Origin: Thermus arciformis
GTDB taxonomy: Bacteria > Deinococcota > Deinococci > Deinococcales > Thermaceae
Direction of reading: 5' to 3'
Length of the DNA: 64,000 nucleotides
NCBI RefSeq assembly: GCF_900102145.1
Contig: NZ_FNBC01000001.1
Location: 1-64,000 of the forward strand
Shown here: piece by piece, positions 1 through 64,000 of the stretch
How the letters are laid out: the number at the start of each line of letters is the position of its first letter
Position numbering within the stretch: the stretch's first letter is position 1
The notes under the pieces: model-generated
Told to the model about the DNA's origin: nothing
Databases searched by the model: none
Seen by the model: only the letters and a program-made list of their open reading frames with translations
Translations under genes and position numbers: made by a program

Positions 1-1
1 G

Positions 2-892
<891 letters not shown>

Positions 893-900
893 GGTGAGGC

Positions 901-1218
901 ATGCCCAAGATCCGCATCAAGCTACGGGGCTTTGACCACAAGACCCTGGACGCCTCGGCCCAAAGGATCGTGGAGGCCGCAAGGCGTTCCGGGGCCCAGG
1001 TGTCAGGGCCCGTGCCCTTGCCTACGCGGGTGCGGCGGTTCACCGTGATCCGGGGGCCTTTTAAGCATAAGGACTCCCGGGAGCACTTTGAGCTCCGCAC
1101 CCACCACCGTCTGGTGGACATCCTCAACCCCAACCGCAAGACCATAGAGAGCCTCATGGCCTTGGACCTGCCCACCGGCGTGGAGATTGAGATCAAGACC
1201 GTGGGAGGTGGCAAGTGA
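901..1218 (+). CDS. rpsJ: 30S ribosomal protein S10
   Basis: S10 is a 105-residue protein of the 30S head and also the NusE partner of NusB in antitermination. The sequence [17 protein letters not shown] and the loop region [17 protein letters not shown] are diagnostic, and the length is normal for the family. The ATG follows a GAGGTGAGGC ribosome-binding site. It is the first gene of the S10 cluster and its TGA overlaps the GTG start of rplC by four bases, indicating translational coupling. Confidence 0.98.
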
Positions 1219-1835
1219 AGGGCATCCTGGGCGTGAAGGTGGGCATGACCCGGGTCTACAAGGAAGACCGGGCCATCCCCGTGACCGTCATCCTGGCGGG
1301 GCCCTGTCCCGTGGTGCAGCGCCGCACCCCGGAGAAGGACGGCTACCTGGCGGTGCAGCTGGGGTTCCTTCCCCAGAAGCCCAAGCGGGTCAACCGGCCC
1401 ATGAAGGGGCACTTCGCCAAGGCCGGGGTCCAGCCCGTGCGCATCCTCAAGGAGATCCGCGGCTTCAACCCCGAGGCCGACGTGGTGACCGTGGAGATCT
1501 TCCAGCCCGGTGAGAGGGTGGACGTGACCGGCACCTCCAAGGGGCGGGGTACCGCGGGGGTCATGAAGCGCTGGAACTTTGCGGGCGGCCCCGACTCCCA
1601 CGGCGCCCACAAGATTCACCGGCATCCGGGCTCCATCGGCAACCGCAAGACCCCGGGCCGGGTCTACAAGGGCAAGAAGATGGCGGGCCACTACGGGGCC
1701 GAGCGGGTAACGGTGCAGAACCTCGAGGTGGTGGACGTCCTTCCCGAGGAGAACCTCCTCCTGGTGAAAGGCGCCGTTCCCGGGCCCAACGGGGGCCTCT
1801 TGGTGGTGCGGGAGGCCAAGAAGGTGGCCAAGTGA
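1215..1835 (+). CDS. rplC: 50S ribosomal protein L3
   Basis: L3 is an early-assembly 50S protein whose loop reaches the peptidyl-transferase centre. The 206-residue product opens with [15 protein letters not shown] and carries the glycine-rich extension [17 protein letters not shown] around residues 115-130. The GTG start lies inside the rpsJ stop (GTGA overlap). The last four bases overlap a GTG start for rplD. The GTG is preferred because no upstream in-frame ATG exists and the N-terminus matches the family. Confidence 0.98.
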
Positions 1836-2467
1836 AGGAGGGTATGGCCGTGTACCAGATTCCTGTGCTTTCCTCTCTCGGCAAGCGGGAGCTTGCCGCC
1901 GACCTACCCCAGGAGGTGAACCCCCACCTCCTCTGGGAGGTGGTGCGCTGGCAGCTGGCCAAGCGCCGCCGGGGCACCGCCAGCACCAAGACCCGGGGCG
2001 AGGTGGCCTACTCCAGCCGCAAGATCTACCCCCAGAAGCACACCGGCCGGGCCCGCCACGGGGACATCGGGGCCCCCATCTTCGTGGGCGGGGGGACTGT
2101 CTTCGGGCCCAAGCCCCGGGACTACAGCTACACCCTGCCCAAGAAGGTGCGGAGGGCGGGCCTGGCCATGGCCGTGGCCGACCGGGCCAAGGAGGGGAAG
2201 CTCCTTCTGGTGGAGGACTTCGCCGGGGTCAACGGCAAGACCAAGGAGTTCCTGGCCTGGGCCAAGGCCGCGGGCCTGGACGGCTCCGAAAGCGTCCTTC
2301 TGGTGGCGGAAAGCGAGCTGGTCCGCCGCGCCGCCCGCAACCTCCCCTGGGTGGTCACCCTGGCCCCCCAAGGGCTCAACGTCTACGACATCCTGCGCAC
2401 CGAGCGCCTGGTGATGGACCTGAAGGCCTGGGAAACGTTCCAGGAGCGCCTGGGAGGTAAGGAATGA
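1832..2467 (+). CDS. rplD: 50S ribosomal protein L4
   Basis: L4 lines the peptide exit tunnel with its extended loop and in some bacteria represses its own operon. The product is 211 residues. The loop [20 protein letters not shown] and following [17 protein letters not shown] are characteristic. The GTG at 1832 overlaps the rplC stop and gives [11 protein letters not shown]; the ATG at 1844 (MAVYQIP) is an alternative. As far as I recall, the T. thermophilus protein also begins MKE, which favours the GTG. The stop overlaps rplW by four bases. Confidence 0.96.
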
Positions 2468-2754
2468 AGACCGCCTACGACATCATCCTGGCCCCAGTGC
2501 TTTCCGAGAAGGCCTACGCCGGCTTCGCTCAGGGCAAGTACACCTTCTGGGTGCACCCCAAGGCCACCAAGTCCGAGATCAAGCGGGCGGTGGAGGAGGC
2601 CTTTAAGGTGAAGGTGGTGGGGGTGAACACCCTCCACGTGCGGGGCAAGAAGAAGCGCCTGGGCCGCTACCTGGGCAAGCGCCCCGACCGCAAGAAGGCC
2701 ATCGTGCAGGTGGCCTCCGGGCAGAGGATTGAGGCCTTGGAGGGCCTCATCTAG
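2464..2754 (+). CDS. rplW: 50S ribosomal protein L23
   Basis: L23 lies at the tunnel exit and is the docking site for trigger factor and SRP. The 96-residue protein begins [18 protein letters not shown] and contains the RNA-binding loop [20 protein letters not shown]. Its ATG overlaps the rplD stop (ATGA). A 49-base gap before rplB is the longest so far in the cluster and contains only a GGGAGGAA-type ribosome-binding site near its end. Confidence 0.98.
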
Positions 2755-2803
2755 ACCCCGCCGGGAAAGGGAGCCCGGCCCTGATCCGGCAAGGGAGGAA
2801 AGA

Positions 2804-3634
2804 ATGGGCATCAAGAAGTTCAAACCCTACACCCCAAGCCGCCGCTTCATGACGGTGGCCGACTTCTCCGAGATCACCAAGACGGAGCCCGAGAAGTCCC
2901 TGGTCGTTCCCCTAAAGAAGACGGGGGGCCGCAACAACCAGGGCCGCATCACCGTGCGCTTCCGCGGGGGCGGCCACAAGCGCTTGTACCGCATCGTTGA
3001 CTTCAAGCGCTGGGACAAGGCGGGCATCCCCGCCAAGGTGGCGGCCATTGAGTACGACCCCAACCGCTCGGCCCGCATCGCCCTCCTGCACTACGTGGAC
3101 GGGGAAAAGCGCTACATCCTCGCCCCGGAGGGCCTGCAGGTGGGGCAGCAGGTGGTGGCGGGGCCGGACGCGCCCATCCAAGTGGGCAACGCCCTCCCCT
3201 TGCGCTTCATCCCCGTGGGTACCGTGGTGCACGCCGTGGAGCTCGTGCCCAAGCAGGGGGCCAAGCTCGCCCGTTCCGCGGGCACCAGCGCCCAGATCCA
3301 GGGCCGCGAGGGGGATTACGTGATCCTGCGCCTGCCCTCGGGGGAGCTTCGCAAAGTGCACGGGGAGTGCTACGCCGCCATCGGCGCCGTGGGCAACGCC
3401 GACCACAAGAACATCGTCCTGGGCAAGGCGGGCCGCACCCGCTGGCTCGGGCGCAAGCCCCACGTGCGCGGCGCCGCCATGAACCCGGTGGACCACCCCC
3501 ACGGCGGTGGCGAGGGGCGGGCGCCCCGGGGACGGCCCCCGGCCTCGCCTTGGGGCTGGCAGACCAAGGGGCTTAAGACCAGGAAGCGGCGCAAGCCCTC
3601 CAGCCGCTTCATCCTCGCCCGGCGGAAGAAGTGA
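2804..3634 (+). CDS. rplB: 50S ribosomal protein L2
   Basis: L2 bridges the subunits and is needed for peptidyl-transferase assembly. Starting at the ATG at 2804 gives 276 residues beginning [17 protein letters not shown], the length expected for the family. The reading frame is open further upstream, to 2729, but that extension overlaps rplW and has no homology. The start chosen has GGGAGGAAAG just upstream. The conserved C-terminal block [20 protein letters not shown], close to the active site, is intact. Confidence 0.97.
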
Positions 3635-3639
3635 GGTGA

Positions 3640-3924
<285 letters not shown>

Positions 3925-3926
3925 CC

Positions 3927-4268
3927 ATGGAAGCGAAAGCCATAGCCCGTTACGTGCGCATCGCCCCCAGAAAGGTCCGGTTGGTGGTGGACCTGATCCG
4001 GGGGAAGAGCCTCGAGGAGGCCCGCGCCATCCTCCGCTACACCAACAAGCGGGGGGCCTACCACGTGGCCAAGGTGCTGGAGTCCGCCGCCGCCAACGCC
4101 GTGAACAACCACGACATGCTGGAGGACCGGCTTTACGTGAAGGCGGCCTACGTGGACGAGGGGCCGGCCCTCAAGCGGGTTCTGCCCAGGGCCCGGGGCC
4201 GGGCGGACATCATGAAGAAGAAGACCAGCCACATCACGGTGATCCTGGGGGAGAAGCATGGGAAATAA
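3927..4268 (+). CDS. rplV: 50S ribosomal protein L22
   Basis: L22 contributes the second long loop of the exit tunnel. The protein has 113 residues. It opens with [20 protein letters not shown] and carries the loop [20 protein letters not shown] near residues 80-100, where macrolide-resistance changes occur in other bacteria. Here the loop looks wild type. It overlaps rpsC by 11 bases, so the two are probably translationally coupled. Confidence 0.98.
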
Positions 4269-4977
4269 AATCCACCCCATCGGGTTCCGGCTCGGCATCA
4301 CCCGGGACTGGGAGTCCCGCTGGTACGCCGGCAAGAAGCAGTACCGCCACCTCCTTTGGGAGGACCAGGAGATTCGCAACTACCTCACCAAGGAGCTTTA
4401 CCCTGCGGGCCTGGCCCGCGTGGACATTGAGCGGGCGGCGGACAACGTGGCCGTGACCGTCCACGTGGCCAAGCCCGGGGTGGTGATCGGCCGGGGCGGG
4501 GAGAAGATCAAGGTCCTGCGGGACGCCCTCGCCAAGATGACCGGCAAGAACGTGGCCTTAAACGTCCAGGAGATCCAAAACCCCAACCTCTCCGCCCCCC
4601 TCGTGGCCCAGCGGGTGGCGGAGCAGATTGAGCGCCGCTTCGCCGTGCGCCGGGCCATCAAGCAGGCGGTGCAGCGGGTGATGGAGGCGGGGGCCAAGGG
4701 GGCCAAGGTCATCGTCTCCGGCCGCATCGGCGGAGCGGAGCAGGCCCGCACGGAGTGGGCCGCGGAGGGCCGGGTGCCCCTCCAGACCCTGCGTGCTAAC
4801 ATAGATTATGGCTTCGCTTTGGCCCGCACCACCTACGGGGTGCTGGGGGTCAAGGCGTACGTCTTCCTGGGGGAGGTGATCGGCGGCCAGAAGGCCAAGG
4901 CCCGCCTCGAGGGGCCCAAGGCCGAGGAGAGGCCCCGCCGCCGCCGCCCCGCCGTGCGGGTAAAGAAGGAGGAGTAG
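4258..4977 (+). CDS. rpsC: 30S ribosomal protein S3
   Basis: S3 is part of the mRNA-entry helicase of the 30S subunit. The 239-residue protein begins [20 protein letters not shown]. It has a KH domain with the GXXG loop in [17 protein letters not shown] and the C-terminal domain [14 protein letters not shown] basic, alanine-rich tail ([17 protein letters not shown]) ends the protein. The ATG lies inside rplV. Confidence 0.98.
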
Positions 4978-4980
4978 GCC

Positions 4981-5406
4981 ATGCTGATGCCCAGGCGCAT
5001 GAAGTACCGTAAGCAGCACCGGGGCCGGATGAAGGGGGCCACCAAGGGTGGGGATTACGTGGCCTTCGGGGACTATGGCCTCGTGGCCCTGGAGCCTGCC
5101 TGGATCACCGCCCAGCAGATTGAGGCCGCCCGTGTGGCCATGGTGCGCCACTTCCGCCGCGGGGGGAAGATCTTCATCCGCATCTTCCCCGACAAGCCCT
5201 ACACCAAGAAGCCCCTGGAGGTGCGGATGGGTAAGGGCAAGGGCAACGTGGAGGGGTACGTGGCCGTGGTGAAGCCGGGCCGGGTGATGTTTGAGGTGGC
5301 CGGGGTCACGGAGGAGCAGGCCCTCGAGGCCCTGCGCATCGCGGGGCACAAGCTCCCCATCCAGACCAAGATCGTGAGGAGGGACGCCTACGATGAAGCT
5401 CAGTGA
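4981..5406 (+). CDS. rplP: 50S ribosomal protein L16
   Basis: L16 helps position the A-site tRNA. The product is 141 residues, starting [19 protein letters not shown] and including the conserved [20 protein letters not shown] segment. The stop lies 14 bases inside rpmC. The ATG at 4981 is three bases after the rpsC stop, with GAAGGAGGAG supplying the ribosome-binding site within rpsC. Confidence 0.97.
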
Positions 5407-5611
5407 GGCGAGGAAGCAGCTGGAGGAGGCCCGGAAGCTCTCCCCGGTGGAGCTGGAGAAGCTCGTGCGGGCGAAGAAGCGGGAGCTCATGGAGCTCCGC
5501 TTCCAGGCCTCCATCGGCCAGCTTTCCCAGAACCACAAGATCCAGGACCTCAAGCGCCAGATCGCCAGGCTCCTTACGGTCTTGAACGAGAAGAGGAGGC
5601 AGAATGCCTAA
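5393..5611 (+). CDS. rpmC: 50S ribosomal protein L29
   Basis: L29 is a two-helix protein at the tunnel exit. The product has 72 residues ([20 protein letters not shown]), slightly longer than the usual 60-66 but normal for Thermus. The signature [20 protein letters not shown] is followed by [15 protein letters not shown]. It overlaps rplP at its start by 14 bases and rpsQ at its end by 8 bases. Confidence 0.96.
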
Positions 5612-5921
5612 GAAGGTCCTGACCGGGGTGGTGGTGAGCGACAAGATGCAGAAGACCGTCACGGTCCTGGTGGAGCGCCAGTTCCCCCACCCCCTCTACG
5701 GCAAGGTGATCAAGCGCTCCAAGAAGTACCTGGCCCACGACCCCGAGGAGCGCTACAAGGTTGGGGACGTGGTGGAGATCGTGGAGTCCCGCCCCGTCTC
5801 CAAGCGCAAGCGCTTCCGGGTGCTCCGCCTGGTGGAGGGGGGGCGCATGGACCTGGTGGAGAAGTACCTGGTGCGCCGCCAGAACTACGGGAGCCTTTCC
5901 AAGCGGGGAGGTAAGGCATGA
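5604..5921 (+). CDS. rpsQ: 30S ribosomal protein S17
   Basis: S17 is an OB-fold primary-binding protein of the 30S body. The 105-residue form has the family core [20 protein letters not shown] and a C-terminal extension ([20 protein letters not shown]) absent from E. coli S17 but typical of Thermus. The GGAGG in its last codons (AAGCGGGGAGGTAAGGC) is the ribosome-binding site for rplN, whose ATG overlaps the TGA. Confidence 0.97.
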
Positions 5922-6286
5922 TCCAGCCGCAGACCTACCTGGAGGTGGCCGACAACACCGGGGCCCGCAAGATCATGTGCATCCGCGTCCTCAAGGGCTC
6001 CAACGCCAAGTACGCCACCGTGGGGGACGTGATCGTGGCCAGCGTCAAGGAGGCCATCCCCCGGGGGGCGGTGAAGGAAGGGGACGTGGTCAAGGCGGTG
6101 GTGGTGCGCACCAAGAAGGAGGTGAAGCGCCCCGACGGCTCGGCCATCCGCTTTGACGACAACGCCGCGGTGATCATCAACAACCAGCTGGAGCCTCGAG
6201 GCACCCGGGTCTTCGGCCCGGTGGCCCGGGAGCTTCGCGAGAAGGGCTTCATGAAGATCGTCTCCCTGGCGCCGGAGGTGCTCTGA
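5918..6286 (+). CDS. rplN: 50S ribosomal protein L14
   Basis: L14 forms inter-subunit bridges and is the first gene of the classical spc operon. The 122-residue product has the standard length and motifs ([40 protein letters not shown]). No separate spc promoter is visible in the four-base overlap with rpsQ, so S10 and spc genes appear fused into one transcription unit here. The TGA overlaps rplX by one base. Confidence 0.98.
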
Positions 6287-6618
6287 TGCGGGCCAAGGTG
6301 CACGTGAAGAAGGGGGACACCGTGCTGGTGGCCTCCGGGAAGTACAAGGGCCGGGTGGGCAAGGTGAAGCAGGTCCTACCCAGGCGGCAGGCCGTCATCG
6401 TGGAGGGGGTCAACCTCGTCAAGAAGGCGGTCCGGGTGAGCCCCCAGCACCCCCAGGGCGGCTTCATTGAGAAGGAAGCCCCCTTGCACGTCTCCAAGGT
6501 CCGCCCCATCTGCCCCGCCTGCGGCAAGCCCACCCGGGTGCGGAAGAAGCTTTTGGAGGACGGCAAGAAGATCCGGGTCTGCGCCAAGTGCGGCGGTTCC
6601 CTGGACGTGGAGGAATGA
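6286..6618 (+). CDS. rplX: 50S ribosomal protein L24 with zinc-ribbon-like tail
   Basis: L24 initiates 50S assembly. The 110-residue product has the KOW motif ([20 protein letters not shown]). It also has four cysteines arranged as two CXXC pairs at residues 76/79 and 99/102 (ICPACG and VCAKCG). Many bacterial L24 proteins lack one or both pairs. The spacing suggests bound zinc, which I infer from sequence only. The ATG follows directly on rplN. Confidence 0.97.
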
Positions 6619-6619
6619 G

Positions 6620-7168
6620 ATGCCCCTGGACGTTGCCCTGAAGAGGAAGTACTACGAGGAGGTCCGCCCCGAGCTCATCCGCCGCTTCGGGTACCAGAAC
6701 ATCTGGGAGGTGCCGAGGCTAGAGAAGGTGGTGGTCAACCAGGGCTTGGGCGAGGCCAAGGAGGACGCCCGCATCCTGGAGAAGGCGGCCCGGGAGCTCG
6801 CCCTCATCACCGGGCAGAAGCCCGCCATCACCCGGGCCAAGAAGTCCATCTCCAACTTCAAGCTCCGCAAGGGCATGCCCATCGGTCTTCGGGTCACCCT
6901 GCGCGGGGACCGCATGTGGATCTTCTTGGAAAAGCTCCTCAACGTGGCCCTTCCCCGCATCCGCGACTTCCGCGGGGTGAGCCCCACGAGCTTTGACGGC
7001 CGGGGCAACTACAACCTGGGCCTGAAGGAGCAGCTCATCTTCCCAGAGATCACCTACGACATGGTGGACGCCCTCCGGGGGATGGACATCGCGGTGGTCA
7101 CCACCGCCAAGACCGACGAGGAGGCCAAGGCCCTTCTGGAGCTTCTGGGCTTCCCCTTCCGCAAGTGA
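6620..7168 (+). CDS. rplE: 50S ribosomal protein L5
   Basis: L5 binds 5S rRNA and contacts the P-site tRNA. The ATG at 6620 gives 182 residues beginning [20 protein letters not shown]. The frame is open back to 6467, but that extension lies wholly inside rplX and is rejected. Family motifs include [11 protein letters not shown] and [15 protein letters not shown]. The initiation codon is one base after the rplX stop, with GGAGGAAT as the ribosome-binding site. Confidence 0.97.
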
Positions 7169-7175
7169 GGCGAGC

Positions 7176-7361
7176 ATGGCGAGGAAAGCGCTGATCGAGA
7201 AGGCCAAGCGGACCCCGAAGTTCAAGGTGCGGGCCTACACCCGTTGTGTGCGGTGCGGGAGGGCCAGGAGCGTCTACCGCTACTTCGGGCTATGCCGGCT
7301 CTGCCTGCGGGAGCTCGCCCACAAGGGGCAGCTTCCCGGGGTGAAGAAGGCCAGCTGGTAG
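7176..7361 (+). CDS. rpsN: 30S ribosomal protein S14, zinc-binding type
   Basis: The 61-residue short form of S14 carries CXXC pairs at residues 24/27 (CVRC) and 40/43 (CRLC), so it is the zinc-binding C+ type. Only this copy is visible in the window. It begins [20 protein letters not shown]. The 68-base gap after it contains the small inverted repeat GACCGCATGGTC and a GGAGAGAGGAA ribosome-binding site for rpsH, and nothing else recognisable. Confidence 0.98.
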
Positions 7362-7429
7362 GCCGTGGCCGGTCGGGGGGGTTCCCTCGAGACCGCATGG
7401 TCCAGGAGTGAGGTAAAAGGAGAGAGGAA

Positions 7430-7846
7430 ATGCTTACGGACCCCATCGCCGACATGCTGACCCGGATCCGCAACGCCACCCGGGTCTACAAGGAGAGCAC
7501 CGAGGTGCCCGCCTCGCGCTTCAAGGAGGAGATCCTGAAAATCCTGGCGCGGGAAGGGTTCATCAAGGGCTACGAGCGGGTGGAGGTGGACGGCAAGCCC
7601 GTGCTTCGCATCCACCTGAAGTACGGTCCCCGTCGCCAGGGGCCTGACCCCAGGCCCGAGCAGGTCATCAAGCACATCCGCCGCATCAGCCGGCCTGGCC
7701 GCCGGGTGTACGTAGGGGTTAAGGAGATCCCCCGCGTGCGCCGGGGCCTGGGCATCGCGATCCTCTCCACGCCCAAGGGCGTGCTCACGGACCGTGAGGC
7801 GAGGAAGCTCGGCGTGGGCGGCGAGCTCATCTGCGAGGTGTGGTGA
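7430..7846 (+). CDS. rpsH: 30S ribosomal protein S8
   Basis: S8 is a primary 16S-binding protein and, in E. coli, the translational repressor of the spc operon. The 138-residue product begins [20 protein letters not shown] and keeps the C-terminal RNA-binding motif [20 protein letters not shown] Thermus-type insert ([13 protein letters not shown]) is present in the middle. The stop overlaps the rplF ATG by one base. Confidence 0.98.
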
Positions 7847-8388
7847 TGTCTAGGATCGGCAGGCTTCCCATTCCCCTTCCCAAAGGGGTACAGGTGGAGG
7901 TGGCCCCGGGGCTTGTGAAGGTGAAAGGCCCCAAGGGCGAGCTCCAGGTCCCCGTTTCCCCGGAGATGCGGGTGGTGGTGGAGGAGGGCCTGGTCCGGGT
8001 GGAGCGCCCCTCGGACGAGCGCCGCCACAAGAGCCTCCACGGCCTGACCCGCACCCTGATCGCCAACGCCGTCAAGGGGGTCTCCGAGGGGTACAGCAAG
8101 GAGCTCCTCATCAAGGGCATCGGCTACCGCGCCCGGCTCGTGGGGCGGGCGGTGGAGCTCACCGTGGGCTTCAGCCACCCCGTGGTGGTGGAGCCCCCGG
8201 AGGGCATCACCTTTGAGGTGCCCGAGCCCACCCGCATCCGGGTTTTGGGCATTGACAAGCAGAAGGTGGGCCAGGTGGCCGCGAACATCCGCGCGGTGAA
8301 GAAGCCCAGCGCTTACCACGAGAAGGGCATCTACTACGCGGGCGAGCCCGTCCGCCTCAAGCCCGGCAAGGCCGGGGCCAAGAAGTAG
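7846..8388 (+). CDS. rplF: 50S ribosomal protein L6
   Basis: L6 lies near the sarcin-ricin loop where elongation factors bind. Starting at the ATG at 7846 gives 180 residues ([20 protein letters not shown]). Two in-frame GTG codons immediately upstream (7840, 7843) are possible but extend past the family N-terminus. The C-terminal signature INKQ-like segment is [15 protein letters not shown] and the protein ends in the usual KPGKAGAKK. Confidence 0.96.
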
Positions 8389-8396
8389 GGGGAAGC

Positions 8397-8735
<339 letters not shown>

Positions 8736-8744
8736 GGAGGGACC

Positions 8745-9218
8745 ATGCCCGAGACCGACTTTGAGGAGAAAATGATCCTGGTGCGGCGCACCGCCAAGAC
8801 CTACCAGGGCGGACGCCGCTTCCGCTTCGGCGCCTTGGTGGTGGTGGGGGACCGGCAGGGCCGGGTGGGCCTGGGCCTGGGCAAGGCCAAGGAGGTCCCC
8901 CTGGCGGTGCAGAAGGCGGGCTACTACGCCCGGCGCAACCTGGTGGAGGTGCCCTTGCAAAACGGCACCATTCCCCACGAGATTGAGGTGGAGTACGGGG
9001 CCTCCAAGATCCTCCTGAAGCCCGCGGCCCCCGGCACCGGGGTCATCGCGGGGGCGGTGCCCCGGGCCATCCTGGAGCTTGCCGGGGTCACCGACATCCT
9101 CACCAAGGAGCTGGGGAGCCGCAACCCCATCAACATCGCCTACGCCACCATGGAGGCCCTGAGGCAGCTCCAGACCAAGGAGGACGTCCGGCGCCTCAGG
9201 AAGGGCGGGGAGGAGTGA
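8745..9218 (+). CDS. rpsE: 30S ribosomal protein S5
   Basis: S5 takes part in translational fidelity and mRNA entry. The 157-residue product has the N-terminal double-stranded RNA-binding domain ([20 protein letters not shown]) and the second domain ([20 protein letters not shown]). Residues at which spectinomycin resistance changes occur in other species lie in the first loop; no obvious change is seen. The TGA overlaps the rpmD start by one base. Confidence 0.98.
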
Positions 9219-9400
9219 TGGCCAGGCTCAAGGTGAAGCTGGTGAAAAGCCCCATCGGCTACCCCAAGGACCAGAAGGCGGCCCTCAAGGCCTTGGGGCT
9301 GACCAAGCTGCAGAGGGAAAGGATTCTGGAGGACACCCCGGCCATCCGCGGCAACGTCCGCAAGGTGGCCCATCTCCTCCAGGTGGAGGTGCTGGAATGA
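9218..9400 (+). CDS. rpmD: 50S ribosomal protein L30
   Basis: L30 is a 60-residue peripheral 50S protein beginning [20 protein letters not shown]. The ATG at 9218 is chosen over the in-frame GTG at 9215, because it matches the family N-terminus. GGGGAGGAG lies a few bases upstream within rpsE. The stop overlaps rplO by four bases (ATGA). Confidence 0.96.
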
Positions 9401-9849
9401 AGCTTACGGACCTCAAGCCCAACCCCGGGGCCAACAAGCGGCGCAAGCGGGTGGGCCGGGGCCCCGGCTCCGGCCACGGCAAGACGGCCACCCGCGGCCA
9501 CAAGGGCCAGAAGTCCCGCTCCGGCGGCCTCAAGGACCCCCGCCGCTTTGAGGGCGGGCGCTCTACCACCCTCATGCGCCTGCCCAAGCGGGGCATGCAG
9601 GGCCAGGTGCCCGGGGAGATCAAGCGCCCCAAGTACCAGGGGGTGAACCTGAAGGACCTTGCCCGCTTTGAGGGCGAGGTGACCCCGGAGCTTCTGGTGC
9701 GGGCGGGCATCCTGAAGAAGGGGCACCGCCTCAAGATCCTGGGCGAGGGGGAGGCCAAGGCCCTCAAGGTGGTGGCCCACGCCTTCTCCAAGAGCGCCCT
9801 GGAGAAGCTGAAGGCCGCGGGCGGCGAGGCCGTTCTCCTGGAGGCTTAG
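9397..9849 (+). CDS. rplO: 50S ribosomal protein L15
   Basis: L15 is a late-assembly 50S protein with a long flexible N-terminal arm. The 150-residue product has the signature [20 protein letters not shown] in the arm and the C-terminal domain [20 protein letters not shown]. secY begins one base after the TAG, the usual spc order. Confidence 0.98.
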
Positions 9850-9850
9850 C

Positions 9851-11167
9851 ATGCTCAAGGCCTTCCGGAGCGCCCTCCAGATCCCCGAGCTTCGCCAGCG
9901 CGTCCTCTTCACCCTCTTGGTGCTCGCGGCCTACCGCCTCGGGGCCTTTATCCCCACCCCGGGGGTGGACCTGGACAAGATCCAGGAGTTTCTGCGCACC
10001 ACCCAGGGAGGGGTGTTCGGCATCATCAACCTCTTCTCCGGGGGGAACTTTGAGCGCTTTTCCATCTTCGCCCTGGGGATCATGCCTTACATCACCGCGG
10101 CCATCATCATGCAGCTTCTGATCACGGTGGTGCCCGCGCTGGAGAAGCTCTCCAAGGAGGGGGAGGAGGGCCGCCGCATCATCAACCAGTACACCCGCAT
10201 CGGCGGCATCGCTCTGGGGGCCTTCCAGGGCTTCTTCCTGGCCACGGCTTTTCTGGGGGCTGAAGGGGGGCGTTTCCTCCTTCCCGGCTGGTCCCCGGGG
10301 CCCTTCTTCTGGCTGGTGGTGGTGGTCACCCAGGTGGCGGGCATCGCCCTCCTCCTCTGGATGGCGGAGCGCATCACCGAGTACGGGATCGGCAACGGCA
10401 CCAGCATGATCATCTTCGCGGGGATCGTGGTGGACTGGCTCCCCCAGCTCCTGCGCACCATCGGCCTCATCCGCACCGGGGAGGTCAACCTGGTGGCCTT
10501 CCTCTTCTTCCTGGCCTTCATCGTCCTGGCCTTCGCGGGCATGGCCGCGGTACAGCAGGCGGAGCGCCGCATCCCCGTGCAGTACGCCCGCAAGGTGGTG
10601 GGGCGCAGGGTCTACGGGGGGCAGGCCACCTACATCCCCATCAAGCTGAACGCCGCCGGGGTGATCCCCATCGTCTTCGCCGCCGCCATCCTGCAGATCC
10701 CCATCTTCCTCACGGCCCCCTTCCAGGACAACCCCGTGCTCCAGGCCATCGCCAACTTCTTCAACCCCACCCACCTTTCCGGCCTCCTCATAGAGGTGGT
10801 CCTCATCGTCCTCTTCACCTACGTCTACACCGCGGTGCAGTTTGACCCCAAGCGCATCGCCGAGTCCTTGCGGGAGTACGGGGGCTTTATCCCGGGGATC
10901 CGCCCGGGGGAGCCCACGGTGAAGTTCCTGGAGCACATCGTCTCCCGCCTCACCCTCTGGGGGGCCCTCTTCCTGGGCCTGGTGGCGGCCCTTCCCCAGA
11001 TCATCCAGAACCTCACCGGGGTGAAGAGCATCGCCTTCTCGGGGATCGGCCTCCTCATCGTGGTGGGGGTGGCCCTGGACACCCTAAGGCAGGTGGAGAG
11101 CCAGCTCATGCTGAGGAACTACGAAGGGTTCCTCTCCAAGGGCCGCATCCGCGGCCGCACGCGCTAA
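9851..11167 (+). CDS. secY: Protein translocase subunit SecY
   Basis: SecY is the channel of the SecYEG translocon in the cytoplasmic membrane. The 438-residue protein shows ten hydrophobic segments. Family motifs include VLAAYRLGAFIPTPGVD after TM1, GIMPYITAAIIMQLL (TM2 plug region) and AERRIPVQYARKVVGRRVYG in the cytosolic C4 loop that binds SecA and the ribosome. It is embedded in the spc operon between rplO and adk. The TAA is followed by AAGGAGGCGGG, the ribosome-binding site of adk. Confidence 0.98.
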   Translation: MLKAFRSALQIPELRQRVLFTLLVLAAYRLGAFIPTPGVDLDKIQEFLRTTQGGVFGIINLFSGGNFERFSIFALGIMPYITAAIIMQLLITVVPALEKLSKEGEEGRRIINQYTRIGGIALGAFQGFFLATAFLGAEGGRFLLPGWSPGPFFWLVVVVTQVAGIALLLWMAERITEYGIGNGTSMIIFAGIVVDWLPQLLRTIGLIRTGEVNLVAFLFFLAFIVLAFAGMAAVQQAERRIPVQYARKVVGRRVYGGQATYIPIKLNAAGVIPIVFAAAILQIPIFLTAPFQDNPVLQAIANFFNPTHLSGLLIEVVLIVLFTYVYTAVQFDPKRIAESLREYGGFIPGIRPGEPTVKFLEHIVSRLTLWGALFLGLVAALPQIIQNLTGVKSIAFSGIGLLIVVGVALDTLRQVESQLMLRNYEGFLSKGRIRGRTR

Positions 11168-11176
11168 GGAGGCGGG

Positions 11177-11731
11177 ATGGGGGAAGCGGTGATCTTCTTG
11201 GGGCCGCCGGGGGCGGGGAAGGGCACCCAGGCGGCGAGGCTCGCGGAGGAACTTTCCTTCAAGAAGCTTTCCACCGGGGACATCCTCCGGGACCACGTGG
11301 CCCGGGGGACCCCCTTGGGCCAGCAGGTGAAGCCCATCATGGACCGGGGGGACCTGGTGCCGGACGAGCTCATCCTGGCCCTCATCCGGGAGGAGCTGGC
11401 CGACCGGGTCATCCTGGACGGGTTTCCCCGCACCCTGCCCCAGGCGGAGGCCCTGGACCGCCTCCTGGCGGAGACCGGCACAAGGCTTCTTGGCGTGGTC
11501 CTGGTGGAGGTGCCGGAGGAGGAGCTGGTGCGGCGCCTCCTCCGGCGGGCGGAGCTGGAGGGCCGCTCCGACGACAACGAGGAGACCATAAGGCGCCGCC
11601 TCGAGGTCTACCGGGAGAAGACCGAGCCCTTGGTCCACTACTATGAGAAGAAGGGGGTCTTGCGGCGGGTGGACGGCCTCGGCACCCCCGAGGAGGTCTA
11701 CGCCCGCATCCGGGCGGCCCTGGGGATCTGA
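11177..11731 (+). CDS. adk: Adenylate kinase
   Basis: Adenylate kinase interconverts ATP plus AMP and two ADP. The 184-residue product has the P-loop GPPGAGKGTQ at residues 10-19. It also has the NMP-binding KLSTGDILRDHV and the catalytic DGFPRTLPQAEAL. It is the short form: the LID is a brief loop around GRSDDNEET with no four-cysteine zinc motif. The stop overlaps the map start by one base. Placement between secY and map is conserved across bacteria. Confidence 0.98.
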   Translation: MGEAVIFLGPPGAGKGTQAARLAEELSFKKLSTGDILRDHVARGTPLGQQVKPIMDRGDLVPDELILALIREELADRVILDGFPRTLPQAEALDRLLAETGTRLLGVVLVEVPEEELVRRLLRRAELEGRSDDNEETIRRRLEVYREKTEPLVHYYEKKGVLRRVDGLGTPEEVYARIRAALGI

Positions 11732-12498
11732 TGGCCATCAAGCTGAAAAGCCCCTGGGAGATTGAGCGCATGCGGGAGGCGGGGGCCCTCCTCACCGAGG
11801 TGGTGGAGGAGGTGGGCCGCCACGTGGCCCCGGGCGTCACCACCAAGGAGCTGGACCGGATCGCCTACGAGGCCATAAGGAAGCGCAAGGCCAAGCCCGC
11901 CTTCCTCGGGCTCTACGGTTTTCCCGCCACCTTGTGCACCTCGGTGAACGAGGTGGTGGTCCACGGCATCCCCTCGGAGGAGCCCCTGAAGGAGGGGGAC
12001 ATCCTCTCCGTGGACGTGGGCCTCATCTACGGGGGCTTCGCCGCGGACATGGCCCGCACTTTCCCCGTGGGCCGGGTCTCGCCGGAGGCGGAGAGGCTCA
12101 TCCGGGATACGGAGGCCGCCTTCTGGGAGGGGATGAAGTACCTCCGCCCGGGCTTCCGCATCGGGGACGTGGCCCACGCGGTGCAGACCTTCCTGGAAAG
12201 CCGGGGCTACGGGGTGGTGCGGGAGTTCGTGGGCCACGGGGTGGGCCGGGAGATCCACGAGGACCCCCAGCTTCCCAACTTCGGTAAGCCCGGAACCGGC
12301 CCCAAGATCCGGCCCGGGATGACCCTGGCCCTCGAGCCCATGGTCACCTTGAGGCCAGCCCCTGTGGTAATATTGGAAGATGGCTGGACGGCGAGCGCCG
12401 GGCAGGGCAACCTCGCCGCCCACTACGAGAACACCGTCTTGGTGACGGAGGAAGGCCCGGAGCTTCTCACCGGGGTTCCCTTGGTGCGGGCGCGGTAG
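11731..12498 (+). CDS. map: Methionine aminopeptidase, type I
   Basis: This enzyme removes the initiator methionine from new proteins. The 255-residue pita-bread fold keeps the five metal ligands in their usual contexts: VDVG and ADMARTF for the two aspartates, [13 protein letters not shown] for the histidine, LALEPM and HYENTV for the two glutamates. The conserved substrate histidine is in VVVHGIP. There is no N-terminal SH3 or zinc extension, so it is type Ia. infA follows after seven bases. Confidence 0.97.
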
Positions 12499-12505
12499 GA
12501 GGGGT

Positions 12506-12724
12506 ATGGCGAAGGAGAAGGACACCATTCGGGCGGAAGGCGTGGTCACCGAGGCTTTGCCCAACGCCACCTTTCGGGTGAAGCTGGACTCGGGGCCGGA
12601 GGTTTTGGCCTACATCTCGGGCAAGATGCGGGTGCACTACATCCGCATCCTGCCCGGGGACCGGGTGGTGGTGGAGATCACCCCCTACGACCCCACGCGG
12701 GGAAGGATCGTCTACCGCAAGTAG
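12506..12724 (+). CDS. infA: Translation initiation factor IF-1
   Basis: IF-1 is a 72-residue OB-fold protein that blocks the A site during initiation. The sequence [20 protein letters not shown] and the end [15 protein letters not shown] are typical of the family and the length is exactly the usual one. The ATG is preceded by AGGAGGGGT. It lies directly upstream of rpmJ, the usual order at the spc/alpha junction. Confidence 0.98.
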
Positions 12725-12732
12725 GAGGCGCG

Positions 12733-12846
12733 ATGAAGGTACGGGCGTCGGTCAAAAGGATGTGCGAGAAGTGCAAGGTGGTGCGCCGGCACGGCCGGGT
12801 TTACGTGATCTGCGAGAACCCCAAGCACAAGCAGCGCCAGGGCTAA
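12733..12846 (+). CDS. rpmJ: 50S ribosomal protein L36
   Basis: This small gene encodes 37 residues starting [14 protein letters not shown]. Zinc ligands C11, C14, C27 and H32 are all present, so it is the zinc-binding form of L36. GGAGGCGCG sits upstream of the ATG. It lies between infA and rpsM with nine-base gaps on either side, the order found in most bacteria. Confidence 0.97.
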
Positions 12847-12855
12847 GGAGGGAAC

Positions 12856-13236
12856 GTGGCGAGGATCGCAGGCGTAGAGATTCCCAGGAACAAGCGGGTG
12901 GACGTGGCCCTCACCTACATCTACGGCATCGGGCCTGCCCGGGCCAAGGAGGCCCTGGAGAAGACGGGGATCAACCCCGCCACCCGGGTGAAGGACCTCA
13001 CGGAGGCCGAGGTGGTGCGCCTCCGCGAGTACGTGGAGAACACCTGGAAGCTGGAGGGGGAGCTTAGGGCGGAGGTGGCGGCCAACATCAAGCGCCTCAT
13101 GGACATCGGCTGCTACCGCGGCCTCCGGCACCGCCGGGGCCTGCCGGTGCGGGGCCAGCGCACCCGCACCAACGCCCGTACCCGCAAGGGTCCCCGCAAG
13201 ACCGTGGCGGGCAAGAAGAAGGCCCCGAGGAAGTAA
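12856..13236 (+). CDS. rpsM: 30S ribosomal protein S13
   Basis: S13 contacts the P-site tRNA and forms inter-subunit bridges. The 126-residue product starts from GTG ([20 protein letters not shown]) after AAGGAGGGAAC. The helix-two-turn-helix [20 protein letters not shown] and the basic end [20 protein letters not shown] are diagnostic. It is the first gene of the alpha operon block. Confidence 0.98.
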
Positions 13237-13272
13237 GCCTTTAGGGCCAGCGGATACTCCGAGAGGGAGAGT

Positions 13273-13662
13273 ATGGCCAAAAAAGCGACGAAGAAAAAGG
13301 TCAAGCGGCAGGTGGCGAACGGGAAGGCCTACATCCACGCCTCCTACAACAACACCATCGTCACCATCACCGACCCCGAGGGCAACCCCATCACCTGGTC
13401 CTCGGGCGGGGTCATCGGCTACAAGGGGAGCCGCAAAGGCACCCCCTACGCGGCCCAGCTTGCGGCCATGGACGCCGCCAAGAAGGCCATGGCCTACGGC
13501 ATGCAAAGCGTGGACGTGGTGGTCCGGGGCACCGGGGCGGGCCGGGAGCAGGCCATAAGGGCCCTCCAGGCCTCCGGCCTCCAGGTGAAGTCCATCGTGG
13601 ACGACACCCCCGTGCCCCACAACGGCTGCCGGCCCAAGAAGAAGTTCCGCAAGGCCTCGTAA
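13273..13662 (+). CDS. rpsK: 30S ribosomal protein S11
   Basis: S11 forms the 30S platform with S18. The 129-residue protein has the family motifs [20 protein letters not shown] and the C-terminal [15 protein letters not shown] 36-base gap after rpsM contains GATACT at 13253-13258, which could be a weak internal -10 box, followed by GAGAGGGAGAGT as the ribosome-binding site. Confidence 0.98.
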
Positions 13663-13672
13663 GGAGTAGAAG

Positions 13673-14302
13673 ATGGGTCGTTACATCGGACCAGTTTGCC
13701 GCCTTTGCCGTCGGGAAGGGGTCAAGCTTTACCTGAAGGGGGAGAGGTGCTACAGCCCCAAGTGCGCCATGGAGCGCCGCCCCTACCCCCCGGGCCAGCA
13801 CGGGCAGCGCCGCACCCGGCGCCCCTCCGACTACGCCGTTCGCCTTCGCGAGAAGCAGAAGCTCCGCCGCATCTACGGGATCTCCGAGACCCAGTTCCGC
13901 AACCTCTTTGAGGAGGCGAGCCGCAAGAAGGGGGTCACGGGCGCGGTCTTCCTGGGCCTTTTGGAGTCCCGCCTGGACAACGTGGTCTACCGCCTCGGCT
14001 TCGCCCAAAGCCGCCGCCAGGCCCGGCAGATGGTGCGCCACGGCCACATCACGGTGAACGGCCGCAGGGTGGACCTGCCCGCCTACCGGGTGAAGCCCGG
14101 GGACGAGATCGCCATCGCCGAGGGGAGCAAGAACCTGGCCTTCATCCGGGAGAACATCGAGGCCATGAAGGGGCGCAAGGTGGGCCCCTGGCTCTCCCTG
14201 GACGTGGAGGGGATGAAGGGCAAGTTCCTGCGCCTCCCCGACCGGGAGGAGCTGGCCCTTCCCGTGAACGAGCAGCTGGTGATTGAGTTCTACTCCAGGT
14301 AG
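13673..14302 (+). CDS. rpsD: 30S ribosomal protein S4, zinc-binding
   Basis: S4 nucleates assembly of the 30S body. The 209-residue product has a four-cysteine zinc site at C9, C12, C26 and C31 near the N-terminus, as in Thermus S4. The S4 RNA-binding domain follows ([20 protein letters not shown] and the [20 protein letters not shown] turn). It lies between rpsK and rpoA in the alpha operon, where S4 is the autogenous repressor in some bacteria. Confidence 0.98.
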
Positions 14303-14324
14303 TCCCTGGCCGGCAAGGAGGCCT

Positions 14325-15263
14325 ATGCTAGAGAGCAAGCTCAAAGCCCCGGTGTTCACGGTGCGCACCCAGGGGCGGGAGTACGGGGAGTTCGTCCTGG
14401 AGCCCCTGGAGCGGGGCTTCGGGGTCACCCTGGGAAACCCCCTGCGGCGCATCCTCCTTTCCTCCATCCCGGGGACCGCGGTCACCAGCGTCTACATTGA
14501 GGACGTCCTCCACGAGTTCTCCACCATCCCCGGGGTGAAGGAGGACGTGGTGGAGATCGTCTTGAACCTCAAGGAGCTGGTGGTGCGCTTCCTGGACCCC
14601 AGGATGCAGACCGCTACCCTGGTCCTCAGGGCCGAGGGCCCCAAGGCGGTGAAGGCCGCGGACTTCACCCCTTCCGCCGAGGTGGAGATCCTGAACCCGG
14701 ACCTCCACATCGCCACCCTGGAGGAGGGGGGGAGGCTTTACATGGAGGTGCGGGTGGACCGGGGGGTGGGGTATGTGCCCGCGGAGCGCCACGGCATCAA
14801 GGACCGCATCAACGCCATCCCCGTGGACGCCCTCTTCTCCCCGGTGCGCCGGGTGGCCTTCCAGGTGGAGGACACCCGCCTGGGCCAGCGCACGGACCTG
14901 GACAAGCTCACCCTCAGGATCTGGACGGACGGCTCCATCACCCCCCTCGAGGCCCTGAACCAGGCCGTGGCCATCCTCCAGGAGCACCTCTCCTACTTCG
15001 CAAGCCCCCAGATGGCCCCCGCCCTTCCCACCGCCGAGCCCCCGCAGGAGCGGGAGGAGAAGGAGGAGCTGGACCTCCCCTTGGAGGAGCTCGGCCTCTC
15101 CACCCGGGTCCTCCACAGCCTCAAGGAGGAAGGGATTGAGTCCGTGCGGGCCCTTCTGGCCCTCAACCTCAAGGACCTGAGGAACATCCCCGGCATCGGG
15201 GAAAGGAGCCTCGAGGAGATCCGCGAGGCCTTGGCCAAGCGGGGCTTTACCCTAAAGGAGTGA
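14325..15263 (+). CDS. rpoA: RNA polymerase alpha subunit
   Basis: RpoA dimerises to nucleate RNA polymerase and its C-terminal domain contacts UP elements and activators. The ATG at 14325 gives 312 residues beginning [20 protein letters not shown]. The frame is open to 14283 but that part overlaps rpsD. The N-terminal domain ([20 protein letters not shown]) runs to about residue 230. A charged linker follows, then the helix-hairpin-helix C-terminal domain ([20 protein letters not shown]). AAGGAGG precedes the start. Confidence 0.97.
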
Positions 15264-15267
15264 GACC

Positions 15268-15624
15268 ATGCGCCACCTCAAGTCTGGAAGGAAGCTGAAC
15301 CGCCACTCTTCCCACCGCCTGGCTCTTTTCCGCAACCAGGCCAAAAGCCTCCTCCTGCACGGCCGCATCACCACCACCGTGCCCAAGGCCAAGGAGCTTA
15401 CGGGCTTCGTGGACCACCTGATCCACTTGGCCAAGCGGGGGGACCTCCACGCCCGCAGGCTGGTCCTTAGGGACCTTCAGGACGTGAAGCTCGTGCGCAA
15501 GCTCTTTGACGAGATCGCCCCCAAGTACCAAAGCCGCCCCGGGGGGTACACCCGGGTCCTCAAGCTGGCGGAGCGCCGCCGCGGGGACGGGGCGCCCTTG
15601 GCCCTGGTGGAGCTGGTGGAGTAA
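15268..15624 (+). CDS. rplQ: 50S ribosomal protein L17
   Basis: L17 is the last gene of the ribosomal block. The 118-residue protein begins [20 protein letters not shown] and includes [20 protein letters not shown]. The ATG lies four bases after rpoA. Its TAA is immediately followed by two GC-rich hairpin repeats, which probably end transcription of the whole operon. Confidence 0.98.
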
Positions 15625-15717
15625 GGCTACCCCATGCTGGCTTGCGCCAGCATGGGGGCCCCCAAAGGGCCCCCTCCAGCCTTGGTTCGGGCGCCCTGGG
15701 GTGCGGAATCAACCTAG
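15622..15717 (+). repeat. Degenerate GC-rich stop-codon repeat after rplQ (copy A0)
   Basis: This diverged copy of the dispersed repeat seen at 15723, 29596, 41860 and 51622 begins with the TAA stop of rplQ. It contains the stem CCCCATGCTGGC (15630-15641), the loop TTGC and the matching GCCAGCATGGGG (15646-15657), then GGGCCCCC/GGGCCCCC. The right half is related to but shorter than that of copy A and ends ACCTAG. A 12-bp GC stem directly behind the last ribosomal gene is a likely terminator, although there is no T tract. Confidence 0.75.
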
Positions 15718-15722
15718 AGACT

Positions 15723-15826
15723 TAAGTACCCCGCTCTGGCACAAGCCAGAGCGGGGGCCCCGAAAGAGCCTTCGCAAAGCCCTACCTCCGGCGTCCCATG
15801 TGGCGAAATCAAGGTGCGGGCACTTA
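15723..15826 (+). repeat. 104-bp GC-rich stop-codon repeat, full copy A
   Basis: This full-length member of the repeat family runs from TAAG to CTTA. Ends TAAGTACCC and GGGCACTTA are imperfect inverted repeats. Inside is a 12-bp stem, CCCCGCTCTGGC (15729-15740) with GCCAGAGCGGGG (15745-15756). The terminal TTA at 15824-15826 is, read on the minus strand, the TAA stop of the LapA-like gene. It is almost identical over its length to copy B at 29596-29699. Confidence 0.88.
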
Positions 15827-16300
15827 GCCTTCGGGGCCCTCCCTTCGCCCGAGGAGGCGGAGGAGCTGGTCCTCAAGCTCCCCGATATAGGCCGCCAGGG
15901 TGTTCCCGTGCTTCTCCAAAAGCTCTTCCACCCTGGCCTCTAGGGCCCGGATCTCCTCCCGTTCCGCCTCGGCGAGGCGGGCGAACTCGGCCTCGAGGTA
16001 GCGCCTGAGCTCGGTGTAGCGGCTTTGCTCCGCGTCCTCGGCCAGCTTCTTGTAGTGGAGGAGCTCCCGGGCGTAGCGCTTGACCTCCAGGAGGGCGGCG
16101 GTCTCCAGGCCGATGGTGAAGACGAGGTAGAGGAGGGTGAGCACCCCCAGGGCCACCACCAGCACGAGCCCCAAGGGGGCCTCCACCCGGGTGAGCCCCA
16201 GGGAAAGGGAGGTGGGTTTGGTGATCTCCCCCCAGTTGAGCCAGGCGAAGAGGGCGAGGAGGAGGAGCACCAGGAGGGCGAAGAGGTTGCGTGCGCTCAT
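15824..16300 (-). CDS. LapA-family membrane protein with coiled-coil tail
   Basis: The 158-residue protein has two transmembrane segments (about residues 5-22 and 42-65, with a short exposed loop between them) and a long charged helical tail rich in Glu, Leu and Arg (KRYARELLHYKKLAEDAEQS onward) predicted to be a coiled coil. This arrangement fits the LapA/DUF1049 group, whose E. coli member works in lipopolysaccharide assembly; the role in Thermus is not known. The ATG is supported by GGAGGTCAAGGC upstream and by a consensus TATAAT on the minus strand at 16330-16335, leaving a leader of about 20 nt. Its stop codon is supplied by repeat A. Confidence 0.75.
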   Translation of the reverse strand: MSARNLFALLVLLLLALFAWLNWGEITKPTSLSLGLTRVEAPLGLVLVVALGVLTLLYLVFTIGLETAALLEVKRYARELLHYKKLAEDAEQSRYTELRRYLEAEFARLAEAEREEIRALEARVEELLEKHGNTLAAYIGELEDQLLRLLGRREGPEG

Positions 16301-16329
16301 GCCTTGACCTCCATAAGGGCACCGGGGGG

Positions 16330-16337
16330 ATTATACA
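16330..16337. promoter_or_regulatory. Overlapping divergent -10 boxes
   Basis: The sequence ATTATACA holds TATAAT on the minus strand (16330-16335) for the LapA-like gene and TATACA on the plus strand (16332-16337), eight bases before the ATG of the transporter at 16346. The two -10 elements share four bases, so RNA polymerase can probably occupy only one direction at a time. No good -35 box was recognised for either. Confidence 0.55.
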
Positions 16338-16345
16338 CTGCCCCC

Positions 16346-17179
16346 ATGGGCTACCTTTACCTCCTCCTTGCCGCCTCCCTTTGGGGCCTTCTGGGCCCGG
16401 TGAGCCGCCTGGCCTTCCAGGAGGGCCTTCCTCCCCTTCAGGTGGCCTTCTTCCGGGCGGGGATCGCCTGGACCTTTTTCGCCCTCCACGCCCTGGCCCT
16501 GCGCCAGGTGCGGGTGGCCCCCCGGGACCTTCCTGTCCTCCTCCTCTTCGGCCTGGTGGGGGTGTCCCTCTTCTACGGGGCCTACCAGCTCGCGGTGGGG
16601 TTTGGGGGGGCGGCCTTGGCCTCGGTCCTCCTCTACACCGCCCCGGCCTGGGTGGCCCTGCTCTCCCGCCTGGTCTTGCGGGAGCCATTAGACGCCCTGG
16701 GGCTTTTCTCCGTGGCCCTCACCCTCCTCGGGGTGGCCCTCATGGGCCTGGGCGGGGGAAGCGAGGTGAAGGCCCTCTGGCCCGCCCTCTTCTTCGGCCT
16801 GCTTTCGGGGTTCACCTACGCCCTCTACTACATCTTCGGCAAGCTCTACCTGCCCCGCTACGCCACCCCTACCCTCTTCCTCTACGCTCTGCCCGTGGGG
16901 GCTTTAGGGCTTCTGCCTTTTGTGGACTTCGCCCCTTTGAGCCCTAAGGCCCTCTACGCCCTCCTCTTTTTGGGGACCTTTTCCACCTATGGGGCCTATC
17001 TGGCCTACTACGCTGGGCTCAGGCGGCTTCCCGCCACCCGGGCGAGCGTCCTCGCCACCCTCGAGCCCGTGGTGGCCAACCTCTTCGCCTTCCTCTTCTT
17101 CCGCGAGGTGCTTTCCCCTTTGGGCTACCTGGGGGCGGGTTTGGTCCTCCTGGCGGTCCTCCTCAGCGTGCGGCGCTAA
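16346..17179 (+). CDS. EamA/DMT-family transporter
   Basis: The 277-residue protein is almost entirely hydrophobic with about ten transmembrane segments in two homologous five-helix halves, the EamA (drug/metabolite transporter) pattern: MGYLYLLLAASLWGLLGPVS opens the first half and LFFGLLSGFTYALYYIFGKL the second. RAxxAxLEPVVA near the end (TRASVLATLEPVVANLFAFL) is typical of the family. The substrate cannot be told from sequence. The ATG at 16346 lies eight bases after a TATACA box, so the mRNA is probably leaderless or nearly so. The TAA stop is the first codon of mini-repeat H. Confidence 0.88.
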   Translation: MGYLYLLLAASLWGLLGPVSRLAFQEGLPPLQVAFFRAGIAWTFFALHALALRQVRVAPRDLPVLLLFGLVGVSLFYGAYQLAVGFGGAALASVLLYTAPAWVALLSRLVLREPLDALGLFSVALTLLGVALMGLGGGSEVKALWPALFFGLLSGFTYALYYIFGKLYLPRYATPTLFLYALPVGALGLLPFVDFAPLSPKALYALLFLGTFSTYGAYLAYYAGLRRLPATRASVLATLEPVVANLFAFLFFREVLSPLGYLGAGLVLLAVLLSVRR

Positions 17180-17220
17180 CGCCACCCCAGGGCATCCCGC
17201 GAGGCGGCGGTGGGCGCTTA
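17177..17220 (+). repeat. 44-bp minimal stop-codon repeat (copy H)
   Basis: A short element, TAACGCCACCCC...GGTGGGCGCTTA, fills the whole gap between two convergent genes. Its first three bases are the TAA stop of the transporter and its last four, CTTA, contain the TAA stop of the HNH gene on the other strand. It looks like a deletion derivative of the 93-104 bp family, because only the termini are kept. Confidence 0.65.
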
Positions 17221-17754
17221 GGGCAGGAAGGCCTTGAGGTAGGGCTCCCAGTCCGGGGGAATCCCCTTGAGGTCGGAGAGGAAGAGGGGAAGGCGGGGGC
17301 TTTTCGGGGGCCTCAGGAGGCGCATCCCCGCCTCCTCAGGGGTGCGGTCCCCCTTCTTGAGGTTGCAGGCCCGGCAGGCGGTCACCAGGTTCTCCCAGGT
17401 GTGTTTGCCCCCGCGGCTTTTGGGGAGGACGTGGTCCACGGTGAGCTCCCCTCCCTGGCGGCCGCAGTACTGGCAGGTGTACCGGTCCCGCCGGAGGACG
17501 TTCCTGCGGTTTAAGGGGATGCGGCTCGGTCCCCGCCGCACCAGGCGCTTGAGGCGGATGACGCTGGGGACGGGGATCTTGGTGGAGGGGGTGTGGAGGT
17601 AGCGGCCGCTTTCCGAGAGCATCTCCGCGCTTCCCGAAAGCACCAAAAGCACGCTCCGCTTGATGCTGGCGAGGCCCAGCACCTCGTACCCCGCGTTGAG
17701 CACCAGGACGCGGGGGGCGTCCAGGTTCAGGGGCTTTTCCTCGGCTGGCCCCAC
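17218..17754 (-). CDS. HNH endonuclease family protein
   Basis: The 178-residue protein carries an HNH nuclease core. A zinc-type CQYCG pair is followed by LTVDHVLPKSRGGKHTWENL, holding the conserved DH and N, and then CRACN. This CXXC-DHV-N-CXXC layout matches the HNH/5-methylcytosine-restriction-like family common as stand-alone genes in Thermus and Deinococcus; the target is unknown. Start: the frame continues to a TTG at 17790. The GTG at 17754 is preferred because TATCCT (minus strand, 17762-17767) stands seven bases upstream, the leaderless spacing seen many times in this window. Confidence 0.8.
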   Translation of the reverse strand: MGPAEEKPLNLDAPRVLVLNAGYEVLGLASIKRSVLLVLSGSAEMLSESGRYLHTPSTKIPVPSVIRLKRLVRRGPSRIPLNRRNVLRRDRYTCQYCGRQGGELTVDHVLPKSRGGKHTWENLVTACRACNLKKGDRTPEEAGMRLLRPPKSPRLPLFLSDLKGIPPDWEPYLKAFLP

Positions 17755-17810
17755 GCTTTCTAGGATAGCGCCGTGGTATGCTGAGGGCAACGACGGGTTG
17801 GGAGGCCCTT

Positions 17811-19148
17811 ATGACGAAACCCTTGGTTGTGCTCCTTCCCCTCTTGGGCCTGGCCCTGGCGGCTTCCCTGGAGGAGGCGGAGGCCCTTTTGCGCGCGGGG
17901 AACTACGCCCAGGCGGCCTTGGCCTATGAAGAGGTGCTGGCCCAGGACTACCGCCGCCTCGAGGCCCACCTGGGCCTGGGCGTGGCCCTCTTCCGGGCGG
18001 GCCGCCTGGAGGAGGCCCGCTTCGCCTTTGACCAGATGCTCCGGGTCTTCCCCGACCGCTACGAGGGCCACTTCAACCTGGGCCAGGTCTACCTGCGCTT
18101 GGGAAAGCCCGAGGAGGCGGCGGAGGCCTTCCAGAAGGCGGTCTCCTTGAAGCCCACCGAGGAGGCCTACCTGGCCCTGGCCGCCGCCCTCGGCCAGGCG
18201 GGCAAGGCCAAGGAGGCGGCGGAGGCCTTGAAGAAGGGGTTTTCCCCCGAGCGGAGCCTGGCTTTCCGCCTGGCCCTGGCCCAGGCCCTCTACGCCGCGG
18301 GAAGCCGGGCGGAGGCCGCGCCCGTCCTCTACGGGGTGGTCAACCAAGACCCCAAGGCGGCGGAGGCCTGGGAGCTTCTCGCCCGCATCCTGGCGGAGGA
18401 GGGGCTGAAGGGCAGGGCCCTACGGGAGCTGGACCGGGGCCTGGCCCAGGTGGAGGGGAAGGCGCGGGCCAGGCTCCTCCTCCGCAAGGCCCTCCTCTCC
18501 GAGGCCCCCGAGCCCCTCTTGAAGGAGGCCTACGCCCTTGACCCCGGCCTTTGGGAGGCCGCCTTCCACCTGGGGCAGATCCGGCTTCGGGCCGGGGACG
18601 CCAAGGGGGCCTTGGCCCCCCTCCTCGCCGCCTACCGCGCAAGCCCCGAGCCCGAGGTGGCCCAGGCCCTGGCGGCGGCCTACCTGCGCCTGGGCGACCC
18701 CCAAAGCGCCTACCGCTACGCCGGGGAGGCGGGGCCTCCTGGGACCTTCCTGAAGGCCCAGGCGGCCTACCTCCTGGGCAAGAAGGAGGAGGCCTTGAGG
18801 CTTCTGGAAGGGCTATCCACCCCCGAGGTCCAGGCCCTTAAGGGCGCCCTCCTCCTGGAGCTCGGGAGGGCCGAGGAGGCGGTGGGGGTGCTCCGTCCCC
18901 TCTACGAGGCCGGGCGGGACCCCCAGGTGGGGGTGAACCTGGCCGCCGCCCTGGTGGCCCTGGGGCGCTTCGGCGAGGCGGAGGTGGTGCTTCGCGAGGT
19001 GCTCCAGCGCCTCCCCAAGGAGGCCGCCGCCTGGTACAACCTGGGCCTGGCCCTGAAGGGCTTGAACCGGGAGGGAGAAGCGGAGCGCGCCCTGCGGCAG
19101 GCCGCGGCCTTGGGCTCCAAGGAGGCCCGGGCCCTTCTCGGGAGGTAG
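17811..19148 (+). CDS. Exported TPR-repeat protein
   Basis: The 445-residue protein starts with a signal peptide (MTKPLVVLLPLLGLALAASL), followed by tetratricopeptide repeats over nearly all of its length (for example YAQAALAYEEVLAQDYRRLE and AWYNLGLALKGLNREGEAER). It is therefore likely periplasmic or membrane-associated and acts as a protein-protein scaffold; no enzyme domain is visible. The ATG at 17811 with GGGAGG upstream is chosen over the in-frame ATG at 17778 because it gives a proper signal peptide. It is followed one base later by a SPOR-domain protein, so the two may work together at the cell envelope. Confidence 0.85.
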   Translation: MTKPLVVLLPLLGLALAASLEEAEALLRAGNYAQAALAYEEVLAQDYRRLEAHLGLGVALFRAGRLEEARFAFDQMLRVFPDRYEGHFNLGQVYLRLGKPEEAAEAFQKAVSLKPTEEAYLALAAALGQAGKAKEAAEALKKGFSPERSLAFRLALAQALYAAGSRAEAAPVLYGVVNQDPKAAEAWELLARILAEEGLKGRALRELDRGLAQVEGKARARLLLRKALLSEAPEPLLKEAYALDPGLWEAAFHLGQIRLRAGDAKGALAPLLAAYRASPEPEVAQALAAAYLRLGDPQSAYRYAGEAGPPGTFLKAQAAYLLGKKEEALRLLEGLSTPEVQALKGALLLELGRAEEAVGVLRPLYEAGRDPQVGVNLAAALVALGRFGEAEVVLREVLQRLPKEAAAWYNLGLALKGLNREGEAERALRQAAALGSKEARALLGR

Positions 19149-19149
19149 G

Positions 19150-19887
19150 ATGGGCTGGCTTAAGGAAAACTGGCTGGACGCTCTGATCTTTCTCCTCATC
19201 GCCTTGGTGGCGGCGGGGATTGTCCTCTACCTCACGGGGGTCAACCCCTTCGCCCGCCCCCAGGCCCAGCCCGCTCCGGCCCCGGTCCAGACCGCCCCGG
19301 CGGAAAGCCCGCCTTCCCCTAAGGCCCCGGAGCCCGTGGTCACGGTGATCCCCCTGCCCCAGGCGCCCGAGGAGGCGCCCCCGGCCAGGCCTGAACCCGC
19401 CCCCGAGGCCAAACCCCCTGCCCCGGCCCCGGCCAAGCCCTTGCCCGAGGGGAGCTTTCGGGTGGTGGTGGGGGCCTTCGCCAACCCGGAAAACGCCGCC
19501 CGGCTCAGCCGGGAGCTCGCCGCCAAGGGGTACCCCGTGCGCCTCGAGGCCTCGGGGAGCCTTACCCGGGTGGTGGTGGGCCCTTACCGCAGCGAGGAGG
19601 AGGCGAGACGGGTGGCCCAGGCCCTTTCCGGCTACGGGGCCCAGGTTTACCGCGGCCAGGCCCCGGCCTCCCCTCCCCAGGAGGGCCTCTACCTGCAGGT
19701 GGGTGCCTTCCAGAAGGAGGAAAACGCCCTGGCCCTGGCGAATAAGCTCAAGGAGATGGGGCTTCCCGTGGTCCTGGTCAAGGACGGGGTCTACCGGGTT
19801 CGGGTGGGGCCGGTGGCCCCGGAGGAAAAGGAGGCCCTCAGGGCCCGGATAGAGGCCTTGGGCCTCCAGGCCTTGGAGGTGCGATGA
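19150..19887 (+). CDS. Membrane-anchored protein with two SPOR domains
   Basis: The 245-residue protein has a short cytoplasmic N-terminus and one transmembrane helix (about residues 10-30). A Pro/Ala-rich linker (residues 35-100) follows, then two SPOR repeats: SFRVVVGAFANPENAARLSR to about residue 170, and GLYLQVGAFQKEENALALAN to the end. SPOR domains bind denuded glycan strands at division septa, so a role in cell division or wall remodelling is likely; that role is inferred. It is encoded between the TPR protein and rex, overlapping rex by four bases. Confidence 0.85.
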   Translation: MGWLKENWLDALIFLLIALVAAGIVLYLTGVNPFARPQAQPAPAPVQTAPAESPPSPKAPEPVVTVIPLPQAPEEAPPARPEPAPEAKPPAPAPAKPLPEGSFRVVVGAFANPENAARLSRELAAKGYPVRLEASGSLTRVVVGPYRSEEEARRVAQALSGYGAQVYRGQAPASPPQEGLYLQVGAFQKEENALALANKLKEMGLPVVLVKDGVYRVRVGPVAPEEKEALRARIEALGLQALEVR

Positions 19888-20519
19888 AGGTCCCTAGCGC
19901 CGCCATAAGCCGCCTGGTGACCTACCTCCGCATCCTGGAGGAGCTGGAGGCCAAGGGCATCCACCGCACGAGCTCCGAGCAGCTGGCGGAGGAGGCCCAG
20001 GTGACCGCCTTCCAGGTGCGGAAGGACCTCTCCTACTTCGGCTCCTACGGCACCCGGGGGGTGGGGTACACCGTCCCCGTCCTCAAGCGGGAGCTCCGCC
20101 ACATCCTGGGCCTAAACCGTAAGTGGGGGCTTTGCATCGTGGGCATGGGCCGCCTGGGGAGCGCCCTCGCCGACTACCCGGGGTTTGGGGAGAGCTTTGA
20201 GCTCAGGGGCTTCTTTGACGTGGACCCGGAGAAGGTGGGCCGCCCGGTGCGGGGCGGGGTGATTGAGCCCGTGGACCTCCTGCCCCAACGGGTGCCGGGG
20301 CGCATTGAAATCGCCCTCCTCACCGTGCCGCGGGAGGCGGCCCAGGAGGCGGCGGACCTTCTGGTGGCGGCGGGGATCAAGGGGATCCTGAACTTCGCCC
20401 CGGTGGTCCTCGAGGTGCCCAAGGAGGTGGCGGTGGAGAACGTGGACTTCTTGGCGGGGCTCACGCGGCTTTCTTTTGCTATACTCAATCCCAAGTGGAG
20501 AGAGGAGATGATGGGGTGA
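19884..20519 (+). CDS. rex: Redox-sensing transcriptional repressor Rex
   Basis: Rex senses the NADH/NAD+ ratio and represses respiratory and fermentative genes when NADH is low. The 211-residue protein has the winged-helix domain (TSSEQLAEEAQVTAFQVRKD, LSYFGSYGTRGVGY) and the Rossmann domain with CIVGMGRLGSALA. The C-terminal VDFLAGLTRLSFAILNP helix is domain-swapped in known structures. It overlaps the SPOR gene by four bases. The end of the gene contains a TATACT box (20480-20485) likely to serve the next gene. Confidence 0.96.
   Translation: MKVPSAAISRLVTYLRILEELEAKGIHRTSSEQLAEEAQVTAFQVRKDLSYFGSYGTRGVGYTVPVLKRELRHILGLNRKWGLCIVGMGRLGSALADYPGFGESFELRGFFDVDPEKVGRPVRGGVIEPVDLLPQRVPGRIEIALLTVPREAAQEAADLLVAAGIKGILNFAPVVLEVPKEVAVENVDFLAGLTRLSFAILNPKWREEMMG
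20480..20485 (+). promoter_or_regulatory. Probable -10 box inside the end of rex
   Basis: TATACT lies in the last codons of rex, about 37 bases before the ATG of the small lipoprotein gene at 20522. GAGAGGAG and GGGGTGA lie between them as possible ribosome-binding sites. No consensus -35 box is apparent. It suggests that the lipoprotein pair has its own promoter separate from the TPR-SPOR-rex unit. Confidence 0.5.
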
Positions 20520-20521
20520 TT

Positions 20522-21034
20522 ATGAAAGGCTACCAGCTCCTCATGGGTTTGGTGTTGGCTTTGGCATTTTCGGCTTGTTCGGACGTGTTTTTCCAGCAAC
20601 CCTACCGGGTGCTTTTGGACCCACCCCAGCTTGGCTACGAGGTGGACGACCAAGGAAAGATCACCGTGGTCGGTAACAACGCCTATGTCCAGGTGGCTCC
20701 TGGCGCCCCGGGGGGGTATTTGGAGCGGTACGAGTACGTGGTGGTGGACGATTCCGGGAACGAGGTCTTCGCCGGGGCTTCCTTGGGAAGCGGGTTCGTT
20801 GGCGTGGAGATTCCGGAGGGTAAGGAGGTTTCCCAGGACGGCCAGGTTCAGTACCTTTCTAAAAAGTCTGAGCCCTTCCGCTTTAGCCTGGACGGCAGGG
20901 TTGCTGTGGAACATCTGAATCAAGGGGCACCCCTGAACTGGCGCGCCCAGGTAACCTGGTTTGTGCGCACCCTCAACGGCGGCGAGGTTTCCTGGACCCA
21001 GGAATACCAAATCAAAAACCCCCTGCAGCCCTGA
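20522..21034 (+). CDS. Small lipoprotein of unknown function
   Basis: The 170-residue product has a lipoprotein signal (MKGYQLLMGLVLALAFSACS, lipobox ending Ala-Cys at residue 19), so it is probably exported and lipidated. The rest is a beta-rich sequence without a family I recognise (KGRYEYVVVDDSGNEVFAG-like stretches). The ATG at 20522 is preferred over an in-frame ATG at 20495, which lies inside rex and would bury the signal peptide. Base composition is lower in GC and third positions are less GC-biased than in neighbouring genes. It appears to be paired with the larger lipoprotein that follows 19 bases downstream. Confidence 0.65.
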   Translation: MKGYQLLMGLVLALAFSACSDVFFQQPYRVLLDPPQLGYEVDDQGKITVVGNNAYVQVAPGAPGGYLERYEYVVVDDSGNEVFAGASLGSGFVGVEIPEGKEVSQDGQVQYLSKKSEPFRFSLDGRVAVEHLNQGAPLNWRAQVTWFVRTLNGGEVSWTQEYQIKNPLQP

Positions 21035-21053
21035 AGAGGTAGAGGAGGTATAG

Positions 21054-22601
21054 ATGAAGCAGCCTTGGACATCCATCTTGGCAGGGGTGGCGCTCCTCCT
21101 TGGGGGATGCAACCTTGGGGGAAGCTCCACAGGCCAAGGAACAGTGAGCCTTTCCGTGGGCATCAGCAAGCCCACAGCGGGCGCTTATACCAACCAGCGC
21201 GAAGTTGAAGTGCGTATCGCCGCCACGGGCGGGCGGGTGGAAAGCGCCAAGCTAAGGTATGATGGCCCTTCCTCGGGCGAGATTCCTTTGGCCCCGAGTG
21301 GGGGCGTGTGGCGGGGGACCCTTCCGGAATCCCTAAGCTCGGGGACCTACACCTTAAAGGCCGAAGCCCAGGCCGGCTCTTCTGTAAAGGAAAGCGATCC
21401 GGTTTCTTTCGTTTTTGACAAAGACAAACCGCAAATCACCGTCTTGGCTCCAACCTCTCCGGTAACGCTCAGTAGCACTTCTTTGGAAGTGAGGGTACGG
21501 GCTCAGGACACCCACTCGGGGATCAAGTCCGTTAAGCTTTTCGCAGACGCCACTCTCCTGGAGGAGAAACTCGGAGCTTCGGGAGGGGAGTACATCTTTA
21601 CGGTGAAGAGGGACGTTCTTCCCGAGGGCCTTGTGGCTTTGCGCGTCGTTGCGGAGGACTTGGCCGGTAATGTTCAAGAAACCCTGGTTTCCGTCACAGT
21701 GGACCGTGCCTCGCCCACGGTGGTGTGGAGGCGTCCGGCGGACGGGGCGACGGTGTCTGGGCTGGTGACCTTGGAGGTGGAGGCCACGGACAACGTGGGC
21801 GTGGCCAAGGTGGAGTTCTTCGCGGGGTCCACGAAGCTTGGGGAGGCCACCTCGGCGCCCTACACCTTCAGCTGGAACACCGCGGGCTACCCGGACGGTC
21901 CGGTGACGCTCAAGGCCCGTGCGGTGGACGTTGCGGGGAACGCCACGGAGGCCACCCTCACGGTGACGGTGGCGAACGCGCCGAAGGTTTTCTGGTTGAA
22001 CCCCACACCTAATCAGAAGGTGGCGGGTTCGGTTGCCCTCCGGGTAGAAGTTCAGGCTCTCCGACCGATAAACAGGGTAGAGTTCTACTTCGGTCCCGAC
22101 GAGAACTCCATAAGTAAGGTCCCCGGAACGCCAACGCAGTCTGGCAACACCTACACATTGAATTGGGACGTTCTTCAGGTGCAACCCGGAAGCTACCTGC
22201 TCAAAGTGGTAGTGGTGGACGTGCAGGGTTCGCAAGCTCAGGCCACGATCCCGGTGGAGGTTGGCTCTGCCTTTGTGATCACCACGCCTGCTGAGGGGGA
22301 TAAGGTGGGGCCTGGAGCCGATCGGTCCATTGTGACAATCACAGTGGGGATTAACGGTACGCTTCCGCCAGGGGTTAGCGTGACGCGGGTGGCAATTTAC
22401 ATCAACGGCCAGTACCAAGGGGACGCGACTTCGAATACGGCGGGGGATGGGTCTCAAATCTATATCTACACCTGGAACACCACCCAATCCTCCCCGGGTC
22501 ACGACCCCACTTTGTCGGGAGACCGGGTAATCACGGCCAGGGTCTACTACACCGGTGGAGACACTTGGACGAACGGCGTCCGGGTGAACTATCAGCCCTA
22601 G
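21054..22601 (+). CDS. Lipoprotein with tandem bacterial Ig-like domains
   Basis: The 515-residue protein has a lipoprotein signal with lipobox LLGGC (Cys19), a Gly/Ser linker and about five beta-sandwich repeats of the bacterial Ig type. The clearest is near residues 220-305: ATDNVGVAKVEFFAGSTKLG and RAVDVAGNATEATLTVTV are the usual strands. Earlier and later repeats (DTHSGIKSVKLFADATLLEE; INRVEFYFGPDENSI) are diverged versions. Such proteins are typically surface adhesins or structural envelope proteins. The sequence has lower GC than the rest of the window, apart from the 21,715-21,985 segment encoding the canonical repeat. A strong hairpin terminator follows the gene. Confidence 0.75.
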   Translation: MKQPWTSILAGVALLLGGCNLGGSSTGQGTVSLSVGISKPTAGAYTNQREVEVRIAATGGRVESAKLRYDGPSSGEIPLAPSGGVWRGTLPESLSSGTYTLKAEAQAGSSVKESDPVSFVFDKDKPQITVLAPTSPVTLSSTSLEVRVRAQDTHSGIKSVKLFADATLLEEKLGASGGEYIFTVKRDVLPEGLVALRVVAEDLAGNVQETLVSVTVDRASPTVVWRRPADGATVSGLVTLEVEATDNVGVAKVEFFAGSTKLGEATSAPYTFSWNTAGYPDGPVTLKARAVDVAGNATEATLTVTVANAPKVFWLNPTPNQKVAGSVALRVEVQALRPINRVEFYFGPDENSISKVPGTPTQSGNTYTLNWDVLQVQPGSYLLKVVVVDVQGSQAQATIPVEVGSAFVITTPAEGDKVGPGADRSIVTITVGINGTLPPGVSVTRVAIYINGQYQGDATSNTAGDGSQIYIYTWNTTQSSPGHDPTLSGDRVITARVYYTGGDTWTNGVRVNYQP

Positions 22602-22619
22602 CGCAAGGTAGAGTGGGCT

Positions 22620-22647
22620 GGCCCCGGGTTTTCCCGGGGCCTTTGCT
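22620..22647 (+). terminator. Rho-independent terminator
   Basis: GGCCCCGGG (22620-22628), loop TTTT and CCCGGGGCC (22633-22641) form a perfect 9-bp GC stem followed by TTTGCTT. It ends the lipoprotein transcript. The T-rich tail runs straight into the -10 box of the next gene. Confidence 0.85.
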
Positions 22648-22653
22648 TATACT
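22648..22653 (+). promoter_or_regulatory. -10 box of the polyprenyl synthase gene
   Basis: TATACT lies seven bases before the GTG start at 22661. With transcription starting about seven bases after a -10 box, the mRNA would begin at or next to the start codon. No -35 element is obvious; the region is taken up by the terminator of the preceding gene. Confidence 0.7.
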
Positions 22654-22660
22654 GGGGGAC

Positions 22661-23608
22661 GTGACCGCCCTTCCCCCCCTCGAGGCCCCCCTCCGCCGCT
22701 TTGAAGAGGCTCTTTCCGAGCTCGTCCAGTCCGATGTCCTCTTCATCCGCCTCATCCACCAGGACCTGGTGACGGCGGGGGGCAAGCGCATCCGGCCCCG
22801 GCTCGTCTTCCTGGCCTCGAGGGCCTTAGGGGGGGCGCCCTTTGAGCTGGAGCTCGCCCTGGCGGTGGAGCTCCTCCACTCCGCCACCCTCCTTCACGAC
22901 GACCTCATTGACGACGCCGAGACCCGCAGGGGCAAGGAGGCGGCCTTCCGCAGGTACGGGAACGCCGTCTCCGTGCTTTCCGGGGACTTCCTCCTTTCCC
23001 GGCTCCTCCACGTCATCGCCAAGACGGGGCGCATAGAGCTGGTGGAGCGCTTCGCCCAGGTGGCCAAGACCCTCGCCGAGGGCGAGGTCCTCCAGTTCCA
23101 GGTGGCGGCCCTCGAGGACTACTCCCTGGAGAACTACGAGCGCATCATCACCGCCAAGACCGCGGTGCTCATGGAGCTCGCCGCGGAGGGGCCGGCCCTT
23201 CTTAAGGGCGAGCCCGAGGAGGTGCGCCAGGCCCTTTCCCGCTTCGGCCTCCTCTACGGCCAGGCCTTCCAGATGCGGGACGACTACCTGGACCTCATGG
23301 GAAGCCCCGAGGCCCTGGGCAAGCCCGTGGGCGGGGACGTGCGGGAGGGCAAGGCCACCCTCATCACCCTCCTCCTCATGGAGCGCTTTCCCGAGGTGCG
23401 GGAGATCCTCCGCCGCAAGGGGCGGGAGCCCGGGGACCTGGAGCGCCTCCGCGCCCTGGCCCAGGAAAGCGGGGTGGCGGCCGAGGTGGAGGGGCGCATC
23501 CGGGAACGGGCCCTCTTGGCGGCGAAGGCCCTGGGGCCCCTTCCTCCTTCCCCTTACAAGGAGGCCCTGGAGGCCTTGGCCCTGGCGGAGGCCAGGCGCC
23601 TCGCCTAG
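22661..23608 (+). CDS. Polyprenyl diphosphate synthase (octaprenyl type, for menaquinone)
   Basis: This trans-prenyltransferase elongates allylic diphosphates with isopentenyl diphosphate. Both aspartate-rich motifs are present: DDLIDDAETRRG and DDYLDLMG. GGKRIRPRLVFLASRALGG supplies the diphosphate-binding residues. The product has 315 residues from the GTG at 22661, chosen for the TATACT box seven bases upstream; the longer frame from 22565 overlaps the preceding gene and terminator. Thermus makes menaquinone-8, so an octaprenyl product is likely, but chain length cannot be read with certainty. The medium-to-long chain type is inferred from overall similarity. Confidence 0.88.
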   Translation: MTALPPLEAPLRRFEEALSELVQSDVLFIRLIHQDLVTAGGKRIRPRLVFLASRALGGAPFELELALAVELLHSATLLHDDLIDDAETRRGKEAAFRRYGNAVSVLSGDFLLSRLLHVIAKTGRIELVERFAQVAKTLAEGEVLQFQVAALEDYSLENYERIITAKTAVLMELAAEGPALLKGEPEEVRQALSRFGLLYGQAFQMRDDYLDLMGSPEALGKPVGGDVREGKATLITLLLMERFPEVREILRRKGREPGDLERLRALAQESGVAAEVEGRIRERALLAAKALGPLPPSPYKEALEALALAEARRLA

Positions 23609-23634
23609 GGGCTTTTGGCCTTCGGCGAGCGGGG

Positions 23635-23640
23635 TATAAT
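23635..23640 (+). promoter_or_regulatory. -10 box of the gdhA-gdhB operon
   Basis: A perfect TATAAT stands 16 bases before the ATG of gdhA at 23657. GGTGAT, which matches the 3' end of 16S rRNA, lies in the short leader. TTTTGG 16 bases upstream of the -10 could be a weak -35. Confidence 0.65.
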
Positions 23641-23656
23641 CCCCCTCGGTGATGCT

Positions 23657-24916
23657 ATGAGCCTGTCCGCCTACCGGCCCCCGGAGGACCCCGGCCTCTG
23701 GGAGGCCTTTTTGGAGCGGCTGGAGCGAACGCTGAAGGTGGCCCAGGTCCACCCCACCACGCTGGAGTACCTGGCCCACCCCAAGCGCCTGGTGACCGTC
23801 TCCTTGCCCGTGGTGATGGACGACGGCAAGGTGCGGGTCTTCCAAGGCTTTCGGGTGGTGCACGACATCGCCCGGGGGCCCGCCAAGGGTGGGGTGCGCC
23901 TCCACCCCTCCGTCACCCTGGGGCAGACGGCGGGCCTCGCGGCCTGGATGACCCTGAAGGCCGCGGTCTACGACCTCCCCTTCGGCGGGGCGGCGGGGGG
24001 GATCGCTGCCGACCCCAAGGCCCTTTCCCCCCGGGAGCTTGAGCGCCTGGTGCGGCGCTACACCGCCGAGCTGGTGAACCTCATCGGCCCGGACATGGAC
24101 ATCCTGGGCCCCGACCTGGGCACCGACCAACGGGTGATGGCCTGGATCATGGACACCTACTCCATGACCGTGGGCTCCACCGTGCCCGGGGTGGTCACGG
24201 GAAAGCCCCACGCCCTGGGGGGCACCGAGGGCCGGGACGACGCCGCGGGGCTCGGGGTGGCCCTGGTCCTGAAGGAGCTGGCCCGGCGGCAGGGCCTGCC
24301 CCTGGAGGGGGCCAAGGTGGCGGTGCAGGGCTTCGGGCAGGTGGGGGGGAGTTTCGCCCTCCACGCCCAGAGGATGGGCCTGAAGGTGGTGGCGGTGTCC
24401 ACGGGCCGGGGGGCCATCTTCCAGGAGGAGGGGCTTCCCGTGGAGGAGATCCTGGTCCACTACGAGGCCACCGGGGAGCTTCCCCGCTACGACCTCGCCC
24501 CGGAGGAGCTTTTTGCCCTCCCCGTGGACTACCTGGTCCTGGCGGCCCTCGAGGGCGCCTTGGACGGAGAGGTGGCCAAGGGGGTGCGGGCTAAGGCGGT
24601 CCTGGAGGCCGCCAACTTCGGCCTCACCCTGGAGGCGGAGGCCTACCTCCTGGGCAAGGGGGTTTTGGTGGTCCCCGACCTCCTCACCGGGGGCGGGGGG
24701 CTCCTCGCGAGCTACCTGGAGTGGGTGCAGGACCTGAACATGTTCTTCTGGAGCGAAGAGGAGGTGCGGCGAAGCTTCGCCAAGAGCGTGGCCAAGGCGG
24801 TGGCCGAGGTGTGCGGGAAGGCCGAGGCCCTCGCCGCCGACCTCCGCACCGGGGCCTTGGCCCTCGCCCTGGAGCGGGTCAACGAGGCCACGCGGCTTCG
24901 GGGCGTCTACCCGTGA
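23657..24916 (+). CDS. gdhA: Glutamate dehydrogenase-like regulatory subunit GdhA
   Basis: This 419-residue protein is homologous to glutamate dehydrogenase along its whole length. It lacks the catalytic lysine: the active-site motif is [14 protein letters not shown], whereas the next gene has [14 protein letters not shown]. The catalytic aspartate region ([13 protein letters not shown]) and the Rossmann motif ([11 protein letters not shown]) are kept. In T. thermophilus the enzyme is a hetero-oligomer in which GdhA is the regulatory subunit and GdhB the catalytic one, with leucine activating; this locus fits that exactly. The ATG at 23657 is chosen because GGTGAT precedes it. gdhB follows after 10 bases. 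Confidence 0.92.
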
Positions 24917-24926
24917 AGGAGCCGGT

Positions 24927-26201
24927 ATGAGAAGCGAACCCCTTTCCTACCTGGGAAAAGACGGCGGCCCTTGGGAGATCTTCACCGAGCAGGTGGACCG
25001 GGTGGTGCCCTACCTGGGGCGGCTCGCCCCCCTGGCGGAAAGCCTCAAGCGGCCCAAGCGCATCCTCATCGTGGACGTGCCCATCCACCTGGACGACGGC
25101 ACCGTGGCCCACTTTGAGGGCTACCGGGTCCACCACAACACCGCCCGCGGCCCCGCCAAGGGCGGCGTGCGCTACCACCCCGAGGTGACCCTCTCCGAGG
25201 TCATGGCCCTGGCGGGGTGGATGACCATCAAGAACGCCGCCGTGGGCCTGCCCTACGGGGGAGGCAAGGGGGGCATCCGGGTGGACCCCAAAAAGCTCTC
25301 CGTGCGGGAGCTGGAGCGCCTCACCCGGCGCTACACCTCGGAGATCGGGATCCTCCTCGGCCCCGACCGGGACATCCCCGCCCCCGACGTGAACACCGGG
25401 GAGCGGGAGATGGCCTGGATGATGGACACCTTCTCCATGAACGTGGGCCGCACCGTGCCCGGGGTGGTCACGGGGAAGCCCGTGGCCTTGGGGGGCTCTT
25501 TGGGCCGGAGGGACGCCACGGGGCGGGGGGTGTTCGTCACCGCGGCGGCGGCCGCGGAGAAGATCGGTCTCCCCATAGAGGGGAGCCGGGTGACCCTGCA
25601 GGGCTTCGGCAACGTGGGAAGCGCCGCCGCCCGCACCTTCCACGACCACGGGGCCCGCATCATCGCGGTCCAGGACCACACCGGCACCGTTTACCACGAG
25701 GCGGGCATTGACCCCTACGACCTGGGGCGGTACGTGGCGGAGATGGGGGGGGTGCGGGGCTACCCCAAGGCGGAGCCCCTGCCGAACCCCGAGTTCTGGG
25801 CGGTGCCCACGGAGTTCCTCATCCCCGCGGCCTTGGAGAAGCAGATCACCGAGCAGAACGCCTGGCGCATCCGGGCCCGGATCATCGCCGAGGGGGCGAA
25901 CGGCCCCACCACCCCGGCCGCCGACGACATCCTCCAGGAGAAGGGGGTCCTGGTGGTCCCCGACGTCATCGCCAACGCCGGGGGGGTGACGGTGAGCTAC
26001 TTTGAGTGGGTCCAGGACTTCAACTCCTACTTCTGGACGGAGGAGGAGATCCACGCCCGCCTGGAGCGGGTGCTCCGCAACGCCTTTGAGGCGGTGTGGC
26101 AGGTGGCCCAGGAGAAGAGGATCCCCTTGCGCACCGCCGCCTACGTGGTGGCGGCCACCCGGGTCCTCGAGGCCCGGGCCCTCCGGGGCCTCTACCCGTA
26201 G
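24927..26201 (+). CDS. gdhB: Glutamate dehydrogenase catalytic subunit GdhB
   Basis: GdhB carries out the reversible oxidative deamination of glutamate to 2-oxoglutarate and ammonia. The 424-residue protein keeps the substrate and catalytic lysines ([18 protein letters not shown]) and the aspartate motif [20 protein letters not shown]. It also has the nucleotide-binding glycine motif ([15 protein letters not shown]) and the C-terminal [29 protein letters not shown] precedes the ATG. It is transcribed with gdhA, its partner in the hetero-oligomer. Confidence 0.96.
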
Positions 26202-26210
26202 GCTAGTGGT

Positions 26211-26738
26211 GTGGACTGGCCCCGCTTCGGCCGCGTGGTCCTCAAGCCCTTTTCCGCTGGGCTTTCCGAGGAGGAGTGGAAGGGCCTCTACGAGACCTTC
26301 CGCGACCCCGAGGTGGCGGAGTGGAACGGCTCAAGCCCCCTGCGCTCGCCCTTTTGGCTCTTCAAGCGCTTCGTCCTGGCGGAAACCCGGCGCAAGGACC
26401 GGATGGCCTTCGTCATCCTGGACGAGAAGGGGGAGTACCTGGGGACGCTGGAGCTTTACGACCTCACCCCCGAGGAGGCCACCTTGGGCATCCTCATCGG
26501 GCGGAAGGACCGCTGGGGGCAGGGCTACGGCACGGAAGCGGTGCGGGCGGCCCTGGACCACGCCTTCCGCGTCCTGGGCCTGAAGCGGGTGAAGCTCAGG
26601 ACCTTCGCCCACAACCTGAGGGCGAGGCGGGCCTTTGAGAAGGCGGGCTTCCGCGAGGTGGGCTTGGGCCCCGGGCCCAAGGGGAAGGAGGACGTGTACA
26701 TGGAGGTGCGCCGTGAGGATCTTGGCCCCGAGGCTTAA
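26211..26738 (+). CDS. GNAT-family N-acetyltransferase
   Basis: The 175-residue protein has the GNAT fold of the RimJ/RimL type: LGTLELYDLTPEEATLGILI for strand 4 and DRWGQGYGTEAVRAALDHAF for the acetyl-CoA pyrophosphate loop (R/Q-x-x-G-x-G). The motif AHNLRARRAFEKAGFREVG is typical of the family. The acceptor, a protein N-terminus or small amine, is unknown. The GTG at 26211 is the only start near the gdhB stop and lacks a good ribosome-binding site. It overlaps the next gene by 26 bases. Confidence 0.82.
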   Translation: MDWPRFGRVVLKPFSAGLSEEEWKGLYETFRDPEVAEWNGSSPLRSPFWLFKRFVLAETRRKDRMAFVILDEKGEYLGTLELYDLTPEEATLGILIGRKDRWGQGYGTEAVRAALDHAFRVLGLKRVKLRTFAHNLRARRAFEKAGFREVGLGPGPKGKEDVYMEVRREDLGPEA

Positions 26739-27600
26739 GGAGGTCTTCGCCCTTTTGCCCGAGGGGGTGGAGGTGCGCTTTCTGGACGAACCCTGGCCCA
26801 AGGCCGCGGACTTCTTCCTCCCCCCCTTCGGCCAGGAGGAGGTGGTGCGGCGGGTCCTGGAGGAGGTGGAGGTCAAGGTGGTCCAGACCCTCTCCGCCGG
26901 GGTGGACTGGATCCTGCCCCTCGTCCCCGAGGGGGTGGTGCTCTGCGACGGCTCCGGGATCCACGACGCCCCCGTGGCCGAGTGGGTGGTCTTGGCCCTC
27001 CTCGCCCTCCTCAAGGACCTCCCGGGCTTCCTCGAGGCCCAGAGGGAAGGGCGCTGGGCCCCGAGGAGGCTTTCCGACCTGGAGGGGAAGAGGGTCCTCC
27101 TCTTGGGCTACGGGTCCATCGGGAAGGCGGTGGCGGAGCGGCTTAGGGCCTTTGGGGTGGAGCTTTTCCCCGTGGCCCGCCACCCTCGCCCCGGGGTCTA
27201 CACCCGGGAGGACCTGCCCGGCCTCCTGCCCCAGGTGGACGCCGTGGTCCTCCTCCTTCCCCTCACCCCCGAGACCCGGGGCATCGTGGACCGGGACTTC
27301 CTCGCCCGGATGAAGGAGGGGGCCCTCCTGGTGAACGCGGGGAGAGGAGGGCTCGTGGACACGGAGGCCCTCCTCAAGGCCCTGGAGGCGGGGCGGGTCC
27401 GGGCTTTCTTGGACGTCACCGACCCCGAGCCCCTTCCCCAGGACCACCCCCTCTGGCGGGCTAAGGGGGTGGTCCTCACCCCCCACGTGGCCGGGTTTTC
27501 CGAGGGGTTTTCCCGGAGAGCAGCCCGCTTCCTCGCCGAGCAGGTGGGGCGGTACCTCCGGGGGGAGCCCCTTCTGAACGTGGTGCGGGAGGGGTATTAA
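26713..27600 (+). CDS. D-isomer-specific 2-hydroxyacid dehydrogenase
   Basis: This NAD-dependent oxidoreductase of the phosphoglycerate/glyoxylate reductase family has 295 residues from the GTG at 26713. The Rossmann motif is VLLLGYGSIGKAVAERLRAF. The catalytic residues lie in LVNAGRGGLVDTEALL (Arg), DVTDPEPLPQDHPLW (Glu) and LTPHVAGFSEGF (His). The protein is shorter than SerA and lacks an ACT domain, so it is probably a glyoxylate/hydroxypyruvate-type reductase; the substrate is uncertain. An open extension back to 26635 overlaps the acetyltransferase and has no homology. GGAGGTGCGCC precedes the GTG. Its TAA begins a stop-codon repeat remnant. Confidence 0.85.
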   Translation: MRILAPRLKEVFALLPEGVEVRFLDEPWPKAADFFLPPFGQEEVVRRVLEEVEVKVVQTLSAGVDWILPLVPEGVVLCDGSGIHDAPVAEWVVLALLALLKDLPGFLEAQREGRWAPRRLSDLEGKRVLLLGYGSIGKAVAERLRAFGVELFPVARHPRPGVYTREDLPGLLPQVDAVVLLLPLTPETRGIVDRDFLARMKEGALLVNAGRGGLVDTEALLKALEAGRVRAFLDVTDPEPLPQDHPLWRAKGVVLTPHVAGFSEGFSRRAARFLAEQVGRYLRGEPLLNVVREGY

Positions 27601-27647
27601 GGCCACCCCGTGCCCGCTTGGGCCAGCACGGGGACCCCGGGCACTTG
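27598..27647 (+). repeat. Truncated stop-codon repeat (copy E)
   Basis: Starting with the TAA of the dehydrogenase gene, the sequence GGCCACCCCGTGC...GCACGGGG forms an imperfect GC-rich hairpin, and the right end GGGCACTTGG resembles the family end GGGCACTTA. The middle of the element has been lost. It sits between the dehydrogenase and the toxin-antitoxin pair and may act as a terminator. Confidence 0.5.
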
Positions 27648-27683
27648 GCCACCCTTGCGGGAAAAGTGCTACCCTGGAGGAGG

Positions 27684-27890
27684 ATGCGGCGTATTGCTCT
27701 CCCCGAGGACGTGGCCGAGGCTTTGGAGCGTTTCCGCCGTGCACGGGGCCGGGGCTGGCGCAAGGCGCTCCTCCACCTGGCGGTAGAGGAGGAGCGGAAA
27801 GCCCTGGCCCGGTTGGTGGTGGAGCTTAGGGCCACGGCCGCTTCCCAGGGGCTCACCGAGGAAGAGGTGGCCCGCCGCCTGGAGGTGTGA
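27684..27890 (+). CDS. Probable antitoxin of a PIN toxin-antitoxin pair
   Basis: The 68-residue protein begins MRRIALPEDVAEALERFRRA and is rich in Arg, Leu and Glu, with a C-terminal helix (GLTEEEVARRLEV) of the kind that wraps around PIN toxins. No named family is recognised; the call rests on size, composition and its four-base overlap with a PIN-domain gene. The ATG at 27684 follows a strong GGAGGAGG. A TACCCT box at 27670-27675 may be its promoter. An open extension to 27618 runs into repeat E and is not supported. Confidence 0.65.
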   Translation: MRRIALPEDVAEALERFRRARGRGWRKALLHLAVEEERKALARLVVELRATAASQGLTEEEVARRLEV

Positions 27891-28285
27891 GGGTCGTCCT
27901 GGACACCAACGTCTTGGTGGCGGCCCTGTTGACCCAGGGAGCGGCCGCCCAGGTGGTGGACCTGTGGTTGGAGGGCAGGTATACCCTCCTCACCGCCGAG
28001 GTCCAGTTGCGGGAGCTTCGGCGGGTGCTGCGGGACAAGTTTCCCGAGCTGCCCCGCGCCAAGGTGGGTAGGCTCGTCAACCTGTTGCGCCGTCAGGCAG
28101 AGGTGGTGGCCCGCCCCCGTCCCCCCGGCCTTTCCCCGGACCCCGACGACGACCTCCTCCTGGGCCTTGCCCTGGCGGGAAGGGCAGACTGCTTGGTGAC
28201 CGGGGACAAGAGCCACCTGCTTTCCCTTAAGGTGAAGGGGTTGCGCATCCTTTCGGTCCGTTCCTTTTTGCGGGAGGTGAGCTGA
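27887..28285 (+). CDS. PIN-domain toxin (putative mRNA/tRNA ribonuclease)
   Basis: The 132-residue protein has the PIN acidic residues in order: VLDTNVLVAAL, EVQLRELRRVL, DPDDDLLLGLALAG and LVTGDKSHLL. This matches the COG1569-type PIN toxins whose homologues cleave RNA using Mg2+. The GTG start overlaps the antitoxin stop (GTGA) and the stop overlaps the ATG of the next gene by one base, so three small genes are translationally coupled. All four acidic residues are intact, so the nuclease should be active. Confidence 0.82.
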   Translation: MRVVLDTNVLVAALLTQGAAAQVVDLWLEGRYTLLTAEVQLRELRRVLRDKFPELPRAKVGRLVNLLRRQAEVVARPRPPGLSPDPDDDLLLGLALAGRADCLVTGDKSHLLSLKVKGLRILSVRSFLREVS

Positions 28286-28506
28286 TGGAAGTCGTCCTTC
28301 ACGGCGACCTCCGCCGCTTCGGCGAACGCTTCCAGGTGGAGGCCAAGACCCCCAGGGAGGCCCTGGAGAGGCTTGGGGTTCCCCTGGAGGAGGTCTGGCT
28401 CCTCGCCGTGGGGGACAAGGCGGTGGGCCTGGACGAGGAGGTGGAAGGCCCCCTCGAGGTCTACCCCCCCATCGCCGGGGGTGGTATACTTGAGGTCCTG
28501 CCCTAA
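28285..28506 (+). CDS. MoaD/ThiS-like beta-grasp protein
   Basis: The 73-residue protein resembles the MoaD/ThiS ubiquitin-like sulfur carriers: a hydrophobic first strand (MEVVLHGDLRRFGERFQVEA), a helix (TPREALERLGVP), VGDKAVGLDEEV and the typical VYPPIAGGG ending. In working carriers the protein ends at Gly-Gly. Here GGG is followed by ILEVLP, so either processing is needed or it acts without conjugation. It is translationally coupled to the PIN toxin gene, an unexpected neighbour. A TATACT promoter for the next gene lies inside its last codons. Confidence 0.65.
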   Translation: MEVVLHGDLRRFGERFQVEAKTPREALERLGVPLEEVWLLAVGDKAVGLDEEVEGPLEVYPPIAGGGILEVLP

Positions 28507-28514
28507 AAGGCAGG
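28485..28514 (+). promoter_or_regulatory. Promoter and leader hairpin of the DHS-like gene
   Basis: TATACT (28485-28490) lies in the end of the MoaD-like gene, about 80 bases before the ATG at 28570. The leader contains CCTGCC (28497-28502), loop CTAAAA and GGCAGG (28509-28514), with the MoaD-like TAA in the loop. This is one of the few long leaders in the window. The hairpin could end the upstream transcript or control the downstream one. Confidence 0.5.
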
Positions 28515-28569
28515 GGGCGCGAAAGGGGGGGAGCCGCCCGACGCCCACCCCGCGTAGAAAGGAGAAAGG

Positions 28570-29598
28570 ATGCAGAAGAAGGACCTCCTCTCTACGCCCG
28601 TGGTCCCCATAGACGTCAAGGCCTTTGACGCCGGGCCCATCCTCGAGGCCATGGGCAAAACGGCCTTCCAGGCCAGGAACCTCCACCGGGCGGCGGAGAT
28701 CTACCTGAAGATGCTGGAGGACGACGCCTGCGTCATCCTCACCCTGGCGGGGAGCCTGGTCTCGGCGGGCCAGGGCCTCATCGTCCACGACCTCATCCGG
28801 AAGGGCCTGGTGGACGTCATCGTGGCCACGGGGGCCAACATCGTGGACCAGGACTTCTTTGAGGCCCTGGGCCACCGCCACTACCAGGGGGACCCGAGGG
28901 CGGACGACGAAACCCTAAGGCGCCTTTGGATTGACCGCATCTACGACACCTACATTGACGAGGAGGAGCTAAGGCACACGGACTACACCATCGCCGAGAT
29001 CGCCGACGGCCTAGAGCCCCGCCCCTATTCCAGCCGGGAGTTCATCTGGCACATGGGCCGCTACCTGGCGGAAAGGGGCCTGGGGGAGAAGAGCCTTGTG
29101 CGGGCCGCTTACGAGGAGGGGGTGCCCATCTTCGTCCCCGCCTTCTCCGACTCCTCCGCGGGCTTCGGCCTCGTCTACCACCAGGTGAAGCACCCCGAGG
29201 CCCACGTGACCATAGACTCCGTGGCCGACTTCCGCGAGCTTACCGAGATCAAGCTGAAGGCGGGCACCACGGGGCTCGTGATGCTCGGGGGTGGGGTGCC
29301 CAAGAACTTCGCCCAGGACATCGTGGTGGCCGCGGAGGTCCTGGGCCACCAGGTGGAGATGCACAAGTACGCCATCCAGATCACCGTGGCCGACGAAAGG
29401 GACGGGGGGCTTTCCGGCTCCACCCTCTCCGAGGCCCAAAGCTGGGGCAAGGTGGACGCGCGCCTTTCCCAGATGGTCTTCGCCGAGGCGACCCTCGCCT
29501 TCCCCCTCCTCGCCTCCTACGTCTGGCACCGGGCCCCCGCGCGGGCCAAGCGCCGCTACGCCGACCTCTTCCAGGCGGAGCACCCTGCCTTGGCCTAA
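28570..29598 (+). CDS. Deoxyhypusine synthase-like enzyme
   Basis: The 342-residue protein matches deoxyhypusine synthase along its length: the NAD-binding region MLEDDACVILTLAGSLVSAG, VATGANIVDQDFFEALGH, and SEAQSWGKVDAR, where the lysine corresponds to the one that carries the aminobutyl imine in the eukaryotic enzyme. Bacteria such as Thermus have no eIF5A, and bacterial homologues often make homospermidine from spermidine or putrescine. A polyamine role fits Thermus, which contains many unusual polyamines, but this is inference. AAGGAGAAAGG precedes the ATG. Its TAA is the first codon of repeat B. Confidence 0.85.
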   Translation: MQKKDLLSTPVVPIDVKAFDAGPILEAMGKTAFQARNLHRAAEIYLKMLEDDACVILTLAGSLVSAGQGLIVHDLIRKGLVDVIVATGANIVDQDFFEALGHRHYQGDPRADDETLRRLWIDRIYDTYIDEEELRHTDYTIAEIADGLEPRPYSSREFIWHMGRYLAERGLGEKSLVRAAYEEGVPIFVPAFSDSSAGFGLVYHQVKHPEAHVTIDSVADFRELTEIKLKAGTTGLVMLGGGVPKNFAQDIVVAAEVLGHQVEMHKYAIQITVADERDGGLSGSTLSEAQSWGKVDARLSQMVFAEATLAFPLLASYVWHRAPARAKRRYADLFQAEHPALA

Positions 29599-29699
29599 GT
29601 ACCCTGCTCTGGCTTGCGCCAGAGCGGGGGCCCCACAAGAGCCTTCGCAAAGCCCTACCCCCGGCGTCCCATGGGGCGAAATCAAGGTGCGGGCACTTA
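29596..29699 (+). repeat. 104-bp GC-rich stop-codon repeat, full copy B
   Basis: This is the best-preserved relative of copy A (15723-15826), with the same length. It begins with the TAA stop of the DHS-like gene (TAAGTACCC) and ends GGGCACTTA. The stem CCCTGCTCTGGC/GCCAGAGCGGGG and the inner segment AGCCTTCGCAAAGCCCTACC are shared with copy A. Here the right end does not abut a gene. Confidence 0.88.
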
Positions 29700-29715
29700 G
29701 GGGAGGGGGCTTCCA

Positions 29716-29747
29716 GGGGGGTGGCTTTACCGCCCCCCTTCTTTTCT
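29716..29747 (+). terminator. Rho-independent terminator
   Basis: GGGGGGTGG (29716-29724), loop CTTTA and CCGCCCCCC (29730-29738) form a 9-bp stem with one G-T pair, followed by TTCTTTTCT. It would end the DHS-like transcript. The -10 box of the next gene starts three bases after the T-rich tract. Confidence 0.82.
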
Positions 29748-29749
29748 GG

Positions 29750-29755
29750 TACACT
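29750..29755 (+). promoter_or_regulatory. -10 box of the methyltransferase-TPR gene
   Basis: TACACT stands eight bases before the ATG at 29764, the near-leaderless spacing common in this window. It directly follows the terminator T tract. Confidence 0.6.
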
Positions 29756-29763
29756 CCCGGCAA

Positions 29764-32520
29764 ATGCCCGAGGAGCTAAGGCTCTACCTGAAGGAGCGCT
29801 TCGGCGTCCAGGGGCCTCTTTCCCCGGGGCGCTTTGAGGCGGAGCTCGCCAAGTGGGTGGGAAGCCCCGCCAAGCGGGCCCCCCTCCTCAAGGCCTGGCG
29901 GGCCTACCTGGAGGGCGGGGGGCGGGAGGCGGTGCGAAGTTTTTACCGGGAGGTCCTGAAGGTCCCCAAGGGGGAGGCCCTGGTCTACGGGATGCACCTC
30001 CCCTTCCTGGAGTTCTACGCCAAGGAGCTCCCCCCCCGGGTGGAGGGGCGGGTCTTGGAGGTGGGCCCCTTCACCGGGGCGTTGGTGGGCTTTCTGCAAA
30101 GGAAGCGGCCCGACCTGGAGTGGCACGCTCTGGAGGGGGTGGAGGAGGCGGCGGAGGTGGGGAAAAAGAAGGTGCCCGAGGTGGTCTGGCACCTGGGCTG
30201 GGCGGAGGAGGCCGAGCTTCCCCCCTTTGACACCCTGCTCCTCCTCTCCGTCTTCCCCGAGGGGTTCGTGGAGCAGGACCTGGAAAGCCGCCTGGCCCCT
30301 GAGGCCTTCTGGAAGCGCTTCGCCTTCTTTGAGCGCCTCCCCCTTTTCCTGCGCCTCCTCCGCCCCGGGGGGCTTCTCGTCTATGGGCACGGGCCTTTTC
30401 TGGGCAAGAGCCCGGAGGGGGTGGAGGAGGGCCTTAGGCGCCTGGGCTTTGACCGGGTGGAGCGGGTGGGGGAGGGGGAGTACTTCCTCGTCTTCGCCCG
30501 AAGGCCCGAGGCCCTGGCCTGGGCCTTTTGGGAGGAGGGGGTGGAGGAGCCCTGGGAGGAGCCCGAGCCCCTTTTGGCCGGGGGAGTGGACCTCGAGGAG
30601 GTGCGGGCGCTTCTGGAGGCGGGCAACCACAAGGAGGTCCTGGCCCGCCTGCCCGAGGAGGCGGCGGGGGAGGCGGCCTACCTGAGGGGAAAGGCCCTTT
30701 ATGCCCTCTCCCGCCACGCCGAGGCGGAGGAGGCCCTGAGGCGGGCCCTTTCCGAGGAGGCGGAGGACCTCAGGGCCTTGGTCCTGGTGGAGCTCGGGGA
30801 GTACGAGCGGGCCAGGGGGCGCCTCGAGACCCTGGCGGCGCGGGGCGGGCGGTACCGTCTGGCCCTGGGCCGGGTCTACCTGGCCCAGGGGCGGTACGCC
30901 GACGCCCTCCGGGAGTTCGTGGAGTCGGGCCTCCCCGAGGCGGAGTTCTACACCCGGGAGGCCCTGGAGCGCATCACGGAGCGCATGCGCCGCTTCGCCC
31001 GGGAGGGGGAGTGGGCGGAGGTGAGCCGCCGGGCGGAGTTCGTGGAGGACCTCTCCCCGCGGCTTCTCACCCGGGAGATGCTCCGCCTGGGCCTCCGAGC
31101 GGCCCTTTTCCAGGGCCTCTTCGCCCGGGCCGAGCGCTACGCCCGCAGGCTTGCCGACCTGGACGAGCCCGAGGGGTTTTTGGGCCTCGCCTTGAGCGCC
31201 CTCCGCCTCCGCACCCCCCTGGCCTACCGGGGGGAGGACCTGAAGGCGGTGGAGCCCTACCTCACCGAGGCCCTGAGCCGGGCGGAGATCCCCGAGGCCT
31301 CCTTGCTCCTCGGCGTCCTCCGGAAGCGGGAGGGGCGCTTGGACCAGGCCCTCCACCTCCTGGAGGGGGCGGCCCACCATGGGGAGGGGGAGGTGGCGGG
31401 GATGGCCTACCACCACCTGGCGGAGGTGAAGCGCGCCCTGGGGCGGCCCCTCAAGGAGGTCCTGGGGGACCACAAGCGGGCCCACGCCCTAAGGGCCTAC
31501 CCCGCCCCCTACCTCTTCCGCCTGGCCCAGGAGGCTTTGGAGGGAGGGGAGGAGGTGCTGGCCCGGGAGCTCCTCTCCCGGGCGCGGGACAGGGGCCTCG
31601 AGGCGGTGGCCGAGGAGGACCTCCTCGGGCTCCTGGGGCTTCTGGAAAAGCTGGAGGGGCCCTGGGCCGCCTTCAGCCTGCTCTACCAGGCCTTGGGCCG
31701 CACCCCGAACCCGCCTCTAGAGCTTCTCGCCCTGGCCTACCGCCTCTCCCGCTCCTTCCGGGAAAGCCCCGAGGCCGAGGCCGTGCGGGGGCAGTACCTG
31801 GCCGCCCTCTACGGGGCGGGGAGGATGGCGGAGGCGGAGGCCCTGCTCCTCGCCGAGCTTCGGGACTACCCCCAGGCCCTGGAGGTCCTCTTTGACCTGG
31901 CGGAGCACTACGAGGCCCAGGGGGACTGGCGCCGGGCGGCGGAACACTGGCAGAAGGCCCTGGAGGTGGCCCTCTACCGGGAGAAGGACCTGGCCTTGGC
32001 CCGGGAGATCCTCAGGAACCTCCTCTTCCTCAGGCCCCACGACGAGAGCCTCACCCTCTACCTGGACGAGCTCAAGGCCGTGGGGGAGGGCCTTAAGGCC
32101 TTGGGGGAGGAGGCGCCTCGCCTGCCCGAGTCCCCCGGGGACCTCTTAGAGGAGGACTTCCCCCGCTTCCACGGGGAGCACCTCCTGGTGGTGGGGGGGC
32201 ATACCCAGCTCCGGAGCCGCCTTGTGCCCTTCCTGGAGGGGCGGGGCCTTAGGGTGGACTGGTACGACGCGGACACCGTGGGCGTGGGGAAGGAGGCCCT
32301 AAGGCGCATCCAAAGCCGTCTGGAGAAGGCCCACGGCCTCATGATCGTCTCCAGCTACGTGGGCCACGACCTCTCCGAGCCCGTGCGCCTCGAGGCCGAG
32401 CGCCTGGGGGTGCCCGTGCACGTCATCCCCGGCCGGGCCCGGGGGGCCACGGGGTTCCTCCGGGCCCTCAAGGCCTTCGCCCCGGAGATCCTCAAGAAGG
32501 CCCTCAAGGGGGTACAGTAA
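29764..32520 (+). CDS. Methyltransferase-like / TPR / DUF2325 fusion protein
   Basis: The 918-residue protein has three parts. Residues 1-250 look like a class I SAM-dependent methyltransferase, with the glycine motif RVLEVGPFTGALVGFL and a later LLRPGGLLVYGHG strand. Residues 270-820 are TPR-like helical repeats (for example HAEAEEALRRALSEEAEDLR). Residues 820-918 match DUF2325: LLVVGGHTQLRSRLVPFLEG, MIVSSYVGHDLSEPVRLEAE and GATGFLRALK. I do not know this combination as a described family; function is unknown. The TPR section may hold partners while the ends bind a nucleotide or SAM. The start is the ATG eight bases after TACACT. mqnD follows after five bases. Confidence 0.72.
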   Translation: MPEELRLYLKERFGVQGPLSPGRFEAELAKWVGSPAKRAPLLKAWRAYLEGGGREAVRSFYREVLKVPKGEALVYGMHLPFLEFYAKELPPRVEGRVLEVGPFTGALVGFLQRKRPDLEWHALEGVEEAAEVGKKKVPEVVWHLGWAEEAELPPFDTLLLLSVFPEGFVEQDLESRLAPEAFWKRFAFFERLPLFLRLLRPGGLLVYGHGPFLGKSPEGVEEGLRRLGFDRVERVGEGEYFLVFARRPEALAWAFWEEGVEEPWEEPEPLLAGGVDLEEVRALLEAGNHKEVLARLPEEAAGEAAYLRGKALYALSRHAEAEEALRRALSEEAEDLRALVLVELGEYERARGRLETLAARGGRYRLALGRVYLAQGRYADALREFVESGLPEAEFYTREALERITERMRRFAREGEWAEVSRRAEFVEDLSPRLLTREMLRLGLRAALFQGLFARAERYARRLADLDEPEGFLGLALSALRLRTPLAYRGEDLKAVEPYLTEALSRAEIPEASLLLGVLRKREGRLDQALHLLEGAAHHGEGEVAGMAYHHLAEVKRALGRPLKEVLGDHKRAHALRAYPAPYLFRLAQEALEGGEEVLARELLSRARDRGLEAVAEEDLLGLLGLLEKLEGPWAAFSLLYQALGRTPNPPLELLALAYRLSRSFRESPEAEAVRGQYLAALYGAGRMAEAEALLLAELRDYPQALEVLFDLAEHYEAQGDWRRAAEHWQKALEVALYREKDLALAREILRNLLFLRPHDESLTLYLDELKAVGEGLKALGEEAPRLPESPGDLLEEDFPRFHGEHLLVVGGHTQLRSRLVPFLEGRGLRVDWYDADTVGVGKEALRRIQSRLEKAHGLMIVSSYVGHDLSEPVRLEAERLGVPVHVIPGRARGATGFLRALKAFAPEILKKALKGVQ

Positions 32521-32525
32521 GGCCC

Positions 32526-33344
32526 ATGGAAGCCTTGAGCCTCGGCTACTCCCCTTGCCCCAACGACACCTTCATCTTCTACGCCCTGACCCACGGCCGG
32601 GTGGAAACCCCCCTCCCGGTGGCCCCGGTCTTGGAGGACGTGGAGACCCTGAACCGCTGGGCCCTGGAGGGGAGGCTTCCCCTCACCAAGCTCTCCTACG
32701 CCGCCTACGGCCGGGTGCGGGACCGGTACGTGGCCCTGAGGAGCGGGGGCGCCTTGGGCCGGGGGGTGGGCCCCCTTCTGGTGGCCCGAAGGCCCCTGGC
32801 AAGCCTAGAGGGGCTTCGGGTGGCCATCCCGGGGCGGAACACCACCGCCTTTTTGCTCCTCTCCCTCTACGCCGAGGGGTTTTCCCCCGTGGAGGTGCGC
32901 TACGACCGGATCCTCCCCATGGTGGCCCAGGGAGAGGTGGAGGCGGGGCTCATCATCCACGAAAGCCGCTTCACCTACCCCAACTACGGCCTCCTCCGGG
33001 TGGTGGACCTGGGGGAGTGGTGGGAGGGGGAGACCGGCCTTCCCCTCCCCTTGGGGGCCATCCTGGCCCGGCGGGACCTTGGGGAGGAACTTATACGGGA
33101 GCTGGACCGGGCGGTGCGCAGGAGCCTGGAGTACGCCTGGGCCCATCCCGAGGAGACCCTGCCCTACCTTAAGGCCCACGCCCAGGAGCTTTCCGAGGAG
33201 GTGATCTGGGCCCACGTGCGCACCTACGTGAACGCCTTCAGCCTGGACGTGAGGGAGGAGGGGGAGAAGGCGGTGGCCCGGCTTTTCGCCGAGGCGGAGG
33301 CCAGGGGGCTTCTTCCCCCTTCCCCCGAACCCCTCTTCTTATAG
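32526..33344 (+). CDS. mqnD: 1,4-dihydroxy-6-naphthoate synthase (menaquinone, futalosine pathway)
   Basis: MqnD converts cyclic de-hypoxanthine futalosine to 1,4-dihydroxy-6-naphthoate in the alternative menaquinone route used by Thermus. The 272-residue periplasmic-binding-protein-like fold begins MEALSLGYSPCPNDTFIFYA, the family signature, and contains GLRVAIPGRNTTAFLLLSL and LGAILARRDLG. The ATG lies five bases after the fusion gene, so they may be co-transcribed. Its last codons contain the TATAGT promoter of the next gene. Confidence 0.94.
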   Translation: MEALSLGYSPCPNDTFIFYALTHGRVETPLPVAPVLEDVETLNRWALEGRLPLTKLSYAAYGRVRDRYVALRSGGALGRGVGPLLVARRPLASLEGLRVAIPGRNTTAFLLLSLYAEGFSPVEVRYDRILPMVAQGEVEAGLIIHESRFTYPNYGLLRVVDLGEWWEGETGLPLPLGAILARRDLGEELIRELDRAVRRSLEYAWAHPEETLPYLKAHAQELSEEVIWAHVRTYVNAFSLDVREEGEKAVARLFAEAEARGLLPPSPEPLFL

Positions 33345-33345
33345 T
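33340..33345 (+). promoter_or_regulatory. -10 box of the CRP/FNR-type gene
   Basis: TATAGT overlaps the end of mqnD and lies six bases before the ATG at 33352, so the regulator mRNA is probably leaderless. Confidence 0.6.
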
Positions 33346-33351
33346 GTGGGC

Positions 33352-33972
33352 ATGTTCCAGGAGCTTTCCCCCGAGGCCCAAAAGGCGGCCCTCCAGGCCT
33401 TCCGGCCCCTCCGGGTGAGGCGGGGAGGCCGGCTTTACGCCGAGGGGGACCGGGCGGACGGCCTCTACCTGGTGCGGGAGGGGTGGGTCTTTCTGGAGCG
33501 CCCCGGGCCCCTGGAGGGGCCCGCCACCCTGGGGGTGGTGGGCCCGGGGGGGCTTTTGGGGGAGGAGGCTTTGGTGGGGGAGAGGCGCCGGGCGGGGGCC
33601 TTGGCCCTCACCTACGCGGAGCTCCTCTTCGCCCCGGAGGAGGCCCTCCAGGGCCTCTTGGCCCGCTTCCCCGAGGTGCAGGCCTTCCTCCTGAAGGCCC
33701 TTTACGCGAGGCTCAAGGCGGCGGAGGAGCGGCTTTGGGAGACGCGCCACCTCCCCGTGGGAAGCCGCCTGGCCCGCCTCCTTTTGGGCCTGGCCCAGGG
33801 GGGGGAGGTGGCCTTCTCCCACCAGGACCTGGCCCGCATGGTGGGGGCCACCCGGGAGACGGTGACCAAGCTTTTGGGGGAGTGGGCCCTGAAGGGCTGG
33901 GTGGAGCTCGGCTACCGCCGGGTGGAGGTTTTAGACCCCAAGGCCCTTGCCCGGCTGGCGGAGGCGCTTTAG
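33352..33972 (+). CDS. CRP/FNR-family transcriptional regulator
   Basis: The 206-residue protein has an N-terminal cyclic-nucleotide-binding-like beta barrel (YAEGDRADGLYLVREGWVFL) and a C-terminal winged helix (SHQDLARMVGATRETVTKLL). The usual cAMP-contact motif RSAT is not seen, so it may not bind cAMP; no FeS cysteine cluster is present. A CRP/FNR protein also lies beside mqnD in T. thermophilus HB8 (TTHA1567, from memory). An in-frame GTG at 33346 would overlap the -10 box, so the ATG at 33352 is chosen. bshC begins 10 bases downstream. Confidence 0.85.
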   Translation: MFQELSPEAQKAALQAFRPLRVRRGGRLYAEGDRADGLYLVREGWVFLERPGPLEGPATLGVVGPGGLLGEEALVGERRRAGALALTYAELLFAPEEALQGLLARFPEVQAFLLKALYARLKAAEERLWETRHLPVGSRLARLLLGLAQGGEVAFSHQDLARMVGATRETVTKLLGEWALKGWVELGYRRVEVLDPKALARLAEAL

Positions 33973-33982
33973 GCTCTGAAGC

Positions 33983-35434
33983 ATGGAGCCCGCCCTTTTG
34001 GCCCGCCTTTTGAACCTGCCCCAAGGGGAGGAGGCCCTGAGGGCCCAGCTGGGCCGGAAGGGCCACCCGAAGCTTGGGGAAGCCCTCCGGGCCTACCTCA
34101 AGCGCCTCCAGGCCCCCGAGGAGGCCTTTTCCGCCCTGGAGCGCCTCGAGGCCGGGGCGGTGGTCACGGGTCAGCAGGCGGGGCTTTTGGGGGGGCCCGC
34201 CCTCACCTTCTACAAGGCCCATACCGCCCTCTGCCTCGCCCATCGGGCGGGGGCGGCCGGGGTCTTCTGGGTGGCCTCCCAGGACCACGACGTGGAGGAG
34301 GTGCGCCACCTCCACCTCCTCCAGGACGAGGAGCTAAAGACCCTCTCCCTCCCCCTGCCCCCTAAGCCCTCGGGCCGCCTGCCCCTTGCCCCCCACCGGA
34401 AGGCCCTCCAGGACTTCCTGGGCCCCTGGGCGCAAGACCCCCGGGTGGCCTACGCCCTGGAGGCCGAGACCCTCTCCGAGTTCTTCGCCCGGGTCCTCCT
34501 GGCCTTCCTGGGGGAGCGGGGGCTTCTTCCCTTTGACCCCATGGCCGAGGAGCTCGCCCCCCTCTTCCGGGAGGCCCTGGAGCGGGAGCTCTCCGACCCC
34601 CTGGCCAGCGCCGAGGCCATCAACCAGGGGGCCCGGCGCCTTAAGGACCTAGGGGCGAAGCCCCCTTTAGGCCGCCCCCCGGGGGCCACCAACCTCTTTC
34701 TGGAGACGGAGGAGCGCCGCCTCCTCTTCTACCGGGAGGGGGCCTTCACCGACGGGGTGCGGCGCTACACCGCAAAGGAGCTTCGGGAGATCCTCCAGGC
34801 CGACCCCTCCCGCCTCACCCCGGCGGCGGGGCTTAGGCCCGTGTTCCAGGACCTGGTCCTCCCCACCGCGGGCTTCGTGGTGGGGCCCAACGAGTTCCGC
34901 TACGTGGCCGAGCTTTCCGGGGTGTACGCCCTTCACGGCCTCCCCATGCCCGCCCTCTTCCTGAGGATGCAGGGGGTGGTCCTGGAACCCCCCGTGCGCC
35001 GCATCCTGGAGCGCTACCGCTTAGACCCCTGGGCCTTCGTGGACCGGGGGGAGGAGGCCTTCCTCGAGGCCCTCCGGGAGAACCTGGAGGGCTTCCGCCA
35101 GCTGGAAGGGGAGCTCGCAGGGCTTTTGGAGGAGGTCCAGGCCCTGGCGGAGCGGGCCCGGGCCCTGGAGCCCACCTTGGACCGCCCTTTCCGCCGCTTC
35201 CTTGCCCGGCTTGGGGGCGAAGGGGAGCGGCTTCTTCGCAAGGTGCTCCGGGCGCGGCTTTCCCGGGACGCGGTCTTCCTCCACCACCTGGAGCGCTTGA
35301 AGCGCCACCTCCTCCCCCTGGGGCTTCCCCAGGAGCGGGTCTTCCCCTACGCCATGTACGCCCTCCGCCACCAAAACGCCATGGAGAGGCTGAAGGAAGC
35401 CCCCTGGGAGGGGAGGGCGGTGCTGGTCCTGTAA
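33983..35434 (+). CDS. bshC: Bacillithiol biosynthesis cysteine-adding enzyme BshC
   Basis: BshC adds cysteine to glucosaminyl-malate to finish bacillithiol, the low-molecular-weight thiol of Thermus, Deinococcus and Firmicutes. The 483-residue protein has the diagnostic VVTGQQAGLLGGPALTFYKA and FWVASQDHDVEEV motifs of the Rossmann core, and a long C-terminal helical coiled-coil arm (LEGELAGLLEEVQALAERAR). Its TAA begins repeat fragment F. The partner genes bshA and bshB are not in this window. Confidence 0.92.
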   Translation: MEPALLARLLNLPQGEEALRAQLGRKGHPKLGEALRAYLKRLQAPEEAFSALERLEAGAVVTGQQAGLLGGPALTFYKAHTALCLAHRAGAAGVFWVASQDHDVEEVRHLHLLQDEELKTLSLPLPPKPSGRLPLAPHRKALQDFLGPWAQDPRVAYALEAETLSEFFARVLLAFLGERGLLPFDPMAEELAPLFREALERELSDPLASAEAINQGARRLKDLGAKPPLGRPPGATNLFLETEERRLLFYREGAFTDGVRRYTAKELREILQADPSRLTPAAGLRPVFQDLVLPTAGFVVGPNEFRYVAELSGVYALHGLPMPALFLRMQGVVLEPPVRRILERYRLDPWAFVDRGEEAFLEALRENLEGFRQLEGELAGLLEEVQALAERARALEPTLDRPFRRFLARLGGEGERLLRKVLRARLSRDAVFLHHLERLKRHLLPLGLPQERVFPYAMYALRHQNAMERLKEAPWEGRAVLVL

Positions 35435-35470
35435 TCCCACCCCATGCTGGCTTGGGCCTGCCGGGCGAAG
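35432..35470 (+). repeat. Left-end fragment of stop-codon repeat (copy F)
   Basis: After the TAA of bshC comes CCCACCCCATGCTGGCTTGGGCCTGCCGGGC, matching the left end and stem of copies A0 and E; the remainder is missing. It lies in the 70-base gap before the SpoIID-like gene, which also contains TATAAG (35488) as its possible -10 box. Confidence 0.5.
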
Positions 35471-35504
35471 GAAGCCGGGAGAAAGGGTATAAGATGGGGG
35501 GAGT

Positions 35505-36575
35505 ATGAAGCCTTCCTTGGGGCTCGTTCTGCTTGGGGCCTTTCTCCTCGGCCTCCTTCCCGGGCGGGGCCAGCCCGAGGACCTTCCCCTAAGGGTCCTC
35601 CTCCGGGAGGTGCCCTTGGGCCAGGAGGTGGCCCTTAAGCTTCCCCAGGGGGAGGTGCGGGCCCGGGGCACGCCCCAGGGGGTGGTGGTGGAGGGGAAGG
35701 TCCTCCCCCTTTGGGACTTCCCGGTTCCCTACTTCGCCCTGGAGGGCCGGGCCTACCGGGGAGGGGTCCGGCTTCTGGTGGAGGGGAACCGGCTCTTGGT
35801 GGTGAACCAGGTCCTCCTGGAGGACTACCTCCTGGGGGTGCTTCCCGGGGAGATGCCCGAGGGGTTTCCCTTGGAGGCCCTGAAGGCCCAGGCGGTGGTG
35901 GCCCGCACCTTCGCCGTGAACCGCCTGAACCCCAAGGCCCCTTACGACCTCTGCGCCGGCGAGGCCTGCCAGGTCTACCTGGGGCTTTCCGCCGAGAAGG
36001 AGCGGTACCGCCTGGCGGTGGCCGCCACCCGGGGCCAGGTTCTAAGCTACGGGGGAAAGGCCATCTCCGCCCTCTACCACGCCGACTCCGGGGGGATGAC
36101 CGCGGGAAGCGAGGAGGTCTTCGGCAGGCCCCTGCCCTACCTGCGCCCCCGTCCCGACCCCTACGCCAAGGGCCCCAAGAGCCTCTGGCGGATGCCCCTG
36201 GACAAGGCCCAGGCCGCGAGGGTCCTCCAGGCCCTGGGGCTTAGCCCTTTGGGGGAAGACCCTCCTCAGGTCCTGGAACGGAGCCCCTCGGGCCGGGTGT
36301 GGCGGGTGCGGCTCCTTGGGGTGGAGCTTCGGGGCCTCGAGGCGGGCCGGGCCCTGCGCCTCATGGGGCTTCCCTCCACCCTGGTGGAGTTCGCGGGCTT
36401 TGAGGCCATAGGCCGGGGGGCGGGGCACGGGGTGGGGCTTTCCCAGTGGGGGGCCAAGGGGATGGCCGAGGCGGGGTACGGCCACCGGGAGATCCTGGGC
36501 CACTACTTTCCCGGCACCTTCCTCTCGGACCTCCTCTTGGGCGGCCTGGAGGCCCCGGCCCTGGCCCTGCGCTAG
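35505..36575 (+). CDS. SpoIID/LytB-domain exported protein
   Basis: The 356-residue protein has a signal peptide (MKPSLGLVLLGAFLLGLLPG) and a SpoIID/LytB domain. The catalytic-type motifs are VLPGEMPEGFPLEALKAQAV, the ARTFAVNR segment, ALYHADSGGMTAGSEEVFG and, near the C-terminus, GRGAGHGVGLSQWGAKGMA. SpoIID proteins are lytic transglycosylases that cut stem-free peptidoglycan. Thermus does not sporulate, so a wall-remodelling role is likely. GGGGGGAG precedes the ATG. Confidence 0.87.
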   Translation: MKPSLGLVLLGAFLLGLLPGRGQPEDLPLRVLLREVPLGQEVALKLPQGEVRARGTPQGVVVEGKVLPLWDFPVPYFALEGRAYRGGVRLLVEGNRLLVVNQVLLEDYLLGVLPGEMPEGFPLEALKAQAVVARTFAVNRLNPKAPYDLCAGEACQVYLGLSAEKERYRLAVAATRGQVLSYGGKAISALYHADSGGMTAGSEEVFGRPLPYLRPRPDPYAKGPKSLWRMPLDKAQAARVLQALGLSPLGEDPPQVLERSPSGRVWRVRLLGVELRGLEAGRALRLMGLPSTLVEFAGFEAIGRGAGHGVGLSQWGAKGMAEAGYGHREILGHYFPGTFLSDLLLGGLEAPALALR

Positions 36576-36604
36576 GTCACTAGGATGCCGGGGATGGGGC
36601 TTCG

Positions 36605-36658
36605 GGAAGGTCCTTTTGGGGCCCCCATGCTGGCGCAAGCCGGCCTGGGGTGGCATTA
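36605..36658 (-). repeat. Reversed partial stop-codon repeat (copy G)
   Basis: Read on the minus strand this is TAATGCCACCCCAGGCCGGCTTGCGCCAGCATGGGGGCCCC, the left end and stem of the repeat family. It is the only copy in this orientation. It lies in the 87-base gap between the SpoIID-like gene and the alkyltransferase-like gene, ending four bases before the ATG at 36663. Confidence 0.55.
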
Positions 36659-36662
36659 GCCC

Positions 36663-37106
36663 ATGTGGATCCCCACGCCCCTCGGCCCCCTTTGGCTTGA
36701 GGTCTCCCCTTTGGGGGTGCGGCGCCTCGAGCCCGCCCTCTTCCCCCGGGGAGAGGAGGCCAGGGGTCCTTTGGCCCAGGCGGTGCGGGAGCGGGTGGAG
36801 GCCTACTTCGCCGGGGAGAGGCCCGACTTTTTGGACCTGCCCCTGGACTACACCGGGCTTTCCCCAAGCCGCGTGGCCCTCTACGAGAGGGTGCGGCGCA
36901 TCCCTTACGGGAAGACGGAAAGCTACGGGCGTCTGGCCCTGGCGCTTGGCCTCTCCCCCCGGGCCGTGGGGGCGGGGATGCGCGCCTGCCCCTTCTTCCT
37001 CCTGGTTCCGGCCCACCGGGTGATCCACGCCGACGGCCGCCTGGGGGGGTTCGCCGGGCAGGAGGGGCTTAAGGCTTGGCTCCTCGCCTTTGAGAAAGCC
37101 CTCTAG
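36663..37106 (+). CDS. Alkyltransferase-like protein (ATL)
   Basis: The 147-residue protein resembles O6-alkylguanine-DNA alkyltransferase in its DNA-binding domain: SPSRVALYERVRRIPYGKTE with SYGRLALALG. The active-site motif, normally PCHR, is PAHR (FLLVPAHRVIHADG). ATL proteins bind O6-alkylguanine but cannot transfer the alkyl group; they mark lesions for nucleotide-excision repair. T. thermophilus has a studied ATL (TTHA1564, from memory). The gene ends convergently with the GH13 gene, sharing the bases CTAG so that each stop codon overlaps the other. Confidence 0.92.
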   Translation: MWIPTPLGPLWLEVSPLGVRRLEPALFPRGEEARGPLAQAVRERVEAYFAGERPDFLDLPLDYTGLSPSRVALYERVRRIPYGKTESYGRLALALGLSPRAVGAGMRACPFFLLVPAHRVIHADGRLGGFAGQEGLKAWLLAFEKAL

Positions 37107-38530
37107 ACCTCCACCCAGAGGGCCAGGGAAAAGGGCGGGAGCTCGGGCCCGCAAAGCCGCCCTCCCATGGGCGTACAGCGGGCCCCCGAGAGGAGGTCCA
37201 CCGCCTGGGTCCCCCGGGGCAGGGCCCCGTGCAGGGGGAAGTCCTGGCGGAAGGGCTCGGGGGTGGCGTTCACCACCACCAGGTAAGGCCCCCGGGTGAA
37301 GGCCAGGTGCCCGTCCTGGGCGTAGACCCGGCGGTAGGGGGCGGTGCGCAGGAGGGGGTGTTCCCGGCGCAGGCGGCTAAGCCGGCGGACCGCTTCCCGG
37401 ATCTCTCCCCGCCAGCGGGCCTCGTCCCACACCATCCCGGCCCGGTTTTCCGGGTCGTGGCCCCCCTCCATGCCCACCTCCTCCCCGTAGTAGACCGTGG
37501 GGTTTCCGGGCAGGAGGAAGAGGAGGGAGAGGGCGAGCCTGGCCCGCTCCACGCTTCCTCGCATGAGGCTTAAAAGGCGGGGGGTGTCGTGGGAGGTGAG
37601 GAGGTTCATCTGGGCCTGCACCACCTCGGGGCGGTAGCGGCCGAAGAGGGCCTCCAGGCGGTGGCTGAAGGCCAGGGCCTGGAGGGGCTCAACGGCCCCA
37701 AGCCCGGAGCGGGCGGCGAGCTCCCGGTCCAGGGCCTCCCCCCCCACGAAGCCCAGGAGGGCCCGGCTCAAGGGGTAGTTCATGGTGGCGTCAAACATGT
37801 CCCCCTGGAGCCAGGGGTCGGCCTCCTCCCAGATCTCCCCCACGAGGTAGGCCTCGGGGTTCGCCCCCTTCACCCTAAGGCGGAACTCCCGCCAGAAGGT
37901 GGGGTCGGGGATTTCATTGGGCACGTCCAGCCGCCAGCCGTCTGCCCCGAAGCGCACCCAGTGCTCGGCCACGGCGAGGAGGTACTCCCGCACCGCCGGG
38001 GTCTCCACCTTGAGCTTGGGGAGCTCGGGGTTGCCCCACCAGGCCTCGTAGTTGGGCCTGGGGCCGTAGGGGTCCAGGGGAAACCCCTTCACGTGGTACC
38101 AGTCCCGGTAGGGGCTCGCCTCCCCGTTTTCCAGAAGGTGCTGGAAGGCGAAAAACCCCCTTCCCGTGTGGTTGAAGACCCCGTCCAGGATGACCCTTAC
38201 CCCGTGGGCGTGGGCCACCTCCAGGAGGTGGCGAAGCGCGGCGTTCCCCCCCAGGAGGGGATCTACCTGGAAGTAGTCCACGGTGTGGTAGCGGTGGTTG
38301 GCCGTGGAGGCGAAGACGGGGTTGAGGTAGATGGCCTCCACCCCGAGGTCCAGGAGGTAGGGGAGCTTCTCCGCCACCCCCCAAAGCGTCCCCCCCTTGA
38401 AGCCCCGGAGGCTCGGGGGGGCCTCCCAGGGCTCGAGGGGGCCGCTGGGGGCGGGCTTGCCCGGGGGACCTGAGCGGAAGAAGCGGTCGGGAAAGATCTG
38501 GTAGAAGAAGGCGCCTTGGTACCAGGCCAC
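37103..38530 (-). CDS. GH13 alpha-amylase-family glycosidase (neopullulanase type)
   Basis: The 475-residue protein starts MAWYQGAFFYQIFPDRFF from a GTG at 38530, chosen because TACACT lies seven bases upstream (38538-38543, minus strand). The longer frame to 38701 overlaps gmk. The GH13 regions are VILDGVFNHTGRG (I), GWRLDVPNE with the nucleophile Asp (II), YLVGEIWEE with the acid/base Glu (III) and LLTSHDTPR (IV). There is no signal peptide and no extra N-terminal domain, so it should act in the cytoplasm on maltodextrins or pullulan-type oligosaccharides. A neopullulanase with the same start and length is known from T. thermophilus. Confidence 0.9.
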   Translation of the reverse strand: MAWYQGAFFYQIFPDRFFRSGPPGKPAPSGPLEPWEAPPSLRGFKGGTLWGVAEKLPYLLDLGVEAIYLNPVFASTANHRYHTVDYFQVDPLLGGNAALRHLLEVAHAHGVRVILDGVFNHTGRGFFAFQHLLENGEASPYRDWYHVKGFPLDPYGPRPNYEAWWGNPELPKLKVETPAVREYLLAVAEHWVRFGADGWRLDVPNEIPDPTFWREFRLRVKGANPEAYLVGEIWEEADPWLQGDMFDATMNYPLSRALLGFVGGEALDRELAARSGLGAVEPLQALAFSHRLEALFGRYRPEVVQAQMNLLTSHDTPRLLSLMRGSVERARLALSLLFLLPGNPTVYYGEEVGMEGGHDPENRAGMVWDEARWRGEIREAVRRLSRLRREHPLLRTAPYRRVYAQDGHLAFTRGPYLVVVNATPEPFRQDFPLHGALPRGTQAVDLLSGARCTPMGGRLCGPELPPFSLALWVEV

Positions 38531-38537
38531 GGACGGG

Positions 38538-38543
38538 AGTGTA
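38538..38543 (-). promoter_or_regulatory. -10 box of the GH13 gene
   Basis: TACACT on the minus strand is seven bases from the GTG start at 38530. It faces the gmk promoter across a short divergent gap. Confidence 0.6.
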
Positions 38544-38600
38544 CCACAAGAAGAATGTGGCCGAATCACAAAAATCCTTGCCGGGGCCGGGGGGTTTTGG

Positions 38601-38606
38601 TATCCT
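38601..38606 (+). promoter_or_regulatory. -10 box of the gmk-rpoZ-coaBC operon
   Basis: TATCCT lies six bases before the GTG at 38613, again the leaderless spacing. No -35 box was recognised. Confidence 0.6.
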
Positions 38607-38612
38607 CCCGGG

Positions 38613-39284
38613 GTGAAGGGGATGCGGGGCCAGCTCTTCGTCATGACCGGGGCCAGCGGGGTGGGGAAGGGGACGGTGCGGGCCAAGGTCTTGGAGCGCA
38701 CCCGCCTCTTCTACTCCATCTCCATGACCACCCGCCCCCCCCGGCCGGGGGAGCGGCACGGGGTGGACTACTACTTCGTGGACCGCCCCACCTTCCTGGC
38801 CCTCCTGGACCAAGGGGGGTTTCTGGAGCACGCCGAGTACGTGGGGCACCTTTACGGCACCCCCAGGGCCCCGGTGGAGCGGGCCTTGGCCCGGGGGGAG
38901 GACGTGCTTTTGGAGATTGAGGTCCAGGGGGCTTTGCAGGTGAAGGAGAAGGTGCCCGAGGCGGTGCTCATCTTCCTGGTGCCTCCCTCCCTTTCCGAGC
39001 TGAAGCGGCGCTTGGTCTACCGGGGCACGGACGACCCCGAGAAGATCCAAAGGCGCCTTTCCCAGGCGGAAAGGGAGATGAAAAACGCCCACCTCTTTGA
39101 CTACATCGTGGTGAACGACGTCCTGGAGGAGGCCGTGGCGGACTTCCTGGCCATCCTCACCGCCGAGCGCCGCCGCTTCGCGCGGATGCGGGAGGCCGTG
39201 GAGCGGGCCCTGGCGCGGGACGAAACCTTGGAAAGGGATCTGGACGAAATCTTAAGGAGGAACCATGGCGGAACCGGGAATTGA
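38613..39284 (+). CDS. gmk: Guanylate kinase
   Basis: Guanylate kinase converts GMP to GDP with ATP. The 223-residue protein has the P-loop [12 protein letters not shown], the GMP-binding [13 protein letters not shown] and [15 protein letters not shown], and the LID region [11 protein letters not shown]. The GTG at 38613 is favoured over the ATG at 38622 because of the -10 box spacing. It overlaps rpoZ by 20 bases; the gmk-rpoZ order is conserved in many bacteria. Confidence 0.95.
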
Positions 39285-39567
39285 CAAGCTTTTGGGCATG
39301 GTGGACTCCAAGTACCGGCTCACGGTGGTGGTGGCCAAGAGGGCCCAGCAGCTTTTGCGCTACCGCTTCAAGAACACCGTGTTGGAGCCGGAGGAAAGGC
39401 CGAAGATGCGCACCCTCGAGGGCCTCTTTGACGACCCCAACGCCGTGACCTGGGCCATGAAGGAGCTCCTCACCGGCAGGCTCGTCTTCGGGGAAAACCT
39501 GGTCCCCGAGGACCGCCTGCAGAGGGAGATGGAGAAGCTTTACCCCGTGGCGGAAGAGGAGGGCTAG
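39265..39567 (+). CDS. rpoZ: RNA polymerase omega subunit
   Basis: Omega chaperones the beta-prime subunit and takes part in ppGpp binding in some bacteria. The 100-residue protein starts [20 protein letters not shown] and has the family helix [13 protein letters not shown], followed by [31 protein letters not shown] precedes the ATG inside gmk. The stop overlaps the coaBC GTG by one base. Confidence 0.96.
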
Positions 39568-40757
39568 TGGCCCGGGTTCTGGTGGCGGTCACGGGAGGGG
39601 TGGCGGCCATCAAGGCCCCCCGCCTCCTCCGCCTCCTCCGGGCCGAGGGGCACGAGGTGCGGGTGCTGGCCACGCCGAGGGCCTTGGAGTTCGTCACCCC
39701 CCTTTCCCTGGCGGTGGCCGCGGGGGGCGAGGTGGCCACGGAGGAGGCCTGGTTCCGGCCCGACGGGAGGGCCCTCCACATAGAGCTCGCCCGCTGGGCC
39801 GAGGTGGTCCTGGTGGCCCCGGCCACCGCGGAGGCCATGGCCAAGGCCGCCTTGGGCCTCGCCGACGACCTCCTCTCCGCCACCCTCCTCGCCGGGGCGA
39901 GGCGGGTGGCCTGGGCCCCGGCCATGAACGAGGCCATGTGGCTTGCCCCCCAGACCCAGGAGCACGCAAAGCGGCTCGAGGCCTTGGGCCACGCCCTCTT
40001 CGGCCCCGCCCACGGGCCCTTGGCCGCGGTGGGGGAGGGGGAGGGGTGGGGGCGGATGTTGGAGCCCGAGGAGCTGGTGGAGCGCCTCCGGGCCTTCCTC
40101 GCTCCCAAGGACCTCCTGGGCCTCCGCCTCCTCGTCTCCGCCGGGCCCACCCGGGAGTACCTGGACCCGGTGCGCTTCCTCTCCAACCCCTCCTCGGGGC
40201 GGATGGGCTACGCCGTGGCCGAGGCCGCCCGGGACCGGGGGGCGGAGGTGGTCTTGGTCTCCGGGCCCACCTCTCTCCCCGACCCCTGGGGGGTGGAGGT
40301 GGTGCGGGTGGAAAGCGCCCTGGAGATGCGAGAAGCCCTCCTGGAGCGCTACGGGTGGGCGGAGGCGGTGGTGATGGCCGCGGCGGTGGCGGACTACCGC
40401 CCCGCCGAGACCCTAAAGGACAAGGAGCCCAAGGCCGAGGCGGAGAAGCTCCTCCGCCTGGTGCCCAACCCCGACATCCTCAAGGAGCTGGGGGAGGGTA
40501 AAGGGGGCCGGGTCCTGGTGGGCTTCGCCATGGAGACCGCCGAGGGCCTGGAGCGGGCCAGGGAGAAGCTTAGGCGCAAGAACCTGGACCTCATCGTCCT
40601 CAACTGGGTGAACCGGGAAGGGGTGGGCTTCGGTAGCCCCGAGAACGAGGTGGTCCTCCTCCTCCGGGACGGGCGGGTCCTGGAGCTTCCCCGCATGACC
40701 AAGCGCCGGGTGGCGGACCGTATACTGGACTGGGTCAGGGAATTCTGGAAAGCTTGA
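39567..40757 (+). CDS. coaBC: Bifunctional CoaBC (coenzyme A biosynthesis)
   Basis: CoaBC joins phosphopantothenate to cysteine (CoaB) and decarboxylates the product (CoaC). The 396-residue protein has the N-terminal flavoprotein domain ([20 protein letters not shown]; substrate clamp PAMNEAMW) and, from about residue 190, the CTP-using synthetase domain ([35 protein letters not shown]). The GTG start overlaps the rpoZ stop by one base. Its last codons contain a TATACT box serving argR. Confidence 0.95.
40721..40726 (+). promoter_or_regulatory. Internal -10 box for argR
   Basis: TATACT in the end of coaBC lies 38 bases before the argR ATG. The leader between them has GAATTC and GAGGGGG; GAATTC could be half of an ARG-box-like site for autoregulation, but the match is too short to be sure. 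Confidence 0.5.
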
Positions 40758-40764
40758 GGGGGTT

Positions 40765-41247
40765 ATGCGGAGCAAAGCGGAGCGGCACCGCGCCATCCAG
40801 GAGATCGTGCGCAAGGAGGAAATCGGCACCCAGAAGGAGCTGGTGGAGCGATTGCGCCAGCTTGGGTTTGAGGTGACCCAGGCCACGGTGAGCCGGGACA
40901 TCGCCGAGCTCCGGCTTGCCCGGGTGTCCCTGGGCAAGGGGCGGTACAAGTACACCCTGCCCTCCATGGAGCTCCCCGAGGACGTGTATGAAGAGCTCAA
41001 GCGCCAGTTCGGCCTTTTCGTCAAGGACGTGGACCGGGGGGGCAACGTCCTCGTGGTGAAGACCGCGGAGGGGCACGCCTCGGGCATCGCCCTCCTCATG
41101 GACCGCCTCAAGCGGGACGAGATCGTGGGCACCTTGGCGGGGGAGGACACCATTTTGGTGGTGGCCCGCACGGAGGAGGACGCCAAGGCCCTGGAGGAGG
41201 AGTTCGGGGAGCTTTTGCTCTCCGGGAGGGCCCTGAAGACCTCCTGA
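40765..41247 (+). CDS. argR: Arginine repressor ArgR
   Basis: ArgR is the arginine-dependent hexameric regulator of arginine synthesis and breakdown. The 160-residue protein has the winged-helix N-terminal domain ([20 protein letters not shown] then VSRDIAEL) and the C-terminal arginine-binding trimer domain ([34 protein letters not shown], where GEDT matches the family GDDT). GAGGGGG precedes the ATG. The MarC gene starts three bases downstream. Confidence 0.96.
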
Positions 41248-41250
41248 GCC

Positions 41251-41862
41251 GTGCTGGAGTTCTTCCTGAAGTCCTTCCTCACCCTCTTCGTGGTCATGGA
41301 CCCGGTGGGGCTGGTGCCCGTGTTTCTGGCCCTGGCCGGGGACCGCCCTCCCAGGGAGCAGGCCCGCATCGCCCGCAAGGCGGTGCTGGTGGCGGGTGGG
41401 CTCCTCACCTTCTTCTTCTTTTTCGGAAGGGGGCTTCTCAGCTACCTGGGCATCAGCCTGGACGCCCTCCGGGTGGCGGGGGGCATCCTCCTCTTCCGCA
41501 TCGCCACGGAGATGGTCTTCGCCCACCACGAGCGGGAGACGGAGGAGGAGGCCCGGGAGGCCCTGGAGCGGGCGGACATCTCCGTCTTCCCCCTGGCCAT
41601 CCCCCTCATCGCCGGGCCTGGGGCCTTAGCGAGCGTTCTGGTCCTTGGGGGAGAGGCCAGCCGGGTCCCCTTGGGGGTGGGGGTGGTGCTCCTCACGGCC
41701 TTCCTCGTGCTGGCCCTAGCCTACCTCTTCCTCCGGGCGGCCATCCGGGTGCGCCGGGCCTTGGGGCGCACGGGGGTCAACGTGGTGACCCGGGTCCTGG
41801 GGATCCTCCTCGCCGCCTTGGCGGTGGAGTACGTGGCCCGGGGGGTGAGGGGCCTCCTCTAA
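41251..41862 (+). CDS. MarC-family membrane protein
   Basis: The 203-residue protein has six transmembrane segments. It matches the MarC/YchE family: [20 protein letters not shown] in the first loop, [14 protein letters not shown], and [20 protein letters not shown], which holds the family proline-glycine motif. The function of MarC proteins is unknown, and early links with antibiotic resistance were not confirmed. It starts from GTG right after argR. Its TAA stop is the first codon of repeat C. Confidence 0.88.
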
Positions 41863-41953
41863 ATACCCCACCGCGGCGAAAGCCGCGGTGGGGGCCCCCA
41901 AAAGGCCTACCCACACCCTTCGTTCGGGCACGAAAGGGAGGCGTGGGCGCTTA
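41860..41953 (+). repeat. 94-bp stop-codon repeat, copy C
   Basis: This element fills the gap between two convergent genes and provides both stop codons: TAA at 41860-41862 for marC and TTA at 41951-41953 for recN on the minus strand. The left end is TAAATACCCCACCGCGGC, with stem CCCCACCGCGGC/GCCGCGGTGGGG. A second hairpin, CCCTTCGTTCGGGCACGAAAGGG, follows, and the right end is GCGTGGGCGCTTA. The core stem sequence differs from copies A and B but the base pairing is kept. Confidence 0.85.
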
Positions 41954-43531
41954 GGGGCTTCCCTGCGCCTCGGGGCGCTCCAGGAGGAGCCGGGCGTGGG
42001 CGAGGGCGGCCTCGGTGTACTGGCCGGAGAGGAGGCGGGCGAGCTCCCGCACCCGGGCTTCCCCTTCCAGGACCTCCACCCGCACCTCCTCCCCTTCCTT
42101 CACCACCTTCAGGTGGCGGTGGGCCCGGGCGGCGATCTGGGGCAGGTGGGTGACCACCAGGACCTGCCGGGTCTGGGCCAGCCGGAAGAGGCGCTCGGCC
42201 ACCTTCCAAGCCGTTTCCCCTCCGAGGCCGGTGTCCACCTCGTCAAAGACCACGGTGGGCGCCTCGGCCCCGGTGAGGAGGGCCAGGGCCAGGGCCACCC
42301 GGGAAAGCTCCCCCCCGCTCGCCGCGCCCAGGGGTGCAGGGGGGAGGTGGGGGTTGGCGGAGAAGCGGAAGGCCACCTCTTCCAGGCCAAAGGGCCCGGG
42401 CTCCGGGAGGGGCTTGAGGTCCACTTGGAAGCGGGCCTTGGGGAAGCCCAGCTCGGAAAGCTCCCGCTCCATGCCCGCCACAAGCTCCCGGGCCGCCTTT
42501 TCCCGGGCCTCCCCCAGGGCCTCCCCGGCGAGGAGGAGGGCTTCTTGGGCCTCCTCCAGGGCCTTTAGGACCTCCTCCAGCCGGGCCTCGCCCCCCTCCA
42601 GGGCGGCGAGTTCCCTTCGGGCCTTCTCCGCGTGGGCCAGCACCTCCTCCAGGGTGGGGCCGTACTTGCGCTTGAGGCGCTCCAGGAGGGAAAGCCGGGC
42701 CTCGAGGGCCCCTAGGCGCTCGGGGTCCCCCTCGAGGCCTTCCAGGTAGTCCCCAAGCTCCTGGGCCACGGCCCGGGCCCCCTGGAGGGCGGCCTCCAGG
42801 TCCTGGGCCAGGGCCTCCAGGGCCCGGTCAAACCGCCCCCCGGCCCGAAGCTCCCTCAAGGCCCCTTCCAAGGGGGCAAGCGCCCCTTCCTCCAGAAGGC
42901 CGTGGGCCCGGAAGGCCCGCTCCCTCAGGGCCTCCAGGTGGCGGAGCTTCCGGGCCTCCTCCCAAAGCTCCTCGTCCTCTCCGGGGCGGGGGCTGGCCTC
43001 GGCGATCTCCTTGAGCTGGAAGCGGAGGAGGTCCTCCCGCTCCGCCTTGGCCCTTAGGGCCTCCTCCAGGACCTCCTTCTCCCGCCTTAGGGCTTGGTGG
43101 CGGGCGTAGGCCTCCTGGTAGCGGGAAAGGACCCCGGGGTCTATGAGGGCGTCCAGAAGCTCCCGCTGCCGCCTGGGGGAAAGGAGGGCCAGGGCGCCGT
43201 GCTGGGCGTGGAGGGAAAGCCACCTTTCCGCCTCCTCCTGGAGCTCCTTCAGGCTCACCACCTCCCCGTCAATGCGGGGGGTGGAGCGGCTTCCCACCCT
43301 GCGGGAGAGGACCCGCTCCTCCTTCCCCTGGAAGAAGGCGGTCACCAGGAGGCCTTCCCCAAAGGGCCCCACCATCCCCTCGGGCCTCGCCCCGAGGAGG
43401 AGGGCGAGGGCGTCCACGAGGAGGCTTTTCCCCGCCCCCGTCTCCCCGGTGAGGACGTTGAGGCCGGGGGCGAGCTCCAGGGAGGCTTCGCGGATGACGG
43501 CGAGGTTCTGGACCTCGAGGCGCCGGAGCAT
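41951..43531 (-). CDS. recN: DNA repair protein RecN
   Basis: RecN is an SMC-like ATPase that acts early in double-strand break repair. The 526-residue protein has the Walker A motif NVLTGETGAGKSLLVDALAL, a long coiled-coil middle section, the signature LGAASGGELSRVALALAL and the Walker B VVFDEVDTGLGG. The ATG lies five bases after glyA, so the two form an operon. The TAA is provided by repeat C. LexA boxes were not recognised upstream. Confidence 0.95.
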   Translation of the reverse strand: MLRRLEVQNLAVIREASLELAPGLNVLTGETGAGKSLLVDALALLLGARPEGMVGPFGEGLLVTAFFQGKEERVLSRRVGSRSTPRIDGEVVSLKELQEEAERWLSLHAQHGALALLSPRRQRELLDALIDPGVLSRYQEAYARHQALRREKEVLEEALRAKAEREDLLRFQLKEIAEASPRPGEDEELWEEARKLRHLEALRERAFRAHGLLEEGALAPLEGALRELRAGGRFDRALEALAQDLEAALQGARAVAQELGDYLEGLEGDPERLGALEARLSLLERLKRKYGPTLEEVLAHAEKARRELAALEGGEARLEEVLKALEEAQEALLLAGEALGEAREKAARELVAGMERELSELGFPKARFQVDLKPLPEPGPFGLEEVAFRFSANPHLPPAPLGAASGGELSRVALALALLTGAEAPTVVFDEVDTGLGGETAWKVAERLFRLAQTRQVLVVTHLPQIAARAHRHLKVVKEGEEVRVEVLEGEARVRELARLLSGQYTEAALAHARLLLERPEAQGSP

Positions 43532-43536
43532 CCGGG

Positions 43537-44800
<1,264 letters not shown>

Positions 44801-44806
44801 TAGGCC

Positions 44807-45067
44807 ATGAAAGGGAACGCCTTCACCATCTTGAAGTGGGGCCTTCTGCTCACCCTGGTCGTCCTCCTCCTCACCATCCTCCTCATCAACTTCACCACGA
44901 GCCGCGACCTTCCCGAGCTGGTGCGGGTCCAGGTGGAGCGGTACGCCGTGTGCAGCTACTGGTTCTTCGGCTGGCACCTGGCCTCCACCGGGGCCTTCGC
45001 CCTCGCCTTCTTGCTGGTGGGGTTTTTGGGCGGGCTTGCCCTGGGGCTTTTCCTGAGGCGGGGCTAA
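44807..45067 (+). CDS. Small two-helix membrane protein, LapA-like
   Basis: The 86-residue product has two hydrophobic segments (about residues 9-28 and 55-82) joined by a short polar loop. The spacing and the first segment ending (TILLINFTTSRDLPELV) suggest the LapA/DUF1049 type without its coiled-coil tail. Function is unknown. Its TAA and the TAG of purF on the other strand share CTAA (45064-45067), so the convergent genes overlap by four bases. Confidence 0.6.
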   Translation: MKGNAFTILKWGLLLTLVVLLLTILLINFTTSRDLPELVRVQVERYAVCSYWFFGWHLASTGAFALAFLLVGFLGGLALGLFLRRG

Positions 45068-46452
45068 AGCTCTAGGGCGAGCTTCTCTCCCTCCTCGGGC
45101 ACCCCCGCCGGGTAGCGCCCGTTGAAGCAGGCGAGGCAGACGGGCCGCCCGATGGCCCGCCTCACCCCCTCCTCCGAGAGGAAGGCCAGGGAGTCCGCCC
45201 CGATGTAGGCTCGGATCTCCTCCACGCTCTTCTCCGCGGCGATGAGCTCCTTGCGGGCGGCGGTGTCTATGCCGTAGTAGCAGGGGAAGCGGATGGGGGG
45301 GCTACTGACGCGGAAGTGGACCTCGAGGGCCCCCGCCTCCTTGAGCATGCGCACGATGCGGCGGCTCGTGGTGCCCCGAACGATGGAGTCGTCCACCAGG
45401 ACCACCCGCTTGCCCCGTACCGCCCCCGTGGGGGAGAGCTTGAGCCTCGTCTTTAGGTCGCGGAGCTCCTGGGTGGGCTGGATGAAGGTGCGGCCGGCGT
45501 AGGGGTTCTTGTAGAGGCCGAACTCCAGGGGGAGCCCGCTCGCCTTGGCGTAGCCCACGGCGGCCCCGATGCCCGAGTCGGGGACGGGGACCACGAGGTC
45601 GGCCTCCGCGGGGGCCTCCCGGAAAAGCTCCATCCCCATCCTCACCCGGGCCTCGTAGGCCTCGGCGCCGTCCAGGACGCTGTCGGGCCGGGCGAAGTAG
45701 ATCCACTCAAAGGCGCAGGGGGTGGGCTCTGGGGGGAGGGCCTGGAGGCTTTGCAGCCTTCCTTCCTCCACCCAGACCACCTCCCCGGGGCGCACGTCCC
45801 GCACGTACTCCGCCCCCATGAGGAGGAGGGCCGGGGGCTCGGAGGCGAAGGCGAAGCCCCAGGGGGCCCTGCCAAGGACGAGGGGCCTCACCCCGTGGGG
45901 GTCGCGGAGGGCGAGGAGGGTCTTGCGGTCCATGAGGAGGATGGAATACCCCCCCTGAAGGAGCCGCATGGCCTGGGCGGCGGCCTCGGGGAGGGAGAGG
46001 TGGCCCAGGCGGGCGAGGAGGAGGAGCATGACCTCCGTGTCCGAGGTGCTCTGGAAGGTGGCCCCCTCCCGGAGGAGCCGGTCGCGGAGGGGCTTGGCGT
46101 TGGTGAAGTTGCCGTTGTGGGCGATGGCCAAGACCCCGTGGGCGGTGCGGGCGGTGAGGGGCTGGGCGTTGATGCGCAGGTTGGAGCCCGTGGTGGAGTA
46201 GCGGGTGTGGGCGAGGCCCAGGCGGGCCTCGGGAAGGCGGAGCTTCCCCAGGCGCTCCTCGGTGAAGACCTGGTTCACGAGGCCCAGGTCCTTTTCCACC
46301 AGAAATTCTTTGCCGTCCGTGACCGCCATCCCCGCCGCCTCCTGGCCCCTGTGCTGCAGGGCGAGGAGGCCGAGGTGGAGAAGCCCGGCCACGTCCACGG
46401 GGCCTTCGCTCCAAAGCCCGAGGATGCCGCACTCCTCCTGGGGCTTATCCAT
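45064..46452 (-). CDS. purF: Amidophosphoribosyltransferase
   Basis: PurF makes phosphoribosylamine from PRPP and glutamine, the first step of purine synthesis. The 462-residue product has a short propeptide before the catalytic Cys (EECGILGLWSE). It has the PRPP loop VVLVDDSIVRGTTSRRIV and the cysteines of the Bacillus-type enzyme that bind a [4Fe-4S] cluster (FPCYYGID; VCLACFNGRYP). The ATG overlaps purL by eight bases. It is the last gene of the purine operon. Confidence 0.96.
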   Translation of the reverse strand: MDKPQEECGILGLWSEGPVDVAGLLHLGLLALQHRGQEAAGMAVTDGKEFLVEKDLGLVNQVFTEERLGKLRLPEARLGLAHTRYSTTGSNLRINAQPLTARTAHGVLAIAHNGNFTNAKPLRDRLLREGATFQSTSDTEVMLLLLARLGHLSLPEAAAQAMRLLQGGYSILLMDRKTLLALRDPHGVRPLVLGRAPWGFAFASEPPALLLMGAEYVRDVRPGEVVWVEEGRLQSLQALPPEPTPCAFEWIYFARPDSVLDGAEAYEARVRMGMELFREAPAEADLVVPVPDSGIGAAVGYAKASGLPLEFGLYKNPYAGRTFIQPTQELRDLKTRLKLSPTGAVRGKRVVLVDDSIVRGTTSRRIVRMLKEAGALEVHFRVSSPPIRFPCYYGIDTAARKELIAAEKSVEEIRAYIGADSLAFLSEEGVRRAIGRPVCLACFNGRYPAGVPEEGEKLALEL

Positions 46453-48619
46453 CCAAAACCTCCCTGAGGGGCGCTTTCCAGGCGGAAAGCAGTTCCTCCA
46501 GGCTCCACTCTAGGACACCCCCCGGGGTCAGGACCGTGAGGGTCTTCCCCCCGGTCTCCCCCAGGACCCGGTAGGGGAGGCCCCGCTCCTCCAGAAGGAG
46601 GGTGGCCTCCTGGAGGCGGGCCTTCTCCACGGTGAAGAGGACGCGGCTTGGGGCCTCGCCGAAGAGGGCCTCGAGGCTCCCCTCCCGCACCTCCACCGTG
46701 GCCCCCACCCCGTAGGGGAAGGTCATCTCGGCGAGGGCCACAAGAAGCCCCCCTTCCGCCACGTCGTGGGCCGTCCGGGTGAAGCCCAAGGCGATGAGGT
46801 CCCGGATCGCCTCCTGCACCGCCTTTTCCCGCCCGAGGTCAAGCCTTGGGGGGTGGCCGAACTCTTTCCCCGTGAGGAGGTAGAGGACCTCGCTCGCCCC
46901 GAGCTCCCCCCGTTCCTCCCCGAGGAGGAGGAGGACCTCCCCCGGGCGCCTAAAGCCCATCTCCGCTCGCTTGTCCACCTCCAGGATCCCCACCACCCCC
47001 ACCATGGCCGTGGGGGGGATGCGCCTCCCCCCGCTTTCGTTGTAGAGGGAGACGTTCCCCGAGACCACGGGGACGCCCAAGGCCTCGCTCGCCTCCTTGA
47101 GTCCGGCGATGGTCTCCTGAAGCTCGTGGTAGCCCTCCGGGGTCTCCGGGCTTCCCAGGTTGAGGCCGTCGGTGTAGGCGAGGGGCTTCGCCCCCACCAC
47201 GCTGACGTTCCGGCAGGCCTCCGCCAGGGCGTGCATGGCCCCAAGCCGGGGGTGGAGGCGGCTATACCGGGGGTTCTGGTCCACCTTGGCGGCGACGCCG
47301 AGGCGGGTGCCCTTGATCCATAAGACGGCGGCGTCGCCTCGCCCCGGGAGGAGGGCGGTGCGGGTCCCCACCTGGTGGTCGTACCGCTCGTAGACCGCCT
47401 CCCGGCTCGCCAGGTTGGGGGAGGCGAGGAGCCTCCTTAGGACCTCCTGGGGATCGGCCTCTAAGGGGGGGATGGGGGTTTCCCTAACCCTCCGCACCTC
47501 GGGGTCCTCCCGCCCCACCCGCACGTAGGTGGGGGCCTCGGCCAGGGCCTCCGTGGGCACCTCCGCCACCACCTCGCCCCGGAAGAGGACCCGGAAGACC
47601 CTTTCCGGGATGGTCCTGGCCACGGGGACGCAGTCTAGGCCCCACCTGCGGAAGACCGCCTCCAGCGCCTCCTCCTTCCCCTCCTTGGGCACGAGGACCA
47701 TCCGCTCCTGGCTTTCCGAGAGGAGGAGCTCCTCCGGGGTCATCCCCTTCTCCCGGGTGGGGACGAGGTCCAGGTGGAGCTCCACCCCGAGGCCCGACTT
47801 GTGGGCGAGCTCCGAGAGGCTACTGGTGAGCCCCGCCGCCCCCATGTCCTGGACGCCTTCCACGAGGTCCAGCGCTATGGCCTCGAGGGTGGCCTCCATG
47901 AGGAGCTTGCCGAGGAAAGGGTCCCCCACCTGGACCGCGGGCCGGTCCTCCTCCTTCTCCTCCTTGAGCTCGCGGCTCGCGAAGGCCGCCCCGCCGATCC
48001 CGTCCCGGCCCGTCTTGGCCCCGGCGTAGTAGATGGGGCGGTCCAAAGAGGCCCGGCTCCGCCGCAGGTGCTCCTCCCTTAGGAGGCCGAGGGCCATGGC
48101 GTTCACCAGGGGGTTTTCTCGGTAGCCCTCGTGGAAGTAGAGGTCCCCGCCCACCGTGGGCACCCCGATGGCGTTGCCGTAGAAGCTGATCCCCGAGACC
48201 ACCCCCTTGAGGAGGTAGCGGCTTCGCCCTTCGGGCGGCCCGAAGCGGAGGGAGTCCAGGAGGGCGATGGGCCTCGCCCCCATGCTCAGGATGTCCCGGA
48301 GGATCCCCCCGACCCCCGTGGCCGCCCCCTGGAAGGGCTCCACCGCCGAGGGGTGGTTGTGGCTCTCAATCTTGAAGGCCACGGCCCAGCCCTCGCCGAT
48401 GCGCACCACGCCGGCGTTTTCCCCGGGACCTTGGAGGACGGCCTCCCCCTCCTTGGGGAGGGCTTTGAGGAGGGGGCGGGAGTTCTTGTAGGCGCAGTGC
48501 TCGCTCCACATCACCTTGAAGAGGAGGAGCTCCACCCGGTTCGGCTCCCGCCCGAGCCTCCGGACGATCTCCCGGTACTCCCCTTCCGGGATCCCGATCT
48601 CCTTGGCGAGGGCTTCCAT
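46445..48619 (-). CDS. purL: FGAM synthase, small PurL subunit type
   Basis: PurL, with PurQ and PurS, makes formylglycinamidine ribonucleotide. The 724-residue single-subunit form (not the 1300-residue fused enzyme) has FKVMWSEHCAYKNSRPLLKA, the ATP-binding regions VRIGEGWAVAFKIESHNHPS and GGAAFASRELK, and the second half (GNVSLYNESGG). The ATG at 48619 overlaps the stop of the HAD gene by one base; a GTG just before it is less likely. PurQ and PurS are encoded upstream. Confidence 0.96.
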   Translation of the reverse strand: MEALAKEIGIPEGEYREIVRRLGREPNRVELLLFKVMWSEHCAYKNSRPLLKALPKEGEAVLQGPGENAGVVRIGEGWAVAFKIESHNHPSAVEPFQGAATGVGGILRDILSMGARPIALLDSLRFGPPEGRSRYLLKGVVSGISFYGNAIGVPTVGGDLYFHEGYRENPLVNAMALGLLREEHLRRSRASLDRPIYYAGAKTGRDGIGGAAFASRELKEEKEEDRPAVQVGDPFLGKLLMEATLEAIALDLVEGVQDMGAAGLTSSLSELAHKSGLGVELHLDLVPTREKGMTPEELLLSESQERMVLVPKEGKEEALEAVFRRWGLDCVPVARTIPERVFRVLFRGEVVAEVPTEALAEAPTYVRVGREDPEVRRVRETPIPPLEADPQEVLRRLLASPNLASREAVYERYDHQVGTRTALLPGRGDAAVLWIKGTRLGVAAKVDQNPRYSRLHPRLGAMHALAEACRNVSVVGAKPLAYTDGLNLGSPETPEGYHELQETIAGLKEASEALGVPVVSGNVSLYNESGGRRIPPTAMVGVVGILEVDKRAEMGFRRPGEVLLLLGEERGELGASEVLYLLTGKEFGHPPRLDLGREKAVQEAIRDLIALGFTRTAHDVAEGGLLVALAEMTFPYGVGATVEVREGSLEALFGEAPSRVLFTVEKARLQEATLLLEERGLPYRVLGETGGKTLTVLTPGGVLEWSLEELLSAWKAPLREVLDG

Positions 48620-49332
48620 CACGTGAGGAGGGAGAGGAGCTCCCGGTGGTCCTTCACCTTGGCCGTGGGCTTCGCCTCCCCGTTCACCTCCCTCAGGCCC
48701 ACGTACTGGACCGCCCAGGGGTAGCCCGTCCCGAAGGCCCCCTTGATGTCCGTCTGGGGCAGGTCCCCCACGTGCAGGGCCTCCTCCGGGGCCACGTCCA
48801 GGGCCTCGAGGGCCACGCGGAAGGCCTCGGGCTTGGGCTTCACGAAGCCCGTCTCGTCGGAGAAGCTAAAGGCCTGGAAGACGTCCAGGCCCTGCCGCTT
48901 CAGGTGCTCCCGCAGGAGGCGGCCCGGGGTCATGCCGGTGTCGGAGACGATGGCCAGGGGGTATTTCTTGGCGAGGTCCTTCAGGACCTCCACCCCGGGG
49001 AGGGGCTTGAGGGGGGCGAGGAGGGAGCTTTCCTCCAGGCGCCTTGCGGTGAGGGCGATGAGCCCGGGGTCGTGGGGGGCGCCGAGGAGGGCGAAGATCC
49101 GGGCCACCCGTTCGTAGACGGGCAGGTGTTCCCCCGCCTTCCAGGCCTCCTCAAAGGCCAAGGCGGCCTGGCGGTAGGCCTCCCGCACCTCGGCCTCCTC
49201 GGCGGGGTGCCCGGCCTCGGAGAGGGCGTCCAGGAGGATCTCGTACCGGGCGGGCATGACCTTTTCCAAAAACGCTTCCCCCTCGGTGAAGAGGGTGCCC
49301 CAGAAGTCAAAGGTGATGGCTTTGGGTTTCAT
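48619..49332 (-). CDS. HAD-superfamily hydrolase inside the purine operon
   Basis: The 237-residue HAD protein has [10 protein letters not shown] (motif I: DFWGT replaces the usual DxDGT, so the second Asp is Trp), AIVSDTGM (motif II) and [14 protein letters not shown] with [13 protein letters not shown] (III and IV). The lack of the second aspartate suggests that general acid catalysis differs; the fold otherwise looks like a phosphatase. It lies between purQ (four-base overlap) and purL (one-base overlap), so it is tightly co-translated with the FGAM synthase subunits. A nucleotide-phosphatase role is likely but inferred. Confidence 0.82.
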
Positions 49333-50012
49333 CGTGCCACCTCCACGGCGAGCCCCAGGAAAAAGGGGAGCCCGTCGGTGTTGCCCAAGACCTCGTCCAC
49401 GGCCCTTTCGGGATGGGGCATCATGCCGAGGACGTTGCCCCTTTCGTTCGTGATCCCCGCGATGTCGTTTAGGCTCCCGTTGGGGTTGTAGTCCGCCTCC
49501 CCCTTCAGGGGGGCGTAGCGGAAGACCACGAGCCCCTCCCCCTCGAGCCGGGCGAGGGTTTCGGGATCGGCGTAGTAGCGGCCCTCCCCGTGGGCGATGG
49601 GAAGCCTCAGGACCTGGCCCCTTGGGTAGAGCCGGGTGAAGGGGAGGTCGTTCCGCTCCACCCGCACCCCCACCTCCTTGCAGGTGAAGTGGAGGTTGAG
49701 GTTGGCAAGGAGCGCCCCCGGAAGAAGCCCCGCCTCCGTGAGGATCTGGAAGCCGTTGCAGACCCCCACCACGTACCGCCCCTCCTCGGCGAAGCGCCGC
49801 ACCGCCTCCATCACCGGGCTCTTGGCGGCGAGGGCCCCCGCCCTCAGGTAGTCCCCGTAGCTGAACCCCCCGGGCAGAAAGACCCCGTCAAAGCCCCGGA
49901 GGTCCCTTTCCGTGTGCCAGACGTACTCCGCCCGAAGCCCCGCCTTCTTTAGGGCGAAGCGGGCGTCCTCGTCGCAGTTGGCGCCGGGGAAGCGGACGAT
50001 GGCCCACCTCAT
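49329..50012 (-). CDS. purQ: FGAM synthase glutaminase subunit
   Basis: PurQ releases ammonia from glutamine for PurL. The 227-residue class I glutaminase starts [20 protein letters not shown] and has the nucleophile elbow [11 protein letters not shown] and the catalytic His-x-Glu in [14 protein letters not shown]. The start overlaps purS by four bases and the stop overlaps the HAD gene by four bases. Confidence 0.96.
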
Positions 50013-50263
50013 GGGAGTTCCTTTAGGGCTTCCAGGGCGTAGACCTCCATCACCGGGTTGGCGAGGAGGGCGCCCATGGCCTTGGCCTTCGCCTCGGCCT
50101 CCAGGAGGTTTTCCGCCGGGAAGACGATCTCCAGCACCTTCCCCACCCGCACCTCCTCCACCGGGTGGCCGAGGTCCTTCAGCACCCCCTCCACCGCCCG
50201 GCCCTGGGGGTCCAGGATGCCCTTCTTCAGCTCAATGAGCAGGGTGGCCTGGTAGCGCGGCAT
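50009..50263 (-). CDS. purS: FGAM synthase subunit PurS
   Basis: PurS is the 84-residue subunit that links PurQ to small PurL proteins. It begins [20 protein letters not shown] with [13 protein letters not shown], then [11 protein letters not shown] and [20 protein letters not shown]. The ATG at 50263 is chosen; a longer frame to 50377 overlaps purC and has no homology. It lies 11 bases after purC and overlaps purQ by four bases. Confidence 0.95.
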
Positions 50264-50274
50264 ATGGCCCAAGT

Positions 50275-50964
50275 CTACCCCAGGACCCGCCGGAGCACCT
50301 CCCGGTAGGCCTCCTCCACGCCGCCTAGGTCCTTGCGGAAGCGGTCCTTGTCCAAAGGCTCCCCCTTTTCGTCCCAAAGGCGCATGGTGTCGGGGCTGAT
50401 CTCGTCGGCGAGGAGGACCTCCCCCCCAAGCCGCCCGAACTCCAGCTTGAAGTCCACGAGCTCTAGGCCCCGCTCGGCGAAGAAGGCCTTGAGGAGTTCG
50501 CCCACCTTGAGGGTGGTGCGCTTCACCGCCTCAAGCTCCTCTTCCCCCGCAAGCCCCAGGGCGAGGACGGCGTTCTCGCAGATCAAGGGGTCCCCCAGGG
50601 CGTCGTTTTTGAGGGAGAACTCCAGAAGGGGCGCCCCAAGCGGGGTCCCCTCCTTCAGGCCGTAGCGCCGGGCGAAGCTTCCCGCCGCCAGGAAGCGGAG
50701 GATCACCTCCAGGGGGAGGATCTCCACCCGCCGCACCCGCATCTCCCGGTCGGAGACCTCCTCCAGGAAGTGGGTCTTGACCCCGTGGGCCTCGAGGTAG
50801 CGGAAGAGGGCCGCCGAGACCTTGTTGTTCACCACGCCCTTGCCCGGGATCACCCCCCGCTTTTGCGCGTTGAAGGCGGTGGCCTCGTCCTTGAAGTAGA
50901 CCCTTAAGGTGTCCGGGCCTTCCCGGTAGAGCACCTTGGCCTTGCCCTCGTAGAGCTTTTCCAT
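50275..50964 (-). CDS. purC: SAICAR synthetase
   Basis: PurC joins aspartate to CAIR in the purine pathway. The 229-residue protein starts MEKLYEGKAKVLYREGPDTL and has the family motifs VEILPLEVILRFLAAGSFAR and LVDFKLEFGRLGGEVLLADEISPDT-like segments (aspartate-binding region). It is the first gene of the purC-purS-purQ-HAD-purL-purF operon. GGAGAGGC precedes the ATG. Confidence 0.96.
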   Translation of the reverse strand: MEKLYEGKAKVLYREGPDTLRVYFKDEATAFNAQKRGVIPGKGVVNNKVSAALFRYLEAHGVKTHFLEEVSDREMRVRRVEILPLEVILRFLAAGSFARRYGLKEGTPLGAPLLEFSLKNDALGDPLICENAVLALGLAGEEELEAVKRTTLKVGELLKAFFAERGLELVDFKLEFGRLGGEVLLADEISPDTMRLWDEKGEPLDKDRFRKDLGGVEEAYREVLRRVLG

Positions 50965-50997
50965 GCCTCTCCCTGTGGGCCTGAGGGCCCGTTACCT

Positions 50998-51387
50998 TCA
51001 TTGTAGCGGCAGGAGGCGAACCCGCGTTTTCTCGGGTCCGATCACCGCCAGGGCTCCCCGTTCCAGAGCTTCGGGGAAACGCCTTAAGACCTCCAGCACT
51101 GGGGGTAGGGCCTCGGGGGGTACTGGGGGTAGGGCCTCGGGGGGTTCCGTGTAGGGGAGGCGGAGGAGGATCACGCTGGGCCCGTCCTCTCCTGTGAGGG
51201 AGAGGAGGTGGCCGAAGTCCAGGTCGGCGGTGAGGATGGTGTAGCCCTGCTCCCTGGCCCAAGCGAAGAGTACCTCGTCGGGGGCGTTAGCCGGGCCCAC
51301 GTGGCGCCACCATACGGCTTCGTACCCCGAGGCCTCGAGCGCTTCCCGCCAGCGCGGCGAGAGGTTCATGTCCACCAGGATCTTCAC
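50998..51387 (-). CDS. DUF5615 PIN-like protein (toxin-like)
   Basis: The 129-residue protein starts from the GTG at 51387: MKILVDMNLSPRWREALEAS, then WWRHVGPANAPDEVLFAWA, YTILTADLDFGHLL and VILLRLPYTEP. This is the DUF5615 pattern, a PIN-like fold (D6, D49-type aspartates, TADLDF) usually encoded after a DUF433 gene. Such pairs are thought to be toxin-antitoxin modules; that role is inferred. The GTG overlaps the stop of the DUF433 gene (GTGA). An earlier in-frame start (51423) is inside the partner gene. A 24-bp tandem duplication has added eight residues (PPEALPPV) near position 90. Confidence 0.8.
   Translation of the reverse strand: MKILVDMNLSPRWREALEASGYEAVWWRHVGPANAPDEVLFAWAREQGYTILTADLDFGHLLSLTGEDGPSVILLRLPYTEPPEALPPVPPEALPPVLEVLRRFPEALERGALAVIGPEKTRVRLLPLQ
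51000..51005 (-). promoter_or_regulatory. Probable -10 box of the purine operon
   Basis: TACAAT on the minus strand overlaps the last codons of the DUF5615-like gene, 35 bases before the purC ATG. The leader contains GGGCC/GGCCC, a small hairpin. No purine riboswitch (the xpt-pbuX type) was recognised. Confidence 0.5.
51098..51145 (-). repeat. Exact 24-bp tandem duplication inside the DUF5615 gene
   Basis: Two identical 24-bp units, 51098-51121 and 51122-51145, encode PPEALPPV twice in a row. The length is a multiple of three, so the frame is kept. The perfect identity suggests recent slippage. Confidence 0.9.
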
Positions 51388-51611
51388 AGACTTAGGGCGT
51401 GCTCTTCCTCCTCCAGCCTCCAAGCGGCGTAGGCGAGGGCTTCCCGAATGTCCTCGAGGGTAAGCTCGGGGTAGTCCCGGAGGAGGTCCTCGGGGCGTTC
51501 TCCGTAGGCCAACCGCCGGAGCAGGGCCGCCACCGTGAGGCGCAGCCCCCGGATGGTGGCTTTACCGCCGAAGAGGCGAGGATCGTGGGTGATCCGGCTA
51601 AACCGGGGCAT
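51384..51611 (-). CDS. DUF433 protein (antitoxin-like)
   Basis: The 75-residue protein has the DUF433 pattern: ITHDPRLFGGKATIRGLRLT, VAALLRRLAYGERPEDLLRD and YPELTLEDIREALAYAA. These are short winged-helix-like proteins commonly followed by a DUF5615 gene, as here (four-base overlap). The ATG lies six bases after TAGAAT (51618-51623, minus strand). That box is partly formed by the left end of repeat D. Confidence 0.82.
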   Translation of the reverse strand: MPRFSRITHDPRLFGGKATIRGLRLTVAALLRRLAYGERPEDLLRDYPELTLEDIREALAYAAWRLEEEEHALSL

Positions 51612-51617
51612 GCCCTC

Positions 51618-51623
51618 ATTCTA
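51618..51623 (-). promoter_or_regulatory. -10 box of the DUF433/DUF5615 pair
   Basis: TAGAAT on the minus strand lies six bases before the ATG at 51611. Its upstream side coincides with the first bases of repeat D, so the -35 region would be inside the repeat. Confidence 0.55.
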
Positions 51624-51714
51624 AGTACCCCGCTTCGGCTTGCGCCAGAGCGGGGGCCCCCAAAGGCTTCTGGCCAGGGGACCCCATGTTGCAAAGTTCG
51701 GGTGCGGGCGCTTA
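51622..51714 (+). repeat. 93-bp stop-codon repeat, copy D
   Basis: The element runs from TAAGTACCCCGC to GGGCGCTTA. The stem is CCCCGCTTCGGC/GCCAGAGCGGGG, with mismatches, around the loop TTGC. Its last three bases (TTA, 51712-51714) are the TAA stop of purB on the minus strand. The left end overlaps the -10 box of the DUF433 gene. It occupies the 100-base gap between purB and the DUF433 gene. Confidence 0.85.
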
Positions 51715-53022
51715 GAGCCCAAAGCGGGCGTAGATGGCGTCCACGTGCCGGAGGAAGGGCTTGGGGTCAAAGAGGGCCCTCAGCTCCTCCCCCTTGAGGG
51801 GGTTCTCGGGGTCGGCCTCCAGGAGTTCCAGGAAGCTCCGCTCCTCCTCCCAGCTCCTTAGGGCGTTCCGCTGGACGAGGGCGTAGGCCTTGTCCCGGGA
51901 AAGGCCCCGGGCGATAAGGGCGTTTAGGACCTGCTGGGAGTAGACGAGGCCCCGGGTGAGCTCCAGGTTCCTGGCCAGGTTCTTTTCAAAGACCTCGAGG
52001 CCCTCGAGGATCCCCTTGAGGCGTCTTAAGGCGTAGTGGGCCAGGGTGGTGGCGTCGGGGAGGACGACCCGTTCCACGGAGGAGTGGGAGATGTCCCGCT
52101 CGTGCCAGAGGGCGATGTCCTCCAGGGCAGGCCCTAGGTACCCCCTTAGGAGCCTCGCCACCCCGGTGAGGTTCTCCAGGCCCACGGGGTTCTTCTTGTG
52201 GGGCATGGAGGAACTTCCCGTCTGCCCCTCGCGGAAGGGCTCCTGGGCCTCGAGGACCTCCGTGCGCTGGAGGTGGCGTAGCTCCACGGCCACCCGCTCT
52301 AGGTTCCCCCCCAGGAGGGCGAGGGCCGCCATGACCTCGGCGTGCCGGTCCCGGGGGACGACCTGGGTGGAAAGGGGCTCGGGCCTGAGGCCCAGGCGCC
52401 GGGCCACGTGGGCCTCCACCTCGGGGGGCACGTGGGCGTAGTTGCCCACGGAGCCCGAGAGCATGGCGACCCCGATGGTCTCCCGCGCCCGCTTAAGCCG
52501 TTCCTCGTCCCTTTGGAAGGCGGCGTAGAAGGAGAGGAAGCGGAGGCCGAAGCTCGTGGGCTCGGCGTGGACCCCGTGGGTGCGGGCGATGGCGGGGGTG
52601 TGCTTGTAGCGGAGGGCGAGGGCCCTAAGGGCCTCCTCCACCCCCTTAAGCTCCTCCAGGACGAGGCCTAGGGCCTCCACCAAGAGGGCGTTTTGCGCCG
52701 TGTCCACCACGTCCGAGCTGGTGAGGCCGAGGTGGAGGTAGCGCCCCACCTCCTCGTCCCCCGTCCACTCCACTAGGGCCCGGGTGAAGGCCACGAGGTC
52801 GTGGCGGGTTACCGCCTCAAGCTCCGCCACCCTTTGGGCGAAGGCGGCGTCCAGGGGCTTTTCCTCTAGCTTGGCGAGAAGCCTCGCCGAAAGGCCCCGC
52901 GGCACTTCCCCTAAGTTCTCCCAGGCCTCGAGGGCGTAGGCCTCCACCCGGGCCCACATCCGGTAGCGGCTTTCCTCCGACCAGAGGCGGGCCATCTCCG
53001 GCGTCTGGTAGCGGGCGATCAT
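51712..53022 (-). CDS. purB: Adenylosuccinate lyase
   Basis: PurB cleaves SAICAR and adenylosuccinate. The 436-residue protein begins MIARYQTPEMARLWSEESRY and has GLTSSDVVDTAQNALLVEAL, the catalytic histidine region ARTHGVHAEPTSFG and the signature GQTGSSSMPHKKNPVGLENL with the flexible-loop serine. The ATG at 53022 lies seven bases after TACCCT (minus strand, 53030-53035); an open extension to 53139 overlaps the plus-strand MNT gene. It is separated from the other purine genes by repeat D and the DUF433/DUF5615 pair. Confidence 0.96.
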   Translation of the reverse strand: MIARYQTPEMARLWSEESRYRMWARVEAYALEAWENLGEVPRGLSARLLAKLEEKPLDAAFAQRVAELEAVTRHDLVAFTRALVEWTGDEEVGRYLHLGLTSSDVVDTAQNALLVEALGLVLEELKGVEEALRALALRYKHTPAIARTHGVHAEPTSFGLRFLSFYAAFQRDEERLKRARETIGVAMLSGSVGNYAHVPPEVEAHVARRLGLRPEPLSTQVVPRDRHAEVMAALALLGGNLERVAVELRHLQRTEVLEAQEPFREGQTGSSSMPHKKNPVGLENLTGVARLLRGYLGPALEDIALWHERDISHSSVERVVLPDATTLAHYALRRLKGILEGLEVFEKNLARNLELTRGLVYSQQVLNALIARGLSRDKAYALVQRNALRSWEEERSFLELLEADPENPLKGEELRALFDPKPFLRHVDAIYARFGL

Positions 53023-53029
53023 GCCCTTT

Positions 53030-53055
53030 AGGGTACCAGGGAAGGGGGGTATACT
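53030..53055. promoter_or_regulatory. Divergent -10 boxes for purB and the MNT gene
   Basis: TACCCT on the minus strand (53030-53035) lies seven bases before the purB ATG. TATACT on the plus strand (53050-53055) lies 42 bases before the ATG at 53098. The plus-strand leader contains GGCCCCTTTCGGGGGGG, a small hairpin that includes the ribosome-binding site. Confidence 0.55.
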
Positions 53056-53097
53056 GGGAGCACGGCGGGGGTTAGGCCCCTTTCGGGGGGGTGAACC

Positions 53098-53385
53098 ATG
53101 AAGACCCTGGGCGGGATCCGGCGCATCCTGGCCCGGCACAAGCCGGAGCTTCGGGCGCGCTTCGGCGTGCGGGAGCTGGCCATTTTCACCCGGGGGGAAG
53201 CCACCCCCTTAAGCGACGTGGATATCCTGGTAGCGCTAGAACGCCCCCTAGGGTGGGAGATTGTGGACCTGCGCGATTACCTAGAAGCCCTACTGGGGCT
53301 TCCGGTGGACCTGCTGACCGCAGGGGCCTTGCGGCGCAAGCCGCACTTGTGGCAAGCGGTGCAAGAAGACCTGGTTCATGCCTAG
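53098..53385 (+). CDS. Minimal nucleotidyltransferase (MNT), signature damaged
   Basis: The 95-residue protein has the MNT fold of HEPN-MNT toxin-antitoxin systems, in which MNT inactivates the HEPN ribonuclease by AMP transfer. The usual signature is Gly-Ser followed by ten residues and Asp-x-Asp. Here the sequence is LAIFTRGEATPLSDVDILVA: Asp40 and Asp42 are present, but the Gly-Ser between Phe30 and Arg32 is missing, as if three codons had been deleted in frame. Nucleotidyl transfer is therefore doubtful. The partner gene that should follow is reduced to a remnant. Confidence 0.8.
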   Translation: MKTLGGIRRILARHKPELRARFGVRELAIFTRGEATPLSDVDILVALERPLGWEIVDLRDYLEALLGLPVDLLTAGALRRKPHLWQAVQEDLVHA

Positions 53386-53419
53386 GCGGAATGCGCGCCT
53401 CTTCATCCGGGCAGGGTGA
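53378..53419 (+). pseudogene. Remnant of a HEPN-type partner gene
   Basis: An ATG overlaps the end of the MNT gene, the position where HEPN toxin genes normally start. It opens a 13-codon frame, MPRRNARLFIRAG, then TGA. The first residues resemble the starts of HEPN proteins (Met-x-Arg-Asp/Asn-x-Arg-Leu-Phe), but the frame then runs into the convergent dioxygenase gene, so all of the HEPN domain is missing. A chance short frame cannot be excluded. Confidence 0.45.
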
Positions 53420-53981
53420 GGACGAAGGCCCCCCGGTACCCTTCCCCCTCCCGTTCCAGGCGGAGGAGGAGGTCCGCCCGGAAGAGGCCGTCCTGGCGGT
53501 TGTTCACCCGGGGCATCCCCCTTTCCCGGTAGGGCGGGAGGGCGTAGACCTCGCGCTGGACCTCCTCGGGGAAGAAGAGCTGGGTGGCGAAGCTCCGCCC
53601 TCCCGCCTCCACCCTTAGGTGCAGGTGGGGGGTGCGGCTTGGGTACCAGCCGGGGAAGAGGGTGAGGAAGGCCGCCTGCCCCTCCCCGTCCGTGCGCCGG
53701 AAGCCCCGGCAGAAGGTCCCGGGGGCGTTGACCCCGGAGTAGCGGCCCAGGGCGTCCGTGTGCCAGAGGTCCACCCGGGCGCCTTCTAGGGGCCTGCAGG
53801 CCCGGTCCCGCACGCGAAGGAGGAGGCGCAAGGGCACTCCGGGAAGCCCCTCCCTCAGGTCCTCCCGTTCGGGGACCTCCCTGAGGTAGTAGGGGCCTTC
53901 CGTGAGGGCCGGGGTGGGGGCGCAGGCCTGGCCCCGGGCCAAGGGCAGGAGGAGCATTCCCAAAAAGGCGCGCCGCTTCAT
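53403..53981 (-). CDS. Exported intradiol-dioxygenase-like protein
   Basis: The 192-residue protein has a signal peptide (MKRRAFLGMLLLPLARGQAC) and the intradiol ring-cleavage fold: VDLWHTDALGRYSGVN with one Tyr ligand, and FPGWYPSRTPHLHLRV with the second Tyr and two His ligands of ferric iron. All four putative ligands are present. Extracellular homologues exist in many bacteria without known catechol pathways, and the substrate is not known. The Cys20 could also be lipidated, though the context is not an ideal lipobox. It overlaps the YceI gene by four bases. Confidence 0.78.
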   Translation of the reverse strand: MKRRAFLGMLLLPLARGQACAPTPALTEGPYYLREVPEREDLREGLPGVPLRLLLRVRDRACRPLEGARVDLWHTDALGRYSGVNAPGTFCRGFRRTDGEGQAAFLTLFPGWYPSRTPHLHLRVEAGGRSFATQLFFPEEVQREVYALPPYRERGMPRVNNRQDGLFRADLLLRLEREGEGYRGAFVLTLPG

Positions 53982-54538
53982 TGGCGTTTAAGGAGGAGTT
54001 CCACCTCCAGCCGGATGCGGTTTTCCACGCTCAGGAGGATGGGCACCCGGGGCTGGACCAGCTTGAACTTCTCAAAGGGAAACTCCGTCTTCAGGAAGAC
54101 CCGCACCTCGTCGCCCTTGAACTCCGCTTCTCCCTCCCACACCACCTCCTCCGTGGCGTCCCGTATGGTGAGGTCCCCCACCACCTGGATGGCCGCCTTG
54201 CCGCTTTGGGGGAGGGGGTTGGGCAGGCCCCTCACCTCCTTGGGCCGGAAGGTGGCGGTGGGGAAGCGGCCGGTTTCTAGGGTGTTCTGCCGCAGGTAGT
54301 TGTCCCGCCGGGCCTGGTCGCTCCTAAGCTCCCTCAGGTCCACCACGAACTCCCCGCTCGCCCGCCCCCCCTGGAGCCGGACCTCCCCCCGGACCGCCTT
54401 GGTGGTGCCCACGGCGTCCGTTAGGCCAACGCCCACCAGCTGCTCCCGCACCCGGTAGCGGGCCTCCCCCGAGGCCACCTGGAAGGTCTGGGCCAGGGCC
54501 GGAAGGGAAAGGAGCGCCGCCCAGAGAAGCCAACGCAT
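53978..54538 (-). CDS. YceI-family periplasmic protein
   Basis: The 186-residue protein has a signal peptide (MRWLLWAALLSLPALA) and the YceI lipocalin-like fold: FQVASGEARYRVREQLVGVG, RDNYLRQNTLETGRFPTATF and VVGDLTIRDATEEVVWEGEA. T. thermophilus TT1927b, a YceI protein, binds a polyisoprenoid in its barrel. The ATG at 54538 follows AAAGGAGGTGAAG, a near-perfect ribosome-binding site; a GTG six bases upstream is unlikely. It is co-transcribed with the dioxygenase-like gene. Confidence 0.9.
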   Translation of the reverse strand: MRWLLWAALLSLPALAQTFQVASGEARYRVREQLVGVGLTDAVGTTKAVRGEVRLQGGRASGEFVVDLRELRSDQARRDNYLRQNTLETGRFPTATFRPKEVRGLPNPLPQSGKAAIQVVGDLTIRDATEEVVWEGEAEFKGDEVRVFLKTEFPFEKFKLVQPRVPILLSVENRIRLEVELLLKRQ

Positions 54539-54554
54539 CTTCACCTCCTTTACC

Positions 54555-54594
54555 GCTACGAAAAGCGTAGCAGGGCCAGGTTAGAGGCAGGTTA
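54555..54594. promoter_or_regulatory. Inverted repeat and direct repeat between YceI and HAD genes
   Basis: GCTACG (54555-54560), AAAAG and CGTAGC (54566-54571) form a perfect 6-bp inverted repeat. Upstream (minus-strand sense), CAGGTTA occurs twice, at 54577-54583 and 54588-54594, with an 11-bp period, one helical turn. Direct repeats of this spacing are typical binding sites for OmpR/PhoB-type regulators. It lies between the divergent yceI and HAD genes and could control either. Confidence 0.5.
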
Positions 54595-54619
54595 AAAGGC
54601 GGGGGCTTAGACTTGAGCT

Positions 54620-55279
54620 ATGGTCCGGGCCCTGACCTTTGACGTGGGGAACACCCTGATCCTGGCGAGCCCCCGCTTCTGGCTCCTGCCCTTTCTGGAA
54701 GAGCGGGGCCTGAGGCCGCGAGGGGACGTGCGCAAGGCGGCCCTCGAGGCCTTCCGCTTCTACGAGGAAAACCACCTGAAGGCCCGGGACCTGGAGACCG
54801 CCTTGGGCCTTTGGCGGGAGTTCCACCGCAGGCTCCTCGCGGGGATGGGCCTCGAGGACCACGCCGAGGCCCTTTCCCGGGAGCTCGTGGCCCGCTGGCA
54901 GGACCCCGCCACCTGGCCCCTCGCCCCGGGGGCGGAGGAGACCCTGAGGGCCCTCAAGGCCAAGGGGTACCCCCTGGCCGTGGTCTCCAACTGGGACGCC
55001 ACCCTGCCGGAGATCCTCGAGGCGGTGGGCCTCAGGCGCTACTTTGACCACCTCGCGGTGAGCGCCCTCTCCGGCTACGCCAAGCCCGACCCGAGGCTCT
55101 TCCAGGAGGCCCTGGCGGCCCTCGGGGTTTCCCCGGGGGAGGCGGTGCACGTGGGGGACGCGGAGGCCGACCTCCTGGGGGCGGAGGCCGCGGGGATGCG
55201 GGCCCTCCTCTTTGACCCCTTGGGGGAGAACCCCAAGGCCCTCTCCCGGCTCCAGGGGGTGCTAGACTACCTCCCATGA
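54620..55279 (+). CDS. HAD-superfamily hydrolase
   Basis: The 219-residue protein has ALTFDVGNTLIL as motif I (DxxNT, so the second Asp is Asn or shifted), LAVVSNWDATL (II), YAKPDPRLFQEAL (III) and VHVGDAEADLLGAEAAGMR (IV). It is of the DREG-2/haloacid-dehalogenase-like type. The substrate is unknown. TAGACT (54608-54613) lies six bases before the ATG, so it is probably leaderless. It overlaps the next gene by four bases. Confidence 0.82.
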   Translation: MVRALTFDVGNTLILASPRFWLLPFLEERGLRPRGDVRKAALEAFRFYEENHLKARDLETALGLWREFHRRLLAGMGLEDHAEALSRELVARWQDPATWPLAPGAEETLRALKAKGYPLAVVSNWDATLPEILEAVGLRRYFDHLAVSALSGYAKPDPRLFQEALAALGVSPGEAVHVGDAEADLLGAEAAGMRALLFDPLGENPKALSRLQGVLDYLP

Positions 55280-55641
55280 GCGTCCGGGCCGCCATCTGGG
55301 GGGAGAAGCAGGAGGCCATTGAGGCGAGCCTAAAGGCGGTGGACGAGGACCTCTTCCGCTACATCCGCGACTTCGCCTACGAGGAGGTCCTGGCCCGCCC
55401 CGGGCTGGACCTGAAGACCCGGGAGCTCCTCGCCATCACCGCCCTCATCGCCTTGGGTAGCCCCAAGGAGCTCGCCACCCACCTGGAGGGGGCCTTGAGG
55501 GTGGGGGCCACGGAACGGGAGGTGCGGGAAGCCATCCTGCAGTCCGCCCTCTTCCTGGGCTTTCCCCGGGCCCTGGCCGCCATGAAGCTTTTCCAGAAGG
55601 TGCTTAAAGGTCGTGGTGCTCCTCACGAGGGGGAAGGATAG
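55276..55641 (+). CDS. Carboxymuconolactone decarboxylase-family protein
   Basis: The 121-residue helical protein matches the AhpD/CMD family: LDLKTRELLAITALIALGSP and VREAILQSALFLGFPRALAA. It has no CXXC motif, so it is not a peroxidase-type AhpD. The catalytic role is unknown. The start overlaps the HAD gene and the end overlaps hemD by about 29 bases, so the C-terminal residues are less certain. No alternative stop exists. Confidence 0.75.
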   Translation: MSVRAAIWGEKQEAIEASLKAVDEDLFRYIRDFAYEEVLARPGLDLKTRELLAITALIALGSPKELATHLEGALRVGATEREVREAILQSALFLGFPRALAAMKLFQKVLKGRGAPHEGEG

Positions 55642-56293
55642 GGCGCTTCTTGCGAGGCTTGCCGCCCTCGGCATAGAGGCGGCGGAGGTGGCCCTTCTGG
55701 AGCAGGTGGACCTCCCCGCCTTTGCCCTCCTCCCCGCAAGGCTCCAGGAGGGGTGGGACTACGTGGCCGTGACCTCCAAGGAGGGGGCAAGGCGCCTCCT
55801 CCTTGCCTGGGAGGAGGCGGGCCGCCCCTTTCTGAGGGTGGCTGCCGTGGGGGAGGGCACGGCGGGGGTCCTGAGGGCGGGGGGGCTTCCCCCGGCCTTC
55901 CTGCCCCCACGGGCCACGGCCAAGGACCTGGCCCAGGGCTTCCCCGAGGCGAGGAGGGTCCTCTTCGTGGCCGGGGACCTGGCGGGGCGGGACCTGGAGG
56001 AGGGCCTTAGGGCGCGGGGGGTGGAGGTGGAGCGCCTCGAGGTCTACGCCACCCGGGAAAGGGCCCTCGCCCCAGAGGAGCGGGAGCTTTTGGAACAGGC
56101 CCAGGTGGTGGCCTTCTTCAGCCCAAGCGGGGTGCAGGCCTTCGCCCGCCACACGGAAAGGCGCCCCAAAGCGGCCGCCATCGGCCCGAGCACGGCCGAG
56201 GAGGCGAGGCGGCTCGGCTTCCCCGTGGTGGAGGCGGAAAGCCCGGGGCTAGAGGGGCTTTTTCGGGCCGTCCTCCGGGCCCTTGGGCGGTAG
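55613..56293 (+). CDS. hemD: Uroporphyrinogen-III synthase
   Basis: HemD closes hydroxymethylbilane to uroporphyrinogen III. The 226-residue protein has the weakly conserved two-domain fold: MVLLTRGKDRALLARLAALG, YVAVTSKEGARRLL, VAAVGEGTAGVLRAGGLPPA and AFFSPSGVQAFA, with AAIGPSTAEEARRLGF at the C-terminal hinge. HemD is poorly conserved, so the name rests partly on the next gene being hemA. The GTG start lies within the CMD-family gene. Confidence 0.82.
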   Translation: MVLLTRGKDRALLARLAALGIEAAEVALLEQVDLPAFALLPARLQEGWDYVAVTSKEGARRLLLAWEEAGRPFLRVAAVGEGTAGVLRAGGLPPAFLPPRATAKDLAQGFPEARRVLFVAGDLAGRDLEEGLRARGVEVERLEVYATRERALAPEERELLEQAQVVAFFSPSGVQAFARHTERRPKAAAIGPSTAEEARRLGFPVVEAESPGLEGLFRAVLRALGR

Positions 56294-56297
56294 GGGC

Positions 56298-56325
56298 TTA
56301 CGTCCCTACCCCCTTGGCGTATACT
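56298..56325 (+). promoter_or_regulatory. Promoter of hemA
   Basis: TATACT (56320-56325) lies 12 bases before the hemA ATG at 56338, with TTACGT 16 bases upstream (56298-56303) as a weak -35. So hemA can be transcribed independently of hemD. Confidence 0.5.
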
Positions 56326-56337
56326 CTTCCCCAGAAT

Positions 56338-57453
56338 ATGGCCCTGCCCCTCTACCTGGTGGGCCTTTCCCACAAGACCGCCCCCCTGGAGGTGCGGGAA
56401 AGGGCCGCCTTGGACCCGGTGGTGGCCCTCCCCGCCGCCCTTATGGCCTTGGGCAAGGGGGTGGTCCTCTCCACCTGCAACCGCACGGAGCTTTACGGGG
56501 TGGGAAGCCCCGAGAAGGCCAGGGCCTTCCTCCTGGAAAGGGGGGTGGCCCCCCGGCACCTTTACGTGAAGGAGGGGGTGGAGGCCCTGCGCCACCTCTA
56601 CCGGGTGGCCGCGGGCCTGGACTCCCTGGTGGTGGGGGAGGCCCAGATCCTGGGCCAGGTGCGGGAGGCCCTCTTCCTGGCCAGGAGGCAGGGCGCCACG
56701 GAAAGCCTCCTGGAAAAAGCCTTCCAGACGGCCATCGCCCTGGGCAAGCGGGCCCGGAGCGAGACGGGAATCGGGGCGGGGGCGGTGAGCGTGGCCTACG
56801 CCGCCTTGGACCTGGCCCTTGCGGTCTACGGGGACCTTTCCGGGCTTTCCGTGGCCGTCTTGGGGGCGGGGGAGATGGCGGAGCTCTTCCTCACCCACCT
56901 GAAGGCCCACGGGGTGGGGCGGGTTCTGGTGGTGAACCGCACGGAAGAACGGGCCAGGGCCTTGGCGGAGCGCTTTGGCGGCGAGGCCTTTGGCCTTTCC
57001 GGGCTTCCCCAGGTCCTCCGCCAGGCGGATTTGGTGGTGGCCTCGGCCGCCGCCCCCCACTACCTGGTGGGCCCTGAGGACCTGCCCAAGCGGGCCAAGC
57101 CCCTCTTCCTCATAGACATCGCCCTTCCCCGGAACATCCATCCCAGGGTGGGGAGCCTTCCCCACGCCTACCTCTACAACCTGGACGACCTGGAGCGCGT
57201 GGTGGAGAAAAACCGCAGGGCCCGGGAGGGGGAGGTGCCCAAGGTGGAGGCCCTCATTGAGAAGGCCCTCGCCGACTACCTGGAGTGGTACGCGGGCCAC
57301 CGGGTGCGGGAGGCCATCCGGGCCCTGCGGGAGAGGCTTTTCCAGGAAGTGGCCCAGGAGCTTCCCGGGGCCGACTTCCCCACCTGGCACAAGGAGGTGG
57401 GCCGCCGGGCCCATCCCCTGATCCTGGCCCTCAAGGCCCAGGCCCGGCCATGA
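56338..57453 (+). CDS. hemA: Glutamyl-tRNA reductase
   Basis: HemA reduces glutamyl-tRNA to glutamate-1-semialdehyde, the first step of C5 haem synthesis. The 371-residue protein has the catalytic cysteine in VVLSTCNRTELYG, LDSLVVGEAQILGQVREAL, the NADPH-binding VAVLGAGEMAELFLTHLKA and LFLIDIALPRNIHP. The ATG at 56338 is chosen because of the -10 position; an in-frame ATG at 56314 lies before the -10 box. The stop overlaps the next gene by four bases. Confidence 0.96.
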   Translation: MALPLYLVGLSHKTAPLEVRERAALDPVVALPAALMALGKGVVLSTCNRTELYGVGSPEKARAFLLERGVAPRHLYVKEGVEALRHLYRVAAGLDSLVVGEAQILGQVREALFLARRQGATESLLEKAFQTAIALGKRARSETGIGAGAVSVAYAALDLALAVYGDLSGLSVAVLGAGEMAELFLTHLKAHGVGRVLVVNRTEERARALAERFGGEAFGLSGLPQVLRQADLVVASAAAPHYLVGPEDLPKRAKPLFLIDIALPRNIHPRVGSLPHAYLYNLDDLERVVEKNRRAREGEVPKVEALIEKALADYLEWYAGHRVREAIRALRERLFQEVAQELPGADFPTWHKEVGRRAHPLILALKAQARP

Positions 57454-58202
57454 CCCCCGCGAGCCCTTTGGCCCTCCTGGGGGTGCTCCTCTTGGCCCTG
57501 GGGCTCTTCTGGCCCCGGGGGGCGGGGTGGGGGGCGTGGCTTTACCTGGGGGCGGCCTTGGCCGACGCCCTCGCCAAGGGGCCCTTTTCCGGCCCCGCCC
57601 AGCCCGCCCTCCTCCTGGGGGGGCTTCTTGCCCTCCGGGGGGAGACCCTGTGGCAGAGGCCCTGGCTCGCGCCCCTGAGGCGCTACCTCCTTCTCCTTTC
57701 CCTCCTCCTCGGGCTTTTCGCCCTAAAGGCCCTGCCCCACCCCAGGGAGGGGCTTTCCCCCTGGCTTGCCCTCCTGCACGGGGGGGCCTTTTTGGTGGCC
57801 TACCTGGCCCTGAGCGTGGGGGTGGGGGCCGGGGTGATGTGCGCCCTCCAGGACCTGCGCCTCAGGCGGGCCCCGGAGAAGGCGGTGAAGGGGGCTCCCC
57901 TTTGGAGCCTGCGCCGCCTGGAGCGGGGGTACCTCCGGGTGGGGTATCTGGCCACCACCTTGGGCCTGGGAAGCGGCATGGCCTGGGCCTTCGGCTACTT
58001 CGGAAACCCCTTGAGCCTAGACCCCAAGGAGGTTTCCGTCCTCTTGGGCTGGCTTTCCCTCACCCTTCACTTCCTCCTGGAGGAGAGGCTTCGGGGGCTT
58101 CCCCGGGCGGGGCTTCTCCTCCTGGCCTACGGCCTCCTCCTCTTCGCCTTCCTGGGGGCTCCCTTCCTGGCGTCCCGGCACCCCTCGAGGCTAGGGTTCT
58201 AG
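57450..58202 (+). CDS. Cytochrome c assembly-type (CcsA/HemX-like) membrane protein
   Basis: The 250-residue protein has about eight transmembrane helices and belongs to the CcmC/CcsA/HemX group. The usual WWD haem-binding motif is not evident, but histidines lie in LLHGGAFLVAYLALSVGVG and SLTLHFLLEERL, and the conserved LSLDPKEVSVLLGWLSLTLH region is present. Next to hemA this is the position of HemX, proposed to control HemA levels in Firmicutes; cytochrome c maturation is an alternative. The ATG at 57450 overlaps the hemA stop (ATGA). Confidence 0.78.
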   Translation: MTPASPLALLGVLLLALGLFWPRGAGWGAWLYLGAALADALAKGPFSGPAQPALLLGGLLALRGETLWQRPWLAPLRRYLLLLSLLLGLFALKALPHPREGLSPWLALLHGGAFLVAYLALSVGVGAGVMCALQDLRLRRAPEKAVKGAPLWSLRRLERGYLRVGYLATTLGLGSGMAWAFGYFGNPLSLDPKEVSVLLGWLSLTLHFLLEERLRGLPRAGLLLLAYGLLLFAFLGAPFLASRHPSRLGF

Positions 58203-58218
58203 ATATGTAAAGCTAGGC

Positions 58219-58264
58219 TTGACAGATTATAAAGCAGAAGTTACAATCCTCCACGAGGTGGAGG
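58219..58264 (+). promoter_or_regulatory. Near-consensus promoter with abutting palindrome
   Basis: TTGACA (58219-58224), a 17-bp spacer and TACAAT (58242-58247) make the strongest sigma-A promoter in the window. Directly after the -10 box comes CCTCCAC GAG GTGGAGG (58248-58264), a perfect 7-bp inverted repeat whose right half is also the ribosome-binding site and ends at the ATG at 58265. The palindrome spans the expected transcription start, so it could be a repressor operator, a translational hairpin, or both. Confidence 0.8.
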
Positions 58265-58540
58265 ATGTGGAGCCCGTGGTGGGACCCCGAGGCGGGAAAG
58301 GGGCGGCATGAGGCCCTCCTTCGCGAGGCCGAGTGGGAGAGGCTCCTCAACCCTGGCGGAGAGCAGGGCAAAGTCCACCCGCCAATCGTCAGCCTCCTTC
58401 GCGAGGCCGAGTGGGAGAGGCTCCTCAACTCCCTTCGCGTCCCTTGGCGCCTCAGGCTGGCCCGGGCGCTCCTTCGGTGGGCCCTGCGGCTTGCCCCGGA
58501 GGCCAAGCGGGAGCTTAAGGAGGTTTTCCATGGAGGATAG
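58265..58540 (+). CDS. Small protein with an internal 26-residue duplication
   Basis: The 91-residue product, MWSPWWDPEAGKGRHEALLR onward, is rich in Trp, Arg, Leu and Glu and has no predicted membrane segment. The 12-residue stretch LLREAEWERLLN occurs twice, 26 residues apart, because of an exact 37-bp DNA repeat. The C-terminal half (VPWRLRLARALLRWALRLAP) is basic and amphipathic. I recognise no family. It is the first gene after the strong promoter; GTGGAGG serves as the ribosome-binding site, and it overlaps the SHOCT-like gene by 11 bases. Confidence 0.6.
   Translation: MWSPWWDPEAGKGRHEALLREAEWERLLNPGGEQGKVHPPIVSLLREAEWERLLNSLRVPWRLRLARALLRWALRLAPEAKRELKEVFHGG
58315..58429 (+). repeat. 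Exact 37-bp direct repeat, 78-bp period
   Basis: Identical 37-bp units occupy 58315-58351 and 58393-58429, separated by 41 unrelated bases. Both are in the same frame and encode LLREAEWERLLN. The geometry (37-bp repeat, 41-bp spacer) matches that of a CRISPR unit, but the location inside a coding frame, the lack of further units and the absence of cas genes argue for an in-gene duplication with a foreign or diverged insert. Confidence 0.9.
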
Positions 58541-58898
58541 GCGGCGCGTATTGGAGATGGTGCGTTCGGGCGAGATCGGGGTGGAGGAGGCCTTGGCCCT
58601 CCTCGAGGCCCTGGAGGCGCGGCCCAAGGCCAAGGGGCCCTTCCAGGTTCTCAAGGTGCGGATCAACGCCTACGAGGAGGGCAAGCCCGTGCGGGTGAAC
58701 GTCAACCTGCCCCTGGCCCTGGCGGAGCTTTTGGAGGCCTTCCTCCCCCAGGAGGCCAAGGCCACCCTGGCGGGGAAGGGGGTGAACCTCAAGGACCTCC
58801 TCCAGGTGGTGCGGGAGGGGGTGCCCGAGGGGAAGCTCGTGGAGATCGCGGCGGAGGAGGAAGGCCACCCGGTGCAGATCCTGGTGGAGGTGGCGTGA
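58530..58898 (+). CDS. SHOCT-like domain protein
   Basis: The 122-residue protein begins with a SHOCT-like helical motif, RRRVLEMVRSGEIGVEEALA, and continues with a beta-rich region (FQVLKVRINAYEEGKPVRVN, then LPLALAELLEAFLPQEAKAT). Such N-termini occur in YvlB/LiaX-type envelope-stress proteins and in DUF2089 proteins. The ATG at 58530 is preceded by TAAGGAGG, spacing 6; a long open extension upstream is out of register with the strong ribosome-binding site and reads the 37-bp repeat in another frame. It overlaps the preceding gene by 11 bases and the next by four. Confidence 0.75.
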   Translation: MEDRRRVLEMVRSGEIGVEEALALLEALEARPKAKGPFQVLKVRINAYEEGKPVRVNVNLPLALAELLEAFLPQEAKATLAGKGVNLKDLLQVVREGVPEGKLVEIAAEEEGHPVQILVEVA

Positions 58899-59152
58899 TC
58901 CCCTTGCGGCCCCGGTTCCTCTACCTCCGGGTGCGGGGGCCTTTTCCCTTGCCTCTTTTCCTGGCCCTTCCCCTCTTCGCCCTGGAGTGGGGCCTTCTCC
59001 TCGGCCTTTTCCTCCTCAGGACCCGGGCCCTCCTTCGGGGGAAGGCCTTAAGGACGCCCCTGGGGGCGGTCTTCGCCCTGAGGCGGCTTCCTCCTTTGGC
59101 GCTTTTGGAGCTGGAGGTGGAGGGGATAGGGGTAAAGGTGGGCGTATGGTGA
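58895..59152 (+). CDS. Small membrane protein of the SHOCT/DUF2089 operon
   Basis: The 85-residue product starts from GTG (MIPLRPRFLYLRVRGPFPLP) and has one or two hydrophobic segments (LFLALPLFALEWGLLLGLFL), followed by a basic stretch (RTRALLRGKALRTP) and a hydrophobic end. No family is recognised. It is coupled to its neighbours by four-base (upstream) and seven-base (downstream) overlaps, which supports it being a real gene. Confidence 0.65.
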   Translation: MIPLRPRFLYLRVRGPFPLPLFLALPLFALEWGLLLGLFLLRTRALLRGKALRTPLGAVFALRRLPPLALLELEVEGIGVKVGVW

Positions 59153-59517
59153 TCCGGCCCCTTCCCACGCGCTGCCCGGCCTGCGAGGGGCCCTTGGCGG
59201 TGAAGGCCCTCTTCTGCCCCGCCTGCGGCACCGAGGTGCACGGGCGCTTCGCCTTAAACGAGTTCGCCCTCCTCCCCAAGGAGCACCTGGACTTCCTGCG
59301 GCTTTTCGTGAAGACCCGGGGGAACCTCAAGGAGGTGGAGCGGATCCTTGGGGTCTCCTACCCCACGGTGCGGGCCCGGCTGGACGCTCTCCTCAAGGCC
59401 CTGGGGTACGAGGGGGAGGACGAGGGGGAAGACCGCCTACGGGTCCTGGAGGCCCTAAGGCGGGGGGAGATCAGCGTGGAGGAGGCGGTGGCCCGCTTGC
59501 GGGAAGGGAAAAGCTGA
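59146..59517 (+). CDS. DUF2089 protein: zinc ribbon plus HTH, candidate regulator
   Basis: The 123-residue protein has a zinc ribbon (CPACEG and CPACGTE near residues 10-32) and a helix-turn-helix (KEVERILGVSYPTVRARLDA) around residues 65-85. At the end is the same short helical motif as in the SHOCT-like protein (LRRGEISVEEAVARLREG). This is the DUF2089 architecture and suggests a DNA-binding regulator of its own operon. The last 47 bases overlap the 3' end of the histidine kinase gene on the other strand. Confidence 0.82.
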   Translation: MVIRPLPTRCPACEGPLAVKALFCPACGTEVHGRFALNEFALLPKEHLDFLRLFVKTRGNLKEVERILGVSYPTVRARLDALLKALGYEGEDEGEDRLRVLEALRRGEISVEEAVARLREGKS

Positions 59518-60877
59518 AGGCCGTGCCCTTTCCTACCTCGCTTTCCACCCAGATCTCGCCCCCGTGGGCCTCGAGGATGGCCTTCACGATGGCGAGGCCG
59601 AGGCCCGACCCGCCCCGTTCCCGGTCCCGGGCCTTGTCCACCCGGTAGAAGCGCTCAAAGAGGTGGGGGAGGTGCTCCTCGGGGATCCCTTCCCCGTCGT
59701 CCTCTACCCGGACCACCGCCTTGTCCCCCAGGTCAAAGGCCTTGAGCCAGACCCTTCTGGCCCCCGCCTTGAGGGCGTTGGAGACCAGGTTGGCCAGGAC
59801 CTGGTGGAGCCGGTCGGGGTCCCCCAGGACGTGAAGGCCCTCGGGGGCCTCCACCAGGATCTCCCCGTCAAAGCTTTTGGCGAACTCCTCCCGCACCTCC
59901 TCCAGGAGGTCCCGCACCCTGAGGGGCACGGGGCGGATCCGCCAGGCGCCGCTTTGCGAGAGGTCCAGGAGGTCGGAGACGAGCTTGCCCATGCGCTCCG
60001 CCTCCCGCCGCACGATTTCCAGGCTTTCCCGCTGGGCCTCCGTGAGGGGGGTGCGCCGGAGCAGGTAGCCCACGTGCCCCAGGATGGCGGTGAGGGGGGT
60101 CCTGAGCTCGTGGGAGGCGTCCTGGAGGAAGCGGGTCTGGTCCTCAAAGGCCTTTTGCATGCGGGAGAGCATCCCGTTTAGGGCCCGGACCAAGGCGGCC
60201 ACCTCGTCCTTGCCCTCGGGCTCGGGCAGGGGCTCGGGGCGCTCAGGCATGGCCTCGGCCTTGCGGGCCACCCATTCCAAAGGCTCCAGGGCCCGGGCCA
60301 CCAGGCTTCGCGCGAGGAGGAGGGAGAGGAGGAGGACGAGGAGGGCCGTGCCCGCGTAGATGCGGGCGAACTGGCTTAAGGTGGCCTCGAGGCCCTCCGT
60401 GGGCTTGCCCACCAGGAGGGCCCCCTTCCACACCGCCCCGGAGAGGTTGACCTCCACCTTGCGGGCGTAGACCAAAAGGCGCAAGGGGGCGCCCTCCCGG
60501 GGAAGGGCCACTTGGGCCCAGACCTCGCCCTTTTCCAGGAGGGTCCGGTACTCGGCCTCGCCCAAAAGCAGGCGCCCCTGCCCCAGGGCGGGGCTCCTTT
60601 GCAGGCTGATGCCCCCTTCCTTGGCCAAGAGGGCCGGGTCCTCCTCGGGAAGGAGCTGGAGCTCGGCGTAGAGGCTTGGGGGGAGGCCGGCCTCCAAGAG
60701 GGCCTGGCCTCCGAGGTTCAAAAGGCGCACCACCTGGTTGCTGGCCTCCAGGAGCTCGCTCCGGAGGTTCCGGTAGAGGAAGCTCCTCAGGAGGCCTTCC
60801 AGGGCGAAGCCCAGGGCCACCAGGGTCACCAGGAGGAGCCCCGCGGTGAGGAGGGTGATGCGGGTTCTGAGGGTCAT
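59471..60877 (-). CDS. Sensor histidine kinase
   Basis: The 468-residue protein has a transmembrane helix at residues 8-28, a periplasmic sensor region to about 168 and a second helix (YAGTALLVLLLSLLLARSLV). A HAMP domain, the H-box FLQDASHELRTPLTAILGHV and the ATPase motifs (LVSNALKAG; VEDDGEGIPEEHLPHLFERF; GGSGLGLAIVKAILEAHGGE) follow. It forms an operon with the response regulator 24 bases upstream. Its stop is 47 bases inside the convergent DUF2089 gene. The signal is unknown. Confidence 0.93.
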   Translation of the reverse strand: MTLRTRITLLTAGLLLVTLVALGFALEGLLRSFLYRNLRSELLEASNQVVRLLNLGGQALLEAGLPPSLYAELQLLPEEDPALLAKEGGISLQRSPALGQGRLLLGEAEYRTLLEKGEVWAQVALPREGAPLRLLVYARKVEVNLSGAVWKGALLVGKPTEGLEATLSQFARIYAGTALLVLLLSLLLARSLVARALEPLEWVARKAEAMPERPEPLPEPEGKDEVAALVRALNGMLSRMQKAFEDQTRFLQDASHELRTPLTAILGHVGYLLRRTPLTEAQRESLEIVRREAERMGKLVSDLLDLSQSGAWRIRPVPLRVRDLLEEVREEFAKSFDGEILVEAPEGLHVLGDPDRLHQVLANLVSNALKAGARRVWLKAFDLGDKAVVRVEDDGEGIPEEHLPHLFERFYRVDKARDRERGGSGLGLAIVKAILEAHGGEIWVESEVGKGTAFSFSLPASGPPPPPR

Positions 60878-60901
60878 GCCGTGGGGGCCTTCTGCCGGGC
60901 C

Positions 60902-61576
60902 TCAGTCCTCCCGGAGCACGTACCCCACGCCCCGCACCGTGTGGATGAGGCGGCGCTCCCCCCCCGCCTCCAGCTTCTTGCGCAGGTAGCCGATGTAGAC
61001 GTCCACCACGTTGCTCCCCCCCTGGTAGCCCGGCCAGACCTTCTCCTCAATCTCGTAGCGGCTGAAGACCTTGCCGGGGTTCTTGGCGAGGAGCTCCAAA
61101 AGCTCAAACTCCTTGTTGGAAAGCTCTATGCGGCGCCCTCCCCGGAAGACCTCCCGGCCCTCGAGGTTGATGATGAGGTCCGCCACCCGGATCTCCCCGG
61201 TGATGGCCGGGGTGACCCGGCGGAGGTGGGCCCGCACCCGGGCGAGGAGCTCCTCAATGGAGAAGGGCTTCACCAGGTAGTCGTCGGCCCCCGCGTCCAA
61301 CCCCGCCACCTTGTCCTCCACCCGGTCCTTGGCGGTGAGGATGAGGATGGGCACGTTGGAGGTCTTGCGGATGCGCTTGGCCACCTCAATCCCGTCCATG
61401 ACGGGGAGCATCAGGTCCAGGATCACCAGGTTGGGGTTCACCTCCCGGAACTTGGAAAGCCCGGTGATCCCGTCGTGGGCCACCTCCGTGCGGTAGCCCT
61501 CGGCCTGGAGCTCAAGCTCAATGAAGCGGGCGATGTCCTTCTCGTCCTCCACGATGAGGATCAGAGGGGGTTCCAT
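60902..61576 (-). CDS. OmpR-family response regulator
   Basis: The 224-residue protein has the receiver domain ([20 protein letters not shown], phospho-acceptor Asp in [13 protein letters not shown], Lys in [11 protein letters not shown]) and the winged-helix DNA-binding domain ([10 protein letters not shown] to [20 protein letters not shown]). The ATG lies six bases after TACCAT (61583-61588, minus strand). A perfect 16-bp palindrome just upstream of that box may be its own operator. The partner kinase follows. Confidence 0.94.
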
Positions 61577-61592
61577 GCCCCCATGGTACTTA

Positions 61593-61608
61593 CTTTCTCA
61601 TGAGAAAG
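61593..61608. promoter_or_regulatory. Perfect 16-bp palindrome upstream of the response regulator
   Basis: CTTTCTCATGAGAAAG is a perfect palindrome placed immediately upstream of the -10 box (61583-61588, minus strand) and ending one base before the stop of the hemolysin-III-type gene. Its AT-rich sequence stands out in this GC-rich region. It is a good candidate for an operator in the -35/spacer region of the two-component promoter. Confidence 0.65.
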
Positions 61609-62226
61609 CTAGGTGTAGAGGCTCAGGACTGCCAGGTACATGAAGGCGCTCCCTAGGAGCACCAAGAGGTGCCACACCCCGTGGAACCCCACCCGCCCGG
61701 GCCAGGGGTCGGGGCGCTTCCTCGCGTAAACCCAAGCCCCCAGGGTGTAGGAGAGGCCGGAGAGGGCCATGAGGGCGAAGGTGAGGGGAGGAAGGTCAAG
61801 CCTGGGCAGGAAGAAGAGGGAAAGCCACCCCAGGGCCAGGTAGGCCAGGGTGTAAAGCCACCTGGGGGCCTTGAGGTAGAGGAGGCGGAAGCCCACCCCG
61901 AGGAGGGCGAGCCCCCACACCAGGGCGAGGGCGAAGGTCCTCTCCCTTCCCTCCAGCCCTTTGGCCAGGAAGGGGGTGTAGCTCCCCGCGATGAAGAGGA
62001 AGATGGCGGCGTGGTCCAGCCTCCTGAGCCAGGCGAGGCCCCTTTCCCCCAGGTGGAGGCTATGGTAGAGGGCGCTCGCCCCGAACATCAGGGCCATGGT
62101 GAGGCCGAAGGCGAGGAGGGCGGGCCAGGCCTCCTTAGGGGCCAGGAGGAGGAGAAGGAGGCTTCCCAGGAGGGCGAGGGGCACCCCGAGGGCGTGGCTT
62201 AGGGCGTTGAAGGGCTCGCGGACCAT
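61609..62226 (-). CDS. Hemolysin III / TrhA-family membrane protein
   Basis: The 205-residue protein has seven transmembrane helices and the PAQR-like motifs of the hemolysin III family: MVREPFNALSHALGVPLALL, FGASALYHSLHL, LRRLDHAAIFLFIAGSYTPF and VGFHGVWHLLVLLGSAFMYL with the histidines that bind zinc in PAQR relatives. TrhA influences membrane fluidity in E. coli; the role here is inferred. It lies between ppsA (eight-base gap) and the response regulator. Confidence 0.85.
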   Translation of the reverse strand: MVREPFNALSHALGVPLALLGSLLLLLLAPKEAWPALLAFGLTMALMFGASALYHSLHLGERGLAWLRRLDHAAIFLFIAGSYTPFLAKGLEGRERTFALALVWGLALLGVGFRLLYLKAPRWLYTLAYLALGWLSLFFLPRLDLPPLTFALMALSGLSYTLGAWVYARKRPDPWPGRVGFHGVWHLLVLLGSAFMYLAVLSLYT

Positions 62227-62234
62227 GCCCCAGG

Positions 62235-63999
62235 CTACCCGATCCCGAGCCTCCTTTCCACCTCGGCCACCTCCCGCACCGTGCGCAGGAGGGCGTCGGG
62301 GTTCAGGCTTAGGGAGTCTATGCCCCGTTCCACCAGGAAGGCGGCGAACTCGGGGTAGTCGGAGGGGGCCTGGCCGCAGATGCCCACCTTCTTCCCCTTG
62401 GCGTGGGCCTTCTCAATGAGCATGGCCGCGAGGCGCTTCACCGTCTCCCGCCGCTCGTCAAAGAGGTGGGCCACCCGCTCGGAGTCCCGGTCCAGGCCCA
62501 GGGCGAGCTGGGTGAGGTCGTTGGAGCCGATGGAGAAGCCGTCAAAGAGCTCGGCGAAGGCCTCGGCCTCGAGGACGTTGGAGGGGATCTCCGCCATCAC
62601 GTAGACCTCGAGGCCCCCCTCCCCCCGCCTAAGCCCCCCCTCGGCCATGGCCTCCAGGACCTTCTTTCCCTCCTCCGGGGTGCGGCAGAAGGGGACCATG
62701 ACCATGAGGTTCTTGAGGCCCATCCCCTCCCTGACCCGCTTCACCGCGGCCACCTCCAGGAGGAAGCCCTCCTTGTAGTCCGGGTGGTAGTAGCGGCTCG
62801 CCCCCCGCCACCCCAGCATGGGGTTTTCCTCCTTGGGCTCAAAGAGGTGCCCCCCGAGGAGGCGGGCGTACTCGTTGGTCTTGAAGTCGGAGAAGCGGAG
62901 GAGAACGGGCCTCGGATAGAAGGCGGCGGCGATGAGGCCGATGCCCTCGCTCAGGCGCTCCACGAAGTAGGCCCGCTTGTCGGGGTAGGCCTCGGTGAGC
63001 TCCTCCACCTGGCGGCGCACTTCCTTGGGGAGGGTTTCAAACCGGGTGAGGGCCAGGGGGTGGACGCGCACGTGGCTTGCGAAGACGAACTCCATGCGCA
63101 AAAGCCCCACCCCGTCCGTGGGAAGGAGGCTCGTCCTCAGGGCCTCCTCCGGGGTGCCCACGTTCACCAGGATCCGGGTCCGGGTCTTGGGCAGGGTCTC
63201 GGGGCGGATCTCCTCCACCTCAAAGGGGAGCCTTCCCCGGTAGACCACGCCCCGCTCCCCCTCGGCGCAGGAGACCGTGACCTCCTCTCCCTCGGGGACG
63301 CTCCGGGTGGCCCCCACCGCCCCCACCACCGCGGGCACCCCCAGCTCCCGGGCCACGATGGCCGCGTGGGAGGTGCGCCCGCCCCTTTCGGTGACGATGG
63401 CCGCCGCCTTCTTCATGATGGGCTCCCAGTCGGGGTTGGTGGTCTCCGTGACCAGGACCTCCCCCTCCTGGAAGCGGTCCATCTCCCTCGGGTCCCTGAG
63501 GACGCGGGCCCGGCCCGCGGCGATGGCCTCCCCCACGGCGAGGCCTTCCGCCAGGACCTCGCCCCGCTTGAGGAGGCGGAAGACGCGGAGGACGGGGGCC
63601 TTCTGGGAGTGGACGGTCTCGGGCCGGGCCTGGAGGACGAAGAGCTCCCCCGTGGGGCCGTCCTTGGCCCACTCAATGTCCATGGGGGTGGGGCTTCCCC
63701 GCTTCCTGGAGTAGTGGTCCTCAATCTTCAGGGCCCAGTCGGCGAGGCGGAGGACCTCCTCGTCCTTTAGGGCAAAGCGGTTCCTTAGGTAAGGCGGCGT
63801 GGGGCGGTTCTTGAGCCGGCCTTCCCTGGGGTCAAAGGCCAGGGTGAGCTCCTTGGCGCCGAGCCTTCGGTAGACCACGGCCCGGAAGCCCTCCCGGAAG
63901 GTCTCCTTGTGCACGTAGTACCCGTCCGGGATCACCCGGCCCTGGACGAGGTTCTCGCCCAGGCCGTAGATGGCCGTGAGGTAGACGAAGCCCTGGTGA
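62235..63999 (-). CDS. ppsA: Phosphoenolpyruvate synthase (3' part; start lies beyond the window)
   Basis: PpsA makes phosphoenolpyruvate from pyruvate and ATP in gluconeogenesis. The frame is open to the window edge, giving about 588 residues of a normal ~790. The visible part covers the end of the ATP-grasp domain (GLGENLVQGRVIPDGYYVHK), the phosphohistidine domain (GGRTSHAAIVARELGVPAVV) and the PEP-utiliser barrel. The barrel carries GVGLLRMEFVFASH, MAEIPSNVLEAEAFAELFDG and the catalytic Cys in VGICGQAPSDYPE. The GTG at 63935 is internal, because homology continues upstream. Confidence 0.95.
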   Translation of the reverse strand, partial: HQGFVYLTAIYGLGENLVQGRVIPDGYYVHKETFREGFRAVVYRRLGAKELTLAFDPREGRLKNRPTPPYLRNRFALKDEEVLRLADWALKIEDHYSRKRGSPTPMDIEWAKDGPTGELFVLQARPETVHSQKAPVLRVFRLLKRGEVLAEGLAVGEAIAAGRARVLRDPREMDRFQEGEVLVTETTNPDWEPIMKKAAAIVTERGGRTSHAAIVARELGVPAVVGAVGATRSVPEGEEVTVSCAEGERGVVYRGRLPFEVEEIRPETLPKTRTRILVNVGTPEEALRTSLLPTDGVGLLRMEFVFASHVRVHPLALTRFETLPKEVRRQVEELTEAYPDKRAYFVERLSEGIGLIAAAFYPRPVLLRFSDFKTNEYARLLGGHLFEPKEENPMLGWRGASRYYHPDYKEGFLLEVAAVKRVREGMGLKNLMVMVPFCRTPEEGKKVLEAMAEGGLRRGEGGLEVYVMAEIPSNVLEAEAFAELFDGFSIGSNDLTQLALGLDRDSERVAHLFDERRETVKRLAAMLIEKAHAKGKKVGICGQAPSDYPEFAAFLVERGIDSLSLNPDALLRTVREVAEVERRLGIG

Positions 64000-64000
64000 C

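Follow-up and report, generated by a model that had tools for sequence, protein, structure and literature searches.

An operator-like array in the promoter of a DUF2089 operon of Thermus arciformis and its possible place in a reduced envelope-stress module

A reduced relative of the Toastrack/DUF2089 operon

In the passages on DUF2089 in the comparative study of Ravi et al. 2024 (PMC11237479), the protein is described as a zinc ribbon joined to a helix-turn-helix (HTH) and a SHOCT-like domain and is placed in a four-gene context with Toastrack, for which a Lia-like signalling role is proposed; the same passages describe no operator or regulon. An operon of Thermus arciformis, located in a stretch of 64,000 nucleotides (the window), resembles this PSP-like neighbourhood as set out there in that it holds DUF2089 and a SHOCT-like protein together, and relatives of the operon carry SHOCT-Toastrack (PF13349). 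It differs from the published context by lacking Toastrack, PspC and LiaI-LiaF-TM and by having two members, ORF1 and gene 3, without a family match. Judged from its sequence, the window operon is a reduced form of the putative Toastrack/SHOCT/DUF2089 membrane-stress module already known from comparative genomics.

The operon consists of four overlapping genes on the forward strand (58265-59517): ORF1 (58265-58540), the SHOCT-like gene (58530-58898), gene 3 (58895-59152) and the DUF2089 gene (59149-59517). hemA followed by a hemX/ccsA-like gene lies upstream of its promoter, and a response-regulator/kinase pair lies downstream on the opposite strand (59471-61576). Both this gene order and the strong promoter had been recognised in an earlier note made from the sequence alone, and both hold: the sigma-70-type promoter TTGACA-N17-TACAAT (58219-58247, forward strand) scores 11/12 and is the only sigma-70-like site of at least 9/12 within 52000-64000, where shuffled sequences give 0.4.

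ORF1, a small helical protein of 91 amino acids without a match in Pfam or NCBIfam, belongs to a phylum-wide family whose members usually have about 62-66 residues. It is longer here because of a private 78-bp insertion, a 26-residue internal duplication (repeats LLREAEWERLLN) that is single-copy in relatives; the "duplicated small protein" of the earlier note therefore describes the window but not the family. Gene 3 (85 amino acids, third in the operon) is hydrophobic, as had been noted, but weak alignments link it to the C-terminal domain of the SHOCT-like protein and to soluble-looking Firmicutes proteins from the same operon position, so that it is at most a putative membrane protein. Neither gene 3 nor ORF1 has a Pfam match to PspC or LiaI-LiaF-TM.

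The SHOCT-like protein (122 amino acids) combines a PF22746 helical hairpin (E 1.3e-9) with a beta-beta-alpha-beta-beta domain. Its AlphaFold2 model (pLDDT 75.7) has helices H2-13 and H18-29, and a Foldseek search with the model gave weak, scattered matches, chiefly to ribosomal proteins. The N-terminal hairpin is shared with LiaX/YvlB, which join a SHOCT-like N-terminus to DUF4097, and the NCBIfam LiaX model aligns to residues 1-29 (E 2.7e-4, far under its cut-off). However, no DUF4097 match is present in the window protein, and LiaX is controlled by LiaFSR and not by DUF2089.

The DUF2089 protein, likewise of 122 amino acids, comprises a zinc ribbon (residues 9-40; PF22747, 6.2e-12, 45.8 bits), an HTH (residues 42-88; PF09862, 4.8e-24, 84.2 bits), both above the gathering score, and a SHOCT-like tail (residues 94-118) that matches PF22746 with an E-value of 2.2e-4 and 21.1 bits, under the gathering score of 27. 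The motif common to this tail and the N-terminus of the SHOCT-like protein, to which the earlier note had drawn attention, is real but already named as the Pfam domain "SHOCT-like_DUF2089-C". All three parts are seen in the AlphaFold2 model of DUF2089 (47 sequences, pLDDT 87.6), with C-terminal helices H90-104 and H110-119. No solved structure was found by sequence search for DUF2089 or the SHOCT-like protein. Between phyla the HTH region (RGNLKE-E, SY-PT-R) shows little or no variation, and the closest solved folds to the HTH of the AlphaFold2 model, weak matches with E > 0.1, include LuxR/GerE/VraR-type regulators and ECF sigma region 4. Unlike those regulators, DUF2089 has no receiver or ligand domain, and it carries a zinc ribbon and a SHOCT-like tail. 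In several Deinococcota (L099, L100, L102, L181, L200, L206) the zinc-ribbon cysteines are missing from DUF2089, and zinc is therefore probably not always required.

An operator-like array over the core promoter

An alignment of 57 Deinococcota promoters on TTGACA places TGTAAA 13 bp before the -35, with TATAAA following within the spacer and TTTAYA overlapping the -10. The conserved array, TRTAAA-N7-TTGACA-N3-TATAAA-N7-TTTAYA, consists of two 19-bp dyads in a 22-bp register over the -35, spacer and -10. The A at -9 and the A at +13 are invariant and the T at -13 is present in 54/57 promoters, and none of the three positions is part of the -35 or -10; a T at -21 from TTGACA, within a partial upstream half-site, occurs in 56 of the 57. 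In the window the two dyads span 58206-58246 on the forward strand. Dyad 1, TGTAAA-GCTAGGC-TTGACA (58206-58224), has the -35 hexamer as its right half-site, dyad 2, TATAAA-N6/7-GTTACA (58228-58246), covers the spacer and -10 and is 1 bp shorter than in relatives, and a degenerate upstream half-site, TTCTAG (58197-58202), overlaps the stop codon of the hemX/ccsA-like gene.

The array is present upstream of the operon across Thermus, Meiothermus, Calidithermus, Oceanithermus-like genera and Trueperaceae, and it is retained where the first gene is instead the SHOCT-like gene (L037, L068, L103) or Toastrack (L095, L099, L100). Some of this conservation is promoter conservation, because part of the array is core promoter, and closely related genomes among those compared are not independent. 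A promoter-derived matrix scored most Deinococcota loci extending to the operon promoter at about 23-64 bits and some lower, against a shuffle maximum of about 5, but this is not an independent test since many of the same genomes supplied the training promoters. Several Thermus species match the array pattern only with at least 3 mismatches. In the 2.44-Mb genome that includes the window, dyad 1 is the sole match to TGTAAA-N7-TTTACA with at most 1 mismatch; with up to 2 mismatches the single-dyad search is at noise level (4 sites, 4 in the control), so that only the former match was used.

Searching 111 genomes with TRTAAA-N7-TTGACA-N3-TNTAAA-N7-TTTA and at most 2 mismatches returned 52 distinct sites, while the reversed pattern returned 0. 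DUF2089/ORF1 operons account for 44 of the 52; 39 sites lie within 5 kb of DUF2089 and five open ORF1 operons on contigs without a DUF2089 gene. Two sites, both in genus g2, lie before a paralogous ORF1-Toastrack operon, and one (L241, genome G097) has no recognisable downstream gene. DrrA-like ABC exporter genes follow another five sites, of which four are in genus g13 and one is in family f5 (Trueperaceae). At these loci (L138, L139, L140, L148, L240) the full array stands before the gene of the exporter ATPase, an ABC-2-type permease gene is also present at the first four, and L240 comes from a different family of the phylum than the others. With a shorter pattern, an array-like site was also seen before a gene for a small hydrophobic protein (L143, G049), LiaI-type-like by eye and without a family match, and a weaker one, which may be chance, before an ammonium-transporter/PII-like gene pair named by eye (L144, G108).

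Outside the Deinococcota, SHOCT-like proteins and, in many cases, Toastrack are encoded near DUF2089 at loci of Chloroflexi, WOR-3, UBP7 and Firmicutes. At the corresponding promoter position, a period of 21-22 bp is seen in DUF2089 promoters from these and other non-Deinococcota loci: in 16 non-Deinococcota promoters, self-similarity at 21 bp was 0.381 compared to 0.299 (sd 0.015) in controls, a value reached by 0 of 1000 control sets. These promoters were anchored on their best array match, picked with a matrix of 22-bp register, and the biased lag would therefore be 22 and not 21; self-similarity at lag 22 was not significant in them. The L-N7-R-N3-L-N7-R geometry is kept in UBP7 and WOR-3, and half-site sequences outside the Deinococcota differ from those within. 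Two Firmicutes plasmid loci (L153, L154) have the operon in common with Deinococcota but not the half-sites. A limited full-text literature search for DUF2089 found no paper on its DNA target by title, and, judged by that search, the array, its exporter targets and the periodicity outside the Deinococcota seem to be new.

Proposed autorepression and competing explanations

The likely switch of this operon is the repeated array within the promoter rather than the palindrome that follows it. Because the sites coincide with the -35 and -10 of a promoter close to consensus, repression is suggested; autorepression by DUF2089 is favoured because no other operon protein is DNA-binding and the HTH of DUF2089 is strongly conserved, its nearest, weakly matching folds being of the LuxR/GerE/VraR and sigma region 4 types. 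Computation establishes the array, how far it is conserved, which genes it precedes, the domain composition and the loss of Toastrack in the window; we infer DUF2089 as the binder of the array, repression as the sign of its action and the nature of the signal. Probably, DUF2089 is a tandem-dimer autorepressor of a reduced envelope-stress module, relieved via SHOCT-like partners. Its dimers would bind DNA through the LuxR/sigma4-type HTH, cooperatively at two tandem dyads that lie 22 bp apart on the same helix face over the -35, spacer and -10, and would repress the operon itself and, in some relatives, also the DrrA-like ABC exporter. Dyads of 19 bp suit a dimer, and the proposed action resembles that of NrdR, a small repressor with a zinc ribbon that recognises two boxes in helical phase at a promoter, although half-sites and target genes differ and the ATP-cone of NrdR is not among the best 25 of 31 Pfam matches of the DUF2089 protein.

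At the membrane, the SHOCT-like tail of DUF2089 could contact the SHOCT-like hairpins of its partners, namely the SHOCT-like protein and, in operons that have it, SHOCT-Toastrack, and envelope damage would alter these contacts so that repression of the strong promoter is released. Both the SHOCT-SHOCT contact and the signal are suggested by domain co-occurrence, and the signal step is held with less confidence than the explanation as a whole. The self-regulated envelope or stress system envisaged in the earlier note gains indirect support from the phylum-wide array and from the published DUF2089-Toastrack neighbourhoods (PMC11237479), although not with the palindrome as its site.

This palindrome does exist as claimed, CCTCCAC-GAG-GTGGAGG at 58248-58264 ending on the ORF1 ATG, or, with 8-bp arms, TCCTCCAC-GAG-GTGGAGGA at 58247-58265, on the forward strand between the -10 and the start codon. 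Such repeats are not rare in the GC-rich 64-kb window, which contains 4 with perfect 8-bp arms and a 3-nt loop and 100 with arms of at least 7 bp and loops of 3-8 nt. Among 24 Thermus promoters, scored for repeats anchored to both ends of the interval from the -10 to the start codon, perfect inverted repeats of 5-7 bp occur only in the window, the T. scotoductus-type group and L042/L050, the loci outside the window being L033, L036, L044, L042 and L050, and about half of the species have no comparable repeat. The arms read CCTCCAC in the window, and three different arm sequences (CCTCCAC, CCTTCAC, CCCTG) occur in the whole set.

Perhaps the palindrome acts as RNA, with a hairpin in putative hemA-hemX read-through transcripts hiding the Shine-Dalgarno so that ORF1 would be translated solely from transcripts of its own promoter, as these should start inside the 5' arm and cannot form the hairpin. 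A hairpin is predicted at -13.7 kcal/mol (z -3.25) when the 5' arm is included and not when it is left out; this and the compensatory variants CCTCCAC/GTGGAGG, CCTTCAC/GTGAAGG and CCCTG/CAGGG are consistent with such a role, but the repeat is limited to a minority of Thermus species and the transcription start is deduced from the -10. We regard this as unlikely; it could coexist with autorepression by DUF2089.

Alternatively, a different regulator could occupy the array, for instance a response regulator such as that of the downstream pair, and DUF2089 would then have another target, as ownership of the operator is itself deduced. That the array tracks DUF2089 operons at 44 of 52 sites and that the HTH and the promoter periodicity recur in other phyla make this improbable, although a co-conserved second regulator would fit both observations too. 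It is similarly improbable that DUF2089 binds the array as an activator. Many of the LuxR-type domains that its HTH resembles are activating and the spacer in relatives is 18 bp, one above optimal (17 bp in the window), but the sites coincide with the -35 and -10 instead of preceding them, and the promoter already scores 11/12, which fits repression.

The palindrome as the DUF2089 operator was rejected as very improbable: it is placed at the expected transcription start and has similar perfect counterparts in a few Thermus species, but it is absent from about half of the 24 promoters, the corresponding stretch outside Thermus has no half-site in common, and where the palindrome is present its half-site changes, which does not fit a single DNA-binding protein. 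The earlier note had named lack of conservation upstream of DUF2089 operons, the pattern found here, as what would refute its proposal that DUF2089 reads the palindrome.

Operon erosion and the role of DUF2089

DUF2089 is found above the Pfam cut-off in 25 of 27 Thermus genomes searched, and in seven Thermus species (L033, L034, L039, L043, L044, L045, L047) ORF1 and the SHOCT gene are separated by a full-length SHOCT-Toastrack gene. In other Deinococcota the equivalent gene matches PF13349 (Toastrack, DUF4097); the Thermus copies match PF22746 only and were assigned by position and similarity. The window operon has no Toastrack gene, and comparison of the genes shows that it has been deleted in this strain. 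Its SHOCT start region is Toastrack-gene-like at 25-27/30 bases and then SHOCT-gene-like at 21-28/30, which fits recombination between SHOCT-like reading frames as a possible cause. In another Thermus genome (G026; L054, 4884-5240) the array and most of the operon are deleted, and a DUF2089 HTH without its zinc ribbon is joined to upstream hemX sequence.

DUF2089 could represent a distinct class of membrane-coupled transcription regulators that recognise an array with a period of 21-22 bp, superimposed on the core promoter of the Toastrack/SHOCT operon to which they belong, and control a tiny regulon including a DrrA-like ABC exporter, with the geometry kept across phyla while half-sites drift; we see this generalisation as evenly balanced between holding and failing. 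The proposal that Toastrack/DUF2089 is a functional analogue of the phage-shock and Lia systems had come solely from gene order. With a concrete operator-like array, confined almost entirely to these operons and a single type of ABC exporter, it becomes directly testable in a laboratory thermophile, and the recurrent decay of the operon within Thermus, with Toastrack lost in the window and the array and most of the operon in G026, provides natural knock-outs. DUF2089, a domain of unknown function in many phyla, thereby gains a predicted DNA target.
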